Shown here in pieces: positions 1 through 64,000 of a stretch of DNA of 64,000 nt. The notes under the pieces are model-generated. The model was not told where the DNA came from and ran no database searches. It saw only the letters and a program-made list of their open reading frames with translations. Position 1 is the first letter of the stretch. Every line of letters begins with the position of its first letter. Both the position numbers and the translations under genes were made by a program. Source of the DNA: Lachnoclostridium sp. An76 (GTDB taxonomy: Bacteria; Bacillota; Clostridia; Lachnospirales; Lachnospiraceae); the NCBI RefSeq assembly GCF_002161355.1, contig NZ_NFHL01000011.1, forward strand, positions 1-64,000, in the 5' to 3' direction.

Positions 1-56
1 GTTAATTTCAAAGCGGATGCCTGAGCCGCAGGCGAATCTTCCGCTTTGAAATTAAC
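1..56. repeat. 17-bp perfect inverted repeat with an inner hairpin
   Basis: Bases 1-17 and 40-56 are exact reverse complements, and the 22-base loop holds a second small stem (GCCTG at 19-23 with CAGGC at 29-33). The structure can form a cruciform or a bidirectional terminator, but no T-run follows either arm. It lies downstream of the minus-strand gene pair at 202-976. The window edge prevents seeing what lies on the other side. Confidence 0.7.
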
Positions 57-83
57 GCCGCATCCCATTCTTTTTATGTCTTT

Positions 84-204
84 CCCAGATTACGGAACCG
101 GAACCCAAGCCATATCCCCGCCCGCCGCGAAAACGTCTTGAATCATACCGACGGTTTTCGGACGTTTAACCAATCGGTCGGCTCCTCCACAAATACAGAT
201 TTCA
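84..204. repeat. Dispersed intergenic repeat, copy 1
   Basis: Bases 84-165 match, as reverse complement, the block at 60944-61020. Shared segments include CATATCCCCG, CGCCGCGAAAACGTC and ACGGTTTTCGGACGT. Bases 160-204 match 61329-61374 in direct orientation, through GTCGGCTCC and CCACAAATACAGA. The copy ends exactly at the stop codon of the small gene at 202-492, as copy 2 does at the stop of uxuB. No reading frame in it looks coding. Confidence 0.65.
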
Positions 205-492
205 CTGTCTATGGCGTTTGAATATCGAGCTGGTCATCTGCACTGTTCTGTCGATCTGTTCCTGCTCTTCTTTGCTTTTCCCCTGCTTTAAGATTTCCAG
301 GATCAGGGTGACCTCATCAGGGGTAAACTGGATGCCCTGCTTGTTTGCGCTGGTGATAAGAGCCAGCATGACCGGAGCCAGTTCTTTCCCTGTTTTACCC
401 GAGGTTTTCGATGCGGCCATCCGGATCAGCTCCAGTTTGGCGGGATCTATACTCTTCATTGCAGGATTGTTCATCCATTCTTCTGCTTCCAT
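202..492 (-). CDS. Small hypothetical protein, 96 aa
   Basis: Function is not recognised. The ATG at 492 follows a strong AAAGGAG site, and an in-frame TAG sits directly upstream, so the start is well fixed. The protein is charged and probably helical (central ELAPVMLALI, later EVTLILEILKQGKSKEEQEQ), with no signal peptide or membrane segment. It overlaps the 3' end of the upstream minus-strand gene by 98 bases, which suggests translational coupling. The two are likely one transcription unit whose products act together, but nothing in the sequence shows what they do. Confidence 0.6.
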   Translation of the reverse strand: MEAEEWMNNPAMKSIDPAKLELIRMAASKTSGKTGKELAPVMLALITSANKQGIQFTPDEVTLILEILKQGKSKEEQEQIDRTVQMTSSIFKRHRQ

Positions 493-976
493 CTATATCA
501 TCTCCTTTCTGTGGACTGCTTTCAGTCTGCGAAAACATATCAGTATACATGCGGAACATCTCCTGCTGTTCAGGGGAAAGCATTCCCGACAGGAGATCCA
601 TCGGATCCAGAACCGGCGCTCCGGGCTCTGAGGAGGATGTACTCTGTATCATTTCCATGACAGCCATCATTTCCTTTAAGTTGATCACCATATCCAGGGC
701 AGCGGCTTCGCGGGGCTTCAGGTAGGGCCGGAAACTGTTGAGCAGATCGATGGGAGAGGGATTTTCTTCTTCCGTGAGCATCTGCGCCCTGACAGCGCCT
801 TTTTTACCGCTGAATATATGGAGCGTTTCCCTGAGTTCCATGATCTTAACGCAGGCTGCGAGCATTTTTCGTCCGGATGCAGGAGTATAGGGGATCAACA
901 GCTTCATGATCTGAAGTTCCGGAGAAGTAACAAGGTCGTCAAAAGGGGTCATTGGTCCGGGAAGATTTTTGTCCAT
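395..976 (-). CDS. Hypothetical protein, 193 aa
   Basis: Function is not recognised. I chose the ATG at 976 over the upstream start at 1066 because AGGAG lies about six bases before it, and the upstream extension would be an unlikely hydrophobic leader. The body is helical and Met/Leu-rich (ELQIMKLLIPYTP, LDMVINLKEMMAVMEMIQ). The last 33 or so residues, which overlap the next gene, are polar and rich in Asp, Arg and Gln and look like read-through into a frame that is not conserved. The original stop may have been lost, or the long overlap may be real. Confidence 0.6.
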   Translation of the reverse strand: MDKNLPGPMTPFDDLVTSPELQIMKLLIPYTPASGRKMLAACVKIMELRETLHIFSGKKGAVRAQMLTEEENPSPIDLLNSFRPYLKPREAAALDMVINLKEMMAVMEMIQSTSSSEPGAPVLDPMDLLSGMLSPEQQEMFRMYTDMFSQTESSPQKGDDIDGSRRMDEQSCNEEYRSRQTGADPDGRIENLG

Positions 977-1160
977 ACAGGCTCCTGCACATAGCGTTGT
1001 AAATATATACGCTGCTGTGTATATAATTATGCATTGCGGTAAAAATGTAAGATAAAAGCCGTGCATGCAGTGAAAAACGGAGGCAGGTTTCAGTCAGGGC
1101 ACGGTTCGGAAACAGGTTCATAAAATAATTAAGAAGCAAAGAGAAAGGGATGAAAAGACA

Positions 1161-1322
1161 GTGTCAAGAAAATTGATCATTGACGGGAACGCCGTGTATG
1201 AGATCGATGAAGAGTGCATGCTGAAAAAGCGCCTGAAAGGACCGGAAGATGGCGGAACAGGGAAAAAGGAACAAAGAAATATCGGAATGAAACATCAGTC
1301 TGAAAACAAAGATGTCGGATGA
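1161..1322 (+). CDS. Small hypothetical protein, 53 aa, GTG start
   Basis: A GTG at 1161 opens a 53-codon frame reading SRKLIIDGNAVYEIDEEC and ending in a Lys/Gln-rich tail, with TGA at 1320-1322. A purine-rich GAGAAAGGGA lies about ten bases upstream. The start resembles the short LIIDGNAVYEID proteins I associate with Lachnospiraceae, but I assign no function. It is followed at once by a terminator-like stem (1326-1362), which supports a short independent transcript. Confidence 0.45.
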   Translation: MSRKLIIDGNAVYEIDEECMLKKRLKGPEDGGTGKKEQRNIGMKHQSENKDVG

Positions 1323-1325
1323 CAG

Positions 1326-1362
1326 AAAAAGCGGGGTGTGCGGAAAGGTACATCCCGCTTTT
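1326..1362 (+). terminator. Terminator-like stem-loop after the 53-aa gene
   Basis: AAAAGCGGG near 1326-1335 pairs with CCCGCTTTT at 1354-1362, around a loop of about 18 bases. The right arm ends in a short T-run, as expected for intrinsic termination on the plus strand. Confidence 0.5.
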
Positions 1363-1395
1363 GTACAAAGTGAAAGGGTGATATAAAATGTGCAA

Positions 1396-1429
1396 GGGGT
1401 CAGACCCCTCTGAAGAGGGGTCTGACCCC
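1396..1429. repeat. Double palindrome GGGGTCAGACCCC, copy 1
   Basis: GGGGTCAGACCCC (1396-1408) and its exact complement GGGGTCTGACCCC (1417-1429) are separated by 8 bases. Each 13-mer is itself an odd palindrome, so the DNA can fold as one long hairpin or two small ones. The same unit with a different 8-base spacer occurs at 22660-22693. The flanks TGCAA on the left and ATTGG on the right are also shared. Confidence 0.8.
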
Positions 1430-1463
1430 AATTGGTCAAGCTGTCAGAATCTTCTGAAATTGA

Positions 1464-1676
1464 TCAGCATCCGCATCCATTGCTGCCGAATCCGCCGCAG
1501 CAGCAGAGCAGAAGGATGATCCACAGGCAGCTGTCGTTGCCGCATCCGTTGCCGCCAAATGTGTTGCCGCCGCATCCGCCGCAGCAGCAGAGCAGGAGAA
1601 TGATCCACAGGCAGGAAGACATTCCGTTTCCATTGTCGCATCCGCATCCACAGTTTGTAGCAGTTAAATCACTCAT
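1464..1676 (-). CDS. Cys-rich small protein with duplicated hydrophobic segment, 70 aa
   Basis: The ATG at 1676 is preceded by a clear GGAGG. The 70 residues contain two near-identical halves, each with the string SCLWIILLLCCCGG followed by a Gly/Asn/Cys tail. Each half offers a short hydrophobic stretch of about nine residues running into three consecutive Cys, and the N-terminus is also Cys-rich (CGCGCD). Similar proteins are sometimes labelled chorion-like high-cysteine proteins in gut Clostridia; their function is unknown. Membrane association or metal binding is possible from composition alone. Confidence 0.7.
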   Translation of the reverse strand: MSDLTATNCGCGCDNGNGMSSCLWIILLLCCCGGCGGNTFGGNGCGNDSCLWIILLLCCCGGFGSNGCGC

Positions 1677-1824
1677 GTTAAATCCTCCAATTAGGTTATT
1701 GTTTACAGTTTTATAGTATGCAGAGCGTAAAAAGTGGTTACCGCATTAGCAAAGATCAGGGAAAAGTGGCTGTGACGGACAATAATCGATGCAGGAGAAT
1801 ATTCTGATTAAAAAGGGATTTATT

Positions 1825-2742
1825 ATGAGATGGGTAAAACAGACGGTAAGTTATTGGTGTGATGATATAAAATCAGGGAAATGTCTGGGAAAGGGGGTCA
1901 CGGTCGCGGTACTTGACACAGGGTTATCTGCCCATCCGGATCTGGAAGGGCGTACAGCCGGTTTCAGGGATTTTGTCGGGAATTCGATGAAATGCAGTGA
2001 TGACAGCGGACACGGGACCCATGTGGCGGGGATCCTTGCGGGAAGCGGCAGAGTGTCGGATGGCCTGTATGCGGGAATGGCTCCGGAAGCATCGCTTCTT
2101 GTGGGCAAGGTGCTGGACCGCGAGGGGAATGGCAATGTGGAAAATGTCATAGCAGGGATCCGGTGGATCCTGGAACAAAAAGATAGGTATGGAGTGCGGA
2201 TCGTGAATATCTCAGTGGGCACGCAGCCGGATCTCGGGGAGTATCAGAAGCGCCGGTTTTTGGCGGCAGTGGAGGAGTTATGGGACAGTGGGCTTGTGGT
2301 GGCAGTGTCCGCGGGAAATTACGGACCGGGGGCGGGGAGTGTGGCTGTGCCCGGCACAAGCCGCAAGGTAATTACAGTGGGGGTCCCGGATACGGAGCTT
2401 CCGCCCGTGCAGAGACGCAGGAAAAATGTAAATTATTCCGGAAGGGGACCGACAGGGGAATGTGTGGTAAAGCCGGACGTGTTTGCCCCGGGGACCGGAG
2501 TCATAAGCTGCAACGGCAGATACGGCCGTCCCGGCGAACATCCGTACACGATGAAAACAGGCACATCAATGGCAACCCCGGTAGTTTCCGGAGCGGTGGC
2601 GTGCCTGCTGTCCAAATACCCGGATATGACAAATGTAGAAGTGAAGCTGCGGTTAAGGGAAGCATGCGTAAGGCTGCCGGGAACCGGCTGCGGATGGGGG
2701 ATGCTGAACGTGGCGCGGCTTTTAAATGACAACCTTGGATAA
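1825..2742 (+). CDS. Subtilisin-like serine protease (S8 family), 305 aa
   Basis: This is a serine endopeptidase with the full S8 triad: Asp31 in AVLDTGL, His63 in DSGHGTHVAG and Ser248 in GTSMATP. There is no signal peptide or propeptide, and the length matches intracellular subtilisins, so a cytoplasmic or unconventionally exported role is likely. I chose the ATG at 1825 because AAAAAGGGA lies seven bases before it; an in-frame ATG at 1789 has a poor site. It seems to be a single-gene unit. The substrate is unknown. Confidence 0.85.
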   Translation: MRWVKQTVSYWCDDIKSGKCLGKGVTVAVLDTGLSAHPDLEGRTAGFRDFVGNSMKCSDDSGHGTHVAGILAGSGRVSDGLYAGMAPEASLLVGKVLDREGNGNVENVIAGIRWILEQKDRYGVRIVNISVGTQPDLGEYQKRRFLAAVEELWDSGLVVAVSAGNYGPGAGSVAVPGTSRKVITVGVPDTELPPVQRRRKNVNYSGRGPTGECVVKPDVFAPGTGVISCNGRYGRPGEHPYTMKTGTSMATPVVSGAVACLLSKYPDMTNVEVKLRLREACVRLPGTGCGWGMLNVARLLNDNLG

Positions 2743-2817
2743 AAATGACACAAAATCATCTGTGCGTGAGTGATCAGAAAATCCAAACCGCCTGTCCTTA
2801 CTGCCGAAGTTATCAGA

Positions 2818-3504
2818 CTATGGAACAGGCGGTTTTGTCAAAGGATCAAGTCCTTTCTGTTCTTTGAGCAAAATGCGGTTCCGCTCATATTCGATCACGC
2901 CGTCCTTCTGCATTTTGGAAAGCTCATTGCACATGGCGCTGCGGTCCACATTCAGATAGTCCGCCAGTTGCTGGCGGTTGTACGGGATCAGGAAGGAACT
3001 GCTCCCGGTCCGTTTGGCGCATTCCGAAAAATAGGACATCAGCCGCCCGCGGATGGATTTGGAACTGGTATGCAGGATCCTCTGGGAAAGCTGGAGGCTC
3101 TTGTGGGCACAGACAGTCAGCAGATTTCGGACAAGCCTTGTGTGAAATGGGCAGGCATTAGTACAGGTGGCCAGGATGCTGCCCGCATTCAGAAACAGTA
3201 CGGAAGTATCCTCCGCAGCAGACACCGTAACGAGCAGCGGCTGCCCCGGAATGCAGGCATATACTTCGGCGAATACGGAACCGGGCGCAGCATTCCCTAA
3301 AATACTGGTATTGCCCCAGATATCGCTGCTGGAGATCACAGCCATACCGGACAGCACGATCCCCATATTTTCGGTAATACTCCCTTCGGAAAGGATGGTT
3401 TCTCCTTTTCGAAAATTGCGCTCCGCAGCATTCAGGCAGTCCAAAAGCGTTGTGATCTCCGACTTTTCCAGTCCCCGAAACAGTTGTGTGTTGGCCAGAT
3501 CCAT
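2818..3504 (-). CDS. Crp/Fnr-family regulator, 228 aa (HcpR-like by context)
   Basis: The N-terminal two thirds form a cyclic-nucleotide-binding-type beta-roll (KGETILSEGSITENMGIVLSG). The C-terminus holds a Crp-type winged helix with NRQQLADYLNVDRSAMCNEL as recognition region, near residues 170-190. No N-terminal Fnr-type Cys cluster is present. The gene is divergent from an Fe-S protein gene and hcp, the arrangement of HcpR-type regulators that respond to nitric oxide or hydroxylamine. A 16-bp perfect palindrome lies between the divergent starts. The effector cannot be read from the sequence. Confidence 0.8.
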   Translation of the reverse strand: MDLANTQLFRGLEKSEITTLLDCLNAAERNFRKGETILSEGSITENMGIVLSGMAVISSSDIWGNTSILGNAAPGSVFAEVYACIPGQPLLVTVSAAEDTSVLFLNAGSILATCTNACPFHTRLVRNLLTVCAHKSLQLSQRILHTSSKSIRGRLMSYFSECAKRTGSSSFLIPYNRQQLADYLNVDRSAMCNELSKMQKDGVIEYERNRILLKEQKGLDPLTKPPVP

Positions 3505-3517
3505 ATTTTTTCTCCTT

Positions 3518-3533
3518 TGTTGTTATAACAACA
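3518..3533. promoter_or_regulatory. 16-bp palindromic operator candidate
   Basis: TGTTGTTATAACAACA is a perfect palindrome in the space between the regulator gene and the Fe-S gene. On the plus strand a TATACT (-10) lies at 3555-3560. If transcription starts about seven bases after it, the palindrome centre lies 41.5 bases upstream, the class II activator position for Crp/Fnr proteins. It also lies 14 bases from the regulator's own ATG, so autoregulation is likely. Confidence 0.6.
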
Positions 3534-3595
3534 GATATTCATTTAAAATTATATTATACTGTGCCCGAAAACACAAGAAAAAGGAGAGATTGAAC

Positions 3596-4237
3596 ATGAT
3601 CCGTAAGATCATTCAGATTGACGAAGAAAAATGCAATGGATGCGGGGCCTGCGCCGAAGCCTGTCATGAAGGGGCTATCGGCATGGTAAACGGGAAGGCA
3701 AAGCTCCTGCGGGACGATTATTGCGATGGTCTGGGCGACTGCCTGCCAACCTGCCCAACCGGCGCGATTTCCTTTGTGGAACGGGAGGCAGCTGCTTATG
3801 ATGAAAAGGCTGTCCAGGAAAATATGAGGAGAAAGAACGGACAGGATCTGTCCTATGCTCCGCTGGGAGCAGGGTCGCAGCTGGGGCAGTGGCCCTGCCA
3901 GATCAAGCTGATCCCGATCAACGCCCCCTGCTTTGACGGAGCCAGATTGCTGATCGCAGCGGATTGCTGCGCCTACGCCTACGCCAGAATGCACGGGGAT
4001 TTTATGCGCGGGAAGATCACGCTGATCGGCTGTCCAAAGCTGGACGGGATTGATTACAGTGAAAAGCTGACCCAGATCATTCAAGATAACAATATCCAAA
4101 GCGTGACCATCGTGCGGATGGAAGTACCCTGCTGCGGCGGCTTGGAATCAGCCGCTAAGAGAGCGCTGCAGGCAAGCGGAAAATCCATCCCCTGTGAGGT
4201 GGCCACGATCTCGGTCGATGGGAAGATCCTGGGATAA
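3596..4237 (+). CDS. 4Fe-4S protein linked to Hcp, 213 aa
   Basis: This is probably an electron carrier or partner for the downstream hybrid cluster protein. Cys13, 16, 19 and 23 form a standard CxxCxxCxxxC cluster. The second site has Cys43, Cys49 and Cys53-Pro but Leu46 where a Cys is usual, so it may hold a three-Cys cluster. The C-terminal domain has further Cys pairs (ADCCAYAYA, VPCCGGLES). The ATG at 3596 follows AAGGAGAG. An upstream in-frame extension exists but covers the operator region and is not used. hcp follows after 71 bases. Confidence 0.8.
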   Translation: MIRKIIQIDEEKCNGCGACAEACHEGAIGMVNGKAKLLRDDYCDGLGDCLPTCPTGAISFVEREAAAYDEKAVQENMRRKNGQDLSYAPLGAGSQLGQWPCQIKLIPINAPCFDGARLLIAADCCAYAYARMHGDFMRGKITLIGCPKLDGIDYSEKLTQIIQDNNIQSVTIVRMEVPCCGGLESAAKRALQASGKSIPCEVATISVDGKILG

Positions 4238-4254
4238 AATGAAAGGAACAAGCC

Positions 4255-4290
4255 GTTATATTAACAAAAAATCTATATAGTTTCTATTAT
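4255..4290 (+). promoter_or_regulatory. hcp promoter with operator-like half-sites
   Basis: GTTATATTAAC (4255-4265) contains the half-sites GTTA and TAAC, also seen in the palindrome at 3518-3533 but here 3 bases apart instead of adjacent. It overlaps a possible -35 TTAACA (4261-4266), which is followed after 18 bases by TATTAT (4285-4290). This would let the divergent Crp/Fnr protein control hcp separately from the Fe-S gene. The spacing difference weakens the match. Confidence 0.4.
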
Positions 4291-4308
4291 TTATCATGGA
4301 GGTCAGAT

Positions 4309-5949
4309 ATGAAAGAAAAAATGTTTTGCTATCAGTGTCAGGAAACGGCGGGGTGCAGGGGGTGCACCGTGTCCGGCGTATGCGGGAAGAAGCCCGATGT
4401 GGCGGCCATGCAGGATCTGCTCGTCTATGTCACAAAAGGAATTTCGGCTGTTACAACTGCGCTGCGTCAGGAAGGCAAACAGGTATCTGCGGAGATCAAC
4501 CATCTGATTACCCTGAACCTGTTTACTACCATTACTAATGCGAATTTCGACAGGGAGAGTATTGAGGCGAGGATCCGCGACACACTCACAGAAAAGGAAG
4601 CTCTGCTGGCGCGGGTGGCAGATCCGTCCACCCTGCCCGAAGCCGCCAGATGGGACGGCTCCGGAAACTGGGAAGAAAAGGCAGGAACTGTCGGTGTTCT
4701 TTCTGAAGAAAACGAGGATATCCGCTCTCTGCGGGAACTGATCACCTACGGCCTGAAGGGTCTGTCCGCCTACGCGAAGCACGCGAATGTCCTGATGAAG
4801 GACGACGGTGAGACAGATGCCTTCCTTCAGCGGGCGCTGGCGGCTACGCTGGATGACAGTCTCAGCATGGAGGAACTGATTGCCCTGACGATGGAAACCG
4901 GAAAGTACGGCGTCTCCGGCATGGCTCTGCTGGACCGGGCCAACACGGAAGCCTACGGAAATCCTGAGATCACAAGGGTGAATATCGGCGTCGGGAAAAA
5001 TCCCGGTATCCTGGTTTCCGGCCACGACCTGCGGGATCTGGAAATGCTGCTGGAACAGACGCAGGGAACCGGAGTGGATGTGTATACCCATTCCGAGATG
5101 CTCCCCGCCCACTATTACCCGGCGTTCAAAAAGTATCCTAACTTTATCGGAAACTATGGGAATGCGTGGTGGAAGCAGAAGGAGGAATTCGGATCCTTCA
5201 ACGGTCCCATCCTGATGACCACAAACTGCATCGTGCCGCCTTCGGACAGCTACAGGGACAGGCTCTATACCACCGGCGCGGCCGGCTATCCGGGATGCAC
5301 GCATATCCCAGGAGAGATTGGGGAGCAGAAAGATTTTTCCGCCGTCATTGAGCATGCAAAAAGATGTGCCGCCCCCACTGAGATCGAAACGGGAGAGCTG
5401 ATCGGCGGATTTGCCCACGCGCAGGTCCTGTCTCTGGCGGATCAGGTCGTTGAAGCGGTAAAAAGCGGTGCCATCAAAAAGTTCGTTGTCATGGCGGGCT
5501 GTGACGGCCGGGCTAAGAGCCGGGAATACTATACCGGGTTTGCAAGGGTGCTGCCGAAGGACGCTGTGATCCTGACAGCCGGATGCGCGAAATACAAATA
5601 CAACAAGCTGGATCTGGGCGATATCAACGGCATCCCGCGGGTCCTGGATGCCGGACAGTGCAATGACTCCTATTCCCTGGCTGTCATTGCTTTGAAGCTG
5701 AAGGAAGTTTTCGGTCTGGATGATATCAACGACCTGCCCATTGTCTACAATATCGCATGGTACGAGCAGAAAGCGGTCATCGTCCTGCTGGCGCTTTTGC
5801 ATCTTGGCGTAAAAAATATCCATCTCGGTCCCACTCTTCCGGCATTTTTAAGCCCCAATGTGGCGGCGGTCCTGACGGAGAACTTCGGTATCGCGGGAAT
5901 TGGCACTGTGGAGGAGGATATGAAACTGTTCTTTGGCGCGGAGCATTGA
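4309..5949 (+). CDS. hcp: Hybrid cluster protein (Hcp, hydroxylamine reductase), 546 aa
   Basis: Hcp reduces hydroxylamine or nitric oxide species with a hybrid Fe-S-O cluster in the cytoplasm. The N-terminal cluster ligands are visible as Cys7, Cys10, Cys19 and Cys25 (CYQCQET then CTVSGVC). C-terminal hybrid-cluster segments [23 protein letters not shown] and [10 protein letters not shown] follow in the usual order. The length of 546 aa is typical. GGAGG lies ahead of the ATG. It is the last gene of the stress locus, and its neighbours point to nitrosative stress defence rather than nitrogen assimilation. Confidence 0.93.
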
Positions 5950-6012
5950 ACACGGACGATTTTTCCGTTTCAGACTCCGTTTCAGACCTGTTAAAGTGTA
6001 AAGAAAAAATAC

Positions 6013-6041
6013 TTGACAGCACTGTTCCGTTCATGTATGAT
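6013..6041 (+). promoter_or_regulatory. Consensus promoter of the ylxM-ffh operon
   Basis: TTGACA (6013-6018), a 17-base spacer and TATGAT (6036-6041) form a near-perfect housekeeping promoter. The ylxM ATG is only 16 bases beyond the -10, so the leader would be about ten bases and barely include the AAAGGTG site. Confidence 0.75.
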
Positions 6042-6057
6042 AGCAAAGGTGACAGCA

Positions 6058-6408
6058 ATGGATAAGATTTTAGAGCAGGCATTATTATATGATTTTTACG
6101 GAGAGCTCCTGACTGAGCACCAGAAGGAAGTATACGAACAGTTTGTACTGGACGACCTTTCTCTGAGCGAGATCGCGGAAAGCGAAGGGATCAGCAGGCA
6201 GGGCGTGCATGATCTTGTCAGGCGCTGCCAGAAGGCGCTGGAAGGCTATGAGGCGAAACTGCATCTGGTCGAAAGGTTCCTCACGGTGAAGGAGAAGGTG
6301 GCCCAGATCGACAGAGTGCTGGAAGAATGGGAGCGCGAAAAGGAAGATCCGGAAGAGGTCATAGGACGGATCCGCAGGATTTCTTCCGCGATCATTGAAG
6401 AATTATAG
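6058..6408 (+). CDS. ylxM: YlxM-type helix-turn-helix protein, 116 aa
   Basis: YlxM is a small DNA-binding-like protein nearly always encoded ahead of ffh and thought to influence SRP assembly or expression. The middle carries a sigma-70 region 4-like HTH (LSLSEIAESEGISRQGVHDLVRR, residues about 35-58), and the C-terminus is an acidic coiled coil. I chose the ATG at 6058, preceded by AAAGGTG, over an in-frame ATG at 6013 that lies within the -35 box. ffh follows after 35 bases. Confidence 0.85.
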   Translation: MDKILEQALLYDFYGELLTEHQKEVYEQFVLDDLSLSEIAESEGISRQGVHDLVRRCQKALEGYEAKLHLVERFLTVKEKVAQIDRVLEEWEREKEDPEEVIGRIRRISSAIIEEL

Positions 6409-6443
6409 GCGGCAGGCATGCTGCGGCACAGAGAGGTTACAGA

Positions 6444-7805
6444 ATGGCATTTGACAGCTTAACAGAAAAACTTCAGAATGTTTTCCGGTCCCTGCGGAGC
6501 AAGGGGCGCCTTACGGAAGATGACGTAAAAGCGGCCCTCAGAGAGGTGAAGATGGCGCTTCTTGAGGCGGATGTAAACTTTAAGGTCGTAAAAAGCTTTA
6601 TAAAAGATGTCCAGGAGCGGGCTGTCGGGCAGGATGTGATGAGCGGGCTGAATCCCGGGCAGATGGTGATCAAGATCGTAAATGAGGAACTTGTCAAACT
6701 GATGGGTTCTGAGACGACCGAGATCAAACTCCAGCCGGGAAGCGCGATGACCGTCATCATGATGGCCGGCCTCCAGGGAGCTGGTAAGACGACCACCACG
6801 GCGAAGCTGGCGGGGAAATTCAAGCTGAAAGGGAAGAAGCCGCTGCTCGTGGCATGCGACGTGTACCGCCCGGCTGCGATCAGGCAGCTCCAGATCAACG
6901 GAGAGAAGCAGGGCGTGGAAGTATTCTCCATGGGAGATAAGAACCGCCCGGCGGACATCGCGAAGGCGGCGGTCCAGCATGCGGCTAAGAACGGCAACAA
7001 TATCGTGATCCTGGATACCGCAGGCCGCCTGCATATCGATGAGGATATGATGGCGGAGCTGCAGGAGATCAAGGAGGCTGTGGAAGTCCACCAGACGATC
7101 CTTGTGGTCGATGCCATGACCGGTCAGGACGCAGTCAACGTGGCGGGAACTTTCAATGACAAGATCGGCATTGACGGCGTCATCGTCACGAAGCTGGACG
7201 GAGATACGAGAGGCGGTGCGGCACTGTCCATCAAGGCAGTGACAGGCAGGCCGATCCTCTACGTCGGTATGGGAGAGAAGCTCTCTGACCTGGAACAGTT
7301 CTATCCTGACAGGATGGCGTCCCGTATCCTCGGTATGGGAGATGTCCTGTCCCTGATCGAGAAGGCAGGAGCTGAGATCGACCAGGAGAAAGCCATGCAG
7401 ATGGCTGACAAGATGAAGAAAGCCCAGTTTGATTTCGACGACTATCTGATGAGCATGGAACAGATGCGCAAGATGGGCGGGCTCTCCAGCATCATGAGCA
7501 TGATGCCGGGAATGGGGGCGTTCGGCGGCAAAGGAAAGATGCCGGACCTCGACTCGGAAGAAAATGAGAAGAAAATGGCAAGGATGGAAGCGATGATCCT
7601 TTCCATGACGCCGGAGGAGAGACGTGATCCGGATATCCTGAACCCATCCAGGAAGCACCGCATTGCCAGAGGGGCGGGCGTGGATATCGCCGAGGTAAAC
7701 CGGATGGTAAAACAGTTCAATGAATCCAGGAAGATGATGAAGAAGCTTCCGGGAATGCTGGGCGGCAGAGGTGGCAAGAAGGGCAGGTTCAGACTTCCCT
7801 TTTGA
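6444..7805 (+). CDS. ffh: Signal recognition particle protein Ffh, 453 aa
   Basis: Ffh is the SRP GTPase that binds signal sequences and the SRP RNA and delivers ribosomes to FtsY. The N domain (1-90) is followed by the NG GTPase with GLQGAGKTTT, DTAGRLHIDE and TKLDGDTRGGA. The Met-rich M domain starts near residue 320 (SIMSMMPGMG), with the RNA-binding RIARGAG loop near 410. Length is standard. It sits between ylxM and rpsP as in most Firmicutes. Confidence 0.96.
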   Translation: MAFDSLTEKLQNVFRSLRSKGRLTEDDVKAALREVKMALLEADVNFKVVKSFIKDVQERAVGQDVMSGLNPGQMVIKIVNEELVKLMGSETTEIKLQPGSAMTVIMMAGLQGAGKTTTTAKLAGKFKLKGKKPLLVACDVYRPAAIRQLQINGEKQGVEVFSMGDKNRPADIAKAAVQHAAKNGNNIVILDTAGRLHIDEDMMAELQEIKEAVEVHQTILVVDAMTGQDAVNVAGTFNDKIGIDGVIVTKLDGDTRGGAALSIKAVTGRPILYVGMGEKLSDLEQFYPDRMASRILGMGDVLSLIEKAGAEIDQEKAMQMADKMKKAQFDFDDYLMSMEQMRKMGGLSSIMSMMPGMGAFGGKGKMPDLDSEENEKKMARMEAMILSMTPEERRDPDILNPSRKHRIARGAGVDIAEVNRMVKQFNESRKMMKKLPGMLGGRGGKKGRFRLPF

Positions 7806-7906
7806 CACATAGATCATGCCGGAGGCGTCCGGCTGCACATGCGGCGGGGCTGACGGCAGAGGCAACAATATAAAATAAAAAGAAAGAAAAACAAGAGGTG
7901 ACAAAA

Positions 7907-8152
7907 ATGGCAGTAAAGATCAGATTAAGAAGAATGGGACAGAAGAAAGCTCCTTTTTATAGAATCGTGGTAGCTGATTCAAGATCCCCGAGAGACGGAA
8001 GATTCATCGAAGAGATCGGAACATACGATCCGAACTGTGATCCGAGCGCGATCAAGGTTGATGAGGAAGCAGCTAAGAAATGGCTGAACAACGGTGCACA
8101 GCCGACTGAAGTTGTTGGCAAGATCTTCAAGGCAGCAGGTATCGAGAAATAA
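7907..8152 (+). CDS. rpsP: 30S ribosomal protein S16, 81 aa
   Basis: S16 is a small-subunit assembly protein. The N-terminus [25 protein letters not shown] (given in part) and the GTYDP segment are diagnostic. The ATG at 7907 follows AAGAGGTG; three extra in-frame codons upstream (from 7898) are not needed. It begins the ribosome-related part of the operon, and khpA follows after 23 bases. Confidence 0.95.
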
Positions 8153-8175
8153 GATGTCTTTGCGGAGGTGCGCAA

Positions 8176-8403
8176 ATGAAAGAATTAGTTGAAGTTATCG
8201 CAAAAGCTCTTGTAGACCATCCGGACGAGGTCTCTGTCAATGAGAAGCAGGAGGGAAAGACTACTGTACTGGAACTTCATGTGGCAGAAGGCGACATGGG
8301 AAAAGTGATCGGTAAACAGGGGCGCATTGCTAAGGCGATCCGTTCTGTTGTAAAGGCAGCGGCAGCAAAGGAAGATAAAAGGGTCGTTGTTGATATTGTA
8401 TAG
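8176..8403 (+). CDS. khpA: KH-domain RNA-binding protein KhpA, 75 aa
   Basis: KhpA is a minimal KH-domain protein that, in other Firmicutes, pairs with KhpB/Jag and affects cell division and mRNA binding. The GKVIGKQGRIAKAIR loop near residues 38-52 carries the GxxG motif. The 75-aa length is that of the family. It has a GGAGGTG ribosome binding site and lies between rpsP and rimM, its usual place. A terminator-like hairpin follows. Confidence 0.92.
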   Translation: MKELVEVIAKALVDHPDEVSVNEKQEGKTTVLELHVAEGDMGKVIGKQGRIAKAIRSVVKAAAAKEDKRVVVDIV

Positions 8404-8414
8404 CATCAGATATG

Positions 8415-8467
8415 TGAAAAAGGGGGACAGTCTTCATAGGCATGAAGCGGCTGCCCCTTTCTTTTTC
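8415..8467 (+). terminator. Intrinsic terminator or attenuator between khpA and rimM
   Basis: AAAAGGGGGACAG pairs with CTGCCCCTTTC, with a smaller stem (CTTCAT with ATGAAG) in the loop, and a T-rich CTTTCTTTTT follows. Since rimM lies only 30 bases downstream in the same direction, it may be a partial terminator that sets the ratio of upstream to downstream genes. Confidence 0.65.
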
Positions 8468-8497
8468 CTAAAATGGGAATAGAAAGGAACCCAAGAG

Positions 8498-9001
8498 ATG
8501 GAACAGTTTCTTCAGGTGGGGGTGATCTCATCCACCCACGGAATACGGGGCGAGGTAAAAGTCTTTCCGACGACAGACGATCCCTTGCGTTTTAAAAAAT
8601 TGAAAAAAGTGCTTTTGGACACCGGAAGAGAACAGCTTGAACTGGAAGTCCAGTCGGTAAAGTTCTTCAAGCAGTTTGTGATCGTAAAGTTTAAAGGCAT
8701 TGACAATATAAATGATATCGAAAAATATAAGGGCAAAGGACTCTTTGTCCCAAGAGAGGATGCGGTGCCTCTGGATGAGGACGAATATTATATCGCAGAT
8801 CTGATCGGCATGGAGGTCTTTACCGAAGATGGGCGCTTTGGAGTTGTCAAAGATGTGATGGAGACAGGGGCAAATGAGGTTTATATCGTGGAATCGGATG
8901 ATCACGGTGAGGTCCTTATCCCTGCGATTCGTCAGTGCGTCCTTGATGTAAATGTAGAAGAAAAGAAAATGCTGGTCCGCCTGCTGGACGGGCTGATTTA
9001 A
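8498..9001 (+). CDS. rimM: 16S rRNA processing protein RimM, 167 aa
   Basis: RimM assists maturation of the 30S head and binds S19. The N-terminal [21 protein letters not shown] motif (residues 7-27, partly quoted) and the C-terminal PRC-barrel ([19 protein letters not shown]) are both present. Length is normal. AGAAAGGAAC precedes the ATG, and trmD follows after 31 bases. Confidence 0.93.
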
Positions 9002-9032
9002 GGATCAGGCATTTGAAAAGGAGATCAGAAAT

Positions 9033-9836
9033 ATGAATTTTCATATACTTACACTGTTCCCTGATATGGTTATGGACGGGCTGAATACAAGCATCATCGG
9101 GAGAGCTGTAAACGCTGGTCTTCTCTCCATAGAGGCAGTCAATATCAGAGATTATGCTTTTAACAAGCACCAGAGTGTGGATGATTATCCATACGGCGGC
9201 GGCGCAGGGATGCTTATGCAGGCGGAGCCGGTTTATCTGGCGTACAAAGCGGTGGCAGATAAGATCGCATCCGGGCAGTACGGAGCCGGGGATCATGCAG
9301 CAGAGGGAGAACTGCCGGAGAAGAGCGCGCCGGGAAAACGTCCCCGCGTTGTCTATCTCTCTCCCCAGGGGGATGTGTTTGACCAGAAGATGGCGGAAGA
9401 GCTGGCTCAGGAGGAAGACCTGATCCTGCTCTGCGGGCACTATGAGGGGATCGATGAGCGTGTGCTGGAAGAGATCGTGACAGACTATGTGTCCATCGGG
9501 GACTATGTGCTCACAGGCGGCGAGCTCCCGGCGATGGTCATGGTGGACGCGATTTCCCGGCTTGTGCCCGGCGTGCTGCACAATGATGTGTCCGCGGAGT
9601 TTGAGTCTTTCCAGGATAATCTCCTGGAATACCCGCAGTATTCCAGGCCCGAGGAGTGGCACGGGAAGAAAGTCCCGCCGGTGCTTCTGTCGGGACATCA
9701 TGCGAATATCGAAAAATGGCGCAGGGAGCAGTCCATTTTAAGAACCTACGAGAGAAGGCCGGACTTGTTTGAGAAATGTGAGCTGACGGAGAAGGAACGG
9801 AAGTGGCTGGAGGAAGAGCTGCGTGCCCTGAATTAA
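9033..9836 (+). CDS. trmD: tRNA (guanine37-N1)-methyltransferase TrmD, 267 aa
   Basis: TrmD methylates G37 of tRNAs reading codons that start with C, preventing frameshifts. The SPOUT fold is seen in [10 protein letters not shown] at the N-terminus, [10 protein letters not shown] near residue 55, [13 protein letters not shown] near 130 and the knot segment [15 protein letters not shown] near 155. The insert at residues 85-105 is longer and more charged than in E. coli TrmD. It ends the rimM-trmD pair. rplS, usually next, is displaced by a cell-wall protein gene. Confidence 0.95.
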
Positions 9837-9890
9837 AAACAGTGCACAAATGAACAAATGTATACTTTTTAACTTGATTTCGGAAGCCTA

Positions 9891-9919
9891 TTGAATGGGG
9901 CCTGCTATGGTGGTAAAAT
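9891..9919 (+). promoter_or_regulatory. Promoter of the cell-wall protein gene
   Basis: TTGAAT (9891-9896), 17 bases, TAAAAT (9914-9919). This gives a leader of about 57 bases that ends in an AGGAGG site 12 bases before the ATG at 9983, so the gene is transcribed independently of the ribosomal operon. Confidence 0.6.
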
Positions 9920-9982
9920 TTGTTTTTGTAAGTAATTACAATTTCCCATCAAGCATCTATCAATAGGAGGAAAAGATTAAAA

Positions 9983-11350
9983 ATGAAGGTAAAAGGTATT
10001 TTTAAACGAGCGGGCCGTACCGTGATGGCTATGGCAATCGTGGCTGCCGTATGTCTGACGATGACAGTGCCTGCTTTTGCGAAAAACTATAAGTTGGAAG
10101 AGAAAGGTATAAATTATCGTGAATATCTGTCTTTTATCATAGCAGGCAATGAGTATAAAATGACAGATCTGACCGGGGGAGAGGTAGACCTTAGCGGCGT
10201 TGATAAAAGCACCCCGGTATATGCGAAAGTAGATATTGACGGTCTGAACGCAGCGATGAAAGAGGCTGGTTCAAAATTTACTTATGCATTAGACACTGAA
10301 CAGACTTATATGTCACGCCATATTGAATCAAGTGTTACAGTCATGTACCGTTTCCAGCCGAATGAGGATGGGACATGTGCGATTATCAGCGAAGATGACG
10401 GAGCAAATCTGACAGTGGAAAATCTTGCATATATCGAGACGGTTGGTCTGTATATTTATAATACAACTTCAACAAGCAGCGCGTATTATGGAATGGATGC
10501 GCTTATAGCGAATCTGTTCAAGATCAATGTGATTGGTACATTCCCGGTTACAGCAGAGATTACCTATGTAGATGAAGAAGGAAACGAGCTCTATAGCTTC
10601 ACCTATGTATCCGAGGAGCAGGGATACTGGGGACAGGCTGGTCCGATCATAGAGTATGCAACGCTTCCTGAGATGGGAAATTCGTTTGAGCATGTCGGTG
10701 ATACAACGGGGCATGGAAGTGTTTTTGGATATGAAGGACAGGAATTTGAGGTTACAGTCAAAAAGCTTGACCCGAATTTTGACGGACTTCTTGCAGTGCT
10801 CGAAGAAGTTGAAAACATGGAAGAAAAGAATTATACTGAGGATTCCATGCAGGCTCTGCTTGATGCGGTAGCGCAGGCTCAGGCAGTGGCAGAGAAAGGG
10901 AACGCTGCATTCCAGTACGAAGTTGACGGGGCAAAAGCAGCGGTAGAAAATGCAATTGCCAACCTGAAGGAAATGCCGGCAGCAGATAAGGGGGCACTGA
11001 AAGATGCACTCGATCAGTATGAAGCGGCTGACAGCAAAGATTACACAGAAGCATCATGGGCTGCTTATAAGGAAGCTTACGAAGCGGCCATGAAAGTATA
11101 TAGTGATGAAAATGCAACTCAGGAGCAGATCGACAATGCTCTGGCTGCTCTGGATAAAGCGGCTGATGGCCTGAAAAAAGCGGGTGCGGCAGATGAGAAA
11201 CCTGCAGCTCCGTCTACATCCGGACAGACAACAGGTACTGCGGCAGGAGCTCCGGTCACAGGAGACGCTTCCAGTGTACAGGTATATGCGGCAGTCATGA
11301 TCCTGGCAGCTGCAGCAGTTGTGTTTGCAAAGAGGAAAAACGTTCACTGA
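9983..11350 (+). CDS. Sortase-anchored cell-wall protein with FIVAR repeats, 455 aa
   Basis: This is an exported surface protein. Residues 1-34 form a signal peptide (KRAGRTVMAMAIVAAVC ending at VPAFA). Residues 35-265 are a domain I do not recognise. Two FIVAR-type helical repeats follow (KNYTEDSMQALLDAVAQAQ and KDYTEASWAAYKEAYEAA). The tail has a Thr/Ser/Gly linker, a sortase-type PVTGD motif near residue 424, a hydrophobic span and KRKNVH. FIVAR modules are common in surface adhesins and glycan-binding proteins. It interrupts the usual trmD-rplS order and has its own promoter and hairpin, so it looks inserted. Confidence 0.85.
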   Translation: MKVKGIFKRAGRTVMAMAIVAAVCLTMTVPAFAKNYKLEEKGINYREYLSFIIAGNEYKMTDLTGGEVDLSGVDKSTPVYAKVDIDGLNAAMKEAGSKFTYALDTEQTYMSRHIESSVTVMYRFQPNEDGTCAIISEDDGANLTVENLAYIETVGLYIYNTTSTSSAYYGMDALIANLFKINVIGTFPVTAEITYVDEEGNELYSFTYVSEEQGYWGQAGPIIEYATLPEMGNSFEHVGDTTGHGSVFGYEGQEFEVTVKKLDPNFDGLLAVLEEVENMEEKNYTEDSMQALLDAVAQAQAVAEKGNAAFQYEVDGAKAAVENAIANLKEMPAADKGALKDALDQYEAADSKDYTEASWAAYKEAYEAAMKVYSDENATQEQIDNALAALDKAADGLKKAGAADEKPAAPSTSGQTTGTAAGAPVTGDASSVQVYAAVMILAAAAVVFAKRKNVH

Positions 11351-11418
11351 TCAGTTGTATGATGATAGGTGTTTGATGAATGATCTGATCGCTGACGAAG
11401 AACGGCAGTATCGGAGAA

Positions 11419-11458
11419 CAGGAGCGGGACTGTCCTGGAAAAGGCGGTCCCGCTCCTG
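11419..11458 (+). terminator. Hairpin after the cell-wall protein gene
   Basis: CAGGAGCGGGAC (11419-11430) pairs perfectly with GTCCCGCTCCTG (11447-11458). No clean T-run follows, so termination may be Rho-assisted or partial. The remainder of 11351-11653 contains only the rplS promoter and leader. Confidence 0.6.
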
Positions 11459-11542
11459 CTGTATCTGTGAGAAACCGATGGGATACAGATGGGTGAAAGG
11501 CAGCCGGACAGCAGGAAAATATATTCAAATACAAATCAGCAC

Positions 11543-11571
11543 TTGAAAATCCCGAAGAAGTATGGTAAACT
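11543..11571 (+). promoter_or_regulatory. Promoter of rplS
   Basis: TTGAAA (11543-11548), 17 bases, TAAACT (11566-11571). The leader of about 75 bases ends in GAAGGAGG before the ATG at 11654. This restores independent expression of L19 after its separation from trmD. Confidence 0.6.
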
Positions 11572-11653
11572 ACAACAGTTGTGAAAAGAAGAGCGATGGT
11601 CCTCTGGCACAAAAATGTGTTAAGAACGTCAAATATGAAGGAGGTCACACAAA

Positions 11654-12001
11654 ATGAACGAGATCATCAAGAAGATCGAAGCTGAGCAGTTAAAGGAGAA
11701 TGCGCCGGAATTCCACGTTGGCGATACTGTAAAGGTATACGCTAAGATCAAAGAGGGTAACCGCGAGAGGATCCAGGTTTTTGAAGGAACAGTCCTGAAA
11801 AGACAGGGAGGCGGCGCAAGAGAGACTTTCACAGTGAGAAAGACATCCAACGGGATCGGTGTTGAGAAGACATGGCCGCTCCACTCTCCGCACGTTGAGA
11901 AGATCGAGGTTGTCCGCAGAGGTAAAGTAAGAAGGGCAAAACTGAACTACTTAAGAAAACGCGTGGGAAAAGCTGCGAAGGTAAAAGAATTAGTAAAATA
12001 G
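11654..12001 (+). CDS. rplS: 50S ribosomal protein L19, 115 aa
   Basis: L19 lies at the 30S-50S interface. The sequence carries the family's [29 protein letters not shown] and [11 protein letters not shown] segments, and the length is normal. A strong AAGGAGG site precedes the start. It has its own promoter and a good terminator, so it is monocistronic here. Confidence 0.96.
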
Positions 12002-12012
12002 TTGATCATGAG

Positions 12013-12047
12013 AGGGACAATTACAGAACTGTATATTGTCCCTTTTT
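12013..12047 (+). terminator. Intrinsic terminator of rplS
   Basis: AGGGACAAT (12013-12021) pairs with ATTGTCCCT (12035-12043), followed by a T-run. Confidence 0.8.
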
Positions 12048-12075
12048 GAATATAAAGGGCTGAGCTGGAGGGAGT

Positions 12076-12744
12076 ATGCAGGGTTTGGATTTCCGGAAAA
12101 AACGAGGGAAGAAAGTAAAGAAGCCCGGAGCGGGGAGAAAGAGGAGCACGCGCGGCGGGCTCAGGTTTGAGACTGAAACAAAGAGAGGGCTGCATTTTGA
12201 GCAGGAGAAGGATCCGGCAGGCAGGATCGGGATAAAAGGGGTCATCCTTTGGATCGTGGAGATCCTGATCGTCTGTATGGCGGCAGTGCTGCTCGTGGCA
12301 GCCTTTGGACAGAGAGTGAGCATTGCGGGGGACTCTATGGCGCCTGCGCTGAAGAATGGGGATGTCATCCTTATCAACCGGGCGGTTTACCATTTTAAAG
12401 AACCGCAGCGGGGGGATATCGTCGCGTTTTCCCAGGCAGGGGACAGGCATGACTCTGTGAAAAGGATCGTCGGCCTGCCGGGGGAGACGGTGCAGATCAC
12501 AGACGGGAAGATCCTGATCAACGGGGAAGAGATGTCTGAGGATATCCATGTGTCCGGAATCGAGTATGCCGGCCTGGCTGAGGAACCGGTAGAGCTTGGA
12601 GATGACGAATATTTTGTGATGGGGGACAATGGCACCGCAGGCGGCGACAGCAGAGACCCGGGTACGGGCAATGTAAAAAAAGAAGAGATCCGCGGTAAGG
12701 CGTGGTATATCGCCTCCCCGTCGGAGGACAGAGGAACGATCTGA
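12076..12744 (+). CDS. lepB: Signal peptidase I (first copy), 222 aa
   Basis: This is a membrane-bound leader peptidase that cleaves exported preproteins outside the membrane. A basic cytoplasmic tail of about 55 residues precedes a single membrane span (ILWIVEILIVCMAAVLLVAA). The catalytic Ser lies in IAGDSMAPAL and the Lys in DSVKRIVGLPGE, with the C-terminal box GDNGTAGGDSRD. The long Lys/Arg-rich N-terminal extension is absent from the second copy at 13680. The start follows GGAGGG. Confidence 0.9.
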   Translation: MQGLDFRKKRGKKVKKPGAGRKRSTRGGLRFETETKRGLHFEQEKDPAGRIGIKGVILWIVEILIVCMAAVLLVAAFGQRVSIAGDSMAPALKNGDVILINRAVYHFKEPQRGDIVAFSQAGDRHDSVKRIVGLPGETVQITDGKILINGEEMSEDIHVSGIEYAGLAEEPVELGDDEYFVMGDNGTAGGDSRDPGTGNVKKEEIRGKAWYIASPSEDRGTI

Positions 12745-12816
12745 GACTGATCTGACTCAGAGTCTGTTTCATGAAAAACTGAGCCGTCAGACAGGACGGC
12801 GGAATGGAGTAGATAT

Positions 12817-13662
12817 ATGCATTTTCAATGGTATCCCGGGCATATGACAAAGGCCCGCAGGATGATGCAGGAAAATATAAAGCTGATCGACCTGATCATT
12901 GAGCTGACTGATGCCAGGATCCCGCTGAGCAGCAGGAATCCGGATATCGATGAGCTGGGAAAGAATAAGGTGCGCCTGATCCTTCTGAATAAGGCGGATC
13001 TGGCGGAAGAGGCAGCCAGTGATGAATGGATCGAGTATTTCCGTGGGAAAGGCTATTCTGCGGTGAAAGTGAATTCGAAAAAGGGCGGCGGCATGAAGTC
13101 GATCCAGTCGGTCATCCAGGAGGCATGCCGGGAAAAGACAGAGAGAGACCGCAAGAGAGGGATTTTAAACAGACCAGTGCGCGCGATGGTAGTGGGGATC
13201 CCGAATGTGGGGAAATCCACTTTTATCAATTCTCTTGCAGGAAAAGCGTGCGCCAAGACTGGGAACAAGCCGGGGGTCACAAAGGGGAAACAGTGGATCC
13301 GGCTGAACAAAAACGTAGAGCTTCTGGATACACCGGGCATCCTCTGGCCGAAGTTCGAGGACCAGGAGGTAGGGCTGAAGCTGGCATTCATCGGTTCCAT
13401 CAAAGATGAGATCCTCCAGACAGAGGAGCTGGCTGCTGAGCTGATAAAATTCTTAAGCGCCGGGTACCCGGGCGTCCTGGAGGAAAAATACAGCATTCCG
13501 GCAGTGGGGGATGCCTACGAGTGCCTGAAGGATATCGCTGAGAACAGGCACTGCCTTGTGCGCGGGAGCGAGCTGGATACGGAAAAAGCCGCATCGATCC
13601 TGCTGGATGATTTCCGGGGAGGAAAGCTGGGGCGCATTACTCTGGAAAGGCCGGAAGCTTAA
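12817..13662 (+). CDS. rbgA: Ribosome biogenesis GTPase RbgA (YlqF), 281 aa
   Basis: RbgA is needed for late assembly of the 50S subunit. It is a circularly permuted GTPase: LLNKADLAEE (G4) near residue 49 precedes the P-loop GIPNVGKST near 128 and DTPGILWPKF (G3) near 173. The N-terminus FQWYPGHMTKARR is the family signature. It lies between the two signal peptidase genes and just ahead of rnhB, as in other Clostridia. Confidence 0.94.
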   Translation: MHFQWYPGHMTKARRMMQENIKLIDLIIELTDARIPLSSRNPDIDELGKNKVRLILLNKADLAEEAASDEWIEYFRGKGYSAVKVNSKKGGGMKSIQSVIQEACREKTERDRKRGILNRPVRAMVVGIPNVGKSTFINSLAGKACAKTGNKPGVTKGKQWIRLNKNVELLDTPGILWPKFEDQEVGLKLAFIGSIKDEILQTEELAAELIKFLSAGYPGVLEEKYSIPAVGDAYECLKDIAENRHCLVRGSELDTEKAASILLDDFRGGKLGRITLERPEA

Positions 13663-13679
13663 CAGGAAGGAAGACATAA

Positions 13680-14216
13680 ATGAGAGGCATAATCAGAGAA
13701 CTTTTTGGCTGGATCATATTTATCGTGCTTGTTGTTGCCGCATCGTATGTTGTGGTCACCTTTGTAGGGCAGAGGACTCAGGTGAGCGGGGAATCCATGG
13801 AGACAACGCTTGCTGACGGCGACCATCTCATCGTGGATAAAATATCATACCGGTTCCGTGATCCGAAGCGCTATGACATTGTAGTCTTCCCATACCGGTA
13901 TGCGGAAAACACATATTATATCAAGCGGATCATCGGGCTTCCGGGGGAGACGGTGCAGATCACGGACGGATATGTATATATCAACGGCACCCTGCTCGAT
14001 GAGCATTACGGAAATGCGGTGATGGATAATCCGGGCCTGGCGGCTGAGCCGGTCACACTGGGGCCGGATGAGTACTTTGTGCTCGGAGATAACCGGAACA
14101 ACAGCCAGGACAGCCGTTCCGTAAATGTGGGAGTGATCCACAGAGATGAGCTGCTGGGACGTGCCTGGATCCGTATCTGGCCTCTTGATAGATTCGGAGT
14201 GATCAAACATGAGTAA
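13680..14216 (+). CDS. lepB: Signal peptidase I (second copy), 178 aa
   Basis: This is a compact type I leader peptidase with one N-terminal span (LFGWIIFIVLVVAASYVVV). The catalytic Ser sits in VSGESMETTL and the Lys in YYIKRIIGLPGE, with GDNRNNSQDSR near the C-terminus. The length fits the Gram-positive Sip type. It starts 17 bases after rbgA and overlaps rnhB by 8 bases, indicating one operon. Two paralogues in one cluster suggest divided substrates or dosage. Confidence 0.92.
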   Translation: MRGIIRELFGWIIFIVLVVAASYVVVTFVGQRTQVSGESMETTLADGDHLIVDKISYRFRDPKRYDIVVFPYRYAENTYYIKRIIGLPGETVQITDGYVYINGTLLDEHYGNAVMDNPGLAAEPVTLGPDEYFVLGDNRNNSQDSRSVNVGVIHRDELLGRAWIRIWPLDRFGVIKHE

Positions 14217-14988
14217 GAAAAGTATTTCACAGATAAAAGAAGAGTTTGAACAGGCAGATGCCGCGCAGTTGGAGAGTCTGTACGAGATATACGGCTCTGA
14301 TGAGCGCAGCGGGGTACAGAAGCTGATCGGCGCGTACAGGAAGAAAGCAGAAGCCATGCAAAAAGAGCGCATGCGCCTGGAAGCGATGCGCAGTTTTGAA
14401 CATAAGTACAGTGATAAGCATGGCGGTACATACAGCCTGATCTGCGGGATCGATGAGGCGGGGCGGGGTCCTCTGGCGGGCCCTGTGGTCGCGGGGGCGG
14501 TCATCCTGCCGGATGACTGTGAGATCCTTTATCTGAACGACTCGAAAAAACTCTCCCCTGCAAAGAGGGAACTGCTCTATGATGAGATCATGGAAAAGGC
14601 AGAGGCAGTGGGCGTGGGCATGGCATCCCCCGCAAGGATCGATGAGATCAATATCCTTCAGGCAACTTATGAGGCGATGCGGGAGGCTGTCAGCAATCTC
14701 GGAGTCTCCCCTCAGCTCCTTCTGAATGATGCGGTAACCATACCGGACGTCAGTATCCCGCAGGTGCCGATCATCAAGGGGGATGCCAAAAGCGTGTCTA
14801 TCGCCGCTGCCAGCATTATCGCCAAGGTGACGAGGGACAGGCTGATGGTGCAGTATGATGAGATCCTGCCGGGATACGGGTTCGCGCAGCACAAAGGATA
14901 CGGGTCAAAGGAGCATATCGAGGCGATCCGGCGTTTGGGTCCGACACCGATCCACAGGCAGACTTTTATAAAAAATTTTCTGGTTTGA
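14209..14988 (+). CDS. rnhB: Ribonuclease HII, 259 aa
   Basis: RNase HII removes ribonucleotides and RNA from RNA-DNA hybrids. The catalytic block ICGIDEAGRGPLAGPVVAGA lies near residues 79-98, with later acidic residues in LNDSKKLS and LLNDAVTIPD. An N-terminal extension of about 75 mostly helical residues precedes the catalytic domain, as in Bacillus RnhB. It overlaps the upstream signal peptidase gene. Confidence 0.94.
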   Translation: MSKKSISQIKEEFEQADAAQLESLYEIYGSDERSGVQKLIGAYRKKAEAMQKERMRLEAMRSFEHKYSDKHGGTYSLICGIDEAGRGPLAGPVVAGAVILPDDCEILYLNDSKKLSPAKRELLYDEIMEKAEAVGVGMASPARIDEINILQATYEAMREAVSNLGVSPQLLLNDAVTIPDVSIPQVPIIKGDAKSVSIAAASIIAKVTRDRLMVQYDEILPGYGFAQHKGYGSKEHIEAIRRLGPTPIHRQTFIKNFLV

Positions 14989-15054
14989 TGATGCATCGTC
15001 AGACTGAGAAGCAGAGACAAGACAGAGGTATATAGACAGACTGAGATACAGGAT

Positions 15055-15441
15055 ATGGCTGAGAGAAGAGGAAGCAGATTTCAGGAGCAGCAGAGAAAGA
15101 GTACCAGGCAGACCGGGACGGATTATGAGCGTGCGGCCGGATATTATCTGGAACAGCTCGGGTATGAGATCCTGGAGTATAATTACAGGTGCAGGGCAGG
15201 GGAGATCGACCTGATCGCGAAGGATGGGGAATACCTGGTGTTCTGCGAAGTCAAGTACCGCTCCGACGGAAGGAAGGGCAGCCCTCTGGAGGCGGTGGGC
15301 GCGGGCAAGCAGCGGACGATCTTCCGGTGCGCCATGTTTTATCTGGCGGAGCATCACATAGACGATGTGCCGTGCCGGTTCGATGTAGTCGGAATAGAAG
15401 GGGCGGAAGTGGTACATATTAAAAATGCATTTGCGGGGTGA
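15055..15441 (+). CDS. yraN: YraN family (UPF0102) nuclease-like protein, 128 aa
   Basis: This protein has an endonuclease-like fold with the sequence RAGEIDLIAKDGEYLVFCEVKYR, which carries the E-x-D and E-x-K residues of the PD-(D/E)xK type. Its role is not settled, though a link to recombination or repair of foreign DNA has been proposed for relatives. It follows rnhB, a conserved pairing. The start site has only a weak AGG. The next gene begins 5 bases after it ends. Confidence 0.87.
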   Translation: MAERRGSRFQEQQRKSTRQTGTDYERAAGYYLEQLGYEILEYNYRCRAGEIDLIAKDGEYLVFCEVKYRSDGRKGSPLEAVGAGKQRTIFRCAMFYLAEHHIDDVPCRFDVVGIEGAEVVHIKNAFAG

Positions 15442-15445
15442 AGAT

Positions 15446-16318
15446 ATGGGACTGGGGCTGAAGTATAAAGATGAGAGGCATGTTTTTGACGAGGTGCGCG
15501 GTGAGACGCCATACCTGAAATATCCGATGTTTGAGAAGACGGGCATCGTAAGACATGGCTTTTCCACCCGGCTGGGCGGCGTCAGTGAGGGATGCTATGC
15601 GTCCCTGAACTTAAGCTTTGACCGCGGGGACAGGGAAGAGGCTGTCAGGGAGAATTTCCGGCGGATCGGGGAAGCCATGGGTGTACGCTGTGAGGACATG
15701 GTGCTTTCCCGGCAGACCCACACTACGAATGTGCGGGTGGTTACGGAGAATGACAGGGGAAAAGGCGTTGTCAGAGAAAGAGACTACACGGATGTGGACG
15801 GGCTGGTCACGGATGTTCCGGGAATCTGTCTTGTGACTTCTTATGCGGACTGTGTGCCTCTGTATTTTGTGGATCCTGTGAAAAAGGCGATCGGCCTGAG
15901 CCATTCCGGCTGGCGGGGAACGGTGGGAAAGATCGGGAAGAAGACTGTTGAGCTCATGAGAGAAACGTTCGGCTCTGATCCCGGAGATATCCTCGCGGCA
16001 GTGGGGCCTTCTGTGTGTATGGACTGCTATGAGGTGAGCGGGGATGTGATCGAGAGGGTGAAAGAAGCTTTTGCGGAACCGCTCTGGGACCAGCTTTTTT
16101 ACAGGAAGCCGGATGGAAAATACCAGCTTGATCTCTGGAAGGCGAATGAATGGATCTTCAGGGAGTCAGGGATTTCCGAAGAACATATCGCGGTGACCAA
16201 TGTATGTACCCACTGCAACAGTGATATCCTGTATTCCCACCGCGCGGCGGGGGATCAGCGCGGGAACCTGTGTGCATTCCTTGCTTTAAAACAAATAACG
16301 GGAGGAGGATCAGAATGA
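15446..16318 (+). CDS. pgeF: PgeF/YfiH-family purine nucleoside phosphorylase, 290 aa
   Basis: This is a member of the old laccase (multicopper polyphenol oxidase) family, now known to act on purine nucleosides and in peptidoglycan editing. Metal-binding residues lie in SRQTHTTNV, TSYADCVPLYF, LSHSGWRGTVGKIGKK and TNVCTHCNSDILYSHR. The ATG at 15446 follows GGGGTGAAG and is preferred to the ATG at 15425, which overlaps yraN. The stop overlaps the next start. Confidence 0.88.
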   Translation: MGLGLKYKDERHVFDEVRGETPYLKYPMFEKTGIVRHGFSTRLGGVSEGCYASLNLSFDRGDREEAVRENFRRIGEAMGVRCEDMVLSRQTHTTNVRVVTENDRGKGVVRERDYTDVDGLVTDVPGICLVTSYADCVPLYFVDPVKKAIGLSHSGWRGTVGKIGKKTVELMRETFGSDPGDILAAVGPSVCMDCYEVSGDVIERVKEAFAEPLWDQLFYRKPDGKYQLDLWKANEWIFRESGISEEHIAVTNVCTHCNSDILYSHRAAGDQRGNLCAFLALKQITGGGSE

Positions 16319-17310
16319 TATCAGGGTACTTAATATCAGCAGTGAGGGAGCTGCTTTCTGCTCCCGGCGCGGGCAGGCTGTTTCGCGCGGCTGCGGCGGG
16401 GGCTGTGGATGTGACGGATAATTCTCTGCCGTCAGATGTCCAGGAATCTGTGCAGGAGGTGACAACTGAGGCAACCCGGGAGGTCAATCAGTTCGTGCAG
16501 TTTTTTGAAGACCATATCCCGGATCTTGTGGCGTTTGGCGTCCGGGTGCTGTTGGCGCTCGTCCTGTTCTTTGTAGGAAGCAAGATCATCAAATGGATCC
16601 GGAAGGTTGTGAGGAAATCCTTTGAGCGGACGAACGCAGACGCCGGGGTAAAGCAGTTTGTCGACTCCATGCTGAAATTCGGCCTGTATGCCCTTCTGTT
16701 GTTTATCATAGCGACAAAATTCGGGGTCGAGTCTTCGTCTGTGGCAGCTCTGATCGCATCCGCCGGCGTCGCGATCGGCCTGGCCGTGCAGGGGAGCCTG
16801 TCCAATTTCGCGGGCGGGGTGCTGATCCTCTTGCTGAAGCCTTTCGCAGTGGGAGATTATATCGTTGTTACCCAGGAAGGGATCGAAGGGACGGTAAAGG
16901 AAATCCAGATATTTTATACAAAGCTTGCAACAGTGGACAATCAGACTGTGGTCGTGCCGAACAGTATCCTGACCAATAACAGCCTGACAAATGTGACGGC
17001 CCGCCCGGAGCGGAAACTGGACCTGAAGGTGGGGATTTCTTATGACGCAGATCTTAAGAAGGCAAAATCCCTGATCGAGGATATGCTCCTGCATGACGAG
17101 AGTATCATACAGGATGAAGAGATCCGGGTATTCGTGGATTCGCTGGCAGACAGCGCGGTGATGATCGGCCTGAGGGCGTGGGTAAAGACAGAGGAATACT
17201 GGGCGACAAGATGGAGGCTGATGGAAGAGATCAAGCTGACTTTTGACGCGGAAGGCATCGATATCCCGTATAATCAGCTCACAGTGCATGTGCGGGAAGA
17301 AGGAAAGTGA
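16315..17310 (+). CDS. mscS: Small-conductance mechanosensitive channel (MscS family), 331 aa
   Basis: MscS opens under hypo-osmotic tension to release solutes. A 65-residue N-terminal segment precedes membrane spans near 70-95 and 110-135. The pore helix ASAGVAIGLAVQGSLSNFAGGVLILL with Gly/Ala packing faces is near 150-180, followed by the cytoplasmic beta domain (DNQTVVVPNSILTNNSLTN). The start at 16315 follows GGGAGGAGG and overlaps the pgeF stop. Confidence 0.92.
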   Translation: MISGYLISAVRELLSAPGAGRLFRAAAAGAVDVTDNSLPSDVQESVQEVTTEATREVNQFVQFFEDHIPDLVAFGVRVLLALVLFFVGSKIIKWIRKVVRKSFERTNADAGVKQFVDSMLKFGLYALLLFIIATKFGVESSSVAALIASAGVAIGLAVQGSLSNFAGGVLILLLKPFAVGDYIVVTQEGIEGTVKEIQIFYTKLATVDNQTVVVPNSILTNNSLTNVTARPERKLDLKVGISYDADLKKAKSLIEDMLLHDESIIQDEEIRVFVDSLADSAVMIGLRAWVKTEEYWATRWRLMEEIKLTFDAEGIDIPYNQLTVHVREEGK

Positions 17311-17328
17311 CAGGATCCGATATGACCG

Positions 17329-17409
17329 GTGTACAGAAAAGAACGTCAAATAAAAGTGCACAGAAAAGAACGTCAAAATAAAAAGAATGGCAAAATGAAA
17401 AGAATGTCA
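17329..17409 (+). repeat. 27-bp tandem repeat after mscS
   Basis: GTGTACAGAAAAGAACGTC (17329 on) recurs at 17356 as GTGCACAGAAAAGAACGTC, followed by degenerate AGAATGGCAAAATGAAA and AGAATGTCAAA copies. The array begins 19 bases after the stop codon. No coding frame or terminator is evident. Confidence 0.6.
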
Positions 17410-17448
17410 AAGGTAAAAAGGGGCTGTCGGGAAATAGATAGTCCAAAA

Positions 17449-17488
17449 CAGGGGCAGTTGTGACTCGCATGAGTCACAACTGCCCCTG
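17449..17488 (+). terminator. 18-bp perfect hairpin inside the left end of the IS1182 element
   Basis: CAGGGGCAGTTGTGACTC (17449-17466), a GCAT loop, and its perfect complement (17471-17488). It lies upstream of the transposase start and probably blocks read-through from neighbouring genes, a common safeguard in insertion sequences. Confidence 0.65.
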
Positions 17489-17564
17489 AAATTTATCCTG
17501 TAAAAAGAGAAAAAGATGGCTAACGACAACCATCTTTCTCTCCGTTCCATGTTATAATGGAACT

Positions 17565-17859
17565 ATGCAAAAACAAGATTATTATAACGACTTTTTTGAA
17601 ATTGGGCAACAGAAAATTAACTTCAGTTTCTTCGAATTGAGTCTACCCGATGACGATCCAGTCTATACCCTGAAAAAAGTGATGGAGGAATTAGATTTTT
17701 CAGGCCTGCTGGCCTGTTATCCAAACAAGGGAAGAACCGGGTTTAACCCAATCATGCTGTATGCTGTCGTTACCTACGCAAACATGCGCGGAGTCCGGGC
17801 CGTTGACCGGATTGTTGATCTGTGCCAGAGAGACCTTGCTTTTATCTGGCTGACGAAAG
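17565..17859 (+). pseudogene. IS1182-family transposase, N-terminal fragment
   Basis: This is the first 98 or so codons of the transposase, through CQRDLAFIWLTK, including the RTGFNPIMLYAVVTYANMRG segment typical of the N-terminal domain. A TATAAT box at 17553-17558 lies just 6 bases before the ATG, giving an almost leaderless transcript. The frame runs into IS3 sequence at 17860 and stops at 17954. The rest of the gene resumes in the matching frame at 19218. Confidence 0.85.
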
Positions 17860-17911
17860 TGGTCCTATGTCAAGAAAAAGTACAAATTAAATATGCCCTT
17901 TTAATGTTGAG

Positions 17912-18835
17912 TTACCCTGCTAAAGCTTCAGCTCTTTCATCTAACGCTGCATAGTATTCTTTTTCATACTGATCTGGCGAAAGATATCCACAATGGCTGT
18001 GTGTCCTCACTGTGTTATAAAATGTTTCTATATATTCGAATACCAGCTTATATGCATGCCGGTAATTAAAAATTTTAAAACGGTTGATCCACTCCCTTTT
18101 CAGTAATGCATGGAACGATTCAATACACGCATTGTCCCATGGATATGCTTTTTTTGAATAGCTGTTTACCATCCCCTCTGTTGCTTTACGGAATGCATCC
18201 GATACATACTGGCAGCCACGGTCTGTATGTATGATAAGCGGATGTGCTATTCTGCGGATTTTCTTTGCTTTCTCGATACATTCCACCACATGGGATGCTT
18301 CCAGTGTTTCGCCCAAGACCCATGCGATGATTTTCCGGGAATACAGATCCATAATGCTGGTTAAGTATACAAAGCCGTCAAACGTCCAGATATAAGTGAT
18401 ATCCGACACCCATACAGCATCCGGCTGAGCGGGATTGAACTGTTCATTCAGAATGTTATGCAGTTTCGAACTGAAATCAGAATCTATGGTTGTTTGTACA
18501 TATGGCTTTACCCATTGGGCTTTGATTCCCATCTGACGCATGTAATTCGCCACAGTTTTCACTGCGATTTTTTCACCGGTTTTCCACAATTCCCTTGTGA
18601 TCTTAGGGGCTCCATAGTTCTGGTGGGAATCTTCATAGATTTTTCGGATTTTCTGTTTGATCTCCCCACGGTGTTTTTCCGTGGCAGAAGGGACTCTTTT
18701 TTTCCAAGCATTATAACCGGATCGTGAAACACCAAGATGTTTCAGTACCCCGCTGACAGAGACGTGGTGCTTCACCGGACGCTGCTCCATTTCCACAATA
18801 TACTCCGCTGTGGCAGTATAGACAGCCTCTGTCAT
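17912..18835 (-). CDS. IS3-family transposase OrfB, 307 aa
   Basis: This is the integrase-like catalytic subunit. An HTH_21-type region (VLKHLGVSRSGYNAWKKR) comes first, then the rve catalytic core with Asp in VWVSDITYI, Asp in IIHTDRGCQYVS and Glu in CIESFHALLKREW; 33 residues separate the second Asp and the Glu by my count. The start overlaps the orfA stop as ATGA, and GGGAAAATGA at the junction could also permit frameshifting to an OrfAB fusion. All catalytic residues are intact. Confidence 0.92.
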   Translation of the reverse strand: MTEAVYTATAEYIVEMEQRPVKHHVSVSGVLKHLGVSRSGYNAWKKRVPSATEKHRGEIKQKIRKIYEDSHQNYGAPKITRELWKTGEKIAVKTVANYMRQMGIKAQWVKPYVQTTIDSDFSSKLHNILNEQFNPAQPDAVWVSDITYIWTFDGFVYLTSIMDLYSRKIIAWVLGETLEASHVVECIEKAKKIRRIAHPLIIHTDRGCQYVSDAFRKATEGMVNSYSKKAYPWDNACIESFHALLKREWINRFKIFNYRHAYKLVFEYIETFYNTVRTHSHCGYLSPDQYEKEYYAALDERAEALAG

Positions 18836-19125
18836 TTTCCCAGGATACTGATGGCTTTTTTTAGAATTTCAAGCGCATCCTTTGTATCCCTTAGTTCACG
18901 CTGGAGACGTGCGATCTCTTTCGCCTCATCACTGGAATAATTCCCGGATCCCCGTGTTGGTACGCTCCCTTCGTTCTCTCTGGCCGCTCGTAGCCACGTC
19001 TTGAGAGCGGAATCACTGATTCCCAGATTCTCAGCTGCCTTCTGAAGTGAGAGTTCTGGATGTTCCAAACGATACCTGACTGCATTCTCCTTAAACTGTT
19101 GATCGTATCTGCTACCCTTTGCCAT
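18832..19125 (-). CDS. IS3-family transposase OrfA, 97 aa
   Basis: This is the DNA-binding subunit. The N-terminal HTH (LSLQKAAENLGISDSALKTWLR) is followed by a leucine-zipper coiled coil (DEAKEIARLQRELRDTKDALEILKKA). The ATG is preceded by AAAAGGAGG. It overlaps orfB by 4 bases. Confidence 0.92.
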   Translation of the reverse strand: MAKGSRYDQQFKENAVRYRLEHPELSLQKAAENLGISDSALKTWLRAARENEGSVPTRGSGNYSSDEAKEIARLQRELRDTKDALEILKKAISILGK

Positions 19126-19217
19126 GCCTGTACTGCCTCCTTTTTATCATCTCTCTTATCATACATGATTTAGGTCTGCATGGCATCTTTACTTTGTACT
19201 ATTTTTATACTACCACT

Positions 19218-20681
19218 AAAGGGCAGAAGCCTCAAAGGGATGTTTTTTACGATTTTAAAGGCAAAAAGCTCACAGGGGAAGTCCTGGATGAATTGAATTA
19301 CCAGTTCATGCGCCGCCTGGAAAAAGAAGGGTTTCTTACACTGAAAGAACTTTATATCGATGGAACGAAACTGGAGGCAAATGCCAACAGATATACCTTT
19401 GTCTGGCGGGGCAGCCTGAATTACCATCTTGCAGGCCTGCTGGATACGATTGATGCCCTTTATACAAAGTACAACGCTTTCCTGCTGGACAATGGGTATG
19501 GCCCGAAATATGACCTTGGGGATGCACATATGTTTGTGATTGAGGGGATGGACAAAGTCAGGAAGATCATCCAAAAGAACAGGGAGCGGAAACTGACAAA
19601 GCATAAGAAGATCCCTAATAATACCATAATCGAGATCGATCATTGTTCCCCGCTTGAAATCCGGAAACTGCAGAAGAACCTGATGCGGATTGCAGAGGGA
19701 GAAGGGATTGAGTTTGTTTTCGGGAAGGGAATGCGTAAGCCGGAGATCCAGAAACTTTATGAGGGACTGGAAGAATGCGGAAAGCGCCTGATGGAGTATA
19801 AAGAATGCTTTAAGATCATGGGGAAAGACCGCAACAGCTATTCTAAGACAGATCTGGAAGCGACATTCATGCGGATGAAAGAGGACCATATGATGAACGG
19901 GCAGTTAAAACCTGCCTATAACGTCCAGATCGCAGTAGAAAATTACTTTATTGTCCACGGATATGTAAGCAATGACCGGACAGACTACAACACGCTGATC
20001 CCAGTTCTGGAAAAACACAGGAAAGCGTTTGGGGATAAGCTGGAGGCAGTCACTGCCGACAGCGGCTACTGCAGTGAAAAGAACCTGCTGTATCTGAAAG
20101 AGAACAGGATCCGCAGCTTCATCAAGCTGCAGGACCATGAGAAGAGGAAGACACGGGCATACAAAGAAGACATCGGGAAGTATTACAACATGACATACGC
20201 CGTTTTTGAGAATGAGCACTATTATATCTGCCATGACGGAAGAGAACTGCACCATATCCGGACAGAAAGCAAAGAACAGGACGGCTACACACAGACAGTA
20301 GAGGTATACGGCTGTGCGGACTGCAGTGAATGTGAATATAAATCGAAATGTCTTTATAAATACAATCCCGAAAAGAATCCGGACCAGAACAAGGTCATGA
20401 AGATCAATGAACGCTGGGAAGAACTGAGGGAGGAGTCCAACACGAATATCCAGAGTGAAGAAGGGATCCTGAAACGTCAGACACGGTCGATCCAGACAGA
20501 GGGTCACTTTGGAGATATCAAAGAGAACGAAAACTTCCGTCGTTTTAACTACCGTTCGAAAGAGAAAGTATATAAAGAGTTCATGCTGTATGCCATAGGG
20601 CGGAACATCATGAAATATCATCGGTTTTTACATCAGGAAATCGAAAAATTTGAAGGGAAAAAGGAGCAGGAAGCGGCTTAA
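19218..20681 (+). pseudogene. IS1182-family transposase, C-terminal fragment
   Basis: The sequence continues from the N-terminal fragment at KGQKPQRDVFYDF. It includes IDGTKLEANANRYTF, the NGQLKPAYNVQIAVE core, TADSGYCSEKN and a Cys cluster CADCSECEYKSKC, ending with GHFGDIKENENFRRF and a basic tail. The frame is open upstream only through IS3 terminal sequence, where no ribosome binding site is seen, so it is probably silent. No other damage is visible, and the lesion looks recent. Confidence 0.88.
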
Positions 20682-20739
20682 CCAGAGGAGCGCTCTGAAA
20701 AATCCAGCCAAGGGGTTATTGCGCCCTAAAATAGCGTTT

Positions 20740-20821
20740 ACAAACAGGACGGAGGCAGTCTCCGACAGAATAACGGCTCAAAAAAGTCCGTATTCTGCGG
20801 GATTGTCCCCGTCCTGTTTGT
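20740..20821 (+). terminator. Hairpin at the right end of the IS1182 element
   Basis: ACAAACAGGACG (20740-20751) pairs perfectly with CGTCCTGTTTGT (20810-20821), and the loop contains a further partial stem (AGAATAACGG with CCGTATTCT). It probably terminates transposase mRNA and shields the neighbouring tRNA. Confidence 0.6.
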
Positions 20822-20870
20822 CAGGAGTCAAAAATCGGTATTAACCGACAGCCCCATTAAAAAATAAAAA

Positions 20871-20943
20871 AGCCGGAAATCAGACTTGAACTGACGACCC
20901 CTTCATTACGAGTGAAGTGCTCTACCGACTGAGCTATTCCGGC
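20871..20943 (-). tRNA. tRNA-Thr, anticodon CGT
   Basis: The minus strand folds as a 73-base cloverleaf: acceptor GCCGGAA with TTCCGGC, D arm GCTC/GAGC, anticodon stem CTTCA/TGAAG with loop CTCGTAA, and T arm GTCAG/CTGAT with loop TTCAAGT. The CGT anticodon reads ACG. No CCA is encoded. The IS1182 element ends 15 bases from its 3' end. Confidence 0.93.
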
Positions 20944-21035
20944 TTGTGGATGTCATTTCTGACGAACCTTGCTTATTATATCTCGTTTTCGGGAAAATTT
21001 CAACTGTTTTTTTATTTTCTTATCTGGTTCTGTTA

Positions 21036-21044
21036 TGATATACT
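21036..21044 (+). promoter_or_regulatory. Extended -10 promoter before the thioesterase gene
   Basis: TG-A-TATACT forms an extended -10 element; the -35 region (TTTCTT) is weak. The leader of about 55 bases includes a small CAGCGCCGG/CCGGTGCTG hairpin. Confidence 0.5.
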
Positions 21045-21104
21045 ATTTAAGGTGCATCAGCGCCGGTGAGTCCGGTGCTGTATTAGTGTTAGGAGGCAGA
21101 TAGG

Positions 21105-21500
21105 ATGAAACCATCAGAACAAACAGTCCGGACATTTATGAAAGACCGTTTTGCCACAGAGAATGGCGCGGTGATCGAAGAAGTGGACGACCATTATGCA
21201 AAGTGCAGCCTGAAGATTGAAGACAGGCACAGAAATGCAATGGGCGCGGTCATGGGAGGCGTCTATTTTACGCTGGCGGATTTCGCCCTGGCTGTGGCGA
21301 GCAACTGGCAGGAAATGGGAAGCGTCTCTCTTAATTCGGAGATCGCGTATTTGACTGCGGCAAAAGGGGACAAGCTGACTGCGGAGGCGGTCTGTATCAA
21401 AAATGGCAGGACGACCGGGTATTATAAGATCGACGTCAGAGATGAGATGGGCAATCTTGCGGCGGCTGTGACAGCTACCACATTCCGGGTTTCTAAATAA
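21105..21500 (+). CDS. PaaI-type hotdog thioesterase, 131 aa
   Basis: The protein has a hotdog fold predicted to hydrolyse acyl-CoA thioesters. The motif HRNAMGAVMGGVYFTLADFALA (residues about 45-66, partly given) carries the family's HxNxxGxxHGG-like active-site region, with Met in place of the usual His before GG. Length is normal. It has a GGAGG site and is followed closely by a DUF362 protein gene. The substrate is unknown. Confidence 0.82.
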   Translation: MKPSEQTVRTFMKDRFATENGAVIEEVDDHYAKCSLKIEDRHRNAMGAVMGGVYFTLADFALAVASNWQEMGSVSLNSEIAYLTAAKGDKLTAEAVCIKNGRTTGYYKIDVRDEMGNLAAAVTATTFRVSK

Positions 21501-21520
21501 GATTGGAGGCAGAAAGACTT

Positions 21521-22642
21521 ATGGGATCGAAAGTTTATTTTACAGATATGAGGGCTCTTCCGGGCACGAACCTGCCGGATAAGCTGAAAAAACTCATCAA
21601 AAAAGCAGGCATCGGAGAGATTGATTTTAACAAAAAGATGACAGCCATCAAGATCCATTTCGGCGAGCCGGGCAACCTGTCCTTCCTGCGCCCGAACTAT
21701 GCAAAGGCTGTGGCTGATGTGGTAAAAGAGCTGGGCGGACGCCCGTTCCTGACAGACTGCAATACGCTGTATGTGGGCAGGAGGAAGGATGCGCTGGAGC
21801 ATCTGAGCACTGCCTATGAAAACGGGTTCAACATTCTTTCCACAGGATGCCATATCATCATCGGGGACGGCCTGAAGGGCACGGACGATGTAAGCGTGCC
21901 GGTAAAAGGCGGGGAGCTGGTAAAAGAGGCAAAGATCGGGCGCGCTGTCATGGATGCGGATGTGTTCATCAGCCTGAGCCATTTTAAGGGGCATGAGCTG
22001 ACCGGGTTTGGCGGCTGCTTCAAAAATATCGGGATGGGCTGTGGGAGCCGCGCGGGAAAGATGGAACAGCACAACAGCGGGAAACCGTCAGTGGACCAGT
22101 CGGTGTGCGTGGGATGCCGCGTCTGTTCAAAAAACTGCGCCCACGGCGCGATCTCATTCCCCGAGAAAAAGGCTTATATCGACCATGCCAAATGTGTCGG
22201 CTGCGGACGCTGTCTCGGGGCATGTAACTTTGACGCGATTTACAATGAAAATTCTTCTGCGGTGAAAGACCTGAATATGAAGATGGCAGAGTACACGAAG
22301 GCAGTCGTGGACGGCCGCCCTGCTTTCCATATCAACCTGGTCATCGATGTGTCGCCTTACTGCGACTGCCATCCGGAGAATGATGTGCCCATCCTGCCGG
22401 ATATCGGGATGTTCGCGAGCTTTGACCCAGTCGCACTGGACCAGGCGTGCGCGGACGCGTGCAATGCACAGCAGCCGGTGCGGGGAAGCATCCTGGACGA
22501 ACATATGCATGAAGAAGGATTCTGTGACCACCACGACCATTTCACAAATACAACGCCGGAGAGCGAGTGGGAGACATGTCTCGCACATGCAGAAAAGATC
22601 GGGCTTGGGAGCAGAGAGTACGAATTAGTGGAAGTGAAATGA
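21521..22642 (+). CDS. DUF362 protein with two 4Fe-4S clusters, 373 aa
   Basis: The N-terminal DUF362 domain (VYFTDMRALPGTN, KIHFGEPGN, TDCNTLYVG, LSHFKGHELTGFGG) is followed by two ferredoxin motifs near residues 195-240 (CVGCRVCSKNCAHGAI and CVGCGRCLGACNFDAI). A further domain contains DVSPYCDCH and DPVALDQACAD. This looks like a cytoplasmic redox protein; no substrate is established for the family. I chose the ATG at 21521, 11 bases after GGAGG, over an upstream TTG at 21503. Confidence 0.85.
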   Translation: MGSKVYFTDMRALPGTNLPDKLKKLIKKAGIGEIDFNKKMTAIKIHFGEPGNLSFLRPNYAKAVADVVKELGGRPFLTDCNTLYVGRRKDALEHLSTAYENGFNILSTGCHIIIGDGLKGTDDVSVPVKGGELVKEAKIGRAVMDADVFISLSHFKGHELTGFGGCFKNIGMGCGSRAGKMEQHNSGKPSVDQSVCVGCRVCSKNCAHGAISFPEKKAYIDHAKCVGCGRCLGACNFDAIYNENSSAVKDLNMKMAEYTKAVVDGRPAFHINLVIDVSPYCDCHPENDVPILPDIGMFASFDPVALDQACADACNAQQPVRGSILDEHMHEEGFCDHHDHFTNTTPESEWETCLAHAEKIGLGSREYELVEVK

Positions 22643-22659
22643 GATAATAAAAAATGCAA

Positions 22660-22693
22660 GGGGTCAGACCCCTTTTAAGAGGGGTCTGACCCC
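22660..22693. repeat. Double palindrome GGGGTCAGACCCC, copy 2
   Basis: GGGGTCAGACCCC (22660-22672), TTTTAAGA, then GGGGTCTGACCCC (22681-22693). It has the same arms and flanks (TGCAA, ATTGG) as the copy at 1396-1429, with another spacer. Here it lies in the gap between the DUF362 gene and the transporter gene. Confidence 0.8.
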
Positions 22694-22731
22694 ATTGGGG
22701 AGAATATTCAGAAAAAAGAGAGGAAAGTGAA

Positions 22732-24102
22732 ATGAAGAGAGAAAAATTCGGCAGCCGACTGGGATTTATCCTGATCTCGGCAGGCTGTGCCATTGGTCTG
22801 GGGAATGTGTGGCGTTTCCCGTACATTACCGGGCAGTATGGCGGGGCGGCTTTTGTGCTGATCTATCTGGTCTGCCTGGTCATGCTGGGACTCCCGATCA
22901 TGGTCATGGAGTTTTCTGTGGGACGCGGCGCGGGATGCAGTATTGCCCGAGCTTTTGACAAGCTGGAGCCATTGGGGACAAAGTGGCACTGGTACAAATG
23001 GTTTGGGATAGCTGGAAATTATCTTCTGATGATGTTTTATACAACGATCGGAGGATGGCTTTTGATCTATCTGGGCAAGATGGCAGCAGGCAGTTTTGAG
23101 GGAATGGATGCTGCCCAGATTGAGGGGGAATTTGGAAGCCTGATGGGACAGCCTGTCCTTATGACTGTATTTATGGTGATCGTTGTGGTCCTGTGTTTCG
23201 GAATCGTTAATCTCGGACTCCAGAAAGGGGTAGAGGGGATCACAAAAGTAATGATGGTGCTCCTGCTTGTACTGTTGATCGTACTTGCAGTGCGTTCGAT
23301 CCTGCTTCCGGGAGCAGGCGCAGGTCTGGAGTTTTACCTCCTGCCGGATTTCGGGAAAATGAAAGAGGCAGGGATCCTGGAAGTTATATCCGCAGCCATG
23401 AACCAGTCTTTCTTCACTTTAAGTCTGGGGATCGGAGCTATGGCGATCTTCGGAAGCTATATCGATAAGAAGAGGAGACTGGCAGGGGAAGCTGTCGCAA
23501 TTACTGTCCTTGATACAAGTGTTGCGTTGATCTCAGGCCTGATCATTTTTCCGGCAAGCTTTGCTTTTGGGGTAAACCCGGACAGCGGTCCGAATCTGAT
23601 CTTTATCACTCTGCCGAATATTTTTAATTCCATGGCAGGCGGAAGACTCTGGGGCGCGATCTTTTTCCTTTGTATGTTCTTTGCCTCAGCGTCAACGATC
23701 ATCGCTGTGTTTGAGAACATCATTGCATTTGCCATGGATCTGACAGGGTGCTCAAGGCGAAAGGCAGTGGCGATCAACCTTGTGGCGATCATCCTTCTGT
23801 CCATGCCGTGCGTGCTCGGTTACAATGTCCTGAGCGGGTTCGCGCCGTTCGGAGAAGGCACAGCAATCCTCGACCTGGAGGACTTCATCGTAAGCAACAA
23901 CCTCCTGCCGCTCGGAAGCCTTGTATACGTGCTCTTCTGCACGACCCGCTACGGCTGGGGCTGGAAAAACTTCCTTACCGAAGCCAACTCCGGAGAAGGC
24001 CCGAAATTTCCAAAATGGGTAAGACTATACGTAACATTTATAGTCCCGCTTATTGTTATATTCCTTTTCATACAAGGATATTGGAGCAAATTTGCAGGCT
24101 AG
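22732..24102 (+). CDS. Sodium:neurotransmitter symporter (NSS family) transporter, 456 aa
   Basis: This is an inner-membrane Na+-coupled transporter, probably for an amino acid, in the LeuT fold. TM1 has the family sequence ISAGCAIGLGNVWRFPYITG, and the next segments show GGAAFVLIYLVCLVMLGLPIMVMEFSVGRGAG. About 11 hydrophobic spans are visible, fewer than the 12 of eukaryotic members, as is usual in bacterial MhsT/TnaT-like proteins. The C-terminus ends just after the last span. It is single, with GAGAGGAAAG as its ribosome binding site. Confidence 0.9.
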   Translation: MKREKFGSRLGFILISAGCAIGLGNVWRFPYITGQYGGAAFVLIYLVCLVMLGLPIMVMEFSVGRGAGCSIARAFDKLEPLGTKWHWYKWFGIAGNYLLMMFYTTIGGWLLIYLGKMAAGSFEGMDAAQIEGEFGSLMGQPVLMTVFMVIVVVLCFGIVNLGLQKGVEGITKVMMVLLLVLLIVLAVRSILLPGAGAGLEFYLLPDFGKMKEAGILEVISAAMNQSFFTLSLGIGAMAIFGSYIDKKRRLAGEAVAITVLDTSVALISGLIIFPASFAFGVNPDSGPNLIFITLPNIFNSMAGGRLWGAIFFLCMFFASASTIIAVFENIIAFAMDLTGCSRRKAVAINLVAIILLSMPCVLGYNVLSGFAPFGEGTAILDLEDFIVSNNLLPLGSLVYVLFCTTRYGWGWKNFLTEANSGEGPKFPKWVRLYVTFIVPLIVIFLFIQGYWSKFAG

Positions 24103-24115
24103 GCTCAAGCCATGC

Positions 24116-24180
24116 GCAAGAAGAAAAGAAGGGGACCTCATCGTGCTAGCACGAATGAGGTCCCCTTCTTTTCTTCTTGC
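24116..24180. terminator. 26-bp perfect hairpin with a palindromic loop
   Basis: The arms 24116-24141 and 24155-24180 are fully complementary. The loop is CGTGCTAGCACG, itself a perfect palindrome, plus one unpaired A. The right arm contains TTCTTTTCTTC but no pure T-run. It begins 13 bases after the transporter stop and can act on both strands. It may be the transporter's terminator or a miniature element. Confidence 0.75.
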
Positions 24181-24187
24181 ATAGGGC

Positions 24188-24470
24188 GCAGCCCGTGAGC
24201 GAGATGGAGCGAAGCGAAATCGAGCTGCATGGCATGAGCCAGACGGCGGAAAGAGCAGCCCGTGAGCGAGATGGAGCGAAGCGAAATCGAGCTGCATGGC
24301 ATGAGCCAGACGGCGGAAAGAGCAGCCCGTGAGCGAGATGGAGCGGAGCGGAATCGAGCTGCGTGGCGAGAGGCGGACGGCGGGAAGAGCAGCCCGTGAG
24401 CGAGATGAAGCGGAGCGGAATCGAGCTGCATGGCGAGAGCCGGACGGCAGGAAGCGCAGCCTGATGGCTG
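24188..24470. repeat. 67-bp tandem repeat array, four units plus a partial
   Basis: Units start at GCAGCC at positions 24188, 24255, 24322, 24389 and (partial) 24456, an exact 67-base period. The core is GTGAGCGAGATGGAGCG then AATCGAGCTGC. Units 1 and 2 are nearly identical; units 3 and 4 diverge at a few sites. Because 67 is not divisible by 3, no single repeating peptide is encoded, and the open frames here are unlikely to be genes. Confidence 0.8.
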
Positions 24471-24507
24471 AACTGTTGCGGTTTTTTCTGGAAAAACCGA
24501 AAAACAC

Positions 24508-24538
24508 TTGACTGTATACCAGTTATATACCTTAAGAT
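24508..24538 (+). promoter_or_regulatory. MerR-type promoter with 19-bp spacer and central dyad
   Basis: TTGACT (24508-24513) and TAAGAT (24533-24538) are separated by 19 bases, the overlong spacing on which MerR activators act by DNA distortion. The spacer holds GTATA-N7-TATAC (24514-24518 and 24526-24530), a dyad in the position MerR proteins occupy. It drives the operon that begins with the MerR-FtsX fusion gene, after a leader of about 100 bases. Confidence 0.7.
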
Positions 24539-24647
24539 ATCCCCATACTCAGACAGAGTGTTGCCCCGCCTGGAAGCAAGAAGAAATATCATAGTTTCTT
24601 TCTTTAATGCGCATGCCAGGTAATACAAATGCAAGGGAGGTGCAGGC

Positions 24648-26690
24648 TTGAATACAAAGCAAGTAGAAGAGCTGACAGGGATGTCCCGGCAGAACATCCG
24701 CTATTATGAACGGATGGGGCTTCTCGAGCCGGCGAGGGAAGACGGGAATGCCTACCGGGATTATTCGGAAGAAGATATCAGGAGACTGAAACTGATCAAG
24801 ATGCTCAGGATGCTCGATATGTCTCTGAAAGATATAGATGATATAATAAATGGAAAAGTTTCTTTAAAGTCTTCTGTAAAACACCAGAGAGAAAATCTGC
24901 AGACCCATCAGAAACAGCTCCAGGCGGCAATCGATGTCTGCGCCAGCATAGGCAGAGAAAAAGGCGAGGACCTGGATGTAGACACCTATCTGAGGCGCAT
25001 GGAGGATATGGAGCGCAGCGGCGGCGTTTTCGCCCGGTTTGTGGACGACTATAAGCAGATAGTCCAGGACGAAGAAGAACGCAAATTTTCTTTTTATGCA
25101 GACTTCCCGGTAAACACTCCGGCGATGCTAGAAAAGGCGCTCCGTGAATATGCCTCAGAGCGGGGGCTCCGGTTCCATATGGAAAAAAGAGGAAAATATC
25201 CGGAATTCAGGCTTGGGGACCACACATACACCGCTGTCAGGCTGCTGGAAAAGAAAAAAGGAAACAAAGAGGATCCGGCGGTACGCGTTATCTGTGAGCG
25301 GAAAGAGAAGGTCCCGGGCGGCAGGGACATGAAGATCCCGGCTAAGAGGCGAAGGATGCTCCGGGGGATCCATATTCTGGCGACCAATATACGCAGGCAC
25401 AGAAACAGGACATTGCTGAACCTTGTACTCAGTGCGCTGGCGGTCACAGTGCTGTCATTTTATCTGGGAAATATCCGGAGCACAGAGCAGATACTGGAAA
25501 ACGCGCCGGAATCTTACGAGATCACAGGGGAAATCTGGAACGTGTGCGGCGAGTCAGACCATGGATTATTTATCTCCCATCAGGTGCTGGAAGATCTGTA
25601 CAGATCAGAACGGATCGGCGATATCGCGGAAAGTGCCGAGCTGATGGGGAATCTGTCTGATGGGATGGATCTGTCCGGCGGGATGGATCTGTCTGGTGGG
25701 ATGGATTTGTCCGGCGGGATGGATCTGCCCGATGGCGAAACACCGGCTGGCAGCTCATCGGCTAAGGGCGGTGAAGCGCCGGATACGGTATCCCTGCTGG
25801 GGATCAACAGGACAGAGTGCGTCCAGGGATTGTCGGAGGAAGATATTACGTGGGAGAGCGGCCAGGATAAAACCGGAGAAGAGTGGGAAGGATTCCTGAA
25901 AAGCAGTTCTGACTGTATCCTGAGTGAGGCATTTGCAGAAAAAACAGGGCTGTCTGCGGGCGATACGGCAGAGTTCAGCCTGGCGCGTTACTCACAGGGG
26001 CTGGCAGGAGTGACCCTGGAGAGACAGGAGTTTGAGCCGGAAGAATTTCACATCGCGGGCATTTATAAGGAAGATCCCGACAGGGAAGAGGAAAATCCGG
26101 ATATCCTGCTCCCTCTGGACGCGGTGAAGGCAATCTATGAGAAAAATGACATTGTCTATTTTGCGTCCGCGCTTTCTTTCCGAGTGACAAAGCCCATGGA
26201 GCTGAATGAAGTAAAAGAGGAGCTGAAGGATGCGGGACTGAAAGAGATCATATACGGGTCGCCCAGGTCTTACGCCGGGATCGGACTGAAGCTGACGGAT
26301 ACAGAATTTATCCATTCCACGGAGAGCGCGGACCGCAGCCTGGCGCTGCTGGAGAGTTTCCTGCCATTTATGTTCGTCATCATAGCAGCAGCGGGGTATA
26401 TCATCCCAAGCCTTTTGTTCCAGAACAGGCGGGAGGAATATGCGGTCATGCGCGCTCTGGGCACGGGGAGATGCTTCTGCAGCCTGCTGTTCTATATCGA
26501 GCACATCATACCCGCGGCAGCGGGGGCACTGGCCGGAGCGGCGGCTGGGATAGCGCTGGGAGCTGTGGATCCTGTGAGCGGGGCAGTTGTCTGGGGACTC
26601 TACCTGGTATTTTATATGCTTGGTGCCGGGGCGGCGATGTGGCGGTTTGGAAGATTCAGTATTGCGGCTGTGTTGTCACACAGAGATTGA
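24648..26690 (+). CDS. MerR DNA-binding domain fused to FtsX/MacB-type ABC permease, 680 aa
   Basis: Residues 1-70 are a MerR winged helix (KQVEELTGMSRQNIRYYERMG, then AYRDYSEEDIRRLKLI), and 75-125 a likely coiled coil. Residues 145-220 form a small domain I do not recognise. TM1 lies at 255-274, an outside domain at about 278-565, and TM2-TM4 near 570-591, 617-640 and 644-664. NRREEYAVMRALGTGR after TM2 is typical of FtsX permeases. The outside domain has five GMDL repeats at residues 339-360. The TTG start at 24648 follows AAGGGAGG. The frame is unbroken from HTH to last TM, so this is not a sequencing join. It is followed by an ABC ATPase and a second permease. Confidence 0.85.
   Translation: MNTKQVEELTGMSRQNIRYYERMGLLEPAREDGNAYRDYSEEDIRRLKLIKMLRMLDMSLKDIDDIINGKVSLKSSVKHQRENLQTHQKQLQAAIDVCASIGREKGEDLDVDTYLRRMEDMERSGGVFARFVDDYKQIVQDEEERKFSFYADFPVNTPAMLEKALREYASERGLRFHMEKRGKYPEFRLGDHTYTAVRLLEKKKGNKEDPAVRVICERKEKVPGGRDMKIPAKRRRMLRGIHILATNIRRHRNRTLLNLVLSALAVTVLSFYLGNIRSTEQILENAPESYEITGEIWNVCGESDHGLFISHQVLEDLYRSERIGDIAESAELMGNLSDGMDLSGGMDLSGGMDLSGGMDLPDGETPAGSSSAKGGEAPDTVSLLGINRTECVQGLSEEDITWESGQDKTGEEWEGFLKSSSDCILSEAFAEKTGLSAGDTAEFSLARYSQGLAGVTLERQEFEPEEFHIAGIYKEDPDREEENPDILLPLDAVKAIYEKNDIVYFASALSFRVTKPMELNEVKEELKDAGLKEIIYGSPRSYAGIGLKLTDTEFIHSTESADRSLALLESFLPFMFVIIAAAGYIIPSLLFQNRREEYAVMRALGTGRCFCSLLFYIEHIIPAAAGALAGAAAGIALGAVDPVSGAVVWGLYLVFYMLGAGAAMWRFGRFSIAAVLSHRD
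25652..25731 (+). repeat. 18-bp coding tandem repeat (GMDLSG)
   Basis: A run of GGGATGGATCTGTCCGGC-like units, 18 bases each, encodes DGMDLSGGMDLSG and so on within the outside domain of the MerR-FtsX protein. Third-position differences between units (GGC, GGT) show that the array has aged while keeping its peptide. Confidence 0.8.
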
Positions 26691-26699
26691 GAGGTAGAT

Positions 26700-27371
26700 A
26701 TGGAACGGATCAAAGTAGAATCAGTGAGTTATTCTTATCAGAATAAATATCAGACCGTGGAAGCAGTCAGGGATGTCACCTGTTCATTTGAGACAGGCAG
26801 GCTGTATGTGATCACAGGGGAGTCGGGAAGCGGCAAGAGTACATTCCTGTCCCTGCTGGCAGGGCTGGACTGCCCGGGCAGCGGGAGGATCCTTGTGGAC
26901 GGTGATGATATAAGCCATACAGACAGGGATGCATACCGAAGGGAAAAAGTGGCTGTGATCTACCAGGCTTTTCATCTCTTCCCCCTGCTCACTGCCCTGG
27001 AAAATGTCATGTATCCTCTGGAGATACGGGGAATGCCTGGAAAAGAAGCGAGGCGGCAGGCAGAGGCCTGTCTGGAGGAGGCCGGGGTCAGCAGGAAGTT
27101 ATTCGGACAGTATCCGAAGATGATGAGCGGAGGAGAGCAGCAGAGGACCGCAGTGGCGCGCGCGATCGCATCCGGCGGGAAGATCCTGCTGGCGGACGAG
27201 CCTACCGGCAGCCTGGATTCGGAAAATGAGGAAAAGATCGTGGATCTCCTCTTGTCTCTGGCGCATGAGAGGGATTATACAGTCATCATGGTCACGCACA
27301 ACAGAGAAATCGCGGAGAGGGCGGATGTGCGTCTGGTCATGAAGGACGGAAGGATGACAATGGAACAGTGA
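26700..27371 (+). CDS. ABC transporter ATP-binding protein (LolD/MacB type), 223 aa
   Basis: This is the cytoplasmic ATPase of the three-gene system. It has Walker A GESGSGKST near residue 40, the Q-loop YQAFHLFPLLTALENV, signature MSGGEQQRTAVARA, Walker B KILLADEPTGSLD and the H-loop VTHNREIA. The LADEPTG string and its size mark the MacB/LolD/BceA class that works with FtsX permeases by mechanotransmission. It starts 9 bases after the fusion gene and ends 10 bases before the next permease gene. Confidence 0.92.
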   Translation: MERIKVESVSYSYQNKYQTVEAVRDVTCSFETGRLYVITGESGSGKSTFLSLLAGLDCPGSGRILVDGDDISHTDRDAYRREKVAVIYQAFHLFPLLTALENVMYPLEIRGMPGKEARRQAEACLEEAGVSRKLFGQYPKMMSGGEQQRTAVARAIASGGKILLADEPTGSLDSENEEKIVDLLLSLAHERDYTVIMVTHNREIAERADVRLVMKDGRMTMEQ

Positions 27372-27381
27372 GGTGTTGAGG

Positions 27382-29211
27382 ATGACATTCTACTATAGTA
27401 TAAAACAGATGCGCCGGAGTCCTCTGAAAAGCCTGCTGTTCGCTGTCCTCATCGCCGTGTGCGCCTTCTGCCTTTCGCTGGGAGGAGCTCTGTGGTACAT
27501 GGGGAGCAGCGGCTTTCAGGATTTCGACGGGCTGTATACCACCATCGGGACAGTTGAGCAGAAATATGAAGGCACAGAGGTGCGCTCGAGCTGGGATCCG
27601 GAAACACAGGCATACGAGTATTACAGCGGGGGATATTACGGAGAATGGATCCCGGAAGATGTCCTGGATTTTAAAGGGGCGGACTATATTTTGAAGCCTA
27701 GGCAGCGCCCTTATTTCGGAGCATATATCGAAGACCTGTATCATGGGATCGGGAGCGCGGACATGGGAGTCGTGGAAGCCACGCCGCTCAAGACGGGAGC
27801 AATGTACCCTTCTCTGCCCATGCGCGTGACACGCGTGCTGGAGGGGACGATGCAGGAAGGGGAGATCTTCTATCTCTGCGACCATCAGAGCGAGGAACCG
27901 GCCATCCTGGAGTCGGGAAAAACGTATGTGATGCAGCTTTCCATGTTCGGGACAGCGCATGGGCCCAATGTCCAGGCGGGAGAACAGACCATGGAGTACC
28001 TTCTCTCTTCAGGGATCGCATCCACTCAGTACACGATCGACATGGAGCCTGTGTATGACCCCGTCACGGAAGAGGACCGCTGGTATGATGAGGTGACGGA
28101 TGGATTTTATGAGACTGAGAGAGGGAAGCGCTGGCTTGCGCTCAGCAGTTACCAGGATTACAGCATGCGCACGATCCCGGTCCAGCCCACGGACGGGACG
28201 AAGCTGCTCATGTATTTCTATAACGGGGAAGCACAGATCACAGAGGGGCGCGATATCACAGAAGAGGAATATAAGGACGGCGCAAAGGTCTGCCTGATCC
28301 CTGAAATGCTGGCGATGAGGCTGGGAAAGAAGGTCGGAGATACACTGGCTCTGCCGCTTTATTATGCTGATTATTCCCGGGCGGTAGGGGACGCCTTCAT
28401 GCTGGGCACCCGCAGTCATGTCTCTGTGAATCTCCTGAATGCGGAAGGAGAGATATATCAGATATTCAATGAGCAGGAGTACGAGATCGTCGGGCTCTAT
28501 ACGGCGGAAGATAAGGGATCGGGCAGTTATTCCGCAGGGGAGTATGAGGTGGTCATCCCGTGGAACGCGGTCCCGGAAAACTGCTGGGAAGATAATATCG
28601 CAGGGGCAGGACCCATGAAAGGAGCGGATACGTCATTTCAGATCCCCAACGGGACAGTGGAAGAGTTCCGGGAAGCGTGGGAGGCACTTGGCATTGATGG
28701 CCTGGAGATCCGCTTTTATGATATGGGATACACTCAGCTGAAGGACAGCCTGGAGAACCGTCAGCTCATGTCAGCGATCTTTCTTCTCAGCGGGGGAGTG
28801 ATGGCAGTCCTGATCTTATGTTTTTTCTCAAGCCTGTTTATCACCGGGCAGAAAGAGCGCATCGCTGTGGAAAGACTGATGGGACGGACAAAACGCCAAT
28901 GCGCGTTATCCATTCTGTCCGGGATGATTGTCTTAAGCGCGGCAGGATGTATTGCAGGGAGCGCAGCGGGCTGGCTTGCCTCGGGAAAAGCTGCGCAGGA
29001 AGCTGGGGATACCCTGGAGTTTGACCGGACTTACAGTGATAATACGATCGCAAATACAGAGCCGGAAGACACAGGAGAGCCTCCGGGAGCAGTGCTGCCC
29101 TGTGTTACGGGAGGCGTGCTGCTGGCGGCATCGGCGGTGGTCTCCGGGGGATATATGCGGGCAGTGCTCAGGAAAGAGCCTCTGCGGATGCTGGGAGAGA
29201 TAGAGGAATAA
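27382..29211 (+). CDS. FtsX-like ABC permease, 609 aa
   Basis: This is the second permease of the operon. TM1 lies near residues 13-38 (LLFAVLIAVCAFCLSLGGALW) and a large outside domain near 40-455. Three C-terminal spans surround ERIAVERLMGRTKRQCALSILSG, the usual FtsX cytoplasmic loop. It lacks any DNA-binding domain, unlike its partner. I chose the ATG at 27382, with GAGGTG before it, over the GTG at 27373. It probably forms a heterodimer with the MerR-FtsX protein. Confidence 0.85.
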   Translation: MTFYYSIKQMRRSPLKSLLFAVLIAVCAFCLSLGGALWYMGSSGFQDFDGLYTTIGTVEQKYEGTEVRSSWDPETQAYEYYSGGYYGEWIPEDVLDFKGADYILKPRQRPYFGAYIEDLYHGIGSADMGVVEATPLKTGAMYPSLPMRVTRVLEGTMQEGEIFYLCDHQSEEPAILESGKTYVMQLSMFGTAHGPNVQAGEQTMEYLLSSGIASTQYTIDMEPVYDPVTEEDRWYDEVTDGFYETERGKRWLALSSYQDYSMRTIPVQPTDGTKLLMYFYNGEAQITEGRDITEEEYKDGAKVCLIPEMLAMRLGKKVGDTLALPLYYADYSRAVGDAFMLGTRSHVSVNLLNAEGEIYQIFNEQEYEIVGLYTAEDKGSGSYSAGEYEVVIPWNAVPENCWEDNIAGAGPMKGADTSFQIPNGTVEEFREAWEALGIDGLEIRFYDMGYTQLKDSLENRQLMSAIFLLSGGVMAVLILCFFSSLFITGQKERIAVERLMGRTKRQCALSILSGMIVLSAAGCIAGSAAGWLASGKAAQEAGDTLEFDRTYSDNTIANTEPEDTGEPPGAVLPCVTGGVLLAASAVVSGGYMRAVLRKEPLRMLGEIEE

Positions 29212-29243
29212 CGGGAAAGAAAGAGATCAATGAACGTGCAGCT

Positions 29244-29286
29244 AAAGCACCGGTTTTTCTGCGGAAGGCGGAGAGACCGGTGCTTT
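29244..29286. terminator. Bidirectional terminator
   Basis: AAAGCACCGGT (29244-29254) pairs with ACCGGTGCTTT (29276-29286). It stands between the converging MerR-FtsX operon (plus) and the NitT/TauT-type operon (minus) and can serve both. Confidence 0.7.
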
Positions 29287-29301
29287 GGCGTTATTGCAGT
29301 A

Positions 29302-30099
29302 TCAGTACCTTTTTTGATACAATTTCTCCACCACCCCGATCACCGCATACAGTCCCATCGCCATAATGCACAGCAGCACGATCGACATGATCAGCCAATC
29401 CATTTTAAACACCTGGCTCGAATAAATGATCAGATGCCCCAGCCCGTTCCTCGCTGCCAGGAATTCCCCAATCACCACCCCGACCAGGCAAAGCCCGATA
29501 TTGACTTTCATATTGCTGATCACAGCAGGCACAGAGCTCGGCAGCACGACTTTAAAAAGTGCATGCCGTCTCGTCCCGTGCAGGGTATAGATCAGCTTGA
29601 TCTTTTCCCGGTCGACAGTGGTGAAGCTGGTGTACAGGTTCATGATACTGCCGAATATCGCCACGGACATGCCGGCGACGATGATGGTCGTGGGGGTCGC
29701 GCCCAGCCATACGATAAGAAGAGGTGCGAGGGCGGATTTCGGCAGGCTGTTCAGGACGACCAGATAGGGTTCCAGTATCTCGGAGAGCTTCCGGCTGCAC
29801 CAGAGAAGGACAGCGAGGAGGATGCTGAACAGTGTGACGAGCAGGAAGCTGACAATGGTTTCATACAGTGTGACGCCGATATGCAGGAAGATCGAGCGGT
29901 CTGTAACCATTTCCCGGAAGCAGAGAGCGATTTTGGAAGGACTGCTGAAGATAAAAGAATCAATGATCCCTGTATCTGCACAGACTTCCCACAGGATGAG
30001 GAAGAGCACCAGGATCAGAATCCGTGCAAGACGTACGATCAGGCGGTGGCGGCGCAGGCGGGAGAGAAACAGTTCCTGTCCGTGTGAGATTTTATTCAT
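29302..30099 (-). CDS. ABC permease, NitT/TauT/SsuC type, 265 aa
   Basis: This is a binding-protein-dependent importer permease with six predicted spans. The EAA-like loop appears as LNSLPKSALAPLLIVWLGATPTTIIV and the family C-terminal signature as IGLCLVGVVIGEFLAARNGLGHLI. Relatives carry sulfonates, taurine, nitrate or thiamine precursors; the substrate cannot be told here. It overlaps the upstream ATPase gene by 8 bases. No substrate-binding protein gene is adjacent. Confidence 0.88.
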   Translation of the reverse strand: MNKISHGQELFLSRLRRHRLIVRLARILILVLFLILWEVCADTGIIDSFIFSSPSKIALCFREMVTDRSIFLHIGVTLYETIVSFLLVTLFSILLAVLLWCSRKLSEILEPYLVVLNSLPKSALAPLLIVWLGATPTTIIVAGMSVAIFGSIMNLYTSFTTVDREKIKLIYTLHGTRRHALFKVVLPSSVPAVISNMKVNIGLCLVGVVIGEFLAARNGLGHLIIYSSQVFKMDWLIMSIVLLCIMAMGLYAVIGVVEKLYQKRY

Positions 30100-30859
30100 C
30101 GCGATTCAGCTCCTTCCATATTTCATTAAAATAAGTCTTAAATTCCGGCGCATTTCTCCGGTTCAGCGGTGTGTCGTTCTCCAGGGAGAATCTGACAGGG
30201 ACAGTGCGCACGATCGATGCCGGCCGTTTGGACAGGATAATGACCCGGTCTGAGAGGCTGACGGCTTCGGAGAGATCGTGGGTGACAAGGAGCGCTGTCT
30301 TCCCGGAACGGCGGATGATCTGCCCGATGTCATCGCTTACCGTGAGCCGTGTCTGGTAGTCCAGAGCGGAAAACGGTTCGTCGAGGAGCAGGAGCTCCGG
30401 ATCCAGCAGAAGAGTGCGGATCAGGGCGGCCCGCTGACGCATGCCGCCGGACAGTTCGGAAGGCCTGGAGCGTGCGAACCGTTCCAGCCCGTACTGTTCC
30501 AGGAGCTGCTCAGCGCGGGCGCGGATCTGTGGCGTCACCTTCCCGCGGATCTCAGCCCCGAGGATCACATTGCGGTATACAGTGCGCCATTCAAACAGAT
30601 GGTCATGCTGCAGCATGTAGCCGATCTTGGAAGAATTCTCTGTCAGGGGTATCCCGCCAAGGGACATATTCCCGGATTCGGGCTGCATAAGGCCGGCGAT
30701 GAGGGAGAGAAGGGTGGACTTGCCGCAGCCGGAGGGACCGACCACTGCTGTAAATTCTCCGGGCATGAGTGTAAATGACAGGTCCGCCAGGGCTTTTGTC
30801 TCCCCGCCCGGTGTATGATAGGAATAACTGACATTGCTCAGTTTCAGGATTGGTTCCAT
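30092..30859 (-). CDS. ABC ATP-binding protein, NitT/TauT/SsuB type, 255 aa
   Basis: This is the ATPase for the adjacent permease. It has Walker A GPSGCGKST near residue 40, signature LSGGMRQRAALIRT, Walker B ELLLLDEPFSALD and H-loop VTHDLSEAVSLSDRV, all as in SsuB/TauB. I chose the ATG at 30859; an in-frame ATG at 30874 adds five residues with no better site. It opens a two-gene minus-strand operon, divergent from the kinase-like gene at 31155. Confidence 0.9.
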   Translation of the reverse strand: MEPILKLSNVSYSYHTPGGETKALADLSFTLMPGEFTAVVGPSGCGKSTLLSLIAGLMQPESGNMSLGGIPLTENSSKIGYMLQHDHLFEWRTVYRNVILGAEIRGKVTPQIRARAEQLLEQYGLERFARSRPSELSGGMRQRAALIRTLLLDPELLLLDEPFSALDYQTRLTVSDDIGQIIRRSGKTALLVTHDLSEAVSLSDRVIILSKRPASIVRTVPVRFSLENDTPLNRRNAPEFKTYFNEIWKELNRDE

Positions 30860-31004
30860 AGGATTCACTTCCATCCGTGCTGTATATTATCTAATGTATG
30901 TAAAAATACAGGCGGTGTGAAAACGTATGACACTGTCCGCGGCAGCAGTGCGGGAATATGGAAAACGCCTGGAAAACGGCTTTGCAAAAATGCGTTTTCC
31001 GGCG

Positions 31005-31033
31005 TTGTATGAGAAGGAAAAGAGCGGTATAAT
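31005..31033 (+). promoter_or_regulatory. Promoter of the kinase-like gene and queH
   Basis: TTGTAT (31005-31010), 17 bases, TATAAT (31028-31033). The leader to the ATG at 31155 is about 115 bases. Confidence 0.55.
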
Positions 31034-31154
31034 AAAACCAGAGATACATGTTGATACAGCGCGCGGAAGATATGAGCGGATAAACAGTGGCAGGTATGAT
31101 GTTCCGCGGGATAGCCTGCGGACCCTGCACTGGCAGCAGAGAGGAGAGATGGAT

Positions 31155-31772
31155 ATGTCAGGACATAAGATCATTACGATTGGACGGCAGTTCGGGAGCG
31201 GAGGACGCGAGATCGGACAGAAGCTTGCCGAGAGACTGGAGCTTCCTCTTTACGACCGCAGGCTTGTGACCATGGCGGCGGAGGCACTCGGCGTAAGGGA
31301 GGAGGATGCAGAGCGGGTCGATGAATCCAGCCTGAATTCATTTGTTTCAAACTATACTGTATCGCCGGGGATGTACATGGAATTTATCAGCGCTACGCCC
31401 TACATCCAGTCATTTGACGATGAGGTATACCGGAAAGAGGCTGAGATCATCAGGAACCTTGCTGAGAAGGGCCCATGCATTATCGTGGGGCGCTGTGCGG
31501 ATTATGTCCTTAAGGACAGGGCGGAGTGCATCAATGTCTTTATCTGTGCGGACAAGGCGGACAGGATAAAACGGATCGCCAGACTGTATGGTCTGACGGA
31601 ACGCAAGGCGGCGGAGCGGATCCGGCGGACGGACTGGGAGCGCAGGTATTATTATGAGCTCCATACAGGGCAGGACTGGGGCGCCGTGAGTTCGCACCAG
31701 ATGCTCTTTAATGTCAGTCTCCTTGGGATGGACAAAGTCATAGACTATCTGGAGGCGGTGTACAAATGCTGA
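31155..31772 (+). CDS. Cytidylate kinase-like family protein, 205 aa
   Basis: This P-loop protein resembles CMP kinase. ITIGRQFGSGGREIG at the N-terminus replaces the classic GxxxxGK(S/T) with a GSGGRE loop, as in the cytidylate-kinase-like family common in Clostridia, so nucleotide specificity is uncertain. CIIVGRCADYVLKDR and RIKRIARLYGLTERKA follow. The ATG at 31155 lies 8 bases after GAGGAG, and an alternative at 31149 adds two residues. queH begins 19 bases after its stop. Confidence 0.8.
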   Translation: MSGHKIITIGRQFGSGGREIGQKLAERLELPLYDRRLVTMAAEALGVREEDAERVDESSLNSFVSNYTVSPGMYMEFISATPYIQSFDDEVYRKEAEIIRNLAEKGPCIIVGRCADYVLKDRAECINVFICADKADRIKRIARLYGLTERKAAERIRRTDWERRYYYELHTGQDWGAVSSHQMLFNVSLLGMDKVIDYLEAVYKC

Positions 31773-31791
31773 GGCACAGGAGAGCAGGACA

Positions 31792-32427
31792 ATGAACGTG
31801 CAGAAAGTAAATTATCAGAAAGAGCTTGAACGTATCTTAAAAGAGCTGGAGACTGAGGGCAGGGTCCCGACACTCCTTATCCATAGCTGCTGCGCTCCGT
31901 GCAGCAGCTATGTTCTGGAATATCTTTCCCAATATTTTAAGATCACGGTTTTTTATTACAATCCCAATATTTATCCTGAGAGCGAGTATACAAAACGGAT
32001 CCTGGAACAGCAGAAGCTGATCCGGGATATGAACCTGAAATACCCGGTCTCTTTTCTTGCGGGCAGATATGAGAAGGAAAAGTTTTATGCTATGGCAGAG
32101 GGCATGGAGGATCTGAGAGAAGGCGGGGCCAGGTGCATGAAATGCTATGAGCTCCGGCTTTCGGAGGCTGCGCGGCAGGCTGCAGCAGGAGGGTTTGATT
32201 ATTTTACGACCACTCTGAGCATCAGCCCTATGAAAAACGCACAGAAGCTAAATGAGATCGGCGCGCGGCTGGGCAGAGAATACGGCGTTGAGTATCTGGT
32301 GTCTGATTTTAAGAAAAAGAACGGGTATAAACGTTCGATCGAATTGTCGAAAGAGTATGGATTGTACCGGCAGGATTACTGCGGATGCGAGTTCTCCCTG
32401 AGAGAGCGGGAGGCGCAGAAAAAGTAA
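31792..32427 (+). CDS. queH: Epoxyqueuosine reductase QueH, 211 aa
   Basis: QueH performs the last step of queuosine synthesis, reducing epoxyqueuosine in tRNA, and replaces QueG in many anaerobes. Adjacent Cys in LLIHSCCAPCSSYVLEYL (residues about 27-44) and the later CMKCYELRL and DYCGCEFS supply the Fe-S and catalytic Cys. Length fits the former DUF208 family. It is the second gene of the unit starting at 31155. Confidence 0.9.
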   Translation: MNVQKVNYQKELERILKELETEGRVPTLLIHSCCAPCSSYVLEYLSQYFKITVFYYNPNIYPESEYTKRILEQQKLIRDMNLKYPVSFLAGRYEKEKFYAMAEGMEDLREGGARCMKCYELRLSEAARQAAAGGFDYFTTTLSISPMKNAQKLNEIGARLGREYGVEYLVSDFKKKNGYKRSIELSKEYGLYRQDYCGCEFSLREREAQKK

Positions 32428-32499
32428 GCTGGAAAATGCTTTGGGAGTAGCCCAGGCAGGAGATGAGGCGGCTCCATTACGGCACCCTTACAGCGGATT

Positions 32500-32532
32500 C
32501 GTGATATTCACGTGATATTCACAGGATATTCG
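32500..32532. promoter_or_regulatory. Three 11-bp repeats upstream of argH (possible ArgR sites)
   Basis: CGTGATATTCA occurs twice in tandem (32500-32510, 32511-32521), followed by CAGGATATTCG (32522-32532). The period of about one helical turn and the TATTCA core, which matches half of the known ARG box, suggest an arginine repressor site. It lies just upstream of the argH promoter. Confidence 0.4.
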
Positions 32533-32544
32533 TGCATAAAACAG

Positions 32545-32574
32545 TAGACATTTCACACTTTAGTGTGATAAACT
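32545..32574 (+). promoter_or_regulatory. Promoter of argH
   Basis: TAGACA (32545-32550), 18 bases, TAAACT (32569-32574). A small dyad CACAC-TTTA-GTGTG lies in the spacer. Confidence 0.5.
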
Positions 32575-32649
32575 AAGTGGAAAATGCGGCGGCAGACCTG
32601 CCGGATCCGCATATGGATAAGAACTATTATAGAGAAAAGAGGATAAGGA

Positions 32650-34044
32650 ATGGCACAGTTATGGGGCGGCCGTTTCACAAAAGAGACGGACAAGTTAGTT
32701 TACAACTTTAATGCTTCCATCTCCTTTGACAAACGGTTTTACAGACAGGACATCCGCGGCAGCATTGCCCATGTGACGATGCTTGCGAAGCAGGGCATCC
32801 TGACAGAGGAAGAGAAGGAGCAGATCATAGACGGGCTGAACGGCATCCTGCGGGATGTGGAGAACGGGAGCCTTCCGATCACGGACGAATACGAAGACAT
32901 CCACAGTTTCGTGGAGGCGAACCTGACCGCCCGCATCGGCGATGCGGGGAAGAAGCTGCACACCGGGCGCAGCCGGAACGACCAGGTGGCGCTGGACATG
33001 AAGCTCTACACGCGGGATGAAGTCACAGAGCTGGACGGGCTTTTACGAGAGCTGCTGGAAGTGCTCCTGACATTGATGAAAGAAAATACAGAGACATTTA
33101 TGCCGGGATTCACCCATCTCCAGAAGGCGCAGCCGATCACACTGGCGCACCACATGGGAGCCTATTTTGAGATGTTTAAGAGGGACCGGCAGCGGATGCG
33201 GGACATTTATAAAAGGATGAATCTCTGTCCGCTTGGATCGGGAGCCCTTGCGGGGACGACCTATCCCCTTGACAGGGAATATACGGCGGAGCTGCTCGGA
33301 TTTGACGGGCCGACGCTGAACAGCATGGATTCCGTGTCCGACAGGGACTACCTGATCGAGCTGCTCTCGGCAATGTCCACAGTGATGATGCACCTGAGCC
33401 GTTTCTCGGAGGAGGTCATTATCTGGAACTCCAATGAGTATAAGTTCGTGGAGATCGACGACGCGTACAGTACGGGCAGCAGCATCATGCCGCAGAAGAA
33501 GAACCCGGATATCGCGGAGCTGGTGAGAGGCAAGACGGGAAGAGTCTACGGGGCGCTCATGTCCCTGCTGACCACGATGAAAGGCATTCCCCTTGCATAT
33601 AATAAGGATATGCAGGAGGACAAGGAACTGGTATTTGATGCCATTGACACGACGAAGGGCTGCCTGGCATTATTTACAGGAATGCTCAGGACTATGAAGT
33701 TTAATGCAGAGCGCATGGAAGAGAGCGCAAAGCACGGCTTCACCAACGCCACGGACGCAGCGGACTATCTGGTGAACCATGGAGTCCCCTTCCGGGACGC
33801 CCACGGGATCGTGGGACAGCTCGTCCTCTACTGTATAGAGAAGAAGATCGCGCTGGATGACATGACGCTGGAAGAGTTCAAGTCGATCTCACCGGTGTTC
33901 GAGGAGGATATCTACGATGTGATCAGCATGAAGACCTGTGTGGAGATGAGAAATACCATCGGCGCGCCGGGGAAAGCGGCGATGGAGAAGGTGATCGCCG
34001 CGGAGGAAGCATACCTGGCGGAAAACCCGGAGCTCCAGCAGTAA
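32650..34044 (+). CDS. argH: Argininosuccinate lyase, 464 aa
   Basis: ArgH splits argininosuccinate into arginine and fumarate. The N-terminus [21 protein letters not shown], the [17 protein letters not shown] segment near residue 105 and the fumarase-superfamily loop [19 protein letters not shown] near 277 are all intact. It stands apart from argG or other arg genes in this window and has its own promoter. asd follows after 134 bases that hold a short tandem array. Confidence 0.95.
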
Positions 34045-34062
34045 TGCAGAGGCAGCACTAAG

Positions 34063-34137
34063 AGATATCAGTAAAACAGATATCAGCGGAACAGATATCA
34101 GTGAAATAGATATCAGCGAAAGAGATATCGGAGAAAT
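34063..34137 (+). repeat. Five 15-bp tandem repeats between argH and asd
   Basis: Units of AGATATCAGYGAAAN begin at 34063, 34078, 34093, 34108 and 34123, each containing the palindrome GATATC. The array starts 18 bases after the argH stop. Units differ at two to four positions. It holds no gene; it might act as a spacer, a recombination hotspot or a protein-binding array. Confidence 0.75.
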
Positions 34138-34178
34138 AAGAAAGATTTACAGATACAGACAGAAAAGGAGAAGGAAAA

Positions 34179-35264
34179 ATGGATCAGAAATTGAAAGTAG
34201 GTATTCTTGGCGCAACAGGAATGGTGGGACAGAGATTCATCTCTCTGCTTGAGGACCATCCGTGGTTTGAGGTAGTGACAGTGGCGGCAAGCCCGCGTTC
34301 CGCAGGCAAGACATATGAAGAGGCAGTGGGAGACCGCTGGAAAATGGACACTCCGATGCCGGAGGCTGTGAAAAACCTTGTCGTGCTCAATGTAAACGAC
34401 GTAGAGCACGTGGCATCTACGGTTGATTTTGTATTCAGCGCAGTGGATATGAGCAAGGACGAGATCAAAGCGATCGAGGAAGCATATGCGAAGACAGAGA
34501 CTCCGGTCGTATCCAACAACAGCGCGCACCGCTGGACCCCGGACGTGCCGATGGTAGTGCCGGAGATCAACGCGGAGCATTTTGACGTGATCCCGGACCA
34601 GAAGAAACGTCTCGGCACAACACGCGGATTCATCGCGGTAAAACCGAACTGCTCCATCCAGAGCTACGCTCCGTGCCTTGCGGCATGGAAAGAATTCGGA
34701 CCGAAGGAACTGGTCGTTACCACGTACCAGGCAATCTCAGGTGCGGGAAAGACCTTCAAAGACTGGCCGGAGATGGTCGGAAATATCATCCCCTTCATCG
34801 GCGGCGAGGAAGAGAAGAGCGAGCAGGAGCCGCTCCGCGTGCTTGGCAAAGTAGAGAATGGGCAGATCGTAAAGGCAGAGCTGCCGAAGATCACATGCCA
34901 GTGCGTGCGCGTTCCGGTGCTGAACGGCCATACAGCGGCAGTGTTCATCAACTTTGAGAAAAAGCCGACGAAAGAGCAGCTCATCGAAAAGCTCGTGAAC
35001 TTCAAAGGCTTCCCGCAGGAAGCAGGGCTTCCGAGCGCTCCGAAGCAGTTCATCCAGTACCTGGAGGAGGACAACCGCCCGCAGGTAACTCTGGACGTGG
35101 ACTACGAGAACGGAATGGGCGTGTCTATCGGACGCTTAAGAGAAGACAGCATGTATGACTTCAAATTCATCGGACTGTCACACAACACAGTCAGAGGCGC
35201 GGCAGGCGGCGCAGTGCTGTGCGCAGAGGCGTTGACAGCGAAAGGATACATCGCGAAAAAGTAA
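34179..35264 (+). CDS. asd: Aspartate-semialdehyde dehydrogenase, 361 aa
   Basis: Asd reduces aspartyl phosphate to the semialdehyde on the path to Thr, Met, Lys and cell-wall diaminopimelate. NADP-binding GILGATGMVGQRFISLL opens the protein. The active Cys is in KPNCSIQSYAPCL near residue 152 and the conserved His in VPVLNGHTAAV near 245. The 361-aa length fits the fungal/archaeal-like subtype found in many Clostridia. AAAAGGAGAAGG precedes the ATG. Confidence 0.94.
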   Translation: MDQKLKVGILGATGMVGQRFISLLEDHPWFEVVTVAASPRSAGKTYEEAVGDRWKMDTPMPEAVKNLVVLNVNDVEHVASTVDFVFSAVDMSKDEIKAIEEAYAKTETPVVSNNSAHRWTPDVPMVVPEINAEHFDVIPDQKKRLGTTRGFIAVKPNCSIQSYAPCLAAWKEFGPKELVVTTYQAISGAGKTFKDWPEMVGNIIPFIGGEEEKSEQEPLRVLGKVENGQIVKAELPKITCQCVRVPVLNGHTAAVFINFEKKPTKEQLIEKLVNFKGFPQEAGLPSAPKQFIQYLEEDNRPQVTLDVDYENGMGVSIGRLREDSMYDFKFIGLSHNTVRGAAGGAVLCAEALTAKGYIAKK

Positions 35265-35289
35265 AAAAGGGACAGGGCAAATGTCAATT

Positions 35290-35324
35290 GGGGACGTAGT
35301 AAAATCGAAAATGACTACGTCCCC
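35290..35324. repeat. GGGGACGTAGT hairpin, copy 1
   Basis: GGGGACGTAGT (35290-35300) pairs with ACTACGTCCCC (35314-35324). The preceding text GGGACAGGGC and TCAATT is shared with copy 3 at 46031. The hairpin lies 25 bases after the asd stop and could terminate asd transcription, though no T-run follows. Confidence 0.75.
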
Positions 35325-35362
35325 AAACACAGAATTTTCACAATTTCAGGAGGTGTTTTAAC

Positions 35363-36640
35363 ATGGGTATGACAATGACGCAGAAGATCCTGGCAGCCCA
35401 CGCCGGGCTTGATTCTGTCGAGGCAGGCCAGCTGATCGAGGCGAAGCTTGACGTGGTCATGGCGAATGACATCACAGGACCGATGGCCCTGCCGATCATC
35501 AAACAGATGTCAGATCATGTATTTGACAAGGATAAAGTGGTATTTGTGCCGGATCATTTTACGCCGAACAAGGATATCAAATCCGCAGAGAACTCCAAGG
35601 CGATCCGCGAGTACGCAAAGGAGCAGGGGCTGACCTGGTACTTTGAGCAGGGCAAATCCGGCGTGGAGCATGCGATCCTTCCGGAGGCGGGAGTTGTCGT
35701 TGCAGGCGAGTGCATCATCGGTGCGGATTCCCACACATGTACATACGGAGCCCTCGGCGCATTCTCCACAGGAATGGGGACGACAGACGTGGCGACGGGC
35801 ATGGCGACCGGCGAGATCTGGTTCAAGGTGCCCAGCGCGATCAAGTTCGTCCTGACAGGGAAGCCGGGGAAATATGTGAGCGGAAAAGACATCATCATCC
35901 ATATCATCGGAAAGATCGGCGTGGACGGCGCTCTCTATAAATCCATGGAGTTCACCGGAGACGGGATCGCGAACCTTTCCATGGACGACCGCTTTACAAT
36001 GGCGAATATGGCCATCGAGGCGGGCGCAAAGAACGGCATCTTCCCGGTGGATGAGAAGGCGGAAGCGTACATGAAAGAGCACTCCAAAAAACCGTATACC
36101 ATTTACGAGGCGGATGAGGATGCGCAGTATGACGATGTGATCACCATCGATCTCTCCGAGGTGCGTCCGACGGTCGCATTCCCCCACCTTCCGGGAAATG
36201 CGAAGACCATCGATGAGGTGGAAGCGATGGAGCCCATCAAGATCGACCAGGTTGTCATCGGTTCCTGCACAAACGGACGCATGGAGGATATGAGGAAAGC
36301 GGCGGCGATCCTGAAGGGACATACCGTGCACCCGGATGTGCGTGTCATGGTCATCCCGGCGACACAGAAGATCTATAAGGAATGTATTAAAGAAGGACTG
36401 CTGGATATCTTTGTGGATGCAGGATGCGCGGTCAACACGCCGAGCTGCGGCCCGTGCATGGGCGGTCACATGGGCGTCATGGCGGCAGGAGAGAAGTGCG
36501 TATCCACGACGAACAGGAACTTCGTAGGACGTATGGGACATGTGGATTCCCTGATCTACCTTGCATCGCCGGAAGTGGCGGCTGCAAGCGCGATCGCAGG
36601 ATATATCGCAAATCCGGAGAAAGTAGGTGAGGCAGAATGA
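35363..36640 (+). CDS. leuC: 3-isopropylmalate dehydratase large subunit, 425 aa
   Basis: LeuC with LeuD isomerises isopropylmalate in leucine synthesis. The [4Fe-4S] ligands lie in [10 protein letters not shown] near residue 299 and SCGPCMGGH near 360. The aconitase motif [19 protein letters not shown] is near residue 118. The 425-aa length is that of the archaeal/clostridial short form. AGGAGGTG precedes the start, and leuD overlaps by 4 bases. The substrate could be a related 2-hydroxyacid, since no other leu genes are present. Confidence 0.9.
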
Positions 36641-37128
36641 GAGCAAAGGGACATGTTTTTAAATATGGGGACAATGTAGACACAGATGTGATCATCCCGG
36701 CAAGATATCTGAACTCATTTGACGCGCAGGAGCTTGCGAGCCATGCCATGGCGGACATTGATCCGGATTTTGTGAAAAAGGTAAAACCCGGCGACCTGAT
36801 CGTGGCGAACAAGAATTTCGGCTGCGGGTCTTCCAGGGAGCATGCGCCTCTCTGCCTGAAGACAGCGGGTGTAAGCTGCATCATTGCCGAGACATTTGCC
36901 AGGATCTTCTACCGCAATGCCATCAATATCGGCCTTCCGATCATTGAGTGCCCGGAGGCGGCGAAGGGGATCGAAGCCGGCGACGAGGTAGAAGTGGACT
37001 TTGACAGCGGCAAGATCTATGACCGCACAAAGGGGACAGAATACCAGGGACAGCCGTTCCCGGAGTTCATGCAGAAGCTGATCGCGGCAGGCGGGCTTGT
37101 GAATTATACGAACAGCAAGAAAAAGTAA
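36637..37128 (+). CDS. leuD: 3-isopropylmalate dehydratase small subunit, 163 aa
   Basis: This is the swivelling-domain partner of LeuC. The N-terminus has [16 protein letters not shown], followed by the substrate-binding [18 protein letters not shown] and [15 protein letters not shown]. Size and sequence fit the short LeuD that pairs with 420-aa LeuC. The start overlaps the leuC stop (ATGA). Confidence 0.92.
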
Positions 37129-37203
37129 CAGGAAACAGAAAACAGAAGGGATGCTGTACAGGTGTGTGCGGCACCCCTTTTCGGCTATGGAAAGGAAAAG
37201 TTT

Positions 37204-38499
37204 ATGACCAGTGAGAAGCAGATAAAAGGGAAAGCCTCGGCGCTTCTGCCGATCGGCGTTTTCCTCGTGATCTTCCTCGGAGCAGGGATTGTTTTTAATG
37301 ATTTTTACGCCATGCCCGCGATCGTGGCATTCCTGATCGCTCTGTTTGTGGCGTTCCTGCAGAACAGAGGCGTCGGCTTCCAGGATAAGATGCGGCTGAT
37401 CGCCCAGGGAGTGGGCGAGGAAAATATTATCACAATGAGTCTGATCTTCCTCTGTGCGGGTGGATTTTCCGGGGCAGTGACAGCGGCAGGAGGCGTGGAC
37501 AGCACCGTAAACCTGGGACTGTCCCTGATCCCGGCTCATTTTGTGGTGGCAGGGCTCTTTGTGATCGGATGCTTTATCTCGGTATCCATGGGGACGTCCA
37601 TGGGGACCATCGCGGCCCTTGCTCCGATCGCGGCGGGGATCAGCGAAAAGACCGGGTTTTCGATGGCGGTCTGCACTGCTGCGGTAGTCTGCGGGGCAAT
37701 GTTCGGAGACAATCTGTCCATGATCTCGGATACAACGATCGCGGCTGTCAAGACTCAGGGATGCGAGATGAAAGATAAATTTAAAGCGAACTTCCTGATC
37801 GTTCTCCCGGCGGCAGTGGCCACGATGATCTTTTTCTGGCTCGTTACAGGAGATATGAGCTTTCAGCTGAAAGATATCGGGGATTACAATCTCCTTTTGG
37901 TGGTGCCGTATCTTGTGGTCCTCGTGGGAGCGCTGATCGGGATCAATGTATTCGTAGTGCTCATCGGCGGGATCGTGATCTCTCTGATCGTGGGAGTGGG
38001 GACAGGGAATATCCTTCTCTCGGAAATGTTTACCGTAGTGGGAGACGGTGTGACTTCTATGTATGACATCACGGTGATCTCTATTATCGTGGCATGCATC
38101 GTCTCTCTGGTAAGGGCAAACGGCGGCATCCATTATATCCTGGACCTGATCAGGAGCAGGATCCGGGGGAAGAGGGGCGCCCAGGCGGGGATCGCCCTGC
38201 TGGCATTCTTCGTAGACTTGTGTACGGCGAACAATACGGTCGCCATCGTAATGTCCGGCCCCATCGCGAAGGAGATCAGCGAGGAATACGGAGTGGATCC
38301 GAAGCGCTCTGCGTCTCTGCTTGATATGTTTACTTCCGTGGGGCAGGGACTGATCCCATACGGAGCGCAGCTTTTGTCCGCGGCAACGCTGACCGGGCTG
38401 ACTCCGTTTGATATGCTTCCCTATCTGGTCTATCCCATGCTCATGGCAGTGTGCGGCATTGGAGCCATCATTTTGAGCGGGAGACGGAAGAATTCTTAA
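37204..38499 (+). CDS. NhaC-type Na+/H+ antiporter family protein, 431 aa
   Basis: This is a membrane antiporter of the ion-transporter superfamily with about 11 spans. Family features include SMGTSMGTIAALAPIAAGIS near residue 130, a DNLSMISDTTIAA motif near 175 and a repeated pattern in the second half (DLCTANNTVAIVMSGPIAKEIS). Substrates in the family include Na+/H+ and malate/lactate pairs. I chose the ATG at 37204, after AAGGAAAAG, over the upstream GTG at 37162. It follows leuD by 75 bases. Confidence 0.8.
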   Translation: MTSEKQIKGKASALLPIGVFLVIFLGAGIVFNDFYAMPAIVAFLIALFVAFLQNRGVGFQDKMRLIAQGVGEENIITMSLIFLCAGGFSGAVTAAGGVDSTVNLGLSLIPAHFVVAGLFVIGCFISVSMGTSMGTIAALAPIAAGISEKTGFSMAVCTAAVVCGAMFGDNLSMISDTTIAAVKTQGCEMKDKFKANFLIVLPAAVATMIFFWLVTGDMSFQLKDIGDYNLLLVVPYLVVLVGALIGINVFVVLIGGIVISLIVGVGTGNILLSEMFTVVGDGVTSMYDITVISIIVACIVSLVRANGGIHYILDLIRSRIRGKRGAQAGIALLAFFVDLCTANNTVAIVMSGPIAKEISEEYGVDPKRSASLLDMFTSVGQGLIPYGAQLLSAATLTGLTPFDMLPYLVYPMLMAVCGIGAIILSGRRKNS

Positions 38500-38500
38500 A

Positions 38501-38529
38501 TTGCGAACCACAGGGACCTGTGTTATAAT
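38501..38529 (+). promoter_or_regulatory. Promoter of thrC
   Basis: TTGCGA (38501-38506), 17 bases, TATAAT (38524-38529). The leader of about 70 bases contains a stem GCGCAG...CTGCGC (about 38551-38586) ahead of the AAAGAGG site. Confidence 0.65.
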
Positions 38530-38607
38530 ACCATGCAGCAGAGAGTCCGCGCAGCCCGGCGCTGAAAAGGCTCGGGTCTGCGCAGAGAAAGAAAAAGAGG
38601 TAAAAGG

Positions 38608-40095
38608 ATGAATCTATTATACAACAGTACAAGAAACGCAGAGAAGAAAGTGACAGCGTCCGAGGCGATCCTGAAAGGACTTGCCGATGACGGGGGCCTT
38701 TTCGTTCCGGAATATATCCCGAAGCTGGATGTGACGATGGAAGAGCTGAAATCCATGTCTTACCAGGAGACCGCCTATGCGGTAATGAAACAGTTCCTCA
38801 CAGATTTCACTGAGGAAGAGCTGAAACACTGCATCAACAGTGCCTATGATTCCAAGTTTGACACCGAGGTGATCGCGCCCCTCGTGAAAGTGGAAGATAC
38901 GTACCATCTGGAGCTGTTCCACGGTGCGACCATCGCTTTTAAGGATATGGCGCTTTCCATCCTGCCTCATCTCCTCACAACGGCGGCAAAGAAAAATGAC
39001 GTCACAAAGGAGATCGTGATCCTGACAGCGACATCAGGGGATACGGGCAAAGCGGCACTCGCGGGATTTGCGGATGTTCCGGGGACAAAGATCATCGTGT
39101 TTTATCCAAAGGGCGGCGTGAGCAGGATCCAGGAGCTGCAGATGGTGACCCAGAAGGGAGAGAACACATCCGTAGTGGCGATCCATGGCAATTTTGACAA
39201 CGCCCAGAGCGGGGTCAAAGAGATGTTCGAGGATAAAGAACTGGAAAAAGAGCTGGCGGCAGCAGGGTATCAGTTCTCGTCCGCGAACTCCATCAACATC
39301 GGGCGCCTCGTGCCCCAGGTCGTATATTATGTGTACGCCTATGCAAAACTGCTTGAAAATGAGGAGATCACAGAGGGCGAGGAGCTCAACGTGACTGTGC
39401 CCACAGGGAATTTCGGGAATATCCTTGCGGCTTACTATGCAAAACAGATGGGCGTGCCGATCGGGAAACTGATCTGTGCATCCAACGAAAACAAGGTGCT
39501 CTTTGATTTCTTCCAGACCGGTGTATACGACAGGAACAGGGAATTTATCCTGACATCGTCCCCGTCCATGGACATCCTGATCTCCAGCAACCTGGAGAGG
39601 TTGATCTACACGATCGCGGGGCAGGATGCGGAGAAGGACGCACAGCTCATGGCTCAGTTAAAAGACCGGGGCGTGTATGAGATCACCCCGGAAATGCGGG
39701 AGAAACTTGCGGATTTCGCAGGCGGGTATGCGACAGAGGAAGAATGCCGCGACGCTATCAGGACAACGTATGAAAAGACAGGATATGTGATGGATACCCA
39801 TACCGCAGTGGCAGCGGCTGTATGCAAAAAGTACCGCAGTGACAGCGGAGATGCCCGGAAATGCCTTGTGGCATCTACAGCAAGCCCGTACAAGTTTATC
39901 CACAGCGTGATGAGCGCGATTGATGAAAAATATGCTGCGGCGGATGAGTTCAGCCTGATCGATGAGCTGAGCAGGATTTCCGGGACAGAGGTCCCCCGGG
40001 CGATCGAGGAGATCCGGAATGCGGAGATCAGACACTGCCTGGAGTGTGATGCAGACTGCATGAAAGAGACAGTGAAAGAAATCCTCAGGGTATAG
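38608..40095 (+). CDS. thrC: Threonine synthase, 495 aa
   Basis: ThrC is a PLP enzyme converting O-phosphohomoserine to threonine. The PLP Lys is in HGATIAFKDMALSILPHLL near residue 111, with TATSGDTGKAALAGF near 140 and the glycine loop VPTGNFGNILAAYYAKQMG near 265. The length and the N-terminal YNSTRNAEKKVTASEAIL are those of the long (yeast/E. coli-type) class. It complements asd upstream. It has its own promoter, and a membrane protein gene follows. Confidence 0.94.
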   Translation: MNLLYNSTRNAEKKVTASEAILKGLADDGGLFVPEYIPKLDVTMEELKSMSYQETAYAVMKQFLTDFTEEELKHCINSAYDSKFDTEVIAPLVKVEDTYHLELFHGATIAFKDMALSILPHLLTTAAKKNDVTKEIVILTATSGDTGKAALAGFADVPGTKIIVFYPKGGVSRIQELQMVTQKGENTSVVAIHGNFDNAQSGVKEMFEDKELEKELAAAGYQFSSANSINIGRLVPQVVYYVYAYAKLLENEEITEGEELNVTVPTGNFGNILAAYYAKQMGVPIGKLICASNENKVLFDFFQTGVYDRNREFILTSSPSMDILISSNLERLIYTIAGQDAEKDAQLMAQLKDRGVYEITPEMREKLADFAGGYATEEECRDAIRTTYEKTGYVMDTHTAVAAAVCKKYRSDSGDARKCLVASTASPYKFIHSVMSAIDEKYAAADEFSLIDELSRISGTEVPRAIEEIRNAEIRHCLECDADCMKETVKEILRV

Positions 40096-40137
40096 GAACA
40101 ATAGAGTCCGCGGCTGCGGGCGGGAGGAGCAGGTGCT

Positions 40138-40491
40138 ATGGAGAATATAAACAGTGTTTGGGGATTTATCGGGATCATTGTATTTGCCTGCGGTGTTTAC
40201 GCGATCTATTCCTATATAAAGATGAAAAAAGACGGGGAGATCAATGCATCGATCCTCCTCGGGAAAGATTTTATGTACAAGAAGTGTAAGGATAAAGAGG
40301 CCTATATTAAAAAGGTGGGGCCTGCGCTTCTGGGGTTCGGGCTTGTTGCCATTGTTTACGGGATCCTGGACATGATCCACTGTTATGTATATCCGATGGC
40401 GGCAGTGGATACGGTGGGAATGATCGTATTTTTTGTTGCTCTCGTATGGTTTGCTGTTTATACGGCAAGACTGAGAAATCAGTATTTTTGA
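40138..40491 (+). CDS. Small membrane protein of unknown function, 117 aa
   Basis: I do not assign a function. Three hydrophobic spans are visible (near residues 9-26, 64-80 and 92-109), with a basic cytoplasmic loop MKKDGEINASILLGKDFMYKKCKDKE between the first two. The layout resembles DUF3784-type proteins common in Clostridia. It has a GGGAGGAG site and lies 42 bases after thrC, possibly on the same transcript. Confidence 0.7.
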   Translation: MENINSVWGFIGIIVFACGVYAIYSYIKMKKDGEINASILLGKDFMYKKCKDKEAYIKKVGPALLGFGLVAIVYGILDMIHCYVYPMAAVDTVGMIVFFVALVWFAVYTARLRNQYF

Positions 40492-40533
40492 CAGTGGTCC
40501 GGGCGGCAGAAAAACAAAATAACGGGCAGCAGG

Positions 40534-40562
40534 AGGGGCAGGCTGGAGTTCAGCGCTGCCCT
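40534..40562 (+). terminator. Weak terminator-like stem
   Basis: AGGGGCAG (40534-40541) pairs with CTGCCCT (40556-40562), followed by GAATTATT rather than a T-run. It would end the thrC unit. The rest of 40563-40713 is A+T-rich and holds nothing else that I can support. Confidence 0.4.
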
Positions 40563-40713
40563 GAATTATTAAAAAGTAATAAAATGAAGGAAAAGGGATG
40601 AAATCCTGCATTTATCAAACGAAAAATACGGAAAATCCTTCGAAAAAATTTAAGCAGATGAATTTTGAAAAATGGAAACTTTCAATTAATAGTAAAGTTT
40701 GGAAAGATTATTG

Positions 40714-40742
40714 TTGATTTTTTGTCAATTCTTCTGTATAAT
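40714..40742 (+). promoter_or_regulatory. Promoter of pckA
   Basis: TTGATT (40714-40719), 17 bases, TATAAT (40737-40742), within an A+T-rich tract. Confidence 0.65.
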
Positions 40743-40819
40743 CAAAGGTACGCCGATGTCAGACAGGATTTCGGAAGTGCTGGCAGGTAAATAATAGAAA
40801 GAAAGAGGTAGAGCGTAAC

Positions 40820-42424
40820 ATGTCAAAGATTGATTTAACTAAGTACGGTATCACAGGAACTACGGAAATCGTTCACAATCCTTCTTACGAGACACTGTTT
40901 GAGGAAGAGACAAATCCGAACCTGGAAGGGTTTGACAAAGGCCAGGTAAGCGAGCTTGGCGCTGTCAATGTTATGACAGGTATTTATACAGGGCGTTCCC
41001 CGAAAGACAAATACATTGTAATGGATGAGAACTCCAGGGACACAGTATGGTGGACAACAGATGAGTATAAGAACGACAATCACCCGGCGTCTGAAGAAGC
41101 ATGGGCAGCTGTGAAAGAGATCGCAAAGAAGGAGCTCTCCAATAAGAGACTTTTCGTTGTAGATGCATTCTGCGGTGCGAATAAGGATACGCGCATGGCG
41201 ATCCGCTTTATCATGGAAGTGGCATGGCAGGCTCACTTTGTTACAAATATGTTTATCCAGCCGACTGCTGAGGAGCTCGAGAACTTCGAGCCGGATTTCG
41301 TTGTTTACAACGCTTCCAAGGCAAAAGTTGAGAATTATGAAGAGCTGGGCCTGAATTCAGAGACAGCTGTTATGTTCAACATCACAAGCCGCGAGCAGGT
41401 GATCGTGAACACATGGTACGGTGGAGAGATGAAGAAAGGTATGTTCTCCATGATGAACTACTATCTGCCGCTGAAGGGCATCGCTTCCATGCACTGCTCC
41501 GCGAACACAGATATGAACGGCGAGAACACAGCGATCTTCTTCGGACTTTCCGGAACAGGAAAGACAACACTTTCCACAGACCCGAAGAGACTCCTCATCG
41601 GTGATGACGAGCACGGCTGGGACGACAACGGAGTATTCAACTTCGAGGGCGGATGCTATGCGAAGGTAATTGACCTTGACAAGGATTCCGAGCCGGATAT
41701 CTACAATGCGATCAAGAGAAATGCGCTTCTTGAGAACGTAACGCTGGACGCAGAGGGACATATTGACTTCCATGACAAGAGCGTGACAGAGAATACACGT
41801 GTATCCTATCCGATCGACCACATTGAGAAGATCGTGCGTCCGGTATCCGCAGCTCCGGCAGCGAAGAATGTGATCTTCCTGTCCGCTGACGCGTTCGGCG
41901 TACTTCCGCCGGTATCCGCACTGACACCGGAGCAGACAGAGTATTACTTCCTGTCCGGTTTCACAGCAAAGCTTGCAGGAACAGAGCGCGGTATCACAGA
42001 GCCGACACCGACCTTCTCCGCATGCTTCGGACAGGCATTCCTTGAGCTGCATCCGACGAAATATGCAGAGGAGCTCGTTAAGAGAATGAAAGAGAGCGGA
42101 GCGAAAGCTTACCTCGTAAATACAGGATGGAATGGTACAGGCAAGCGTATCTCCATCAAAGATACACGCGGCATCATCGATGCGATCCTTGACGGTTCCA
42201 TCGAGAAAGCTCCTACAAAGACGATCCCGTACTTCAACTTCGAAGTTCCGACAGAGCTTCCGGGAGTGGATCCGGCGATCCTTGACCCGAGAGACACATA
42301 TGCTGACGCTTCCGAGTGGGAGACAAAGGCAAAAGACCTGGCTTCAAGATTCGTTAAGAACTTCAAGAAGTATGAGAGCAATGAACTCGGAAAAGCACTT
42401 GTCGCAGCAGGTCCGCAGGAGTAA
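40820..42424 (+). CDS. pckA: Phosphoenolpyruvate carboxykinase (ATP), 534 aa
   Basis: This enzyme interconverts oxaloacetate and PEP with ATP/ADP; in gut anaerobes it often fixes CO2 toward succinate. The kinase P-loop is [13 protein letters not shown] near residue 241, with the metal site [24 protein letters not shown] just after (partly given) and [17 protein letters not shown] near 435. Length is standard. GAAAGAGG precedes the ATG. It is monocistronic, with a strong hairpin downstream. Confidence 0.95.
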
Positions 42425-42458
42425 GGATATTTGAGCGGGGCAGACCGCATATATTTAA

Positions 42459-42540
42459 AGGAAGAAAGCTTGGCTGAATACAATTGTCCGGCGGTGGATC
42501 AGAATCCGCCGGACAATGAATGCTATGTTTTCTTCCTTTA
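42459..42540 (+). terminator. Terminator after pckA
   Basis: ATTGTCCGGCGG (42483-42494) pairs perfectly with CCGCCGGACAAT (42506-42517). An outer stem, AAAGGAAGAAA near 42459 with TTTTCTTCCTTT near 42529, extends it. It ends in T-rich sequence and can also serve the minus-strand acetyltransferase gene. Confidence 0.7.
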
Positions 42541-42642
42541 AATTTTTCATGGGATTATTTCGGATCACCATCGCCATATCTCCGCAAAAGATGCATCAAA
42601 TAGCTCCGGGGGCGGAGATTTCATTTTATGGCGGACTATGAT

Positions 42643-43128
42643 CTATCTTTCTTTTTGATAAGCCATCCTTTCGCTTCCATCATCCGTATTAATGATCCCA
42701 CAGTATTTAAATCCATTCTTTTCCAGCAGGTGCTGCATGATCTTATTATCCCTGTGTGTGTCTATTTTTAAGTTGCCGCACTGAGAGAAAGCCCACTCCA
42801 GGCAGAATGAGGCCGTGCCTTTTACTGTTCCGTCTGAGGTAATGCGGTGGACGACGCCATAGGGCAGTTCGTTGAGCCAATGCCCGTTTTTAATGTGGAG
42901 ATAAGTAGGGTCCGGGCCCTGCTTATAGAAAAAGACAGCAATGGGCCTGCCGTGTTGCTCGCAGATATAAGAGCATCCGGAGGCGATGTCAGAGGCGATC
43001 ACGGACCTGTCAGGATAGCTATGCCCCCATTGGTCCGGATTTCCGGTTTCAGCCATAAAGATACGTGCGTTTTCATACATTTTCATAAGAAGCTCCAGTT
43101 CGTCTTCCCGTGTTTTCCTGATTTCCAT
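42643..43128 (-). CDS. GNAT-family N-acetyltransferase, 161 aa
   Basis: This is a GNAT-fold acyltransferase. The N-terminus EIRKTREDELELLMKMYENAR, the central YLHIKNGHWLNELPYGVVHRI and the C-terminal FCLEWAFSQCGNLKIDTHRDN with LLEKNGFKYCGII fit family motifs. The acetyl-CoA loop is degenerate (GTVKGTASF). The substrate is unknown. I chose the ATG at 43128 over the one at 43152, since AAAGG lies suitably before it. Confidence 0.75.
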   Translation of the reverse strand: MEIRKTREDELELLMKMYENARIFMAETGNPDQWGHSYPDRSVIASDIASGCSYICEQHGRPIAVFFYKQGPDPTYLHIKNGHWLNELPYGVVHRITSDGTVKGTASFCLEWAFSQCGNLKIDTHRDNKIMQHLLEKNGFKYCGIINTDDGSERMAYQKER

Positions 43129-43154
43129 AAATACCAGCCTTTCTATAATCAATT

Positions 43155-43295
43155 ATCATTATACCACGAGCGCAGGAAAGGAAGCGCCGCGCGAGCGGCA
43201 TTTACTTTCCAAGCTGTGGCTCCCGGTATAATCCCTGCGGAGCAGGGCGAAGCGGGAATCCGCTTCGGATCGCACAACGTGCAATCATTATACCA
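43155..43295. repeat. Palindromic segment flanked by a 12-bp direct repeat
   Basis: ATCATTATACCA occurs at 43155-43166 and again at 43284-43295. The 117 bases between are G+C-rich and contain several short inverted repeats (GCGGG with CCCGC-like arms, GAAGCGGGAATCCGCTTC). This is the layout of a small non-autonomous element with a target duplication, though no terminal inverted repeats are clear. Nothing else is seen between 43129 and the pflB promoter. Confidence 0.45.
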
Positions 43296-43449
43296 GAAAA
43301 CAGAGCTCTTTGGAATTTCCAATGAAATTTTAGAAAATACAAAATCAAGTGCTTTGTATTTTTGGGAATACAAAATATGGTATAAATGACTGTAAATTGT
43401 ACAAAATTGTATACATGCGCGTTTTTGAGAACGATTATCGATATAGATA

Positions 43450-43478
43450 TTGTTTTTTTGAGGAGTTGATGATATACT
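43450..43478 (+). promoter_or_regulatory. Promoter of pflB
   Basis: TTGTTT (43450-43455), 17 bases, TATACT (43473-43478). The leader is about 85 bases to the ATG at 43571, with CAGAGGAGG as the ribosome binding site. Confidence 0.55.
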
Positions 43479-43570
43479 AGCGCATGAAAGCCGGGATGGA
43501 GGACAAAAACCTTCACGTACGGCTAAGTTAGCAAATTAATTACAGAAGATTTCAGAGGAGGTTTTTTCGA

Positions 43571-45829
43571 ATGGCAAAAGCAAATTTTGACCAGTGGGAA
43601 GGTTTCAGCGGGCATCTCTGGAAAGAGGAAGTCAATGTGCGTGATTTCATCCAGCACAACTATACACAGTATGACGGAGACGAATCTTTCCTCGCAGGTC
43701 CGACAGAGGCGACAAATAAACTTTGGGGCGAGCTCTCCAAGCTGCAGAAGGAGGAGCGTGCAAAGGGCGGCGTTCTGGACATGGAGACAGAGGTTGTTTC
43801 CGGCCTGACAGCATACGGCCCGGGATATATTAATGAAGAGATGAAGGATCTGGAGCAGGTGGTAGGACTCCAGACAGACAAGCCGCTCAAGAGAGCATTC
43901 ATGCCGTATGGCGGGATCAAGATGGCTGAGCAGGCATGCACCACATACGGATACACACCGAGTGAAAAACTGCATGAAATCTTTACAAAATATCATAAGA
44001 CACACAACCAGGCAGTATTTGATATCTATACACCTGAGATGAAGAAAGCGCGTCACAACAAGATCATCACAGGTCTTCCGGACACATACGGAAGAGGTCG
44101 TATCGTAGGCGACTATCGCCGTGTAGCTCTCTATGGTATCGACTACCTGATCGAGAAGAAGCAGTCTGATTTTGTTGAGTATGAGAGACACGGAATGAAG
44201 GGAACAGATTTCCGTCTCCGCGAGGAGATCGCTGACCAGATCCGCGCGCTGAAAGAGATGAAAGAGATGGCATCGGTTTACGGATATGATATTTCCAAGC
44301 CGGCTGCAAATGCAAAAGAGGCGGTCCAGTGGCTGTACTTCGGATACCTTGCAGCGATCAAGACACAGAACGGAGCTGCGATGAGTGTGGGACGTATCTC
44401 TACATTCCTTGACATCTATATCCAGAGAGACCTGGAGAAGGGCGCCCTGACAGAGGAGCAGGCACAGGAACTTATCGACCACATTGTCATGAAGTTCAGA
44501 ATGGTGAAGTTCGCGAGGATCCCGTCCTACAACGAGCTGTTCTCCGGAGACCCGGTATGGGCGACACTGGAGATGGCAGGAATCGGAATGGACGGACGGC
44601 ACATGGTTACAAAGAACGATTACCGTTTCCTCCACACACTGGAGAATATGGGACCGTCGCCGGAGCCGAACCTGACAGTACTGTACTCCTCACACCTGCC
44701 GGAGAACTTCAAGAAATATGCGGCTTATATTTCTGTTAAGACAAGTTCCATCCAGTACGAGAACGACGATGTAATGCGTCCAGTATGGGGCGACGACTAC
44801 TCCATCTGCTGCTGCGTATCCGCAACAGAGACCGGCAAGGAGATCCAGTTCTTCGGGGCACGTGCGAACCTTGCAAAATGCCTTCTGTACGCGATCAACG
44901 GCGGTGTTGACGAGAAGACAAAGCAGCAGGTATCCCCGCTCTACAGGCCGATCACATCCGAGTACCTTGACTATGACGAGGTCATGGAGAAATACGACCA
45001 GATGATGGAGTGGCTGTCCAAGCTGTATGTGGATACACTGAACATGATCCACTACATGCATGACAAGTACTACTATGAGGCTGCTGAGATGGCGCTCATC
45101 GACACAAATGTAAGACGTACATTCGCGACAGGTATCGCAGGATTCTCACACGTAGTAGATTCCTTAAGCGCGATCAAGTACGCTAAGGTAAAAGTGATCC
45201 GCGATGAGGACGGACTTGCAGTTGACTATGAGGTAGAGGGAGACTTCCCGAAATATGGAAACGACGACGACCGCGCAGACGAGATCGCTGTATGGCTGCT
45301 CCGCACGTTCATGAGCAAGCTGAAGAAGTGCCACACATACAGAAATTCCGAGCCGACGACATCCATCCTTACCATCACATCCAACGTGGTTTACGGAAAG
45401 GCTACAGGATCTCTTCCGGACGGAAGAAAAGCAGGCGAGCCGCTGGCACCGGGAGCGAACCCGTCCTACGGCGCGGAGAAGAACGGACTTCTTGCTTCCC
45501 TCAATTCTGTTGCGAAGCTTCCGTATGAGCAGGCGCTTGACGGAATCTCCAACACGCAGACGATCAGTCCGGGAGCACTGGGACATGACGACGACGAGCG
45601 CAAGAACAATCTTGTACACGTTCTCGACGGATACTTCGACCAGGGAGCACATCACCTGAACGTGAACGTATTCGGAACAGAGAAACTGATCGATGCGATG
45701 GAGCATCCGGAGAAAGAAGAGTACGCAAACTTCACGATCCGCGTATCCGGATATGCAGTGAAGTTCATCGACCTGACAAGAGAGCAGCAGCTTGACGTAA
45801 TCGCAAGAACCTGCCACGATAGAATGTAA
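43571..45829 (+). CDS. pflB: Formate C-acetyltransferase (pyruvate formate-lyase), 752 aa
   Basis: PflB converts pyruvate and CoA to acetyl-CoA and formate, the main fermentative pyruvate route. The two active Cys are in the [19 protein letters not shown] segment near residue 415, here three consecutive Cys. The glycyl-radical site is [13 protein letters not shown] near residue 728. Length and C-terminus (ARTCHDRM) match true PFL rather than a diol dehydratase homologue. pflA follows after 248 bases that hold two repeat copies. Confidence 0.96.
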
Positions 45830-45836
45830 TTTTTTC

Positions 45837-45871
45837 GGGGACGTAGTGAAATTCAGTTTGACTACGTCCCC
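45837..45871. repeat. GGGGACGTAGT hairpin, copy 2
   Basis: GGGGACGTAGT (45837-45847) pairs with ACTACGTCCCC (45861-45871), with the loop GAAATTCAGTTTG. It follows the pflB stop by 7 bases and is preceded by a T-run. Confidence 0.75.
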
Positions 45872-46030
45872 GTTTAACGACTGCTCTGTCCCTTTTGGCA
45901 GACGGCCCTGTCCCCGTTCGAAATCTGCACAAATAAGGTGTTGATTCCTGAGTGATTAATATGACAAATTTGGCTAATTTTAACATAGGGGACACGGTGA
46001 ATTATGAAAAGGGACAGGGCATGATCAATT

Positions 46031-46064
46031 GGGGACGTAGTGAAATTCAATTTGACTACGTCCC
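46031..46064. repeat. GGGGACGTAGT hairpin, copy 3
   Basis: GGGGACGTAGT (46031-46041) pairs with ACTACGTCCC (46055-46064). The preceding GGGACAGGGC and TCAATT match copy 1. The final arm base is G instead of C, and the sequence runs straight into the pflA ribosome binding site GGAAGGAG, so folding could hinder pflA translation. Confidence 0.75.
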
Positions 46065-46077
46065 GGAAGGAGAAAAT

Positions 46078-46809
46078 ATGAACGGATTTATCCATTCTAC
46101 GGAGAGTTTCGGCTCGGTTGACGGCCCGGGTGTGCGTTTTGTTATTTTTGTCGCGGGATGTCCGATGCGCTGCCAGTTCTGCCACAATCCGGATACCTGG
46201 AACATGCAGGTGGGAGAGCAGAAGAGCGCGGACGAGCTTCTGGCGCAGGCACTGCGGTACAGATCATACTGGAAGGACGGCGGCGGGATCACTGTGAGCG
46301 GCGGCGAGCCTCTGCTCCAGATGGATTTCATGATCGAGCTGTTTCAGAAGGCGAAGGAAAAAGGGATCAACACGACGATCGACACGAGCGGCGCGCCTTT
46401 TACGAGGAAAGAGCCCTTCTTTGGAAAGTTCAATGAGCTCATGAAATATACAGATCTGCTGTTGGTGGACATCAAGCATATCGATGATGAGCAGCATAAG
46501 CTTCTGACAGGGCAAACGAACAAGAATATCCTTGACATGGCAAGGTATTTGTCGGAGATCGGCAAGCCGGTCTGGATCAGGCATGTGCTCGTGCCGGAGA
46601 GAAGTGATAAGGATGAATATCTCAAGGAACTTTATGAGTTTATAAAGACGTTAGGTAATGTCGAAAAAGTGGAAGTCCTGCCGTACCACACTTTTGGCGA
46701 ATATAAGTGGAAAGAGCTGGGATATGACTATCCGCTGGCGGGGATTGAACCGCCGACGAAAGAGCGTATTAAAAATGCAAATGAGATCCTGCATACAGGG
46801 CAGGGGTAA
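46078..46809 (+). CDS. pflA: Pyruvate formate-lyase activating enzyme, 243 aa
   Basis: PflA is a radical-SAM enzyme that installs the glycyl radical on PflB. The cluster motif AGCPMRCQFCHNPDTW (CxxxCxxC) lies near residue 30, followed by VSGGEPLLQ and TTIDTSGAPF. I chose the ATG at 46078 after GGAAGGAG. The frame is open back to 45952, but that extension is made of intergenic repeat sequence and is not expected to be translated. Size is normal. Confidence 0.94.
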   Translation: MNGFIHSTESFGSVDGPGVRFVIFVAGCPMRCQFCHNPDTWNMQVGEQKSADELLAQALRYRSYWKDGGGITVSGGEPLLQMDFMIELFQKAKEKGINTTIDTSGAPFTRKEPFFGKFNELMKYTDLLLVDIKHIDDEQHKLLTGQTNKNILDMARYLSEIGKPVWIRHVLVPERSDKDEYLKELYEFIKTLGNVEKVEVLPYHTFGEYKWKELGYDYPLAGIEPPTKERIKNANEILHTGQG

Positions 46810-46830
46810 GAGCAGGAGAAAACAATGCAC

Positions 46831-46878
46831 ATACGCGGGGATGGGACTGAAAGCAGGTCCTGTCCCCGCGTATTTTAT
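46831..46878 (+). terminator. Terminator of pflA
   Basis: ATACGCGGGGA (46831-46841) pairs with TCCCCGCGTAT (46863-46873), followed by TTTAT. It faces the convergent histidine kinase gene. Confidence 0.7.
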
Positions 46879-46949
46879 CGTTTTATCAGCCAATAGCTGA
46901 AATTCCTCGGGAAATTAAAGATGCAGTATACAGAAATTACCCGGATGGA

Positions 46950-47954
46950 TCAGGAACCCGTTTCATGCACCGTCCCCTTCGGAAATACCACCGTCACCCT
47001 CGTAAATTCCCCTTCCCGTGACTGGACCGTCAGCCCCAGTCCCAGCCTGTCACAGAGCGTTTTCGCCAGATACAGCCCCATCCCGGTGGAAGCGGTCTTT
47101 GAGCGGTCCGACCCGGTAAAGCCCTTTTCGAAAACACGTGGAAGGTCAGCGGCGCTGATGCCGCAGCCGTTGTCCTCGACCACAAGTACAGCAGAAGCAG
47201 GGGACTCTTCGCTGTATATCGAGAGGCGCTTCTTTGGCTTATCAAAGTATTTGACAGAATTCTGGATGATCTGGGAGAGGATAAAGCCGAGCCACTTTTC
47301 GTCTGTAAATACAACAGTATCTTTGATACGGATGTCCAGTTCTATGCCTGCGTCTAGAAAATAGCGCCGGTATTTCAGCAGGATATCATGTACCACATCC
47401 GGCAGGCTGAGCCTGCGGACAAAGTAGTCCTTCTCTGTATTCTCGCTTCTGGCATAATAGAGCATCTGCTCTACCAGATTATAGATGCGGTCAGTTTCCT
47501 TTTTGAGCTCATAATCCTTCATGTTGTCAAATGCCAGTGAGAGCGCGCTGATCGGCACTTTGATCTCATGCGCAAAGCTTTCGATATATTCCCTGTAGTC
47601 CTGCTGTTCTTCCACCGACTTTTCCAGACGTTCGTTCATGGCCTTGCACGCTCTTTTCAGGGCATAGTGATAGGCTCGGCTTTCAGGTTCCCTGGGGCTG
47701 GGGAGAACTTCCGCCGCGTACCAGGTTTCTTCCAGGCTGTCTGTCAGGTCCATGATCCGGGTCTGTCTTGCGGCCTGATGGCGGTAACGGAGCCAGTGAA
47801 AGATCAGACAGGCGCAGACAGAAAAGGCTGCAGCCAGGATAAGATAACCGTTCTGGAATCCCGCGGCGGCGAGAAGAAGGACTCCCACTCCCGTAAAAAC
47901 GATATGAAAAAGGATGTCGCATATTTTAGTTTCTAAATAAAGGATAAAATTCAC
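46950..47954 (-). CDS. BceS-like sensor histidine kinase, 334 aa
   Basis: This is an intramembrane-sensing kinase with two N-terminal spans (near residues 15-33 and 36-54) and almost no outside loop, so it must receive its signal from a partner transporter. The H box is FAHEIKVPIS near residue 128. The ATPase has SQIIQNSVKYF (N box), VVEDNGCGI (G1) and TGMGLYLAKTL (G2). It overlaps the response regulator gene by 4 bases. In BceS systems the FtsX permease passes peptide-antibiotic flux information to the kinase. Confidence 0.88.
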   Translation of the reverse strand: MNFILYLETKICDILFHIVFTGVGVLLLAAAGFQNGYLILAAAFSVCACLIFHWLRYRHQAARQTRIMDLTDSLEETWYAAEVLPSPREPESRAYHYALKRACKAMNERLEKSVEEQQDYREYIESFAHEIKVPISALSLAFDNMKDYELKKETDRIYNLVEQMLYYARSENTEKDYFVRRLSLPDVVHDILLKYRRYFLDAGIELDIRIKDTVVFTDEKWLGFILSQIIQNSVKYFDKPKKRLSIYSEESPASAVLVVEDNGCGISAADLPRVFEKGFTGSDRSKTASTGMGLYLAKTLCDRLGLGLTVQSREGEFTRVTVVFPKGTVHETGS

Positions 47955-48610
47955 AGTTTCCAGCCCTTTCCCCTGATATTTTCCAGCAGGTGTGTGACGC
48001 CAATCTCTTTCAGCTTCCGCTTCAGCCGGGTCATGTTGACCATGAGTACATTTTCGTCCAGATAGAAGCGGTCATTCCATAGTTTTTCCAGAAGCTCATC
48101 CTTGCTGATAACTTTTTCACTGTTCATAAAGAAATAATACAGGATACGGAATTCATTCCGGGTCAGCTCCGTCTCTTTGCCTTCGTACCGGATGGCAGAC
48201 AGGTGGAGATCCAGAGTGCATCCCTTTCTGGTGAGTTCGCGGAAACTGCCCGGATCATTCAGGCGGAGGGCCCGCCGGATCTTTTCGAGGAGGACCAGAG
48301 GATCGTAGGGCTTGGAGATGAAGTCAACGCCCCCTGCGCGGATGCTCATAAGTTCATCTGCCGAGGTATCCCTGCTGGTGACAAAGATGACGGGCGTCCG
48401 GGTCTGCGTGCGGATCCTGCGGCAGATGTCATATCCGTTTTCATAAGGAAGATTGACATCCAGGAGGATGAGGTCAGCGGAAAGCCTGGCAAGCTGCCCG
48501 GCGAGATCTCCAAAATCATCCGGCAGGATGGTCTCATATCCGTGCCTGGTGAGCAGCCGGGAGAGCTCCCGGCGGGTGGTAATATTGTCTTCTGCGATCA
48601 CGATCCTCAT
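47951..48610 (-). CDS. BceR-like OmpR-family response regulator, 219 aa
   Basis: The receiver domain has Asp in LILLDVNLPYENG near residue 54, Thr/Ser in VIFVTSRD and Lys in FISKPYDP. The OmpR winged helix follows from about 130 (ELTRNEFRILYYFFMNSEKVISKDELLEKLWND). It lies 182 bases downstream of the permease gene, separated by a short tandem array, with the kinase gene next. Its likely target is the promoter of the ABC genes at 51601. Confidence 0.9.
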   Translation of the reverse strand: MRIVIAEDNITTRRELSRLLTRHGYETILPDDFGDLAGQLARLSADLILLDVNLPYENGYDICRRIRTQTRTPVIFVTSRDTSADELMSIRAGGVDFISKPYDPLVLLEKIRRALRLNDPGSFRELTRKGCTLDLHLSAIRYEGKETELTRNEFRILYYFFMNSEKVISKDELLEKLWNDRFYLDENVLMVNMTRLKRKLKEIGVTHLLENIRGKGWKL

Positions 48611-48670
48611 GGAACAAAGCCCTTTTTTCTGTAAATCAGGATGGTTCCCGGCATCCCCGCCCGGGATCCT

Positions 48671-48778
48671 GTATCCCCGTACCCCGCATTCCCCGCCGGG
48701 AATTGTGTATCCCCGTGCCCTGCATTCCGCGGGAAATCCTGTATCCCCGTGCCCCGCACTCCCCGCCGGGAACCATCC
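48671..48778. repeat. Three ~36-bp tandem repeats between transporter and regulator genes
   Basis: Units starting GTATCCCCGT occur at 48671, 48707 and 48741 (periods 36 and 34), each with CCCCGC and CCGGGAA. The array is extremely C-rich on this strand. It separates the ABC genes from the two-component genes and may act as a transcriptional barrier. Confidence 0.65.
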
Positions 48779-48792
48779 TGTTTATTACTTTC

Positions 48793-50802
48793 TTAGTTAT
48801 TATATCGCGCTTCCTGTATATTTCTCTTAAAACCGATGTACGTGGCGATAAAGTAGATCAGATACACCAGCAGGAAGATGCCGAGCCCTGCCAGGAAATA
48901 CTCCAGGTATACCCACCTGCTGCTGAGGAATATGCTGTACAGCCGGTTTATGGAGAACATGCACAGAAATGTGATGAGCACTGGGTACACCACCGGCAGG
49001 CCGAACAGGATGAGGAGCTGCCTGCCGACCGTACGGCAGAGGCTGCTGCCGCTGACGCCAAGCCGGCTCAGGACAGTGTAGCGGTATTTGTGCCGGGAGG
49101 AGTCGCTTAAGGCCTGGACTGCCAGGATCGTGCCCGCGGTGGACAGGAAGATAAAGGCAAGGTACAGGCAGAGAGAAGAGACGATAGCAAGCATACTGTT
49201 CCCCTCCTCGACGATCTGCCCCCGCACAGTGACTTTGTAGTTTTGATCTACCGTGTCTCCGGACTCATCGGTGTATGTGAGATGCCAGGACATTTCGTCC
49301 GTGATCTTTTTCTTGAGGTCAGCAGTGGTCTCTTCCACGGTATCGATGACCAGGTGACTCTCTGCCGGCTCAAGATCCTGCACATACCGGTCAGGATAGA
49401 CAGCGACGAAACTGGTGAGGCCTGTGAGAGTCAGCCAGTACCCGTTATCTGTGATCCCTTTCAGCCTTAAGGATGTGCCATCGGCCAGAGTAAGTGTGCT
49501 GAGATCCTCTTCCGCTTCTTCGAAAAGTGGGATCAGCTGGCGATCCGTGAGGATAAGGTATCCATTATCTTCCAGGGAGACCGGAGAAAGCCCCCGGAGC
49601 TTCAGCAGCTCATTGTATGTTCCCAGGCTAATGACGGTATCAAAATCTGTGTTGGAGCCCGGCACGCTGACAATAGGCTGAAGATGCATCCCCGGATCTT
49701 TGTATACATCGAAAAGATAAGATGAGCGGACCGTATAGTCTTCCTCCGTAAGAGCGATATAATCGCTGAGGATCTCCCTGTCCTCAGGATCGTCAAAAAC
49801 CTGGATGTCATACGGTGATTCCAGCTCCAGGAGATATCCTGACATCCCCTGGTAGAGATAAGAGACGTTCAGGGAGAGGAGCGTGAGCACCACGAGCATG
49901 GAAAGCGTCCCCATGGTAATGCTCATGCTGCGCACTTTCGAGGAAAATGTCCTTGCGATGAAAAGGTGGTCTCCTGTATATTTAAGGGATCTCTTCCGCA
50001 GGACCAGCGTGAGCAGCATGTCTCCCGCAGAGACAGAGACTCCGTAAATGCTCAGGATGAACAGGAGGATGCCAAGCATGAGCCAGTACATGACGCTCTG
50101 ATCGGAGCCTGCGTCCAGACTGAACTGAGAGTTCCACACAAGAAAGCCCAGGATACCCAGGAGCAGGCTGGCGCAGAAGAGGATATTTCGTTTCCGGGAC
50201 GAGCGCAGTATTTTTTCCTCATTCTGTTTCTCCATATCGAGAAATCCGCGGATGGAGATGCGCCCCATTTTCCGTGTCATGTTCACAAGGACAAGAAGAA
50301 AGACAGCGGCAAAGCAGAGGAGGAGCGTTCCGGCGGGAGCAGTGCGGAACGTGATGAAGATCACTTCCGGGATCTCAAAGGCGCGGACTATGACCATGGA
50401 GATGACCTGGCTGACCAGGAATCCGATGGGGAAAGACAGCGCCAGGGCAAAGAGGCCGAGCAGTAAGATCTCTGTCAGGAACATAAGGATGACCCTGCCG
50501 CGGCGTATGCCGAGGAGAAGATACATGCCGAATTCCCGGCTCCGCTTTGTGAACATGAATTTTGTCGTATAATTGATGAGAAAGCAGATCACAAAGAGGA
50601 TGATGATATTGATAAAATCCAGAACCATCTGGAAGGTGTTCATCCCTTCGGACAGGCCTGTGATCGCGTCCGATGATGCGACAAGCCCGAAGGAGAACAT
50701 CAGGGAGAAGGAGAGGGTGACTGTAATGAGGTAAACCGCATAGTCGCTCAGGCTTCTCTTTGCATTCCGAAAGGCAAGTTTATATAACATTTCCCGTGTC
50801 AC
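48793..50802 (-). CDS. BceB-like FtsX permease, 669 aa
   Basis: This is a ten-span ABC permease for detoxification or sensing of cell-wall-active peptides. Early spans lie near residues 20-40, 55-75, 105-135, 150-170, 205-220 and 230-250. The large outside domain typical of BceB occupies about 310-520, and the last four spans follow (near 530-660). RYTVLSRLGVSGSSLCRTVG is the FtsX-type loop. It overlaps the ATPase gene by 23 bases and is followed by the two-component genes. Confidence 0.9.
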   Translation of the reverse strand: MTREMLYKLAFRNAKRSLSDYAVYLITVTLSFSLMFSFGLVASSDAITGLSEGMNTFQMVLDFINIIILFVICFLINYTTKFMFTKRSREFGMYLLLGIRRGRVILMFLTEILLLGLFALALSFPIGFLVSQVISMVIVRAFEIPEVIFITFRTAPAGTLLLCFAAVFLLVLVNMTRKMGRISIRGFLDMEKQNEEKILRSSRKRNILFCASLLLGILGFLVWNSQFSLDAGSDQSVMYWLMLGILLFILSIYGVSVSAGDMLLTLVLRKRSLKYTGDHLFIARTFSSKVRSMSITMGTLSMLVVLTLLSLNVSYLYQGMSGYLLELESPYDIQVFDDPEDREILSDYIALTEEDYTVRSSYLFDVYKDPGMHLQPIVSVPGSNTDFDTVISLGTYNELLKLRGLSPVSLEDNGYLILTDRQLIPLFEEAEEDLSTLTLADGTSLRLKGITDNGYWLTLTGLTSFVAVYPDRYVQDLEPAESHLVIDTVEETTADLKKKITDEMSWHLTYTDESGDTVDQNYKVTVRGQIVEEGNSMLAIVSSLCLYLAFIFLSTAGTILAVQALSDSSRHKYRYTVLSRLGVSGSSLCRTVGRQLLILFGLPVVYPVLITFLCMFSINRLYSIFLSSRWVYLEYFLAGLGIFLLVYLIYFIATYIGFKRNIQEARYNN

Positions 50803-51601
50803 CTCCCAGCAGAGTCAGTATATCGAGGATTTCTGTGAAAAACTCTTTCCGGGTCTTCCCGTCCCTGCGTATCTCGGTAAAGATCTTCCCGTCCTTCAGG
50901 ACAAGGATGCGTCCGCAGAAGGAGGCGCAGAAAGGATCATGGGTGACCATGAGGATGGTGGCTCCCAGTTTTTCATTGATGGATGCCATGGTCTCGAGCA
51001 GGAGACGGGAAGACCTGGAGTCCAGAGCGCCGGTGGGCTCATCGGCAAGGATCAGCTTTGGCTCGTTGATCAGCGCGCGGGCACAGGCGCAGCGCTGTTT
51101 CTGCCCGCCGGATACCTCGCACGGGAACTTCTCCAGGATGCCGCTGATCCCCAGTTTCCCGGCGATATCCCGCACCCTGCGGTCAATGACTTTCGGCGGG
51201 GTGCCGCTGATGATCTGCGCCATGGAAATATTCTCCCCGATGGTCAGCGTGTCCAGGAGATGAAAGTCCTGGAAGATAAATCCAAGGTTCTCCCTGCGGA
51301 AATCCGCCAGGTCCCGCTCCCTGACAGCGGTGATGTCCTTTCCGCTGACGAAGATGTGTCCGCTGGTGACACTGTCGATGGCAGCGATGCAGTTTAGAAG
51401 TGTCGTCTTCCCTGAGCCGCTTGCTCCCATGACTGCGGTGAATTCGCCCCTGTCGATGTGCAGGGTGATGCCGTCCACGGCCTTTGTGATATTCCCGTGG
51501 TTCCCATAATATTTTTTCACGCGCTCAAGCCTCAGGATCGGCTGCCCTTCCGCCTGCCGGCCGGGCGTTTTCTGAGCGGATGCTGTCTGTGTCTGTTCCA
51601 T
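50780..51601 (-). CDS. BceA-like ABC ATP-binding protein, 273 aa
   Basis: This is the ATPase of the Bce-type transporter. It has Walker A GASGSGKTT near residue 57, signature VSGGQKQRCACARA, Walker B KLILADEPTGALDS and H-loop VTHDPFCASFC. The N-terminal 20 residues are a polar extension (TQTASAQKTPGRQ). The ATG follows GAAAGGAAGGG. It is the first gene of a minus-strand cassette of four (ATPase, permease, regulator, kinase). Confidence 0.92.
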   Translation of the reverse strand: MEQTQTASAQKTPGRQAEGQPILRLERVKKYYGNHGNITKAVDGITLHIDRGEFTAVMGASGSGKTTLLNCIAAIDSVTSGHIFVSGKDITAVRERDLADFRRENLGFIFQDFHLLDTLTIGENISMAQIISGTPPKVIDRRVRDIAGKLGISGILEKFPCEVSGGQKQRCACARALINEPKLILADEPTGALDSRSSRLLLETMASINEKLGATILMVTHDPFCASFCGRILVLKDGKIFTEIRRDGKTRKEFFTEILDILTLLGGDTGNVI

Positions 51602-51696
51602 ATGAAGTCCCTTCCTTTCCGGATGTTTTCAGGTTTTGCATAGTACTCCGGGCAGAGCCAGTCCGTCCCGGGAAACGGACAGAAACACTGCCGGGC

Positions 51697-51729
51697 GGAA
51701 CGTATCGTTCCGGGATCAAGGTCATTATA
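51697..51729 (-). promoter_or_regulatory. Promoter region of the Bce-like operon
   Basis: On the minus strand a TATAAT box lies at 51729-51724, with a poor -35 (GTGTAC) 17 bases upstream, as expected for an activator-dependent promoter. Downstream of it is the dyad GGAACG-TAT-CGTTCC (51697-51711), a candidate operator or leader hairpin. Direct repeats of GAAAGTCTCAG and ACTCCACGGAGAG lie further upstream at 51762-51815. Confidence 0.45.
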
Positions 51730-51930
51730 TCAATGGAAGAGAGAAAGTACACTTACAGTTTTGAAAGTCTCAGTGAAAGTCTCAGACTCCACGGAGAGAC
51801 TCCACGGAGAAAATGTTCCTCTCGATTTTTCGGGGATAAAATGTTATAGTAGCTAATGTACGGACAGGCTCCCGGAAGGCTGCCGCGCACCGGGGGTTTT
51901 GACTTTTTATAGAAAAGAGGAATGTAAATA

Positions 51931-53124
51931 ATGAATAAGAAAGAAATACTTGAGATCAGAAAGCAGTTCACACCGGCAAACTGCGCGATCACCAGGATCT
52001 GCGGCTGCTATGTGGACCATGAAAAGACGAAAAAGATGGAATCAAAGGACGCGTTCCTTTCGCTCCCGGAAGAAGAAGCGTTTAAATATTTTGATATTTT
52101 CAAAAAGACTCTGTCAGGGACCGTGGGGAAAAATATGCTGAACCTGGAATTTCCGCTGGACGCGGAGATGCCGGGCGGGACGCAGGAATTTCTCATGAAG
52201 CTCAGGGACAGTAAGCTGGAAGACGATATGCTTCTGGAGGAGTTCTACGACAAAGTCATCGCTACATACGATCATGCGGAAAATTATTATATCATCCTGA
52301 TCCATGCCATGTACGATATCCCGGGGAAATCTTCGGACGGGCTGGAGATGTTCGATGCATCTGACGAGGTGTATGAGTACCTGCTCATGAGCATCTGTCC
52401 GGTGTCGCTTTCCAAGGCGGGACTGAGTTATAATGCGGAAGACAACCGGATCCAGGACCGGATCCGCGACTGGATCGTGGACATGCCGTCAAAGGGATTT
52501 CTTTTTCCGGCGTTTAATGACAGGAGCACGGATCTGCACAGTGTGCTTTACTATACAAAAAAATCCGAGGACCTGCAGCCGGAGATGATCGACCAGCTCC
52601 TGGGAGCAAAGATGCCGATGTCCGCGGATACGCAGAAGGAGACATTCCAGATGATCATCGAGGATACGCTTGGCGAGGACGGGGATTATGAGACTGTCCG
52701 AAATATCCACGAGACGCTCAATAATCTGATCGAAGAGCACAAAGAAGAACCGGAGCCGCTGGCACTTGACAAGACAGAGATCAAAAAGATCTTCGAGCAG
52801 AGCGGCGTGGACGCGGAAAAGATGGAAAGTTTTGACCGCAATTTTGAGGAGAATGCAGGAGAAAAGGCGTCCCTGCTGGCAACAAATATTGCGGAGACAA
52901 GGAAATTTAATATCGAGACCCCGGATGTGGTCATCAAGGTGAACCCGGACAGGGCGGATCTGGTGGAGACGAGGATCATTGACGGAAGGCAGTGCCTGGT
53001 CATCCCCGTAGACGACCACATCGAGGTAAACGGGATCAGTGTCAGGACTATAAAAATGGCGGGATCGGTCTTGTCAGGCAGTGCAGGAGATGCGGAGGAT
53101 GACCTGTCATCTGACGTGCTCTGA
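51931..53124 (+). CDS. DUF4317 protein, 397 aa
   Basis: This is a soluble protein of the DUF4317 family, frequent in Clostridia, without known function. The N-terminus NKKEILEIRKQFTPANCAITRICGCYVD is the family hallmark (first part quoted). The C-terminal half contains a helical linker and KFNIETPDVVIKVNPDRADLVE. No catalytic motif is evident. Its 3' end overlaps by 18 bases the end of the convergent TetR gene. Its transcript starts in the divergent region shared with the Bce operon. Confidence 0.85.
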   Translation: MNKKEILEIRKQFTPANCAITRICGCYVDHEKTKKMESKDAFLSLPEEEAFKYFDIFKKTLSGTVGKNMLNLEFPLDAEMPGGTQEFLMKLRDSKLEDDMLLEEFYDKVIATYDHAENYYIILIHAMYDIPGKSSDGLEMFDASDEVYEYLLMSICPVSLSKAGLSYNAEDNRIQDRIRDWIVDMPSKGFLFPAFNDRSTDLHSVLYYTKKSEDLQPEMIDQLLGAKMPMSADTQKETFQMIIEDTLGEDGDYETVRNIHETLNNLIEEHKEEPEPLALDKTEIKKIFEQSGVDAEKMESFDRNFEENAGEKASLLATNIAETRKFNIETPDVVIKVNPDRADLVETRIIDGRQCLVIPVDDHIEVNGISVRTIKMAGSVLSGSAGDAEDDLSSDVL

Positions 53125-53685
53125 TCCGTGCAGGGCGTTCATGATAAGCCGGAATGTGATCTCAGCCATATGCCGCGGCGTCTCTTCATACTGGCCGTTC
53201 AGCCAGGTCTTGGTCAGGCCGATACAGCCTGACAGGCAGAAGGAATAAGAATACTTCAGGTCCTCAAGCTGATCGGGAAAGGTCACTTTCAGCACATTCA
53301 GGCAGTGGTCCGAGATGATGCCTTCGATCCTGTGCAGGAAGGAGATGTCCCCGTGCGGGCCAAGAAGGGCAGCGCATATGTCGCGGTTTTCTGCCAGGAT
53401 CACAAAGATATCTTCTATAAATGGAAAGCTTTTTTCATTAAACGGGCTTACGGGATGAGCTTCGATCAGTTTTTCGATATCGTCCACAAGCCCGTTTTCA
53501 ATCTTTTCCATCATATCGTAAACATCTGAATAATGCAGATAAAAAGTAGAGCGGTTGATATCCGCCCGTTCTACCAGCTCTTTTACAGTAATCTCACGGA
53601 TGCTCTTTTCACAGAGCAGCTCTGCAAGAGATCGGCGCAGCAGCGCTCTTGTCTTACGTACTCTCCGGTCAGTTTCTTTTGCCAT
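53107..53685 (-). CDS. TetR-family repressor, 192 aa
   Basis: The N-terminal HTH (ITVKELVERADINRSTFYLHYSDVYDMMEKIE, residues about 30-60) is of the TetR/AcrR class, and the C-terminus is a helical ligand domain with a DUF-type regulator ending. I chose the ATG at 53685, preceded by GGAGG; an in-frame ATG at 53700 lacks one. It is divergent from the YhgE/Pip gene and probably represses it through the palindrome at 53863-53876. Confidence 0.88.
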   Translation of the reverse strand: MAKETDRRVRKTRALLRRSLAELLCEKSIREITVKELVERADINRSTFYLHYSDVYDMMEKIENGLVDDIEKLIEAHPVSPFNEKSFPFIEDIFVILAENRDICAALLGPHGDISFLHRIEGIISDHCLNVLKVTFPDQLEDLKYSYSFCLSGCIGLTKTWLNGQYEETPRHMAEITFRLIMNALHGSEHVR

Positions 53686-53862
53686 ATCTGTGTCCTCCAT
53701 GTGTTTTTTGCATCAGGTCCAAAGTGTGTCTCCGCAATCTTTACGGAAAATAGACAGAAATTTCTTTCCCTATCCATTAGGCAACATTTTTCGGAAAAGT
53801 TAATGGTTGCTGTCTGAAACTGGTTTTACTATAATACATCTTGTTACAAAAATCAACACAAT

Positions 53863-53876
53863 ATCTATTAATAGAT
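53863..53876. promoter_or_regulatory. 14-bp palindrome, likely TetR operator
   Basis: ATCTATTAATAGAT is a perfect palindrome in the 240-base divergent region, 50 bases upstream of the YhgE/Pip start and 177 bases upstream of the TetR start. The position would block the membrane-protein promoter. Confidence 0.5.
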
Positions 53877-53925
53877 TATATGTCTTTTACAACTGGAGAA
53901 AGACAGTGAAGGGAGAATGATATTT

Positions 53926-56046
53926 ATGCTCAGGCAGGAGTGGAAAAAATTGTTTTCGAACAGGATACTGTTGGTCGTCACAGCTGCTGTAATCATAATA
54001 CCGGCAATTTATACGACCCTTTTTCTCGGATCTATGTGGGATCCGTATGGGAATGTGGGGAAACTTCCGGTGGCGGTGGTGAACCATGACAGGCCGGCTG
54101 TGCTGGATGGCAGGACATTGCACATCGGAAAAGATCTGGCGGAGGAACTGAAAGGGAATGATTCCCTGGATTTTTGCTTCCCGTCAGAGGAAGATGCGGA
54201 AAAAGGGCTTGAGACTGGCAGATATTATATGGTCATCACCATACCGGAAGACTTTTCGGAAAACGCGGCTGCGCTGACAGCGCCGTCACCGGAAAAAATG
54301 GTCCTTCAGTTTAAGACAAACCCGGGGACGAATTATATTGCCTCTAAGATGGGGGAGACTGCGATGAAAGAGCTGAAAAATTCAATCCGTGAAGAGGTGA
54401 CGAGGAGTTATGCGCAGGTCATGATCGATAAAGCAGCAGAGGCAGCAGATGGTGTGGCGCAGGCAGTGGACGGCATACAGAACCTCGATACAGGGGCTTC
54501 CAGCCTGGCAGGGGGGATCGCTGAGGCCGGAGAAGGCGGGGAAAAACTGGCATCCGGCACGGCAGCGGCTGATGAGAGTATGGTATCTCTGAGCAAAGGA
54601 CTTTCCGTTCTTGAGGAGAAAACTTCCGGGCTTCCGGCTGCGGCATCTGCTCTTGATGAAGGGGCAGGCGCCCTCACAGATGGAGCGCAGAGTATTTCCC
54701 AGGGGCTGGACACTCTTTCCACCGGTGTCAGTGACCTTCAGGAAGGCGCAGACGCTCTGAGCGCAGGGCTCAATGCAGTGACAGGAGAAGGGGGCGCCCA
54801 GTCCGCACAGCTCCGCAGCGGGGCGGCAGCGCTCAGGGATGCGCTGGGCGCGATCATCAGCACGATGCCCACAGCGGACAGCGGCCCGGCGGACATCACG
54901 GGCGATCTGTCTGGCCTTGCCGCTGAGCTGTCGGCATTACAGCAGCAGGCAGCGGCTCTGTCCCAGGGGATCGATGCATATACAGCGGGAGCAGACACAG
55001 CGGCGGATGCGGGTTTACAGCTCGCGGCAGGGGTTACTCAGCTCCAGGCTGGAGTGGATTCTCTGAGATCCGGTATGTCTGACTTAAACAGCGGGATCAT
55101 CAGCCTGAGATCCGGTACTTCCAGCCTTGCGGAAAGTGCGCCGGCCCTGACAGAAGGGATCACCCAGGCTGCCGGCGGGGCAGAACAGATACAGCAGCAG
55201 GGGACACTGGCGCTGCGCCGGGGCGCGGCGGATCTGGATAATGGGCTGGGACAGCTCGGAGAAGGAGCTGCTGACTTAAAAAACGGTACTTCCCTTCTGG
55301 CTTCGGAAGCTGCCCGGATCAGTTCAGAGACAGAGATTTTTTCAGATGGCAGCCGGGAGCAGAGAGAGGAGATCGTGGACATGTTTGCCGCGCCTCTTGA
55401 GATCGAGGAGGAACAGGTTACGTATGTGGCAGATAACGGACATGCCATGGCGCCGTATATGATGTCAGTGGGGCTGTGGGTAGGCTGTATCGCGTTCTGC
55501 CTGATGTATCCGCTTACAAGCTGCCCGGGAAAACCGGGATCCGGTGTGAAATGGTGGCTCAGCAAAGCTTCCGTGCTCGCTGTGACCGCTGTTCTCCAGG
55601 CAGCGGTCATGCTGGGCGCCCTCGCTTTCTTTGATGGATTTGAGCCGGAAAGAGCTGCGCTTACTGCCCTGACAGCATGTACCGCGTCTGTGGCGTTTAT
55701 GTCTGTGATGTATTTCTTTACCAGTCTCCTGGGAAGGGTGGGAAGCTTCCTGATGCTGGTGTTCATGGTGGTGCAGCTTGCGGGTTCCGCGGGGACATAT
55801 CCATTGGAGATATCGGGAAGTTTTGTGCCATATCTGCACAAATGGGTGCCGTTCACGTATACGGTGACAGCATTCCGCAGCACGATCAGCGGCGGAGAGG
55901 ATATCAGCGGCTGCCTGTTCTTTCTCCTGGCTCTGACAGTGGTCTTTACAGTCCTGACAGTACTGGAGTTCCGGATCAGGGCAGCAAGGATCGGAAGAGG
56001 GGACAGGACGCTGATCGGATGGCTCGAAGCACACGGGCTCGCGTGA
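53926..56046 (+). CDS. YhgE/Pip-domain membrane protein, 706 aa
   Basis: This is a large membrane protein of the YhgE/Pip (phage infection protein) type within the ABC-2 permease superfamily. TM1 lies near residues 15-38 (ILLVVTAAVIIIPAIYTTLF), followed by an outside region of about 480 residues with repeated helical GAxxLxxG patterns (SSLAGGI, SLSKGLSVL, ALTDGAQSISQGLDTLSTG). Five C-terminal spans follow from about residue 515. Relatives occur beside TetR regulators and take part in export or phage and bacteriocin sensitivity. I chose the ATG at 53926, with GGGAG ten bases upstream, over the one at 53917. Confidence 0.85.
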   Translation: MLRQEWKKLFSNRILLVVTAAVIIIPAIYTTLFLGSMWDPYGNVGKLPVAVVNHDRPAVLDGRTLHIGKDLAEELKGNDSLDFCFPSEEDAEKGLETGRYYMVITIPEDFSENAAALTAPSPEKMVLQFKTNPGTNYIASKMGETAMKELKNSIREEVTRSYAQVMIDKAAEAADGVAQAVDGIQNLDTGASSLAGGIAEAGEGGEKLASGTAAADESMVSLSKGLSVLEEKTSGLPAAASALDEGAGALTDGAQSISQGLDTLSTGVSDLQEGADALSAGLNAVTGEGGAQSAQLRSGAAALRDALGAIISTMPTADSGPADITGDLSGLAAELSALQQQAAALSQGIDAYTAGADTAADAGLQLAAGVTQLQAGVDSLRSGMSDLNSGIISLRSGTSSLAESAPALTEGITQAAGGAEQIQQQGTLALRRGAADLDNGLGQLGEGAADLKNGTSLLASEAARISSETEIFSDGSREQREEIVDMFAAPLEIEEEQVTYVADNGHAMAPYMMSVGLWVGCIAFCLMYPLTSCPGKPGSGVKWWLSKASVLAVTAVLQAAVMLGALAFFDGFEPERAALTALTACTASVAFMSVMYFFTSLLGRVGSFLMLVFMVVQLAGSAGTYPLEISGSFVPYLHKWVPFTYTVTAFRSTISGGEDISGCLFFLLALTVVFTVLTVLEFRIRAARIGRGDRTLIGWLEAHGLA

Positions 56047-56099
56047 TAGATGGCTTAGGAGATGGGACAGATACAGGAAAGACATAGGAAAGATACAGA

Positions 56100-56131
56100 A
56101 CAGATATAGGACAGATATAGGACAGATATAG
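56100..56131 (+). repeat. 11-bp tandem repeats after the YhgE/Pip gene
   Basis: ACAGATATAGG repeats at 56100, 56111 and 56122 with looser copies (AGATACAGGAAAGAC) before. The array begins about 20 bases after the stop codon, similar in style to the arrays after argH and mscS. Confidence 0.6.
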
Positions 56132-56139
56132 AAGAAAGG

Positions 56140-56200
56140 AAAGAGTATCCGGGAATCATGCCACACACATGGCAGGCATCCCTGGATACTCTTTCTTTTT
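56140..56200 (+). terminator. Terminator of the YhgE/Pip gene
   Basis: AAAGAGTATCC (56140-56150) pairs with GGATACTCTTT (56184-56194), and inner segments GGGA/TCCC and ATGCC/GGCAT extend it. It ends in CTTTTT. Confidence 0.8.
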
Positions 56201-56254
56201 CTAATTAAAAATCAGCAGAAATTATGAACAAACCGTGAAATCTAAATAAAATAA

Positions 56255-56304
56255 TTGACTTTATTGTACAATACTACTAGTATATCATTTAGTTATCTAA
56301 CTAA
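56255..56304 (+). promoter_or_regulatory. Promoter and two operator-like palindromes of the MarR operon
   Basis: TTGACT (56255-56260), 17 bases, TAGTAT (56278-56283). ATACTA-C-TAGTAT (56271-56283) covers the -10, and TTAGTTA-TC-TAACTAA (56289-56304) covers the likely start of transcription. Both are perfect dyads of the size MarR dimers bind, so tight autorepression is likely. Confidence 0.65.
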
Positions 56305-56322
56305 TTGATGGAGGGAAAGGTA

Positions 56323-56778
56323 ATGATCCAGTGCGATATGAAAGAAATCCCGATCCTGGGACTCATCGGTATCGTCTCACATGGCGCCGTGAACACGGCG
56401 CGGGGGATGTACCGGGAATTCGACCTGAACCGGAGCCAGGCGAGCGTGCTCTTTATGCTCCACCAGCAGGATTCCATGTCCCAGAAAGAACTGGCGGCAA
56501 AGCTGAATATCACAGCGCCGTCCATTACGTCCATGATACAGAAGATGGAGCGGGATCAGTACATCACCAGGGAACCTGACCGGCATGACCAGCGCGTCAT
56601 GAGGCTGACCCTGACTGAGAAAGGAAAATCGTGCATCCAGGCTGTAAAGGACGTTGCGGACCGGATGGAGGACATCATGTTACAGGGGATGAGTCTGGAA
56701 GAGAAGCTGCTTTTCCGGCGGCTCCTGATCCAGACAGGAGAAAATCTTATGAATCATGAAAGGAAAGAAAAGGAATGA
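56323..56778 (+). CDS. MarR-family regulator, 151 aa
   Basis: The winged helix is seen in MSQKELAAKLNITAPSITSMIQKMERDQYITREPDRHDQRVM (wing with the DRHDQR pattern typical of MarR), flanked by dimerisation helices. I chose the ATG at 56323 after GGAGGGAAAGG; the TTG and ATG at 56305 and 56308 would place the ribosome binding site inside the gene. The stop overlaps the start of the first exporter gene by 4 bases, so it reports on and controls the exporter. Confidence 0.9.
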   Translation: MIQCDMKEIPILGLIGIVSHGAVNTARGMYREFDLNRSQASVLFMLHQQDSMSQKELAAKLNITAPSITSMIQKMERDQYITREPDRHDQRVMRLTLTEKGKSCIQAVKDVADRMEDIMLQGMSLEEKLLFRRLLIQTGENLMNHERKEKE

Positions 56779-59081
56779 AAAATCTATTTATGTACGCGGC
56801 AGTACACTGGAAATCCCTGCTCGCGATCATAGCGGTCCTGTTTATCCAGGCGTACTGCGACCTGTCTCTTCCTGCCTACACATCGGATATCGTAAATGTA
56901 GGTATCCAGCAGGGAGGGATCGAAGATCAGGTCCCGGAGGCGCTGAGGGCAGATGAGATGGAGAAACTTCTCCTCTTTGTGCCGGAAGAAGACCAGGGGA
57001 CAGTCCTGGACGCCTATGAGACGGACAGCAGCACCTATGATACAGAAGCCTATGTGCTCAGGGAGAGTGCTGCGGAGGATGAGGAGCAGATGGACACCCT
57101 GTCTGATATCCTTGCCGGTCCGATGATGCTGACAGCGGGCTTTGAGTCCGGCAGCGACATGACAAAACAGATCGAAGCACAGCTGAAAGAAAATATCCCG
57201 GCACAGATGGCAACGGACGATATGACCGTGTTTGATATCCTGAAAATGATGCCGGCAGAACAGAGAGACGCTCTGATTGAAGAGATGGAGAAACAGATGG
57301 ACGATCTCCCGGACACCATACTGGAGCAGGCGGCAGTCAGCTATGTGGGGACAGCTTATGAAGCCCTGGGCATGGACATGGATGAGATCCAGATCCATTA
57401 TCTCCTCGTTACCGGGGGAAAGATGGTGGCGCTTGCATTCCTCGGGATGGCGGCGAGCGTTCTGGTGGGCTTCCTGGCTTCCCGCGTCGGGGCTGCGACG
57501 GGCCGTGACCTGAGAGGAAATGTCTTCCGCAAAGTCGTAGGATTTTCCAACAATGAGTTCGACCATTTCTCAACGGCTTCCCTGATCACAAGGAGCACAA
57601 ATGATATCCAGCAGATCCAGCTCATCGTTGTCATGCTGCTGCGCATCGTGCTCTATGCGCCGATCCTGGCGATCGGAGGGATCATACAGGTCTTCCAGAC
57701 GAATGTATCCATGTCCTGGATCATCGGGCTGGCTGTCGTGCTGATCGGGCTGGTCATCCTTGTCCTGTTCCTGGTGGCAATGCCGAAATTCAGGATCCTC
57801 CAGACACTGGTCGACAAGGTGAACCTGGTCATGAGGGAGATCCTCACCGGGCTCCCGGTCATCCGCGCGTTCAGTACGCAGAAGCACGAGGAAGAGCGGT
57901 TTGACGATGCCAACAGGATGCTGACAAAGACGAACCTGTTCGTGAACCGCGCCATGACCTTCATGATGCCTGTCATGATGCTGATCATGAACGGAGTGTC
58001 CGTGCTGATCATGTGGAACGGCGCCCACGGCATCGACGAGGGGCAGATGCAGGTCGGGGATATGATGGCGTTCATCCAGTATACGATGCAGATCATCATG
58101 GGATTCCTGATGCTGTGCATGCTGTCGATCATGCTGCCCAGGGCTGCTGTCGCAGCGGACCGTGTGGAGGAAGTGCTCTCCAGCAGGACGGTCATCCACG
58201 ACCCGGAGCAGCCGAAAGAATGCTCAGATACAAAGAGAGGGCTGCTCGTGTTTGACCACGTATCCTTTAAATATCCGGGCGCGGACGAAAACGTGCTCCA
58301 TGACATTACCTTTACCGCAAAGCCTGGGGAGACGACGGCAATCATCGGAAGTACGGGAAGCGGGAAGTCTACCCTGGTCAACCTGATCCCGAGATTTTAT
58401 GATGTGTCAGAGGGAAGCATTACCCTGGACGGCGTAGATATCCGCGAAGTGACCCAGCATGAGCTGAGGGAGAAGCTCGGGTATGTTCCCCAGAAGGGGC
58501 TTCTCTTCTCAGGAGATATCGCTTCCAACATCATGTTCGGAAACCCGGACGGGAGCGAGAGCGAGATGATCGAGGCGGCGGAGATCGCGCAGGCAGTGGA
58601 ATTCATCGACGCGAAGCCGGATGGCTACCACAGCCATATCGCCCAGGGCGGATCCAACGTTTCCGGCGGGCAGAAACAGAGACTGTCCATCGCCAGAGCG
58701 ATCGCAAAGCGCCCGGAAGTATTTATCTTTGACGACAGTTTTTCTGCCCTTGATTTTAAGACAGATGTAACTTTGAGAAAAGCGCTGAAGAAGAGGACAA
58801 AAGACAGTACAGTCCTGATCGTGGCACAGAGGATCAGCACGATCCTCAATGCGGAGCAGATCATTGTCCTGGACGACGGAAAAGTAGCAGGCATCGGAAC
58901 CCATCAGGAATTACTGAAGAGCTGCGAGGTATATCAGCAGATCGCGGCATCCCAGCTATCTGGATCAGAGCTGGCGGCGGGGACGGCTGAGAAGATGCCG
59001 GGCGGAGAGGACCGCACGGAGAGTCAGGATCCTGCGCCGGGCGCTGCATATACAGGAGAGGAGGTGCCCAGTCATGCCTAG
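56775..59081 (+). CDS. ABC exporter half with degenerate Walker B and large outside insert, 768 aa
   Basis: This is one half of a heterodimeric exporter. TM1 near residues 12-32 is followed by an unusually long acidic outside segment (about 33-205) before TM2. TM3-6 and the nucleotide-binding domain follow. The NBD has Walker A GSTGSGKST, signature NVSGGQKQRLSIARA and Walker B VFIFDDSFSALD. The second Asp stands where the catalytic Glu is usual, so its own ATP site is non-canonical. It overlaps the MarR gene and the next half-exporter gene (by 8 bases). Confidence 0.92.
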   Translation: MKNLFMYAAVHWKSLLAIIAVLFIQAYCDLSLPAYTSDIVNVGIQQGGIEDQVPEALRADEMEKLLLFVPEEDQGTVLDAYETDSSTYDTEAYVLRESAAEDEEQMDTLSDILAGPMMLTAGFESGSDMTKQIEAQLKENIPAQMATDDMTVFDILKMMPAEQRDALIEEMEKQMDDLPDTILEQAAVSYVGTAYEALGMDMDEIQIHYLLVTGGKMVALAFLGMAASVLVGFLASRVGAATGRDLRGNVFRKVVGFSNNEFDHFSTASLITRSTNDIQQIQLIVVMLLRIVLYAPILAIGGIIQVFQTNVSMSWIIGLAVVLIGLVILVLFLVAMPKFRILQTLVDKVNLVMREILTGLPVIRAFSTQKHEEERFDDANRMLTKTNLFVNRAMTFMMPVMMLIMNGVSVLIMWNGAHGIDEGQMQVGDMMAFIQYTMQIIMGFLMLCMLSIMLPRAAVAADRVEEVLSSRTVIHDPEQPKECSDTKRGLLVFDHVSFKYPGADENVLHDITFTAKPGETTAIIGSTGSGKSTLVNLIPRFYDVSEGSITLDGVDIREVTQHELREKLGYVPQKGLLFSGDIASNIMFGNPDGSESEMIEAAEIAQAVEFIDAKPDGYHSHIAQGGSNVSGGQKQRLSIARAIAKRPEVFIFDDSFSALDFKTDVTLRKALKKRTKDSTVLIVAQRISTILNAEQIIVLDDGKVAGIGTHQELLKSCEVYQQIAASQLSGSELAAGTAEKMPGGEDRTESQDPAPGAAYTGEEVPSHA

Positions 59082-60906
59082 AGGTATGGGAGGTCCCCAT
59101 GGAAAAAACATGGCGGGCGAAAAAGCAAAAGATTTTAAAGGAACCATAAAAAAACTGATCCGCTATATGAGCGCCTTCAAGGTGCATATGTTTTTTGTCG
59201 CAGTCTTTGCGGTCTGCGGTACGGTCTTTAATATCGTGGGTCCCAAGATACTCGGAAAAGCGACGACAGAGATCTTCAACGGGCTGGTGAGCAAAGTGTC
59301 AGGCGGCAGCGGGATGGATTTCGGGAAGATCGGAAGGATCCTTCTGATCACCCTCGGTCTGTACCTGATCAGCGCCCTCTGTACTTTCATCCAGGGCATC
59401 ATCATGACCGGCGTCTCCCAGAAGACGACTTACCGGCTGAGGAAAGAAATCTCGGAGAAGGTCAACCGGATGCCCATGAACTATTTTGACACAAAGCCCG
59501 TAGGAGAAGTGCTCTCCCGCGTGACCAACGATGTGGATACCCTGGGGCAGAGCCTGAACCAGAGCGCCACCCAGATGATCACCTCAGTGACCACCCTGAT
59601 CGGTGTGCTGATCATGATGCTTTCCATCAGCCCTCTGATGACGCTGGTAGCGCTCCTGATCCTTCCGGTATCCGTGATCCTGATCTCGTTTGTCATGAAG
59701 CATTCCCAGAAATATTTCCGGGGACAGCAGGCATATCTGGGAAATGTAAACGGACAGGTGGAAGAGATCTACAGCGGACACAATATCATCAAGGCATTTA
59801 ATAAAGAAGATGATGTGATCCGGGAATTTAATGATACGAACGCAAAGCTCTATGACTCTGCATGGAAATCCCAGTTTTTCTCCGGGATGATGATGCCGGT
59901 CATGCAGTTCATCGGCAACCTGGGGTATGTGGGCGTGGCCATCCTGGGCGGTTTCCTCGCCATCAGGAACGCCATCGAGGTCGGAGACATCCAGTCCTTC
60001 ATCCAGTATGTAAGGAACTTCACCCAGCCGATCCAGCAGGTGGCTCAGGTCACCAACATGCTCCAGCTTACAGCGGCTGCGTCTGAGAGGGTGTTCGAGT
60101 TCCTCGACGAGGAAGAGGAAGACCAGACAGTGCCGGACCCGGTATCCATCGAAGGGCTTCAGGGCAATGTGGAGTTCGACCATGTACACTTCGGGTACAG
60201 TCCGGATAAGATCATCATCAATGACTTCTCTGCGAAAGTAAAGGAAGGCCAGAAGATCGCGATCGTAGGTCCTACCGGAGCGGGCAAGACAACAATGATC
60301 AAACTGCTCATGCGCTTCTATGATGTAAACAGCGGCGCGATCAAGATCGATGGGCATGATGTCCGCAGCTTTAACCGCAGCGAGCTCCGCGAGATGTTCG
60401 GGATGGTGCTCCAGGATACCTGGCTGTTCCATGGAACGATCATGGAGAATATCCGATACGGAAAGCTGGACGCCACGGACGAAGAAGTCATCCGCGCAGC
60501 AAAGGCAGCGCATGTGCACCGTTTCGTGCAGACACTTCCGGGCGGCTATAACATGGAGCTGAACGAAGAGGCAACTAACGTCTCCCAGGGACAGAAGCAG
60601 CTCCTCACCATCGCCAGGGCGATCCTGGCGGATCCGAAGATCCTGATCCTGGACGAGGCGACCAGCTCGGTAGATACCAGGACAGAAGTCCTGATCCAGA
60701 AGGCAATGGATAACCTGATGAAGGGCAGGACCAGCTTTGTGATCGCCCACAGGCTGTCAACGATCCGCGACGCAGACCTGATCCTCGTCATGAAAGACGG
60801 AGATATCGTCGAGCAGGGGACGCATGAGGAACTGCTCGCCCGGAATGGATTTTATGCAGACCTGTACAATTCACAGTTCGAGTCAACAGACCAGACGTGT
60901 GCGTGA
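59074..60906 (+). CDS. ABC exporter half with canonical Walker B, 610 aa
   Basis: This is the partner of the preceding protein. Six spans lie within residues about 30-330, followed by the NBD with Walker A GPTGAGKTT, signature NVSQGQKQLLTIARA and Walker B ILILDEATSSVD (canonical Glu). The signature has Gln where the preferred Gly stands, so the dimer has one consensus site (this Walker B with the partner's VSGGQ) and one degenerate site, as in BmrCD or TmrAB. It is probably a multidrug or peptide exporter controlled by the MarR protein. Confidence 0.93.
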   Translation: MPRGMGGPHGKNMAGEKAKDFKGTIKKLIRYMSAFKVHMFFVAVFAVCGTVFNIVGPKILGKATTEIFNGLVSKVSGGSGMDFGKIGRILLITLGLYLISALCTFIQGIIMTGVSQKTTYRLRKEISEKVNRMPMNYFDTKPVGEVLSRVTNDVDTLGQSLNQSATQMITSVTTLIGVLIMMLSISPLMTLVALLILPVSVILISFVMKHSQKYFRGQQAYLGNVNGQVEEIYSGHNIIKAFNKEDDVIREFNDTNAKLYDSAWKSQFFSGMMMPVMQFIGNLGYVGVAILGGFLAIRNAIEVGDIQSFIQYVRNFTQPIQQVAQVTNMLQLTAAASERVFEFLDEEEEDQTVPDPVSIEGLQGNVEFDHVHFGYSPDKIIINDFSAKVKEGQKIAIVGPTGAGKTTMIKLLMRFYDVNSGAIKIDGHDVRSFNRSELREMFGMVLQDTWLFHGTIMENIRYGKLDATDEEVIRAAKAAHVHRFVQTLPGGYNMELNEEATNVSQGQKQLLTIARAILADPKILILDEATSSVDTRTEVLIQKAMDNLMKGRTSFVIAHRLSTIRDADLILVMKDGDIVEQGTHEELLARNGFYADLYNSQFESTDQTCA

Positions 60907-60943
60907 AATCTGGATTTGAGGGGGAGCCTTCCTTGTGAATATG

Positions 60944-61374
60944 ACGTCCGAAAACCGTTGATGTGATGCGGGACGTTTTCGCGGCGGACGGGGATATGGC
61001 TCAGGTTCCGGTTTTCTGGGTTCATCCGATCGGAAGGTCCCCGCAGGCAAATGCAGGATTTCGAAAGTTGGATGAAAGGGGAACTTCTGTGGCGAAACAG
61101 GAATTTTTTATCGGACGGAAGGTGACGCGGACTTCCGGGAGAGGGTTAGCCGTTCGATTTGGCCCAGCAAGCTGTGCCTCTCTTGTGATAAGTTTCTGCC
61201 GGCAAGAGTGGTTTTATCTTTTGGCGGGAAAGTTCGTCTATTGTTGTATGTTTTTGCTGGCTGGGGAGCGGTTGTCTTTTGCCGGAAAAGCTCCCTTCTC
61301 GCAACATTTTTAAACGCTGCATTTGCTGGGGACGTTTCGCCAACAAGGTCGGCTCCCCACAAATACAGAATTTA
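60944..61374. repeat. Dispersed intergenic repeat, copy 2, with ~300-bp interior
   Basis: Bases 60944-61020 are the reverse complement of the block at 84-165, and 61329-61374 match 160-204 directly. On the minus strand the copy starts exactly at the uxuB stop codon (CGGTAAATTCTGTATTTG) and ends near the exporter gene. The interior (61021-61328) has open frames of about 100 aa on the minus strand, but their composition (Lys/Gln/Arg-rich, no ribosome binding site) does not look like a gene. This fills the 465-base gap between the exporter and uxuB. Confidence 0.65.
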
Positions 61375-62997
61375 CCGTGTATATTTTTCCAGTGTTTCCC
61401 GCACTGCTCCTTTTCCTTTGACCATCTCTGCGAAGTACTGGCACACAAGGTCTGCGAGCCCTGCCTCGTTCAGATCTACTCCGAAGATTTCTTTATCTGT
61501 GAGCAGCGGCTGAAGGAGTTCTTTTGCTTTCGCTGCGTCTGTGCCGTCTCCGAGGCGGACAGAAGCTACATAAGGGCATACAGTTTCCAGGAGCGGATCC
61601 GGGCTTAATTCAAAATGCTCTCCATTGTCGTCTACTGCCATGAGATAGCGGACCCATCCGGCATAGACGAGGGGGATGCATTTCAGGTCGGATACATCCA
61701 GGTTGTCTGAGCGCAGATATGCTTTGACAGTCTCTCCGAATCGGATCGGCAGTTTCTGGGAGGTGTCCGTGGCGATGCGCTGCGGGGTATCCGGCATGAA
61801 TGGGTTCGGGATACGTACGTTTAATACGGTATCAATGAATTCTTTCGGGTCCAGGATGCCCGGGTCTACGACCACAGGAAGCCCTTCTTTGTAGCCAATC
61901 GTCTCCACCAGTTTTTTCAGGACCGGATCTTTCATTTCTTTTGAGATCAGGTCGTATCCGAGCAGGCAGCCGAAGACAGCGAGCGCGGTGTGGAGCGGGT
62001 TCAGGCAGGTGCAGACTTTCATTTTTTCTGCCTTGTCCACGGTCTCCCGGTCTGTGAAGATGAAGCCGCCTTTCTCCAGGGCGGGCCTTCCGTTGGGGAA
62101 GCTGTCCTCGATCACAAGGTACTGGCTTTCCTCCGCGTTTACAAAAGGAGCCACATAGGTGTTTTTCGATGTGATCACAGGGTCAAGGTTTTCCAGGCCG
62201 TCTTTTTTCAGCATCTCTTCCACAGAAGGATCCGGACGCGGCGTGATCTTGTCGATCATCGTCCACGGGAATGACACTTTGGAAGGATCTTCCACATAGG
62301 CAAGGAATCCTTTTTCTGCTGTCCCGTTCTCTTCCCAGGCCTTTGCAAAAGCAGTGACCGCGGAGCGGAGTTTGTCTCCGTTGTGGGAGCAGTTGTCCAT
62401 GCTGATCATGGCGATCGGAGTCCCGCCTGACGCATATCTCGTATGGAGGAGAGAGGCAACCTTTCCGATATAGCTGCACGGTTTCTCAGGACCATTTTCC
62501 ATGTCTGCGGTCACATCAGCGAGGGGGAGCCCCCTGCCGTCTGTCAGGCTGTAGCCCTTCTCTGTGATCGTGAATGTAGCCATCTGGAGACCAGCATTTG
62601 CAAAGATCTCTTTGAGGCGGCTGAACTGAGCTGCGTTCTCGGAGTCGAGGATGAGAGATTCCACTACGCTCCCGACAACAGTCTTTTCGATGTTCCCGTC
62701 AGCTTTGAGGGTGACAAGGATGCTTAAGTCGTCGTGGGGATGGTTCATTTTTTCAATGATCTCGTAGTCATATCCCTCCGCTGCGATCAGCCCCCGGTCC
62801 AGGTCTCTGCTGTCCAGGAGTTCCTGGACAACATTTGCCTGAAATGCCCGGAAGATGTTCCCGGCACCGAAGTGGATCCAAAATGGATCCTTTTTTGTTT
62901 CTTCTGCAACTTTTATACGGTCGAATCCGGGGAGACGGTACCCTGCGGATTCCCATTTTTCACGGTCTTTCAGACCATTTTCATTTAACTGCATCAT
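61372..62997 (-). CDS. uxuB: Fructuronate reductase / mannitol dehydrogenase family, 541 aa
   Basis: This NAD-dependent oxidoreductase converts D-fructuronate to D-mannonate in glucuronate breakdown. The N-terminal Rossmann motif is FWIHFGAGNIFRAFQANVVQELL near residue 39. The long-chain mannitol dehydrogenase region includes SMDNCSHNGDKLRSAV and the catalytic Lys in CLNPLHTALAVFG context. Specific assignment as uxuB rests on uxuA 19 bases upstream. GGCAGGAAAAC precedes the ATG. Length is somewhat above the E. coli enzyme. Confidence 0.88.
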   Translation of the reverse strand: MMQLNENGLKDREKWESAGYRLPGFDRIKVAEETKKDPFWIHFGAGNIFRAFQANVVQELLDSRDLDRGLIAAEGYDYEIIEKMNHPHDDLSILVTLKADGNIEKTVVGSVVESLILDSENAAQFSRLKEIFANAGLQMATFTITEKGYSLTDGRGLPLADVTADMENGPEKPCSYIGKVASLLHTRYASGGTPIAMISMDNCSHNGDKLRSAVTAFAKAWEENGTAEKGFLAYVEDPSKVSFPWTMIDKITPRPDPSVEEMLKKDGLENLDPVITSKNTYVAPFVNAEESQYLVIEDSFPNGRPALEKGGFIFTDRETVDKAEKMKVCTCLNPLHTALAVFGCLLGYDLISKEMKDPVLKKLVETIGYKEGLPVVVDPGILDPKEFIDTVLNVRIPNPFMPDTPQRIATDTSQKLPIRFGETVKAYLRSDNLDVSDLKCIPLVYAGWVRYLMAVDDNGEHFELSPDPLLETVCPYVASVRLGDGTDAAKAKELLQPLLTDKEIFGVDLNEAGLADLVCQYFAEMVKGKGAVRETLEKYTR

Positions 62998-63016
62998 GTT
63001 TTCCTGCCTTTCTTAT

Positions 63017-64000
63017 TTACTTCTGGCTTTTTTCAATGGCTTCCCAGAGTCCGTTGAGGTAAGCAGCGCCGAGCGCGCGGTCATAGAGCCCGTATCCCGG
63101 CATGGCGACCTCTCCCCAGATCATGCGTCCGTGATCCGGGCGGATCGGTCCGTCAAACCCGATGTCATACAGCGCCTTCATGATCTCGTACATATCAAAG
63201 GAGCCGTCGGATGACAGGTGGGCTGCTTCCTCAAAGTCTGTAGGTGAGTTGAATTTCAGGTTGCGCACGTGTGCGAAATGGATCCTTCCCTTCAGGGAGC
63301 GGATCATATCGGGCAGGTCGTTTTCCAGGTTTGTGCCGTAGGAACCGGAGCAGAAGGTGACTCCGTTGTGCGGGTCATCGACCATTTTCATCATCCGCAG
63401 GATGTTTTCTTTATTGATGATGATGCGCGGGAGCCCGAATACGCTCCAAGCCGGATCGTCCGGATGGATCGCCATATAAATGTCGTATTCATTGCAGACG
63501 GGCATGATCCGTTCCAGGAAATATTTCAGGTTGGCAAAGAGTTTTTCATCGTCGATATCTTTGTACATCTCGAAGAGCTCTTTCACATGTGCCATGCGCT
63601 CCGGCTCCCAGCCCGGCATCACAGTGCCGTTCATCTCGCCGGAGATAGAGTCAAACATCTTTTCCGGGTCAAGGGCATCCACTGCCTCCTGTGTGTAGGC
63701 GAGGACCGTGGAGCCGTCGGGGCGCTTCCTCGCCAGCTCAGTCCTTGTCCAGTCAAAGACCGGCATGAAATTGTAGCAGACAAGGTGGATGTCTTCTTCG
63801 CCCAGGTTTCGGAGCGTCTCGATGTAATTGTCAATATACCGGTCACGGTCAGCGGAGCCTGTTTTTATGGCGTCATGTACGTTTACGCTCTCGATCCCGG
63901 CTATATGGAGCCCTGCCGCTGCCACTTCATCCTTCATGGCACGGATGCGCTCCCTGCTCCACACCTCGCCGGGAGCTGTGTCATACAGCGTGGTGATCAC
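63017..64000 (-). CDS. uxuA: Mannonate dehydratase (partial at window edge), 327 aa visible
   Basis: UxuA dehydrates D-mannonate to 2-keto-3-deoxygluconate. Visible family segments include TTLYDTAPGEVWSRERI, VYMAIHPDDPAW-like YDIYMAIHPDDPAWSVFG, FCSGSYGTNLENDLPDM, IHFAHVRNL and GPIRPDHGRMIWGE, with metal ligands His and Cys in these. The frame continues past the window at its N-terminus; about 30 residues are missing by comparison with the family. It is the upstream gene of a uxuA-uxuB operon on the minus strand. Confidence 0.93.
   Translation of the reverse strand: MITTLYDTAPGEVWSRERIRAMKDEVAAAGLHIAGIESVNVHDAIKTGSADRDRYIDNYIETLRNLGEEDIHLVCYNFMPVFDWTRTELARKRPDGSTVLAYTQEAVDALDPEKMFDSISGEMNGTVMPGWEPERMAHVKELFEMYKDIDDEKLFANLKYFLERIMPVCNEYDIYMAIHPDDPAWSVFGLPRIIINKENILRMMKMVDDPHNGVTFCSGSYGTNLENDLPDMIRSLKGRIHFAHVRNLKFNSPTDFEEAAHLSSDGSFDMYEIMKALYDIGFDGPIRPDHGRMIWGEVAMPGYGLYDRALGAAYLNGLWEAIEKSQK

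Follow-up and report, generated by a model that had tools for sequence, protein, structure and literature searches.

The stretch of Lachnoclostridium sp. An76 DNA analyzed here (64,000 nucleotides; "the window") carries, at 24648..26690, an ORF for a 680-amino acid MerR-Mid-FtsX fusion protein, with a TTG start and no internal stop. It is followed by genes for a LolD/MacB-like ABC ATPase (26700..27371) and a second FtsX/MacB-type permease of 612 amino acids (PermB; 27373..29211), all on the plus strand. A DNA-binding regulator and one half of a pump are the same polypeptide here, as they are in several gut bacteria. A ribosome-binding site, GGGAGGTG, can be seen ahead of the start codon (24635..24642), and 22 of the 23 fused rows, their starts assigned by alignment, begin with TTG. 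An earlier note on this DNA had described an unbroken 680-codon frame running from MerR to a four-helix permease, with a MacB/LolD-type ATPase and a second FtsX permease downstream; ORF analysis, Pfam and hydropathy bear out the first point, and Pfam, with LolD as the ATPase's nearest NCBIfam model, agrees on both downstream genes.

The first 68 residues (24648..24851) form a MerR winged helix (Pfam MerR_1, E = 2.5e-19; 69.6 bits against a curated cut-off of 21.6), with PDB relatives 3qao, CadR, CueR, MtaN and BmrR. Both this domain and a C-terminal FtsX domain (residues 574–640, E = 5.2e-6) score above their Pfam gathering thresholds. The winged helix is followed by a MerR-type dimerization coil holding C98 (about residues 76–120, boundaries drawn by eye; 24873..25007) and by a Mid domain (about residues 145–222; 25080..25313). 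The Mid of the fusion has no Pfam or NCBIfam match, and the nearest NCBIfam model, NmlR, scores far below cut-off. What the note called a small unknown domain is present, but it is a conserved domain, homologous to the Mid of stand-alone MerR-Mid proteins.

The junction between the end of MerR-Mid and the start of a complete PermA was placed by eye at approximately 25356..25370: seven of nine stand-alone MerR-Mid matches end at model positions 237–241 (the other two at 195–201), and two permease-only matches start at 229–230. Between Mid and TM1 lies a linker (about residues 223–245) of variable length and sequence among the aligned rows, as might be expected if regulated proteolysis released a soluble MerR-Mid fragment to act on the promoter, like other membrane-held factors. 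Inspection of the alignment by eye showed no conserved cleavage motif, however, and R234 and R235 at the junction are invariant, making such release quite improbable.

PermA (25413..26639) consists of TM1 (25413-25469), an outside domain, TM2 (26361-26417), a coupling loop (RREEYAVMRALG), TM3 and TM4. Hydropathy, the only basis for this topology, places the helices at residues 256–274, 572–590, 620–638 and 646–664, with four basic residues within the 10 preceding TM1 and MerR at the N-terminus; the 297 residues between helices 1 and 2 agree with the outside domain of about 290 residues described in the note. This order, with the C-terminal FtsX domain, is that of type VII (MacB/LolCDE-like) ABC permeases. 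FtsX scores above cut-off in the window and in the L040 ortholog and below it in L009 (20.8 versus 25.5), MacB_PCD is above cut-off in both orthologs, and there are further, mostly weak, matches to LolF, LolE, FtsX, YbbP and MacB. PermB matches FtsX (E = 1.5e-8) and MacB_PCD (E = 4.3e-6), and a PDB search with it gave no credible match. The predicted ATPase (Pfam ABC_tran; nearest NCBIfam model LolD) has intact motifs and falls below the named-equivalog cut-offs (LolD, 193 bits versus 307.75; MacB, 164.5 versus 966); Walker A, signature and Walker B are present in all 20 fused loci scanned, and the H-loop pattern in 19. Since PermA and PermB form a single chain in L131, the three-gene transporter looks heterodimeric. 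In that case there would be one MerR domain per transporter, so that a DNA-binding dimer, which needs two, must bridge two transporters or two PermA chains; this counts against the best explanation offered below.

Upstream lies a MerR-type promoter conserved in the fused rows (24508..24538), in which a -35 element TTGACT (24508-24513) and a -10 element TAAGAT (24533-24538) are separated by 19 bp enclosing an operator dyad, GTATA-N7-TATAC (24514..24530). The note had reported exactly this architecture, and it recurs: TTGACT-N19-TAnnnT plus the dyad, a 19–20 bp spacer with the dyad between -35 and -10 as in MerR-family promoters, precedes all 23 fused genes (near-duplicates included), compared with 10 of 2000 300-bp stretches drawn at random from the window. 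Among 13 hand-picked rows the promoter block is better conserved than its flanks (mean majority 11.4/13 versus 7.6/13), and the dyad's symmetry, at a mean of 5.0 of 8 pairs, exceeds that of 5000 shuffles (mean 2.3, largest 3.5). The fused MerR domain would, we infer from sequence, bind this dyad as a dimer and distort the DNA.

Could the fusion itself be an error? The only breaks seen fall at contig ends (L006/L008, G682), and it is scarcely credible that the single frame is an artefact of assembly or frame, or that it yields two separate products. Separate assemblies from several genera within a single family carry the fusion uninterrupted (31–98% identity to the window protein), which rules out an assembly or frameshift artefact. 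An internal start with an upstream purine-rich stretch between residues 151 and 263, which would yield a separate permease, is not common to the 20 full-length rows (L007, L042, L146 and L153 have none at all) and was rejected on that ground. The breaks in frame, or absence from all relatives, that the note named as fatal to its claim were not encountered: its suggested genome survey finds the fusion in 13 of 58 same-genus genomes and in 6 of a 299-genome family sample, the window's own included in both. In an order sample of 392 genomes no whole fusion other than the window's turned up, with a remnant in G618, and none was seen outside the family in class (391) and phylum (398) samples, which overlap and for which three candidates per genome were scored, so that misses are possible. 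No plasmid match was found that would mark the locus as plasmid cargo. Median dN/dS is 0.13–0.18 in all four segments, the outside domain included, indicating purifying selection. Among the titles and abstracts listed by literature searches, none describes a MerR-FtsX fusion, weak evidence of absence given that subscription papers lay mostly outside it.

The likely source of the regulator half is a group of stand-alone MerR-Mid proteins in Lachnospiraceae and relatives, which share the HTH, coil and Mid and, L126 apart, end in one or two predicted TM helices. The MerR halves of the fusions cluster in a single clade (96/85), whose position among these proteins is moderately supported. Unlike the fusion genes, theirs do not adjoin an FtsX-type operon at the loci scanned, and no split version of the fusion was seen there; G273 has a stand-alone MerR-Mid gene and also an unfused transporter, on different contigs. 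TTGAC-N-N19-TAnnnT precedes all 16 stand-alone genes. This suggests that a membrane-anchored MerR-Mid protein, already under such a promoter, swapped its short anchor for a permease: a self-regulating MerR would have captured the permease, and the promoter would have come along. Because the stand-alone genes share the promoter type without a transporter, the promoter is no proof of transport sensing.

Because the stand-alone proteins do without a permease, the sensor could alternatively be the Mid domain or the conserved C98. One form of this alternative has Mid or C98/C216 sensing a ligand, metal or redox state in the cytoplasm, with the permease serving as an anchor that keeps regulator and transporter in equal amounts. 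It can draw on the shared HTH, coil and Mid, on the lack of any TM helix in L126, on NmlR as nearest model (distant as that is), and on the cysteines: C98 is present in all 11 fused and 14 of 15 stand-alone rows, and for C216 the figures are about four in five and 14 of 15. Within the fusion, however, Mid is the segment with the lowest conservation (median identity 56%), and in a comparison with 15 aligned stand-alone proteins the fusions keep only 10 of 23 solo-type columns there, against 22 of 28 in the HTH and 8 of 9 in the coil (residues 76–140); its YPEF motif is gone altogether in L009. This pattern fits an input that has moved away from Mid, although the HTH would be expected to be more conserved anyway, and we regard cytoplasmic sensing as unlikely, if the foremost of the alternatives.

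A consensus site search covered seven genomes that carry the fusion or a remnant of it; in six, the operon's own site is the best genome-wide, and the regulon would therefore be mainly the operon itself. A wider regulon was considered and rejected: total and other matches in these genomes are about as frequent as those of a reversed-pattern control. Against this simple picture, the own site in G148 has a degraded right arm (three mismatches) and is bettered by another (two mismatches). Further weaker sites occur in G618 (two mismatches) and in G000, where one with three mismatches precedes the MerR gene of L004 (C1:792393). Autoregulation of the operon by the fused MerR domain is a prediction that the sequence supports well. 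A largely self-directed operator would also suit a constitutive tether, in which the operon is fixed to the membrane so that its products are made and inserted locally, and is autoregulated by protein level with no ligand, and the near-universal TTG start would suit a low set level. This is improbable: the outside domain is under purifying selection, the ATPase motifs are intact, and MerR promoters with 19-bp spacers require the active conformer for good transcription.

The most likely interpretation is an autoregulated transporter, perhaps linked to a peptide, whose permease replaces a Bce-type sensor kinase. We are evenly divided over its specific form, a self-regulating transporter with the MerR half at its own promoter and the permease in the sensor kinase's place. 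In such a scheme the MerR half of PermA would sit at its 19-bp-spacer promoter and keep it in a weak state, while PermA, PermB and the ATPase would export or extract a substrate, perhaps a peptide, in the manner of MacB/LolCDE. Substrate on the outside domain, or a shift of TM1 by ATP-driven cycling, could be the trigger; the signal would reach the MerR dimer from the basic stretch before TM1 by way of Mid and the coil, and the dimer would untwist the spacer and increase transcription of the transporter. Switching of MerR by transport or ligand state is our inference. The note's proposal, that the permease may be its own operon's transcription factor, is partly supported by the conserved fusion, its MerR-type promoter and its mainly self-directed regulon, but the phrase "one-protein version" was too simple for three genes and a likely heterodimer. 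Spelled out as substrate- or ATP-driven movement passed along the polypeptide so that MerR twists the promoter, a single operator joining two transporters at the membrane, it is a tentative idea that we hold at somewhat less than even confidence. If true, it would give need-based control without kinase, diffusible signal or phosphate.

The likeness to known systems is partial in each case. MtaN, BmrR, CueR and CadR act at promoters with 19-bp spacers and dyads and share the winged helix and coil, but they are soluble and separate from the pump, whereas in the fusion the pump's permease forms the effector half. With MacB, LolCDE and FtsEX the fusion shares TM1, the large outside domain, TM2–TM4 and the FtsX domain; none of the three is known to have a DNA-binding domain, and here two unequal permeases, one bearing such a domain, accompany a separate ATPase. 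Signaling of transporter activity to promoters has been studied chiefly in Bce modules, which consist of several proteins, and a permease and a promoter-distorting domain on one chain would reduce the problem to one testable protein. The BceAB-BceRS transporter is thought to control its own genes through its activity, the 10-helix BceB signaling via a kinase dimer in a 2:1:2 complex (excerpts of PMC10314905). The transporter in the window differs in having four helices per permease instead of ten and its DNA-binding domain in cis. BcrR, a membrane-bound DNA-binding protein, controls an ABC transporter operon while separate from BcrAB (excerpt of PMC3968067); it is not a permease, as the fusion is. 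With a DNA-binding domain, predicted inside, and TM helices in one polypeptide, the fusion groups with BcrR and CadC/ToxR among transmembrane one-component regulators. It would make a compact sensor module and offer a direct way to test how a regulator held at the membrane gets to DNA.

Part of the resemblance to Bce modules lies in one unfused relative of the same transporter, which instead adjoins a two-component system, its histidine kinase and response regulator genes directly upstream. By analogy this supports the proposed role, being the arrangement that the fusion would replace, with the permease filling the part of kinase and response regulator. Neither was found among the four flanking window proteins scanned. 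Another unfused relative, likewise in favor of the best explanation, lies within a CcpM-type radical-SAM peptide cluster (L177), where a candidate precursor peptide of 60 amino acids, Cys-rich by eye and without an NCBIfam model, is encoded at 12941-13120 on the minus strand. Two loci count against it: in G618 most of PermA has been lost and the ATPase and PermB are gone from the locus while MerR-TM1 and the promoter are kept, and a PRD/EIIA-type regulator gene downstream of PermB in L040 makes another regulator possible there. The identified flanking genes differ among genera while the three-gene unit stays together. A fixed genomic place in the genus is ruled out by the BPD-type ABC operon downstream, present only in the window, L005, L008, L118 and L171; L007 and L168 (one assembly), L169, L172 and L174 have no such gene in the available stretch, and L006, L170 and L173 end too early to judge. 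An SNF transporter gene lies upstream in all 11 same-genus loci scanned.

The frame at 24648-26690 (+) is open over 680 codons, begins with a TTG that has a good ribosome site, and matches MerR_1 at residues 1-68 (E 2.5e-19) and the FtsX C-terminal domain at residues 574-640 (E 5.2e-6), both over the Pfam cut-offs, confirming the unbroken MerR-permease frame described in the earlier note. Hydropathy bears out the topology proposed there (TM1, an outside domain of some 290 residues, three more helices): four membrane helices are predicted, the first separated from the other three by an outside domain of 297 residues, which in the orthologs L040 and L009 also matches MacB_PCD. The expected neighbors are also in place: downstream an ABC ATPase gene with intact motifs and then a second FtsX/MacB-type permease gene (PermB, 27373-29211; PermA denotes the permease half of the fusion), and upstream a promoter with a 19-base spacer, TTGACT-N19-TAAGAT, enclosing the dyad GTATA-N7-TATAC. 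By sequence-based membership tests, the fusion belongs to both the MerR family and the type VII ABC fold. In 22 of 23 fused sequences the aligned start codon is TTG, which may keep the level of the fusion protein down.

The fusion is real and has been retained in evolution. Absence from all relatives would have told against it, but a contig search finds one-frame copies, with best-segment identities of 97% in an assembly titled Mediterraneibacter, 63% in one titled Lachnoclostridium and 31% in one titled Hespellia. It is present in six of the 299 genomes of the family sample (G000, the window's own, and G148, G104, G214, G163 and G036) and whole in 13 of 58 same-genus genomes, own included, where it is also split across two contigs in G682 and truncated in G618. 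dN/dS is low in all four segments (medians 0.127, 0.182, 0.144 and 0.149, from 51, 21, 18 and 98 usable pairs, respectively, out of 190), and no internal start able to release a free permease is common to all 20 full-length sequences. In a tree of the MerR part, 21 fused sequences form one clade (96/85), whose position among stand-alone MerR-Mid proteins (Mid being the small domain between coil and TM1) has moderate support; 20 also group together in the PermA tree, with weaker support (91/72).

All 23 fused genes, counting near-duplicates, have the pattern TTGAC-N-N19-TANNNT in the 300 bp upstream; of 2000 stretches of 300 bp drawn at random from the window, 10 have it. Among 13 hand-picked sequences, the 31-bp promoter block has a mean majority of 11.4/13, vs. 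7.6 in the 20-bp flanks, and the dyad a mean of 5.0 symmetric pairs out of 8, vs. 2.3 for shuffled sequences (largest value in 5000 shuffles, 3.5). Since the distance from the beginning of the block to the start codon ranges from 53 to 140 bp, the block is conserved for itself. Of seven genomes with the fusion or a remnant of it, six have their best-matching site at the operon (the exception is G148: three mismatches in its own site, two in one other). Over these seven, the overall frequency of matches is close to that of a reversed control pattern, so the predicted regulon consists mainly of the operon itself.

Where did the fusion come from? Stand-alone proteins of 253-321 aa have the MerR, coil and Mid parts in common with it and carry one or two predicted C-terminal membrane helices, apart from L126, which has none predicted. 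TTGAC-N-N19-TANNNT is present close to the start of all 16 of their genes, among which L122 and L123 are near-identical; in L126 it falls slightly downstream of the first possible start codon. Genes for four of eight other MerR proteins that have membrane parts at the C-terminus carry it as well. Of nine stand-alone matches, seven reach model position 237-241 and two end at 195-201, and two permease-only proteins start at 229-230; it therefore seems that a short anchor was swapped for a complete permease, the promoter arriving with the MerR half. Both forms are found in some genomes (G674, G639, G645), and no stand-alone gene lies beside an FtsX-type operon among the loci scanned.

PermB is matched at E 1e-40 or better in 13 of the 299 family-sample genomes. 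Ten of these matches are below 1e-200, six in fused operons and four unfused (G028, G077, G273, G170); the three weaker ones (G127, G161, G202) are likewise unfused. Directly upstream of the unfused operon in G028 are histidine kinase and OmpR-type regulator genes; in G077 an HTH_3 gene lies nearby in divergent orientation, G273 has an unrelated deaminase gene upstream, and G170 has just 345 bases of upstream contig. In G254 (L131 1346-4519), PermB and PermA form one 1057-aa chain beside the ATPase gene, which argues for a PermA-PermB heterodimer. In G710, unfused PermA, ATPase and PermB genes lie within a peptide cluster (L177 6035-15973, minus strand) with a CcpM-type radical SAM maturase and a TIGR04066 protein, both over cut-offs, an acyl-carrier-related protein under its cut-off, a subtilase, an ABC exporter and a 60-aa candidate precursor; on this one clear case, a peptide is therefore the best guess for the substrate.

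Most likely, the MerR half would bind and hold its own promoter, and substrate- or ATP-driven motion at TM1 would alter the MerR dimer, activating transcription of the operon. Of the columns conserved in stand-alone proteins, the fusion keeps 22/28 in the HTH, 8/9 in the coil and 10/23 in Mid, which would fit relaxed input through Mid and a new one through the permease; this discriminates weakly, as stronger conservation of a DNA-binding domain would be expected anyway. Several points stand against permease-driven switching: C98 (24939-24941), a lone cysteine where the dimerization coil ends, is kept in 11/11 fused and 14/15 stand-alone sequences; the stand-alone genes have the same promoter; one MerR per heterodimeric transporter poses a dimer problem; L040 has a PRD-type regulator gene downstream of the operon; and G618 keeps MerR-TM1 and promoter after losing most of PermA, and ATPase and PermB at the locus. 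In that copy (L118 7489-8805) the gene is cut off in the outside domain and the promoter is intact; it is either a naturally arisen remnant or a MerR-TM1 protein that remains functional.

Permease-driven switching would resemble, by mechanism, Bce modules, whose transporter cycling is thought to control the transporter genes (excerpts of PMC10314905), and BcrR, a membrane-bound DNA-binding protein that regulates the operon for the BcrAB transporter (excerpts of PMC3968067). The system belongs to neither type: unlike Bce it lacks both a kinase and a 10-helix permease, and unlike BcrR its regulator is the permease itself. No comparable case appears in excerpts of a survey of transmembrane transcription regulators (PMC10269533) or of a review of non-transport roles of ABC transporters (PMC7828314), and none of the titles and abstracts listed in literature searches for MerR-FtsX fusions or membrane MerR proteins describes such a fusion.

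Some further features were observed. An 18-bp unit, repeated in tandem and in frame about 4.7 times (25651-25735), extends the outside domain by a DLSGGM-type stretch, which is six residues shorter in L005. A 67-bp G+C-rich unit is repeated four times in tandem at 24188-24461, immediately before the operon; two other contigs in the same genome carry weaker relatives of its core, with 2 mismatches, and a similar element lies upstream of the L007 fusion. Elsewhere in the genome, L004 (C1:792393) is an open frame of 517 aa fusing MerR to a membrane domain that by eye resembles the RDD type, with its own promoter (TTGACT-N19-TATACT); further frames of about this length, matching only in the MerR part, recur in the order sample.
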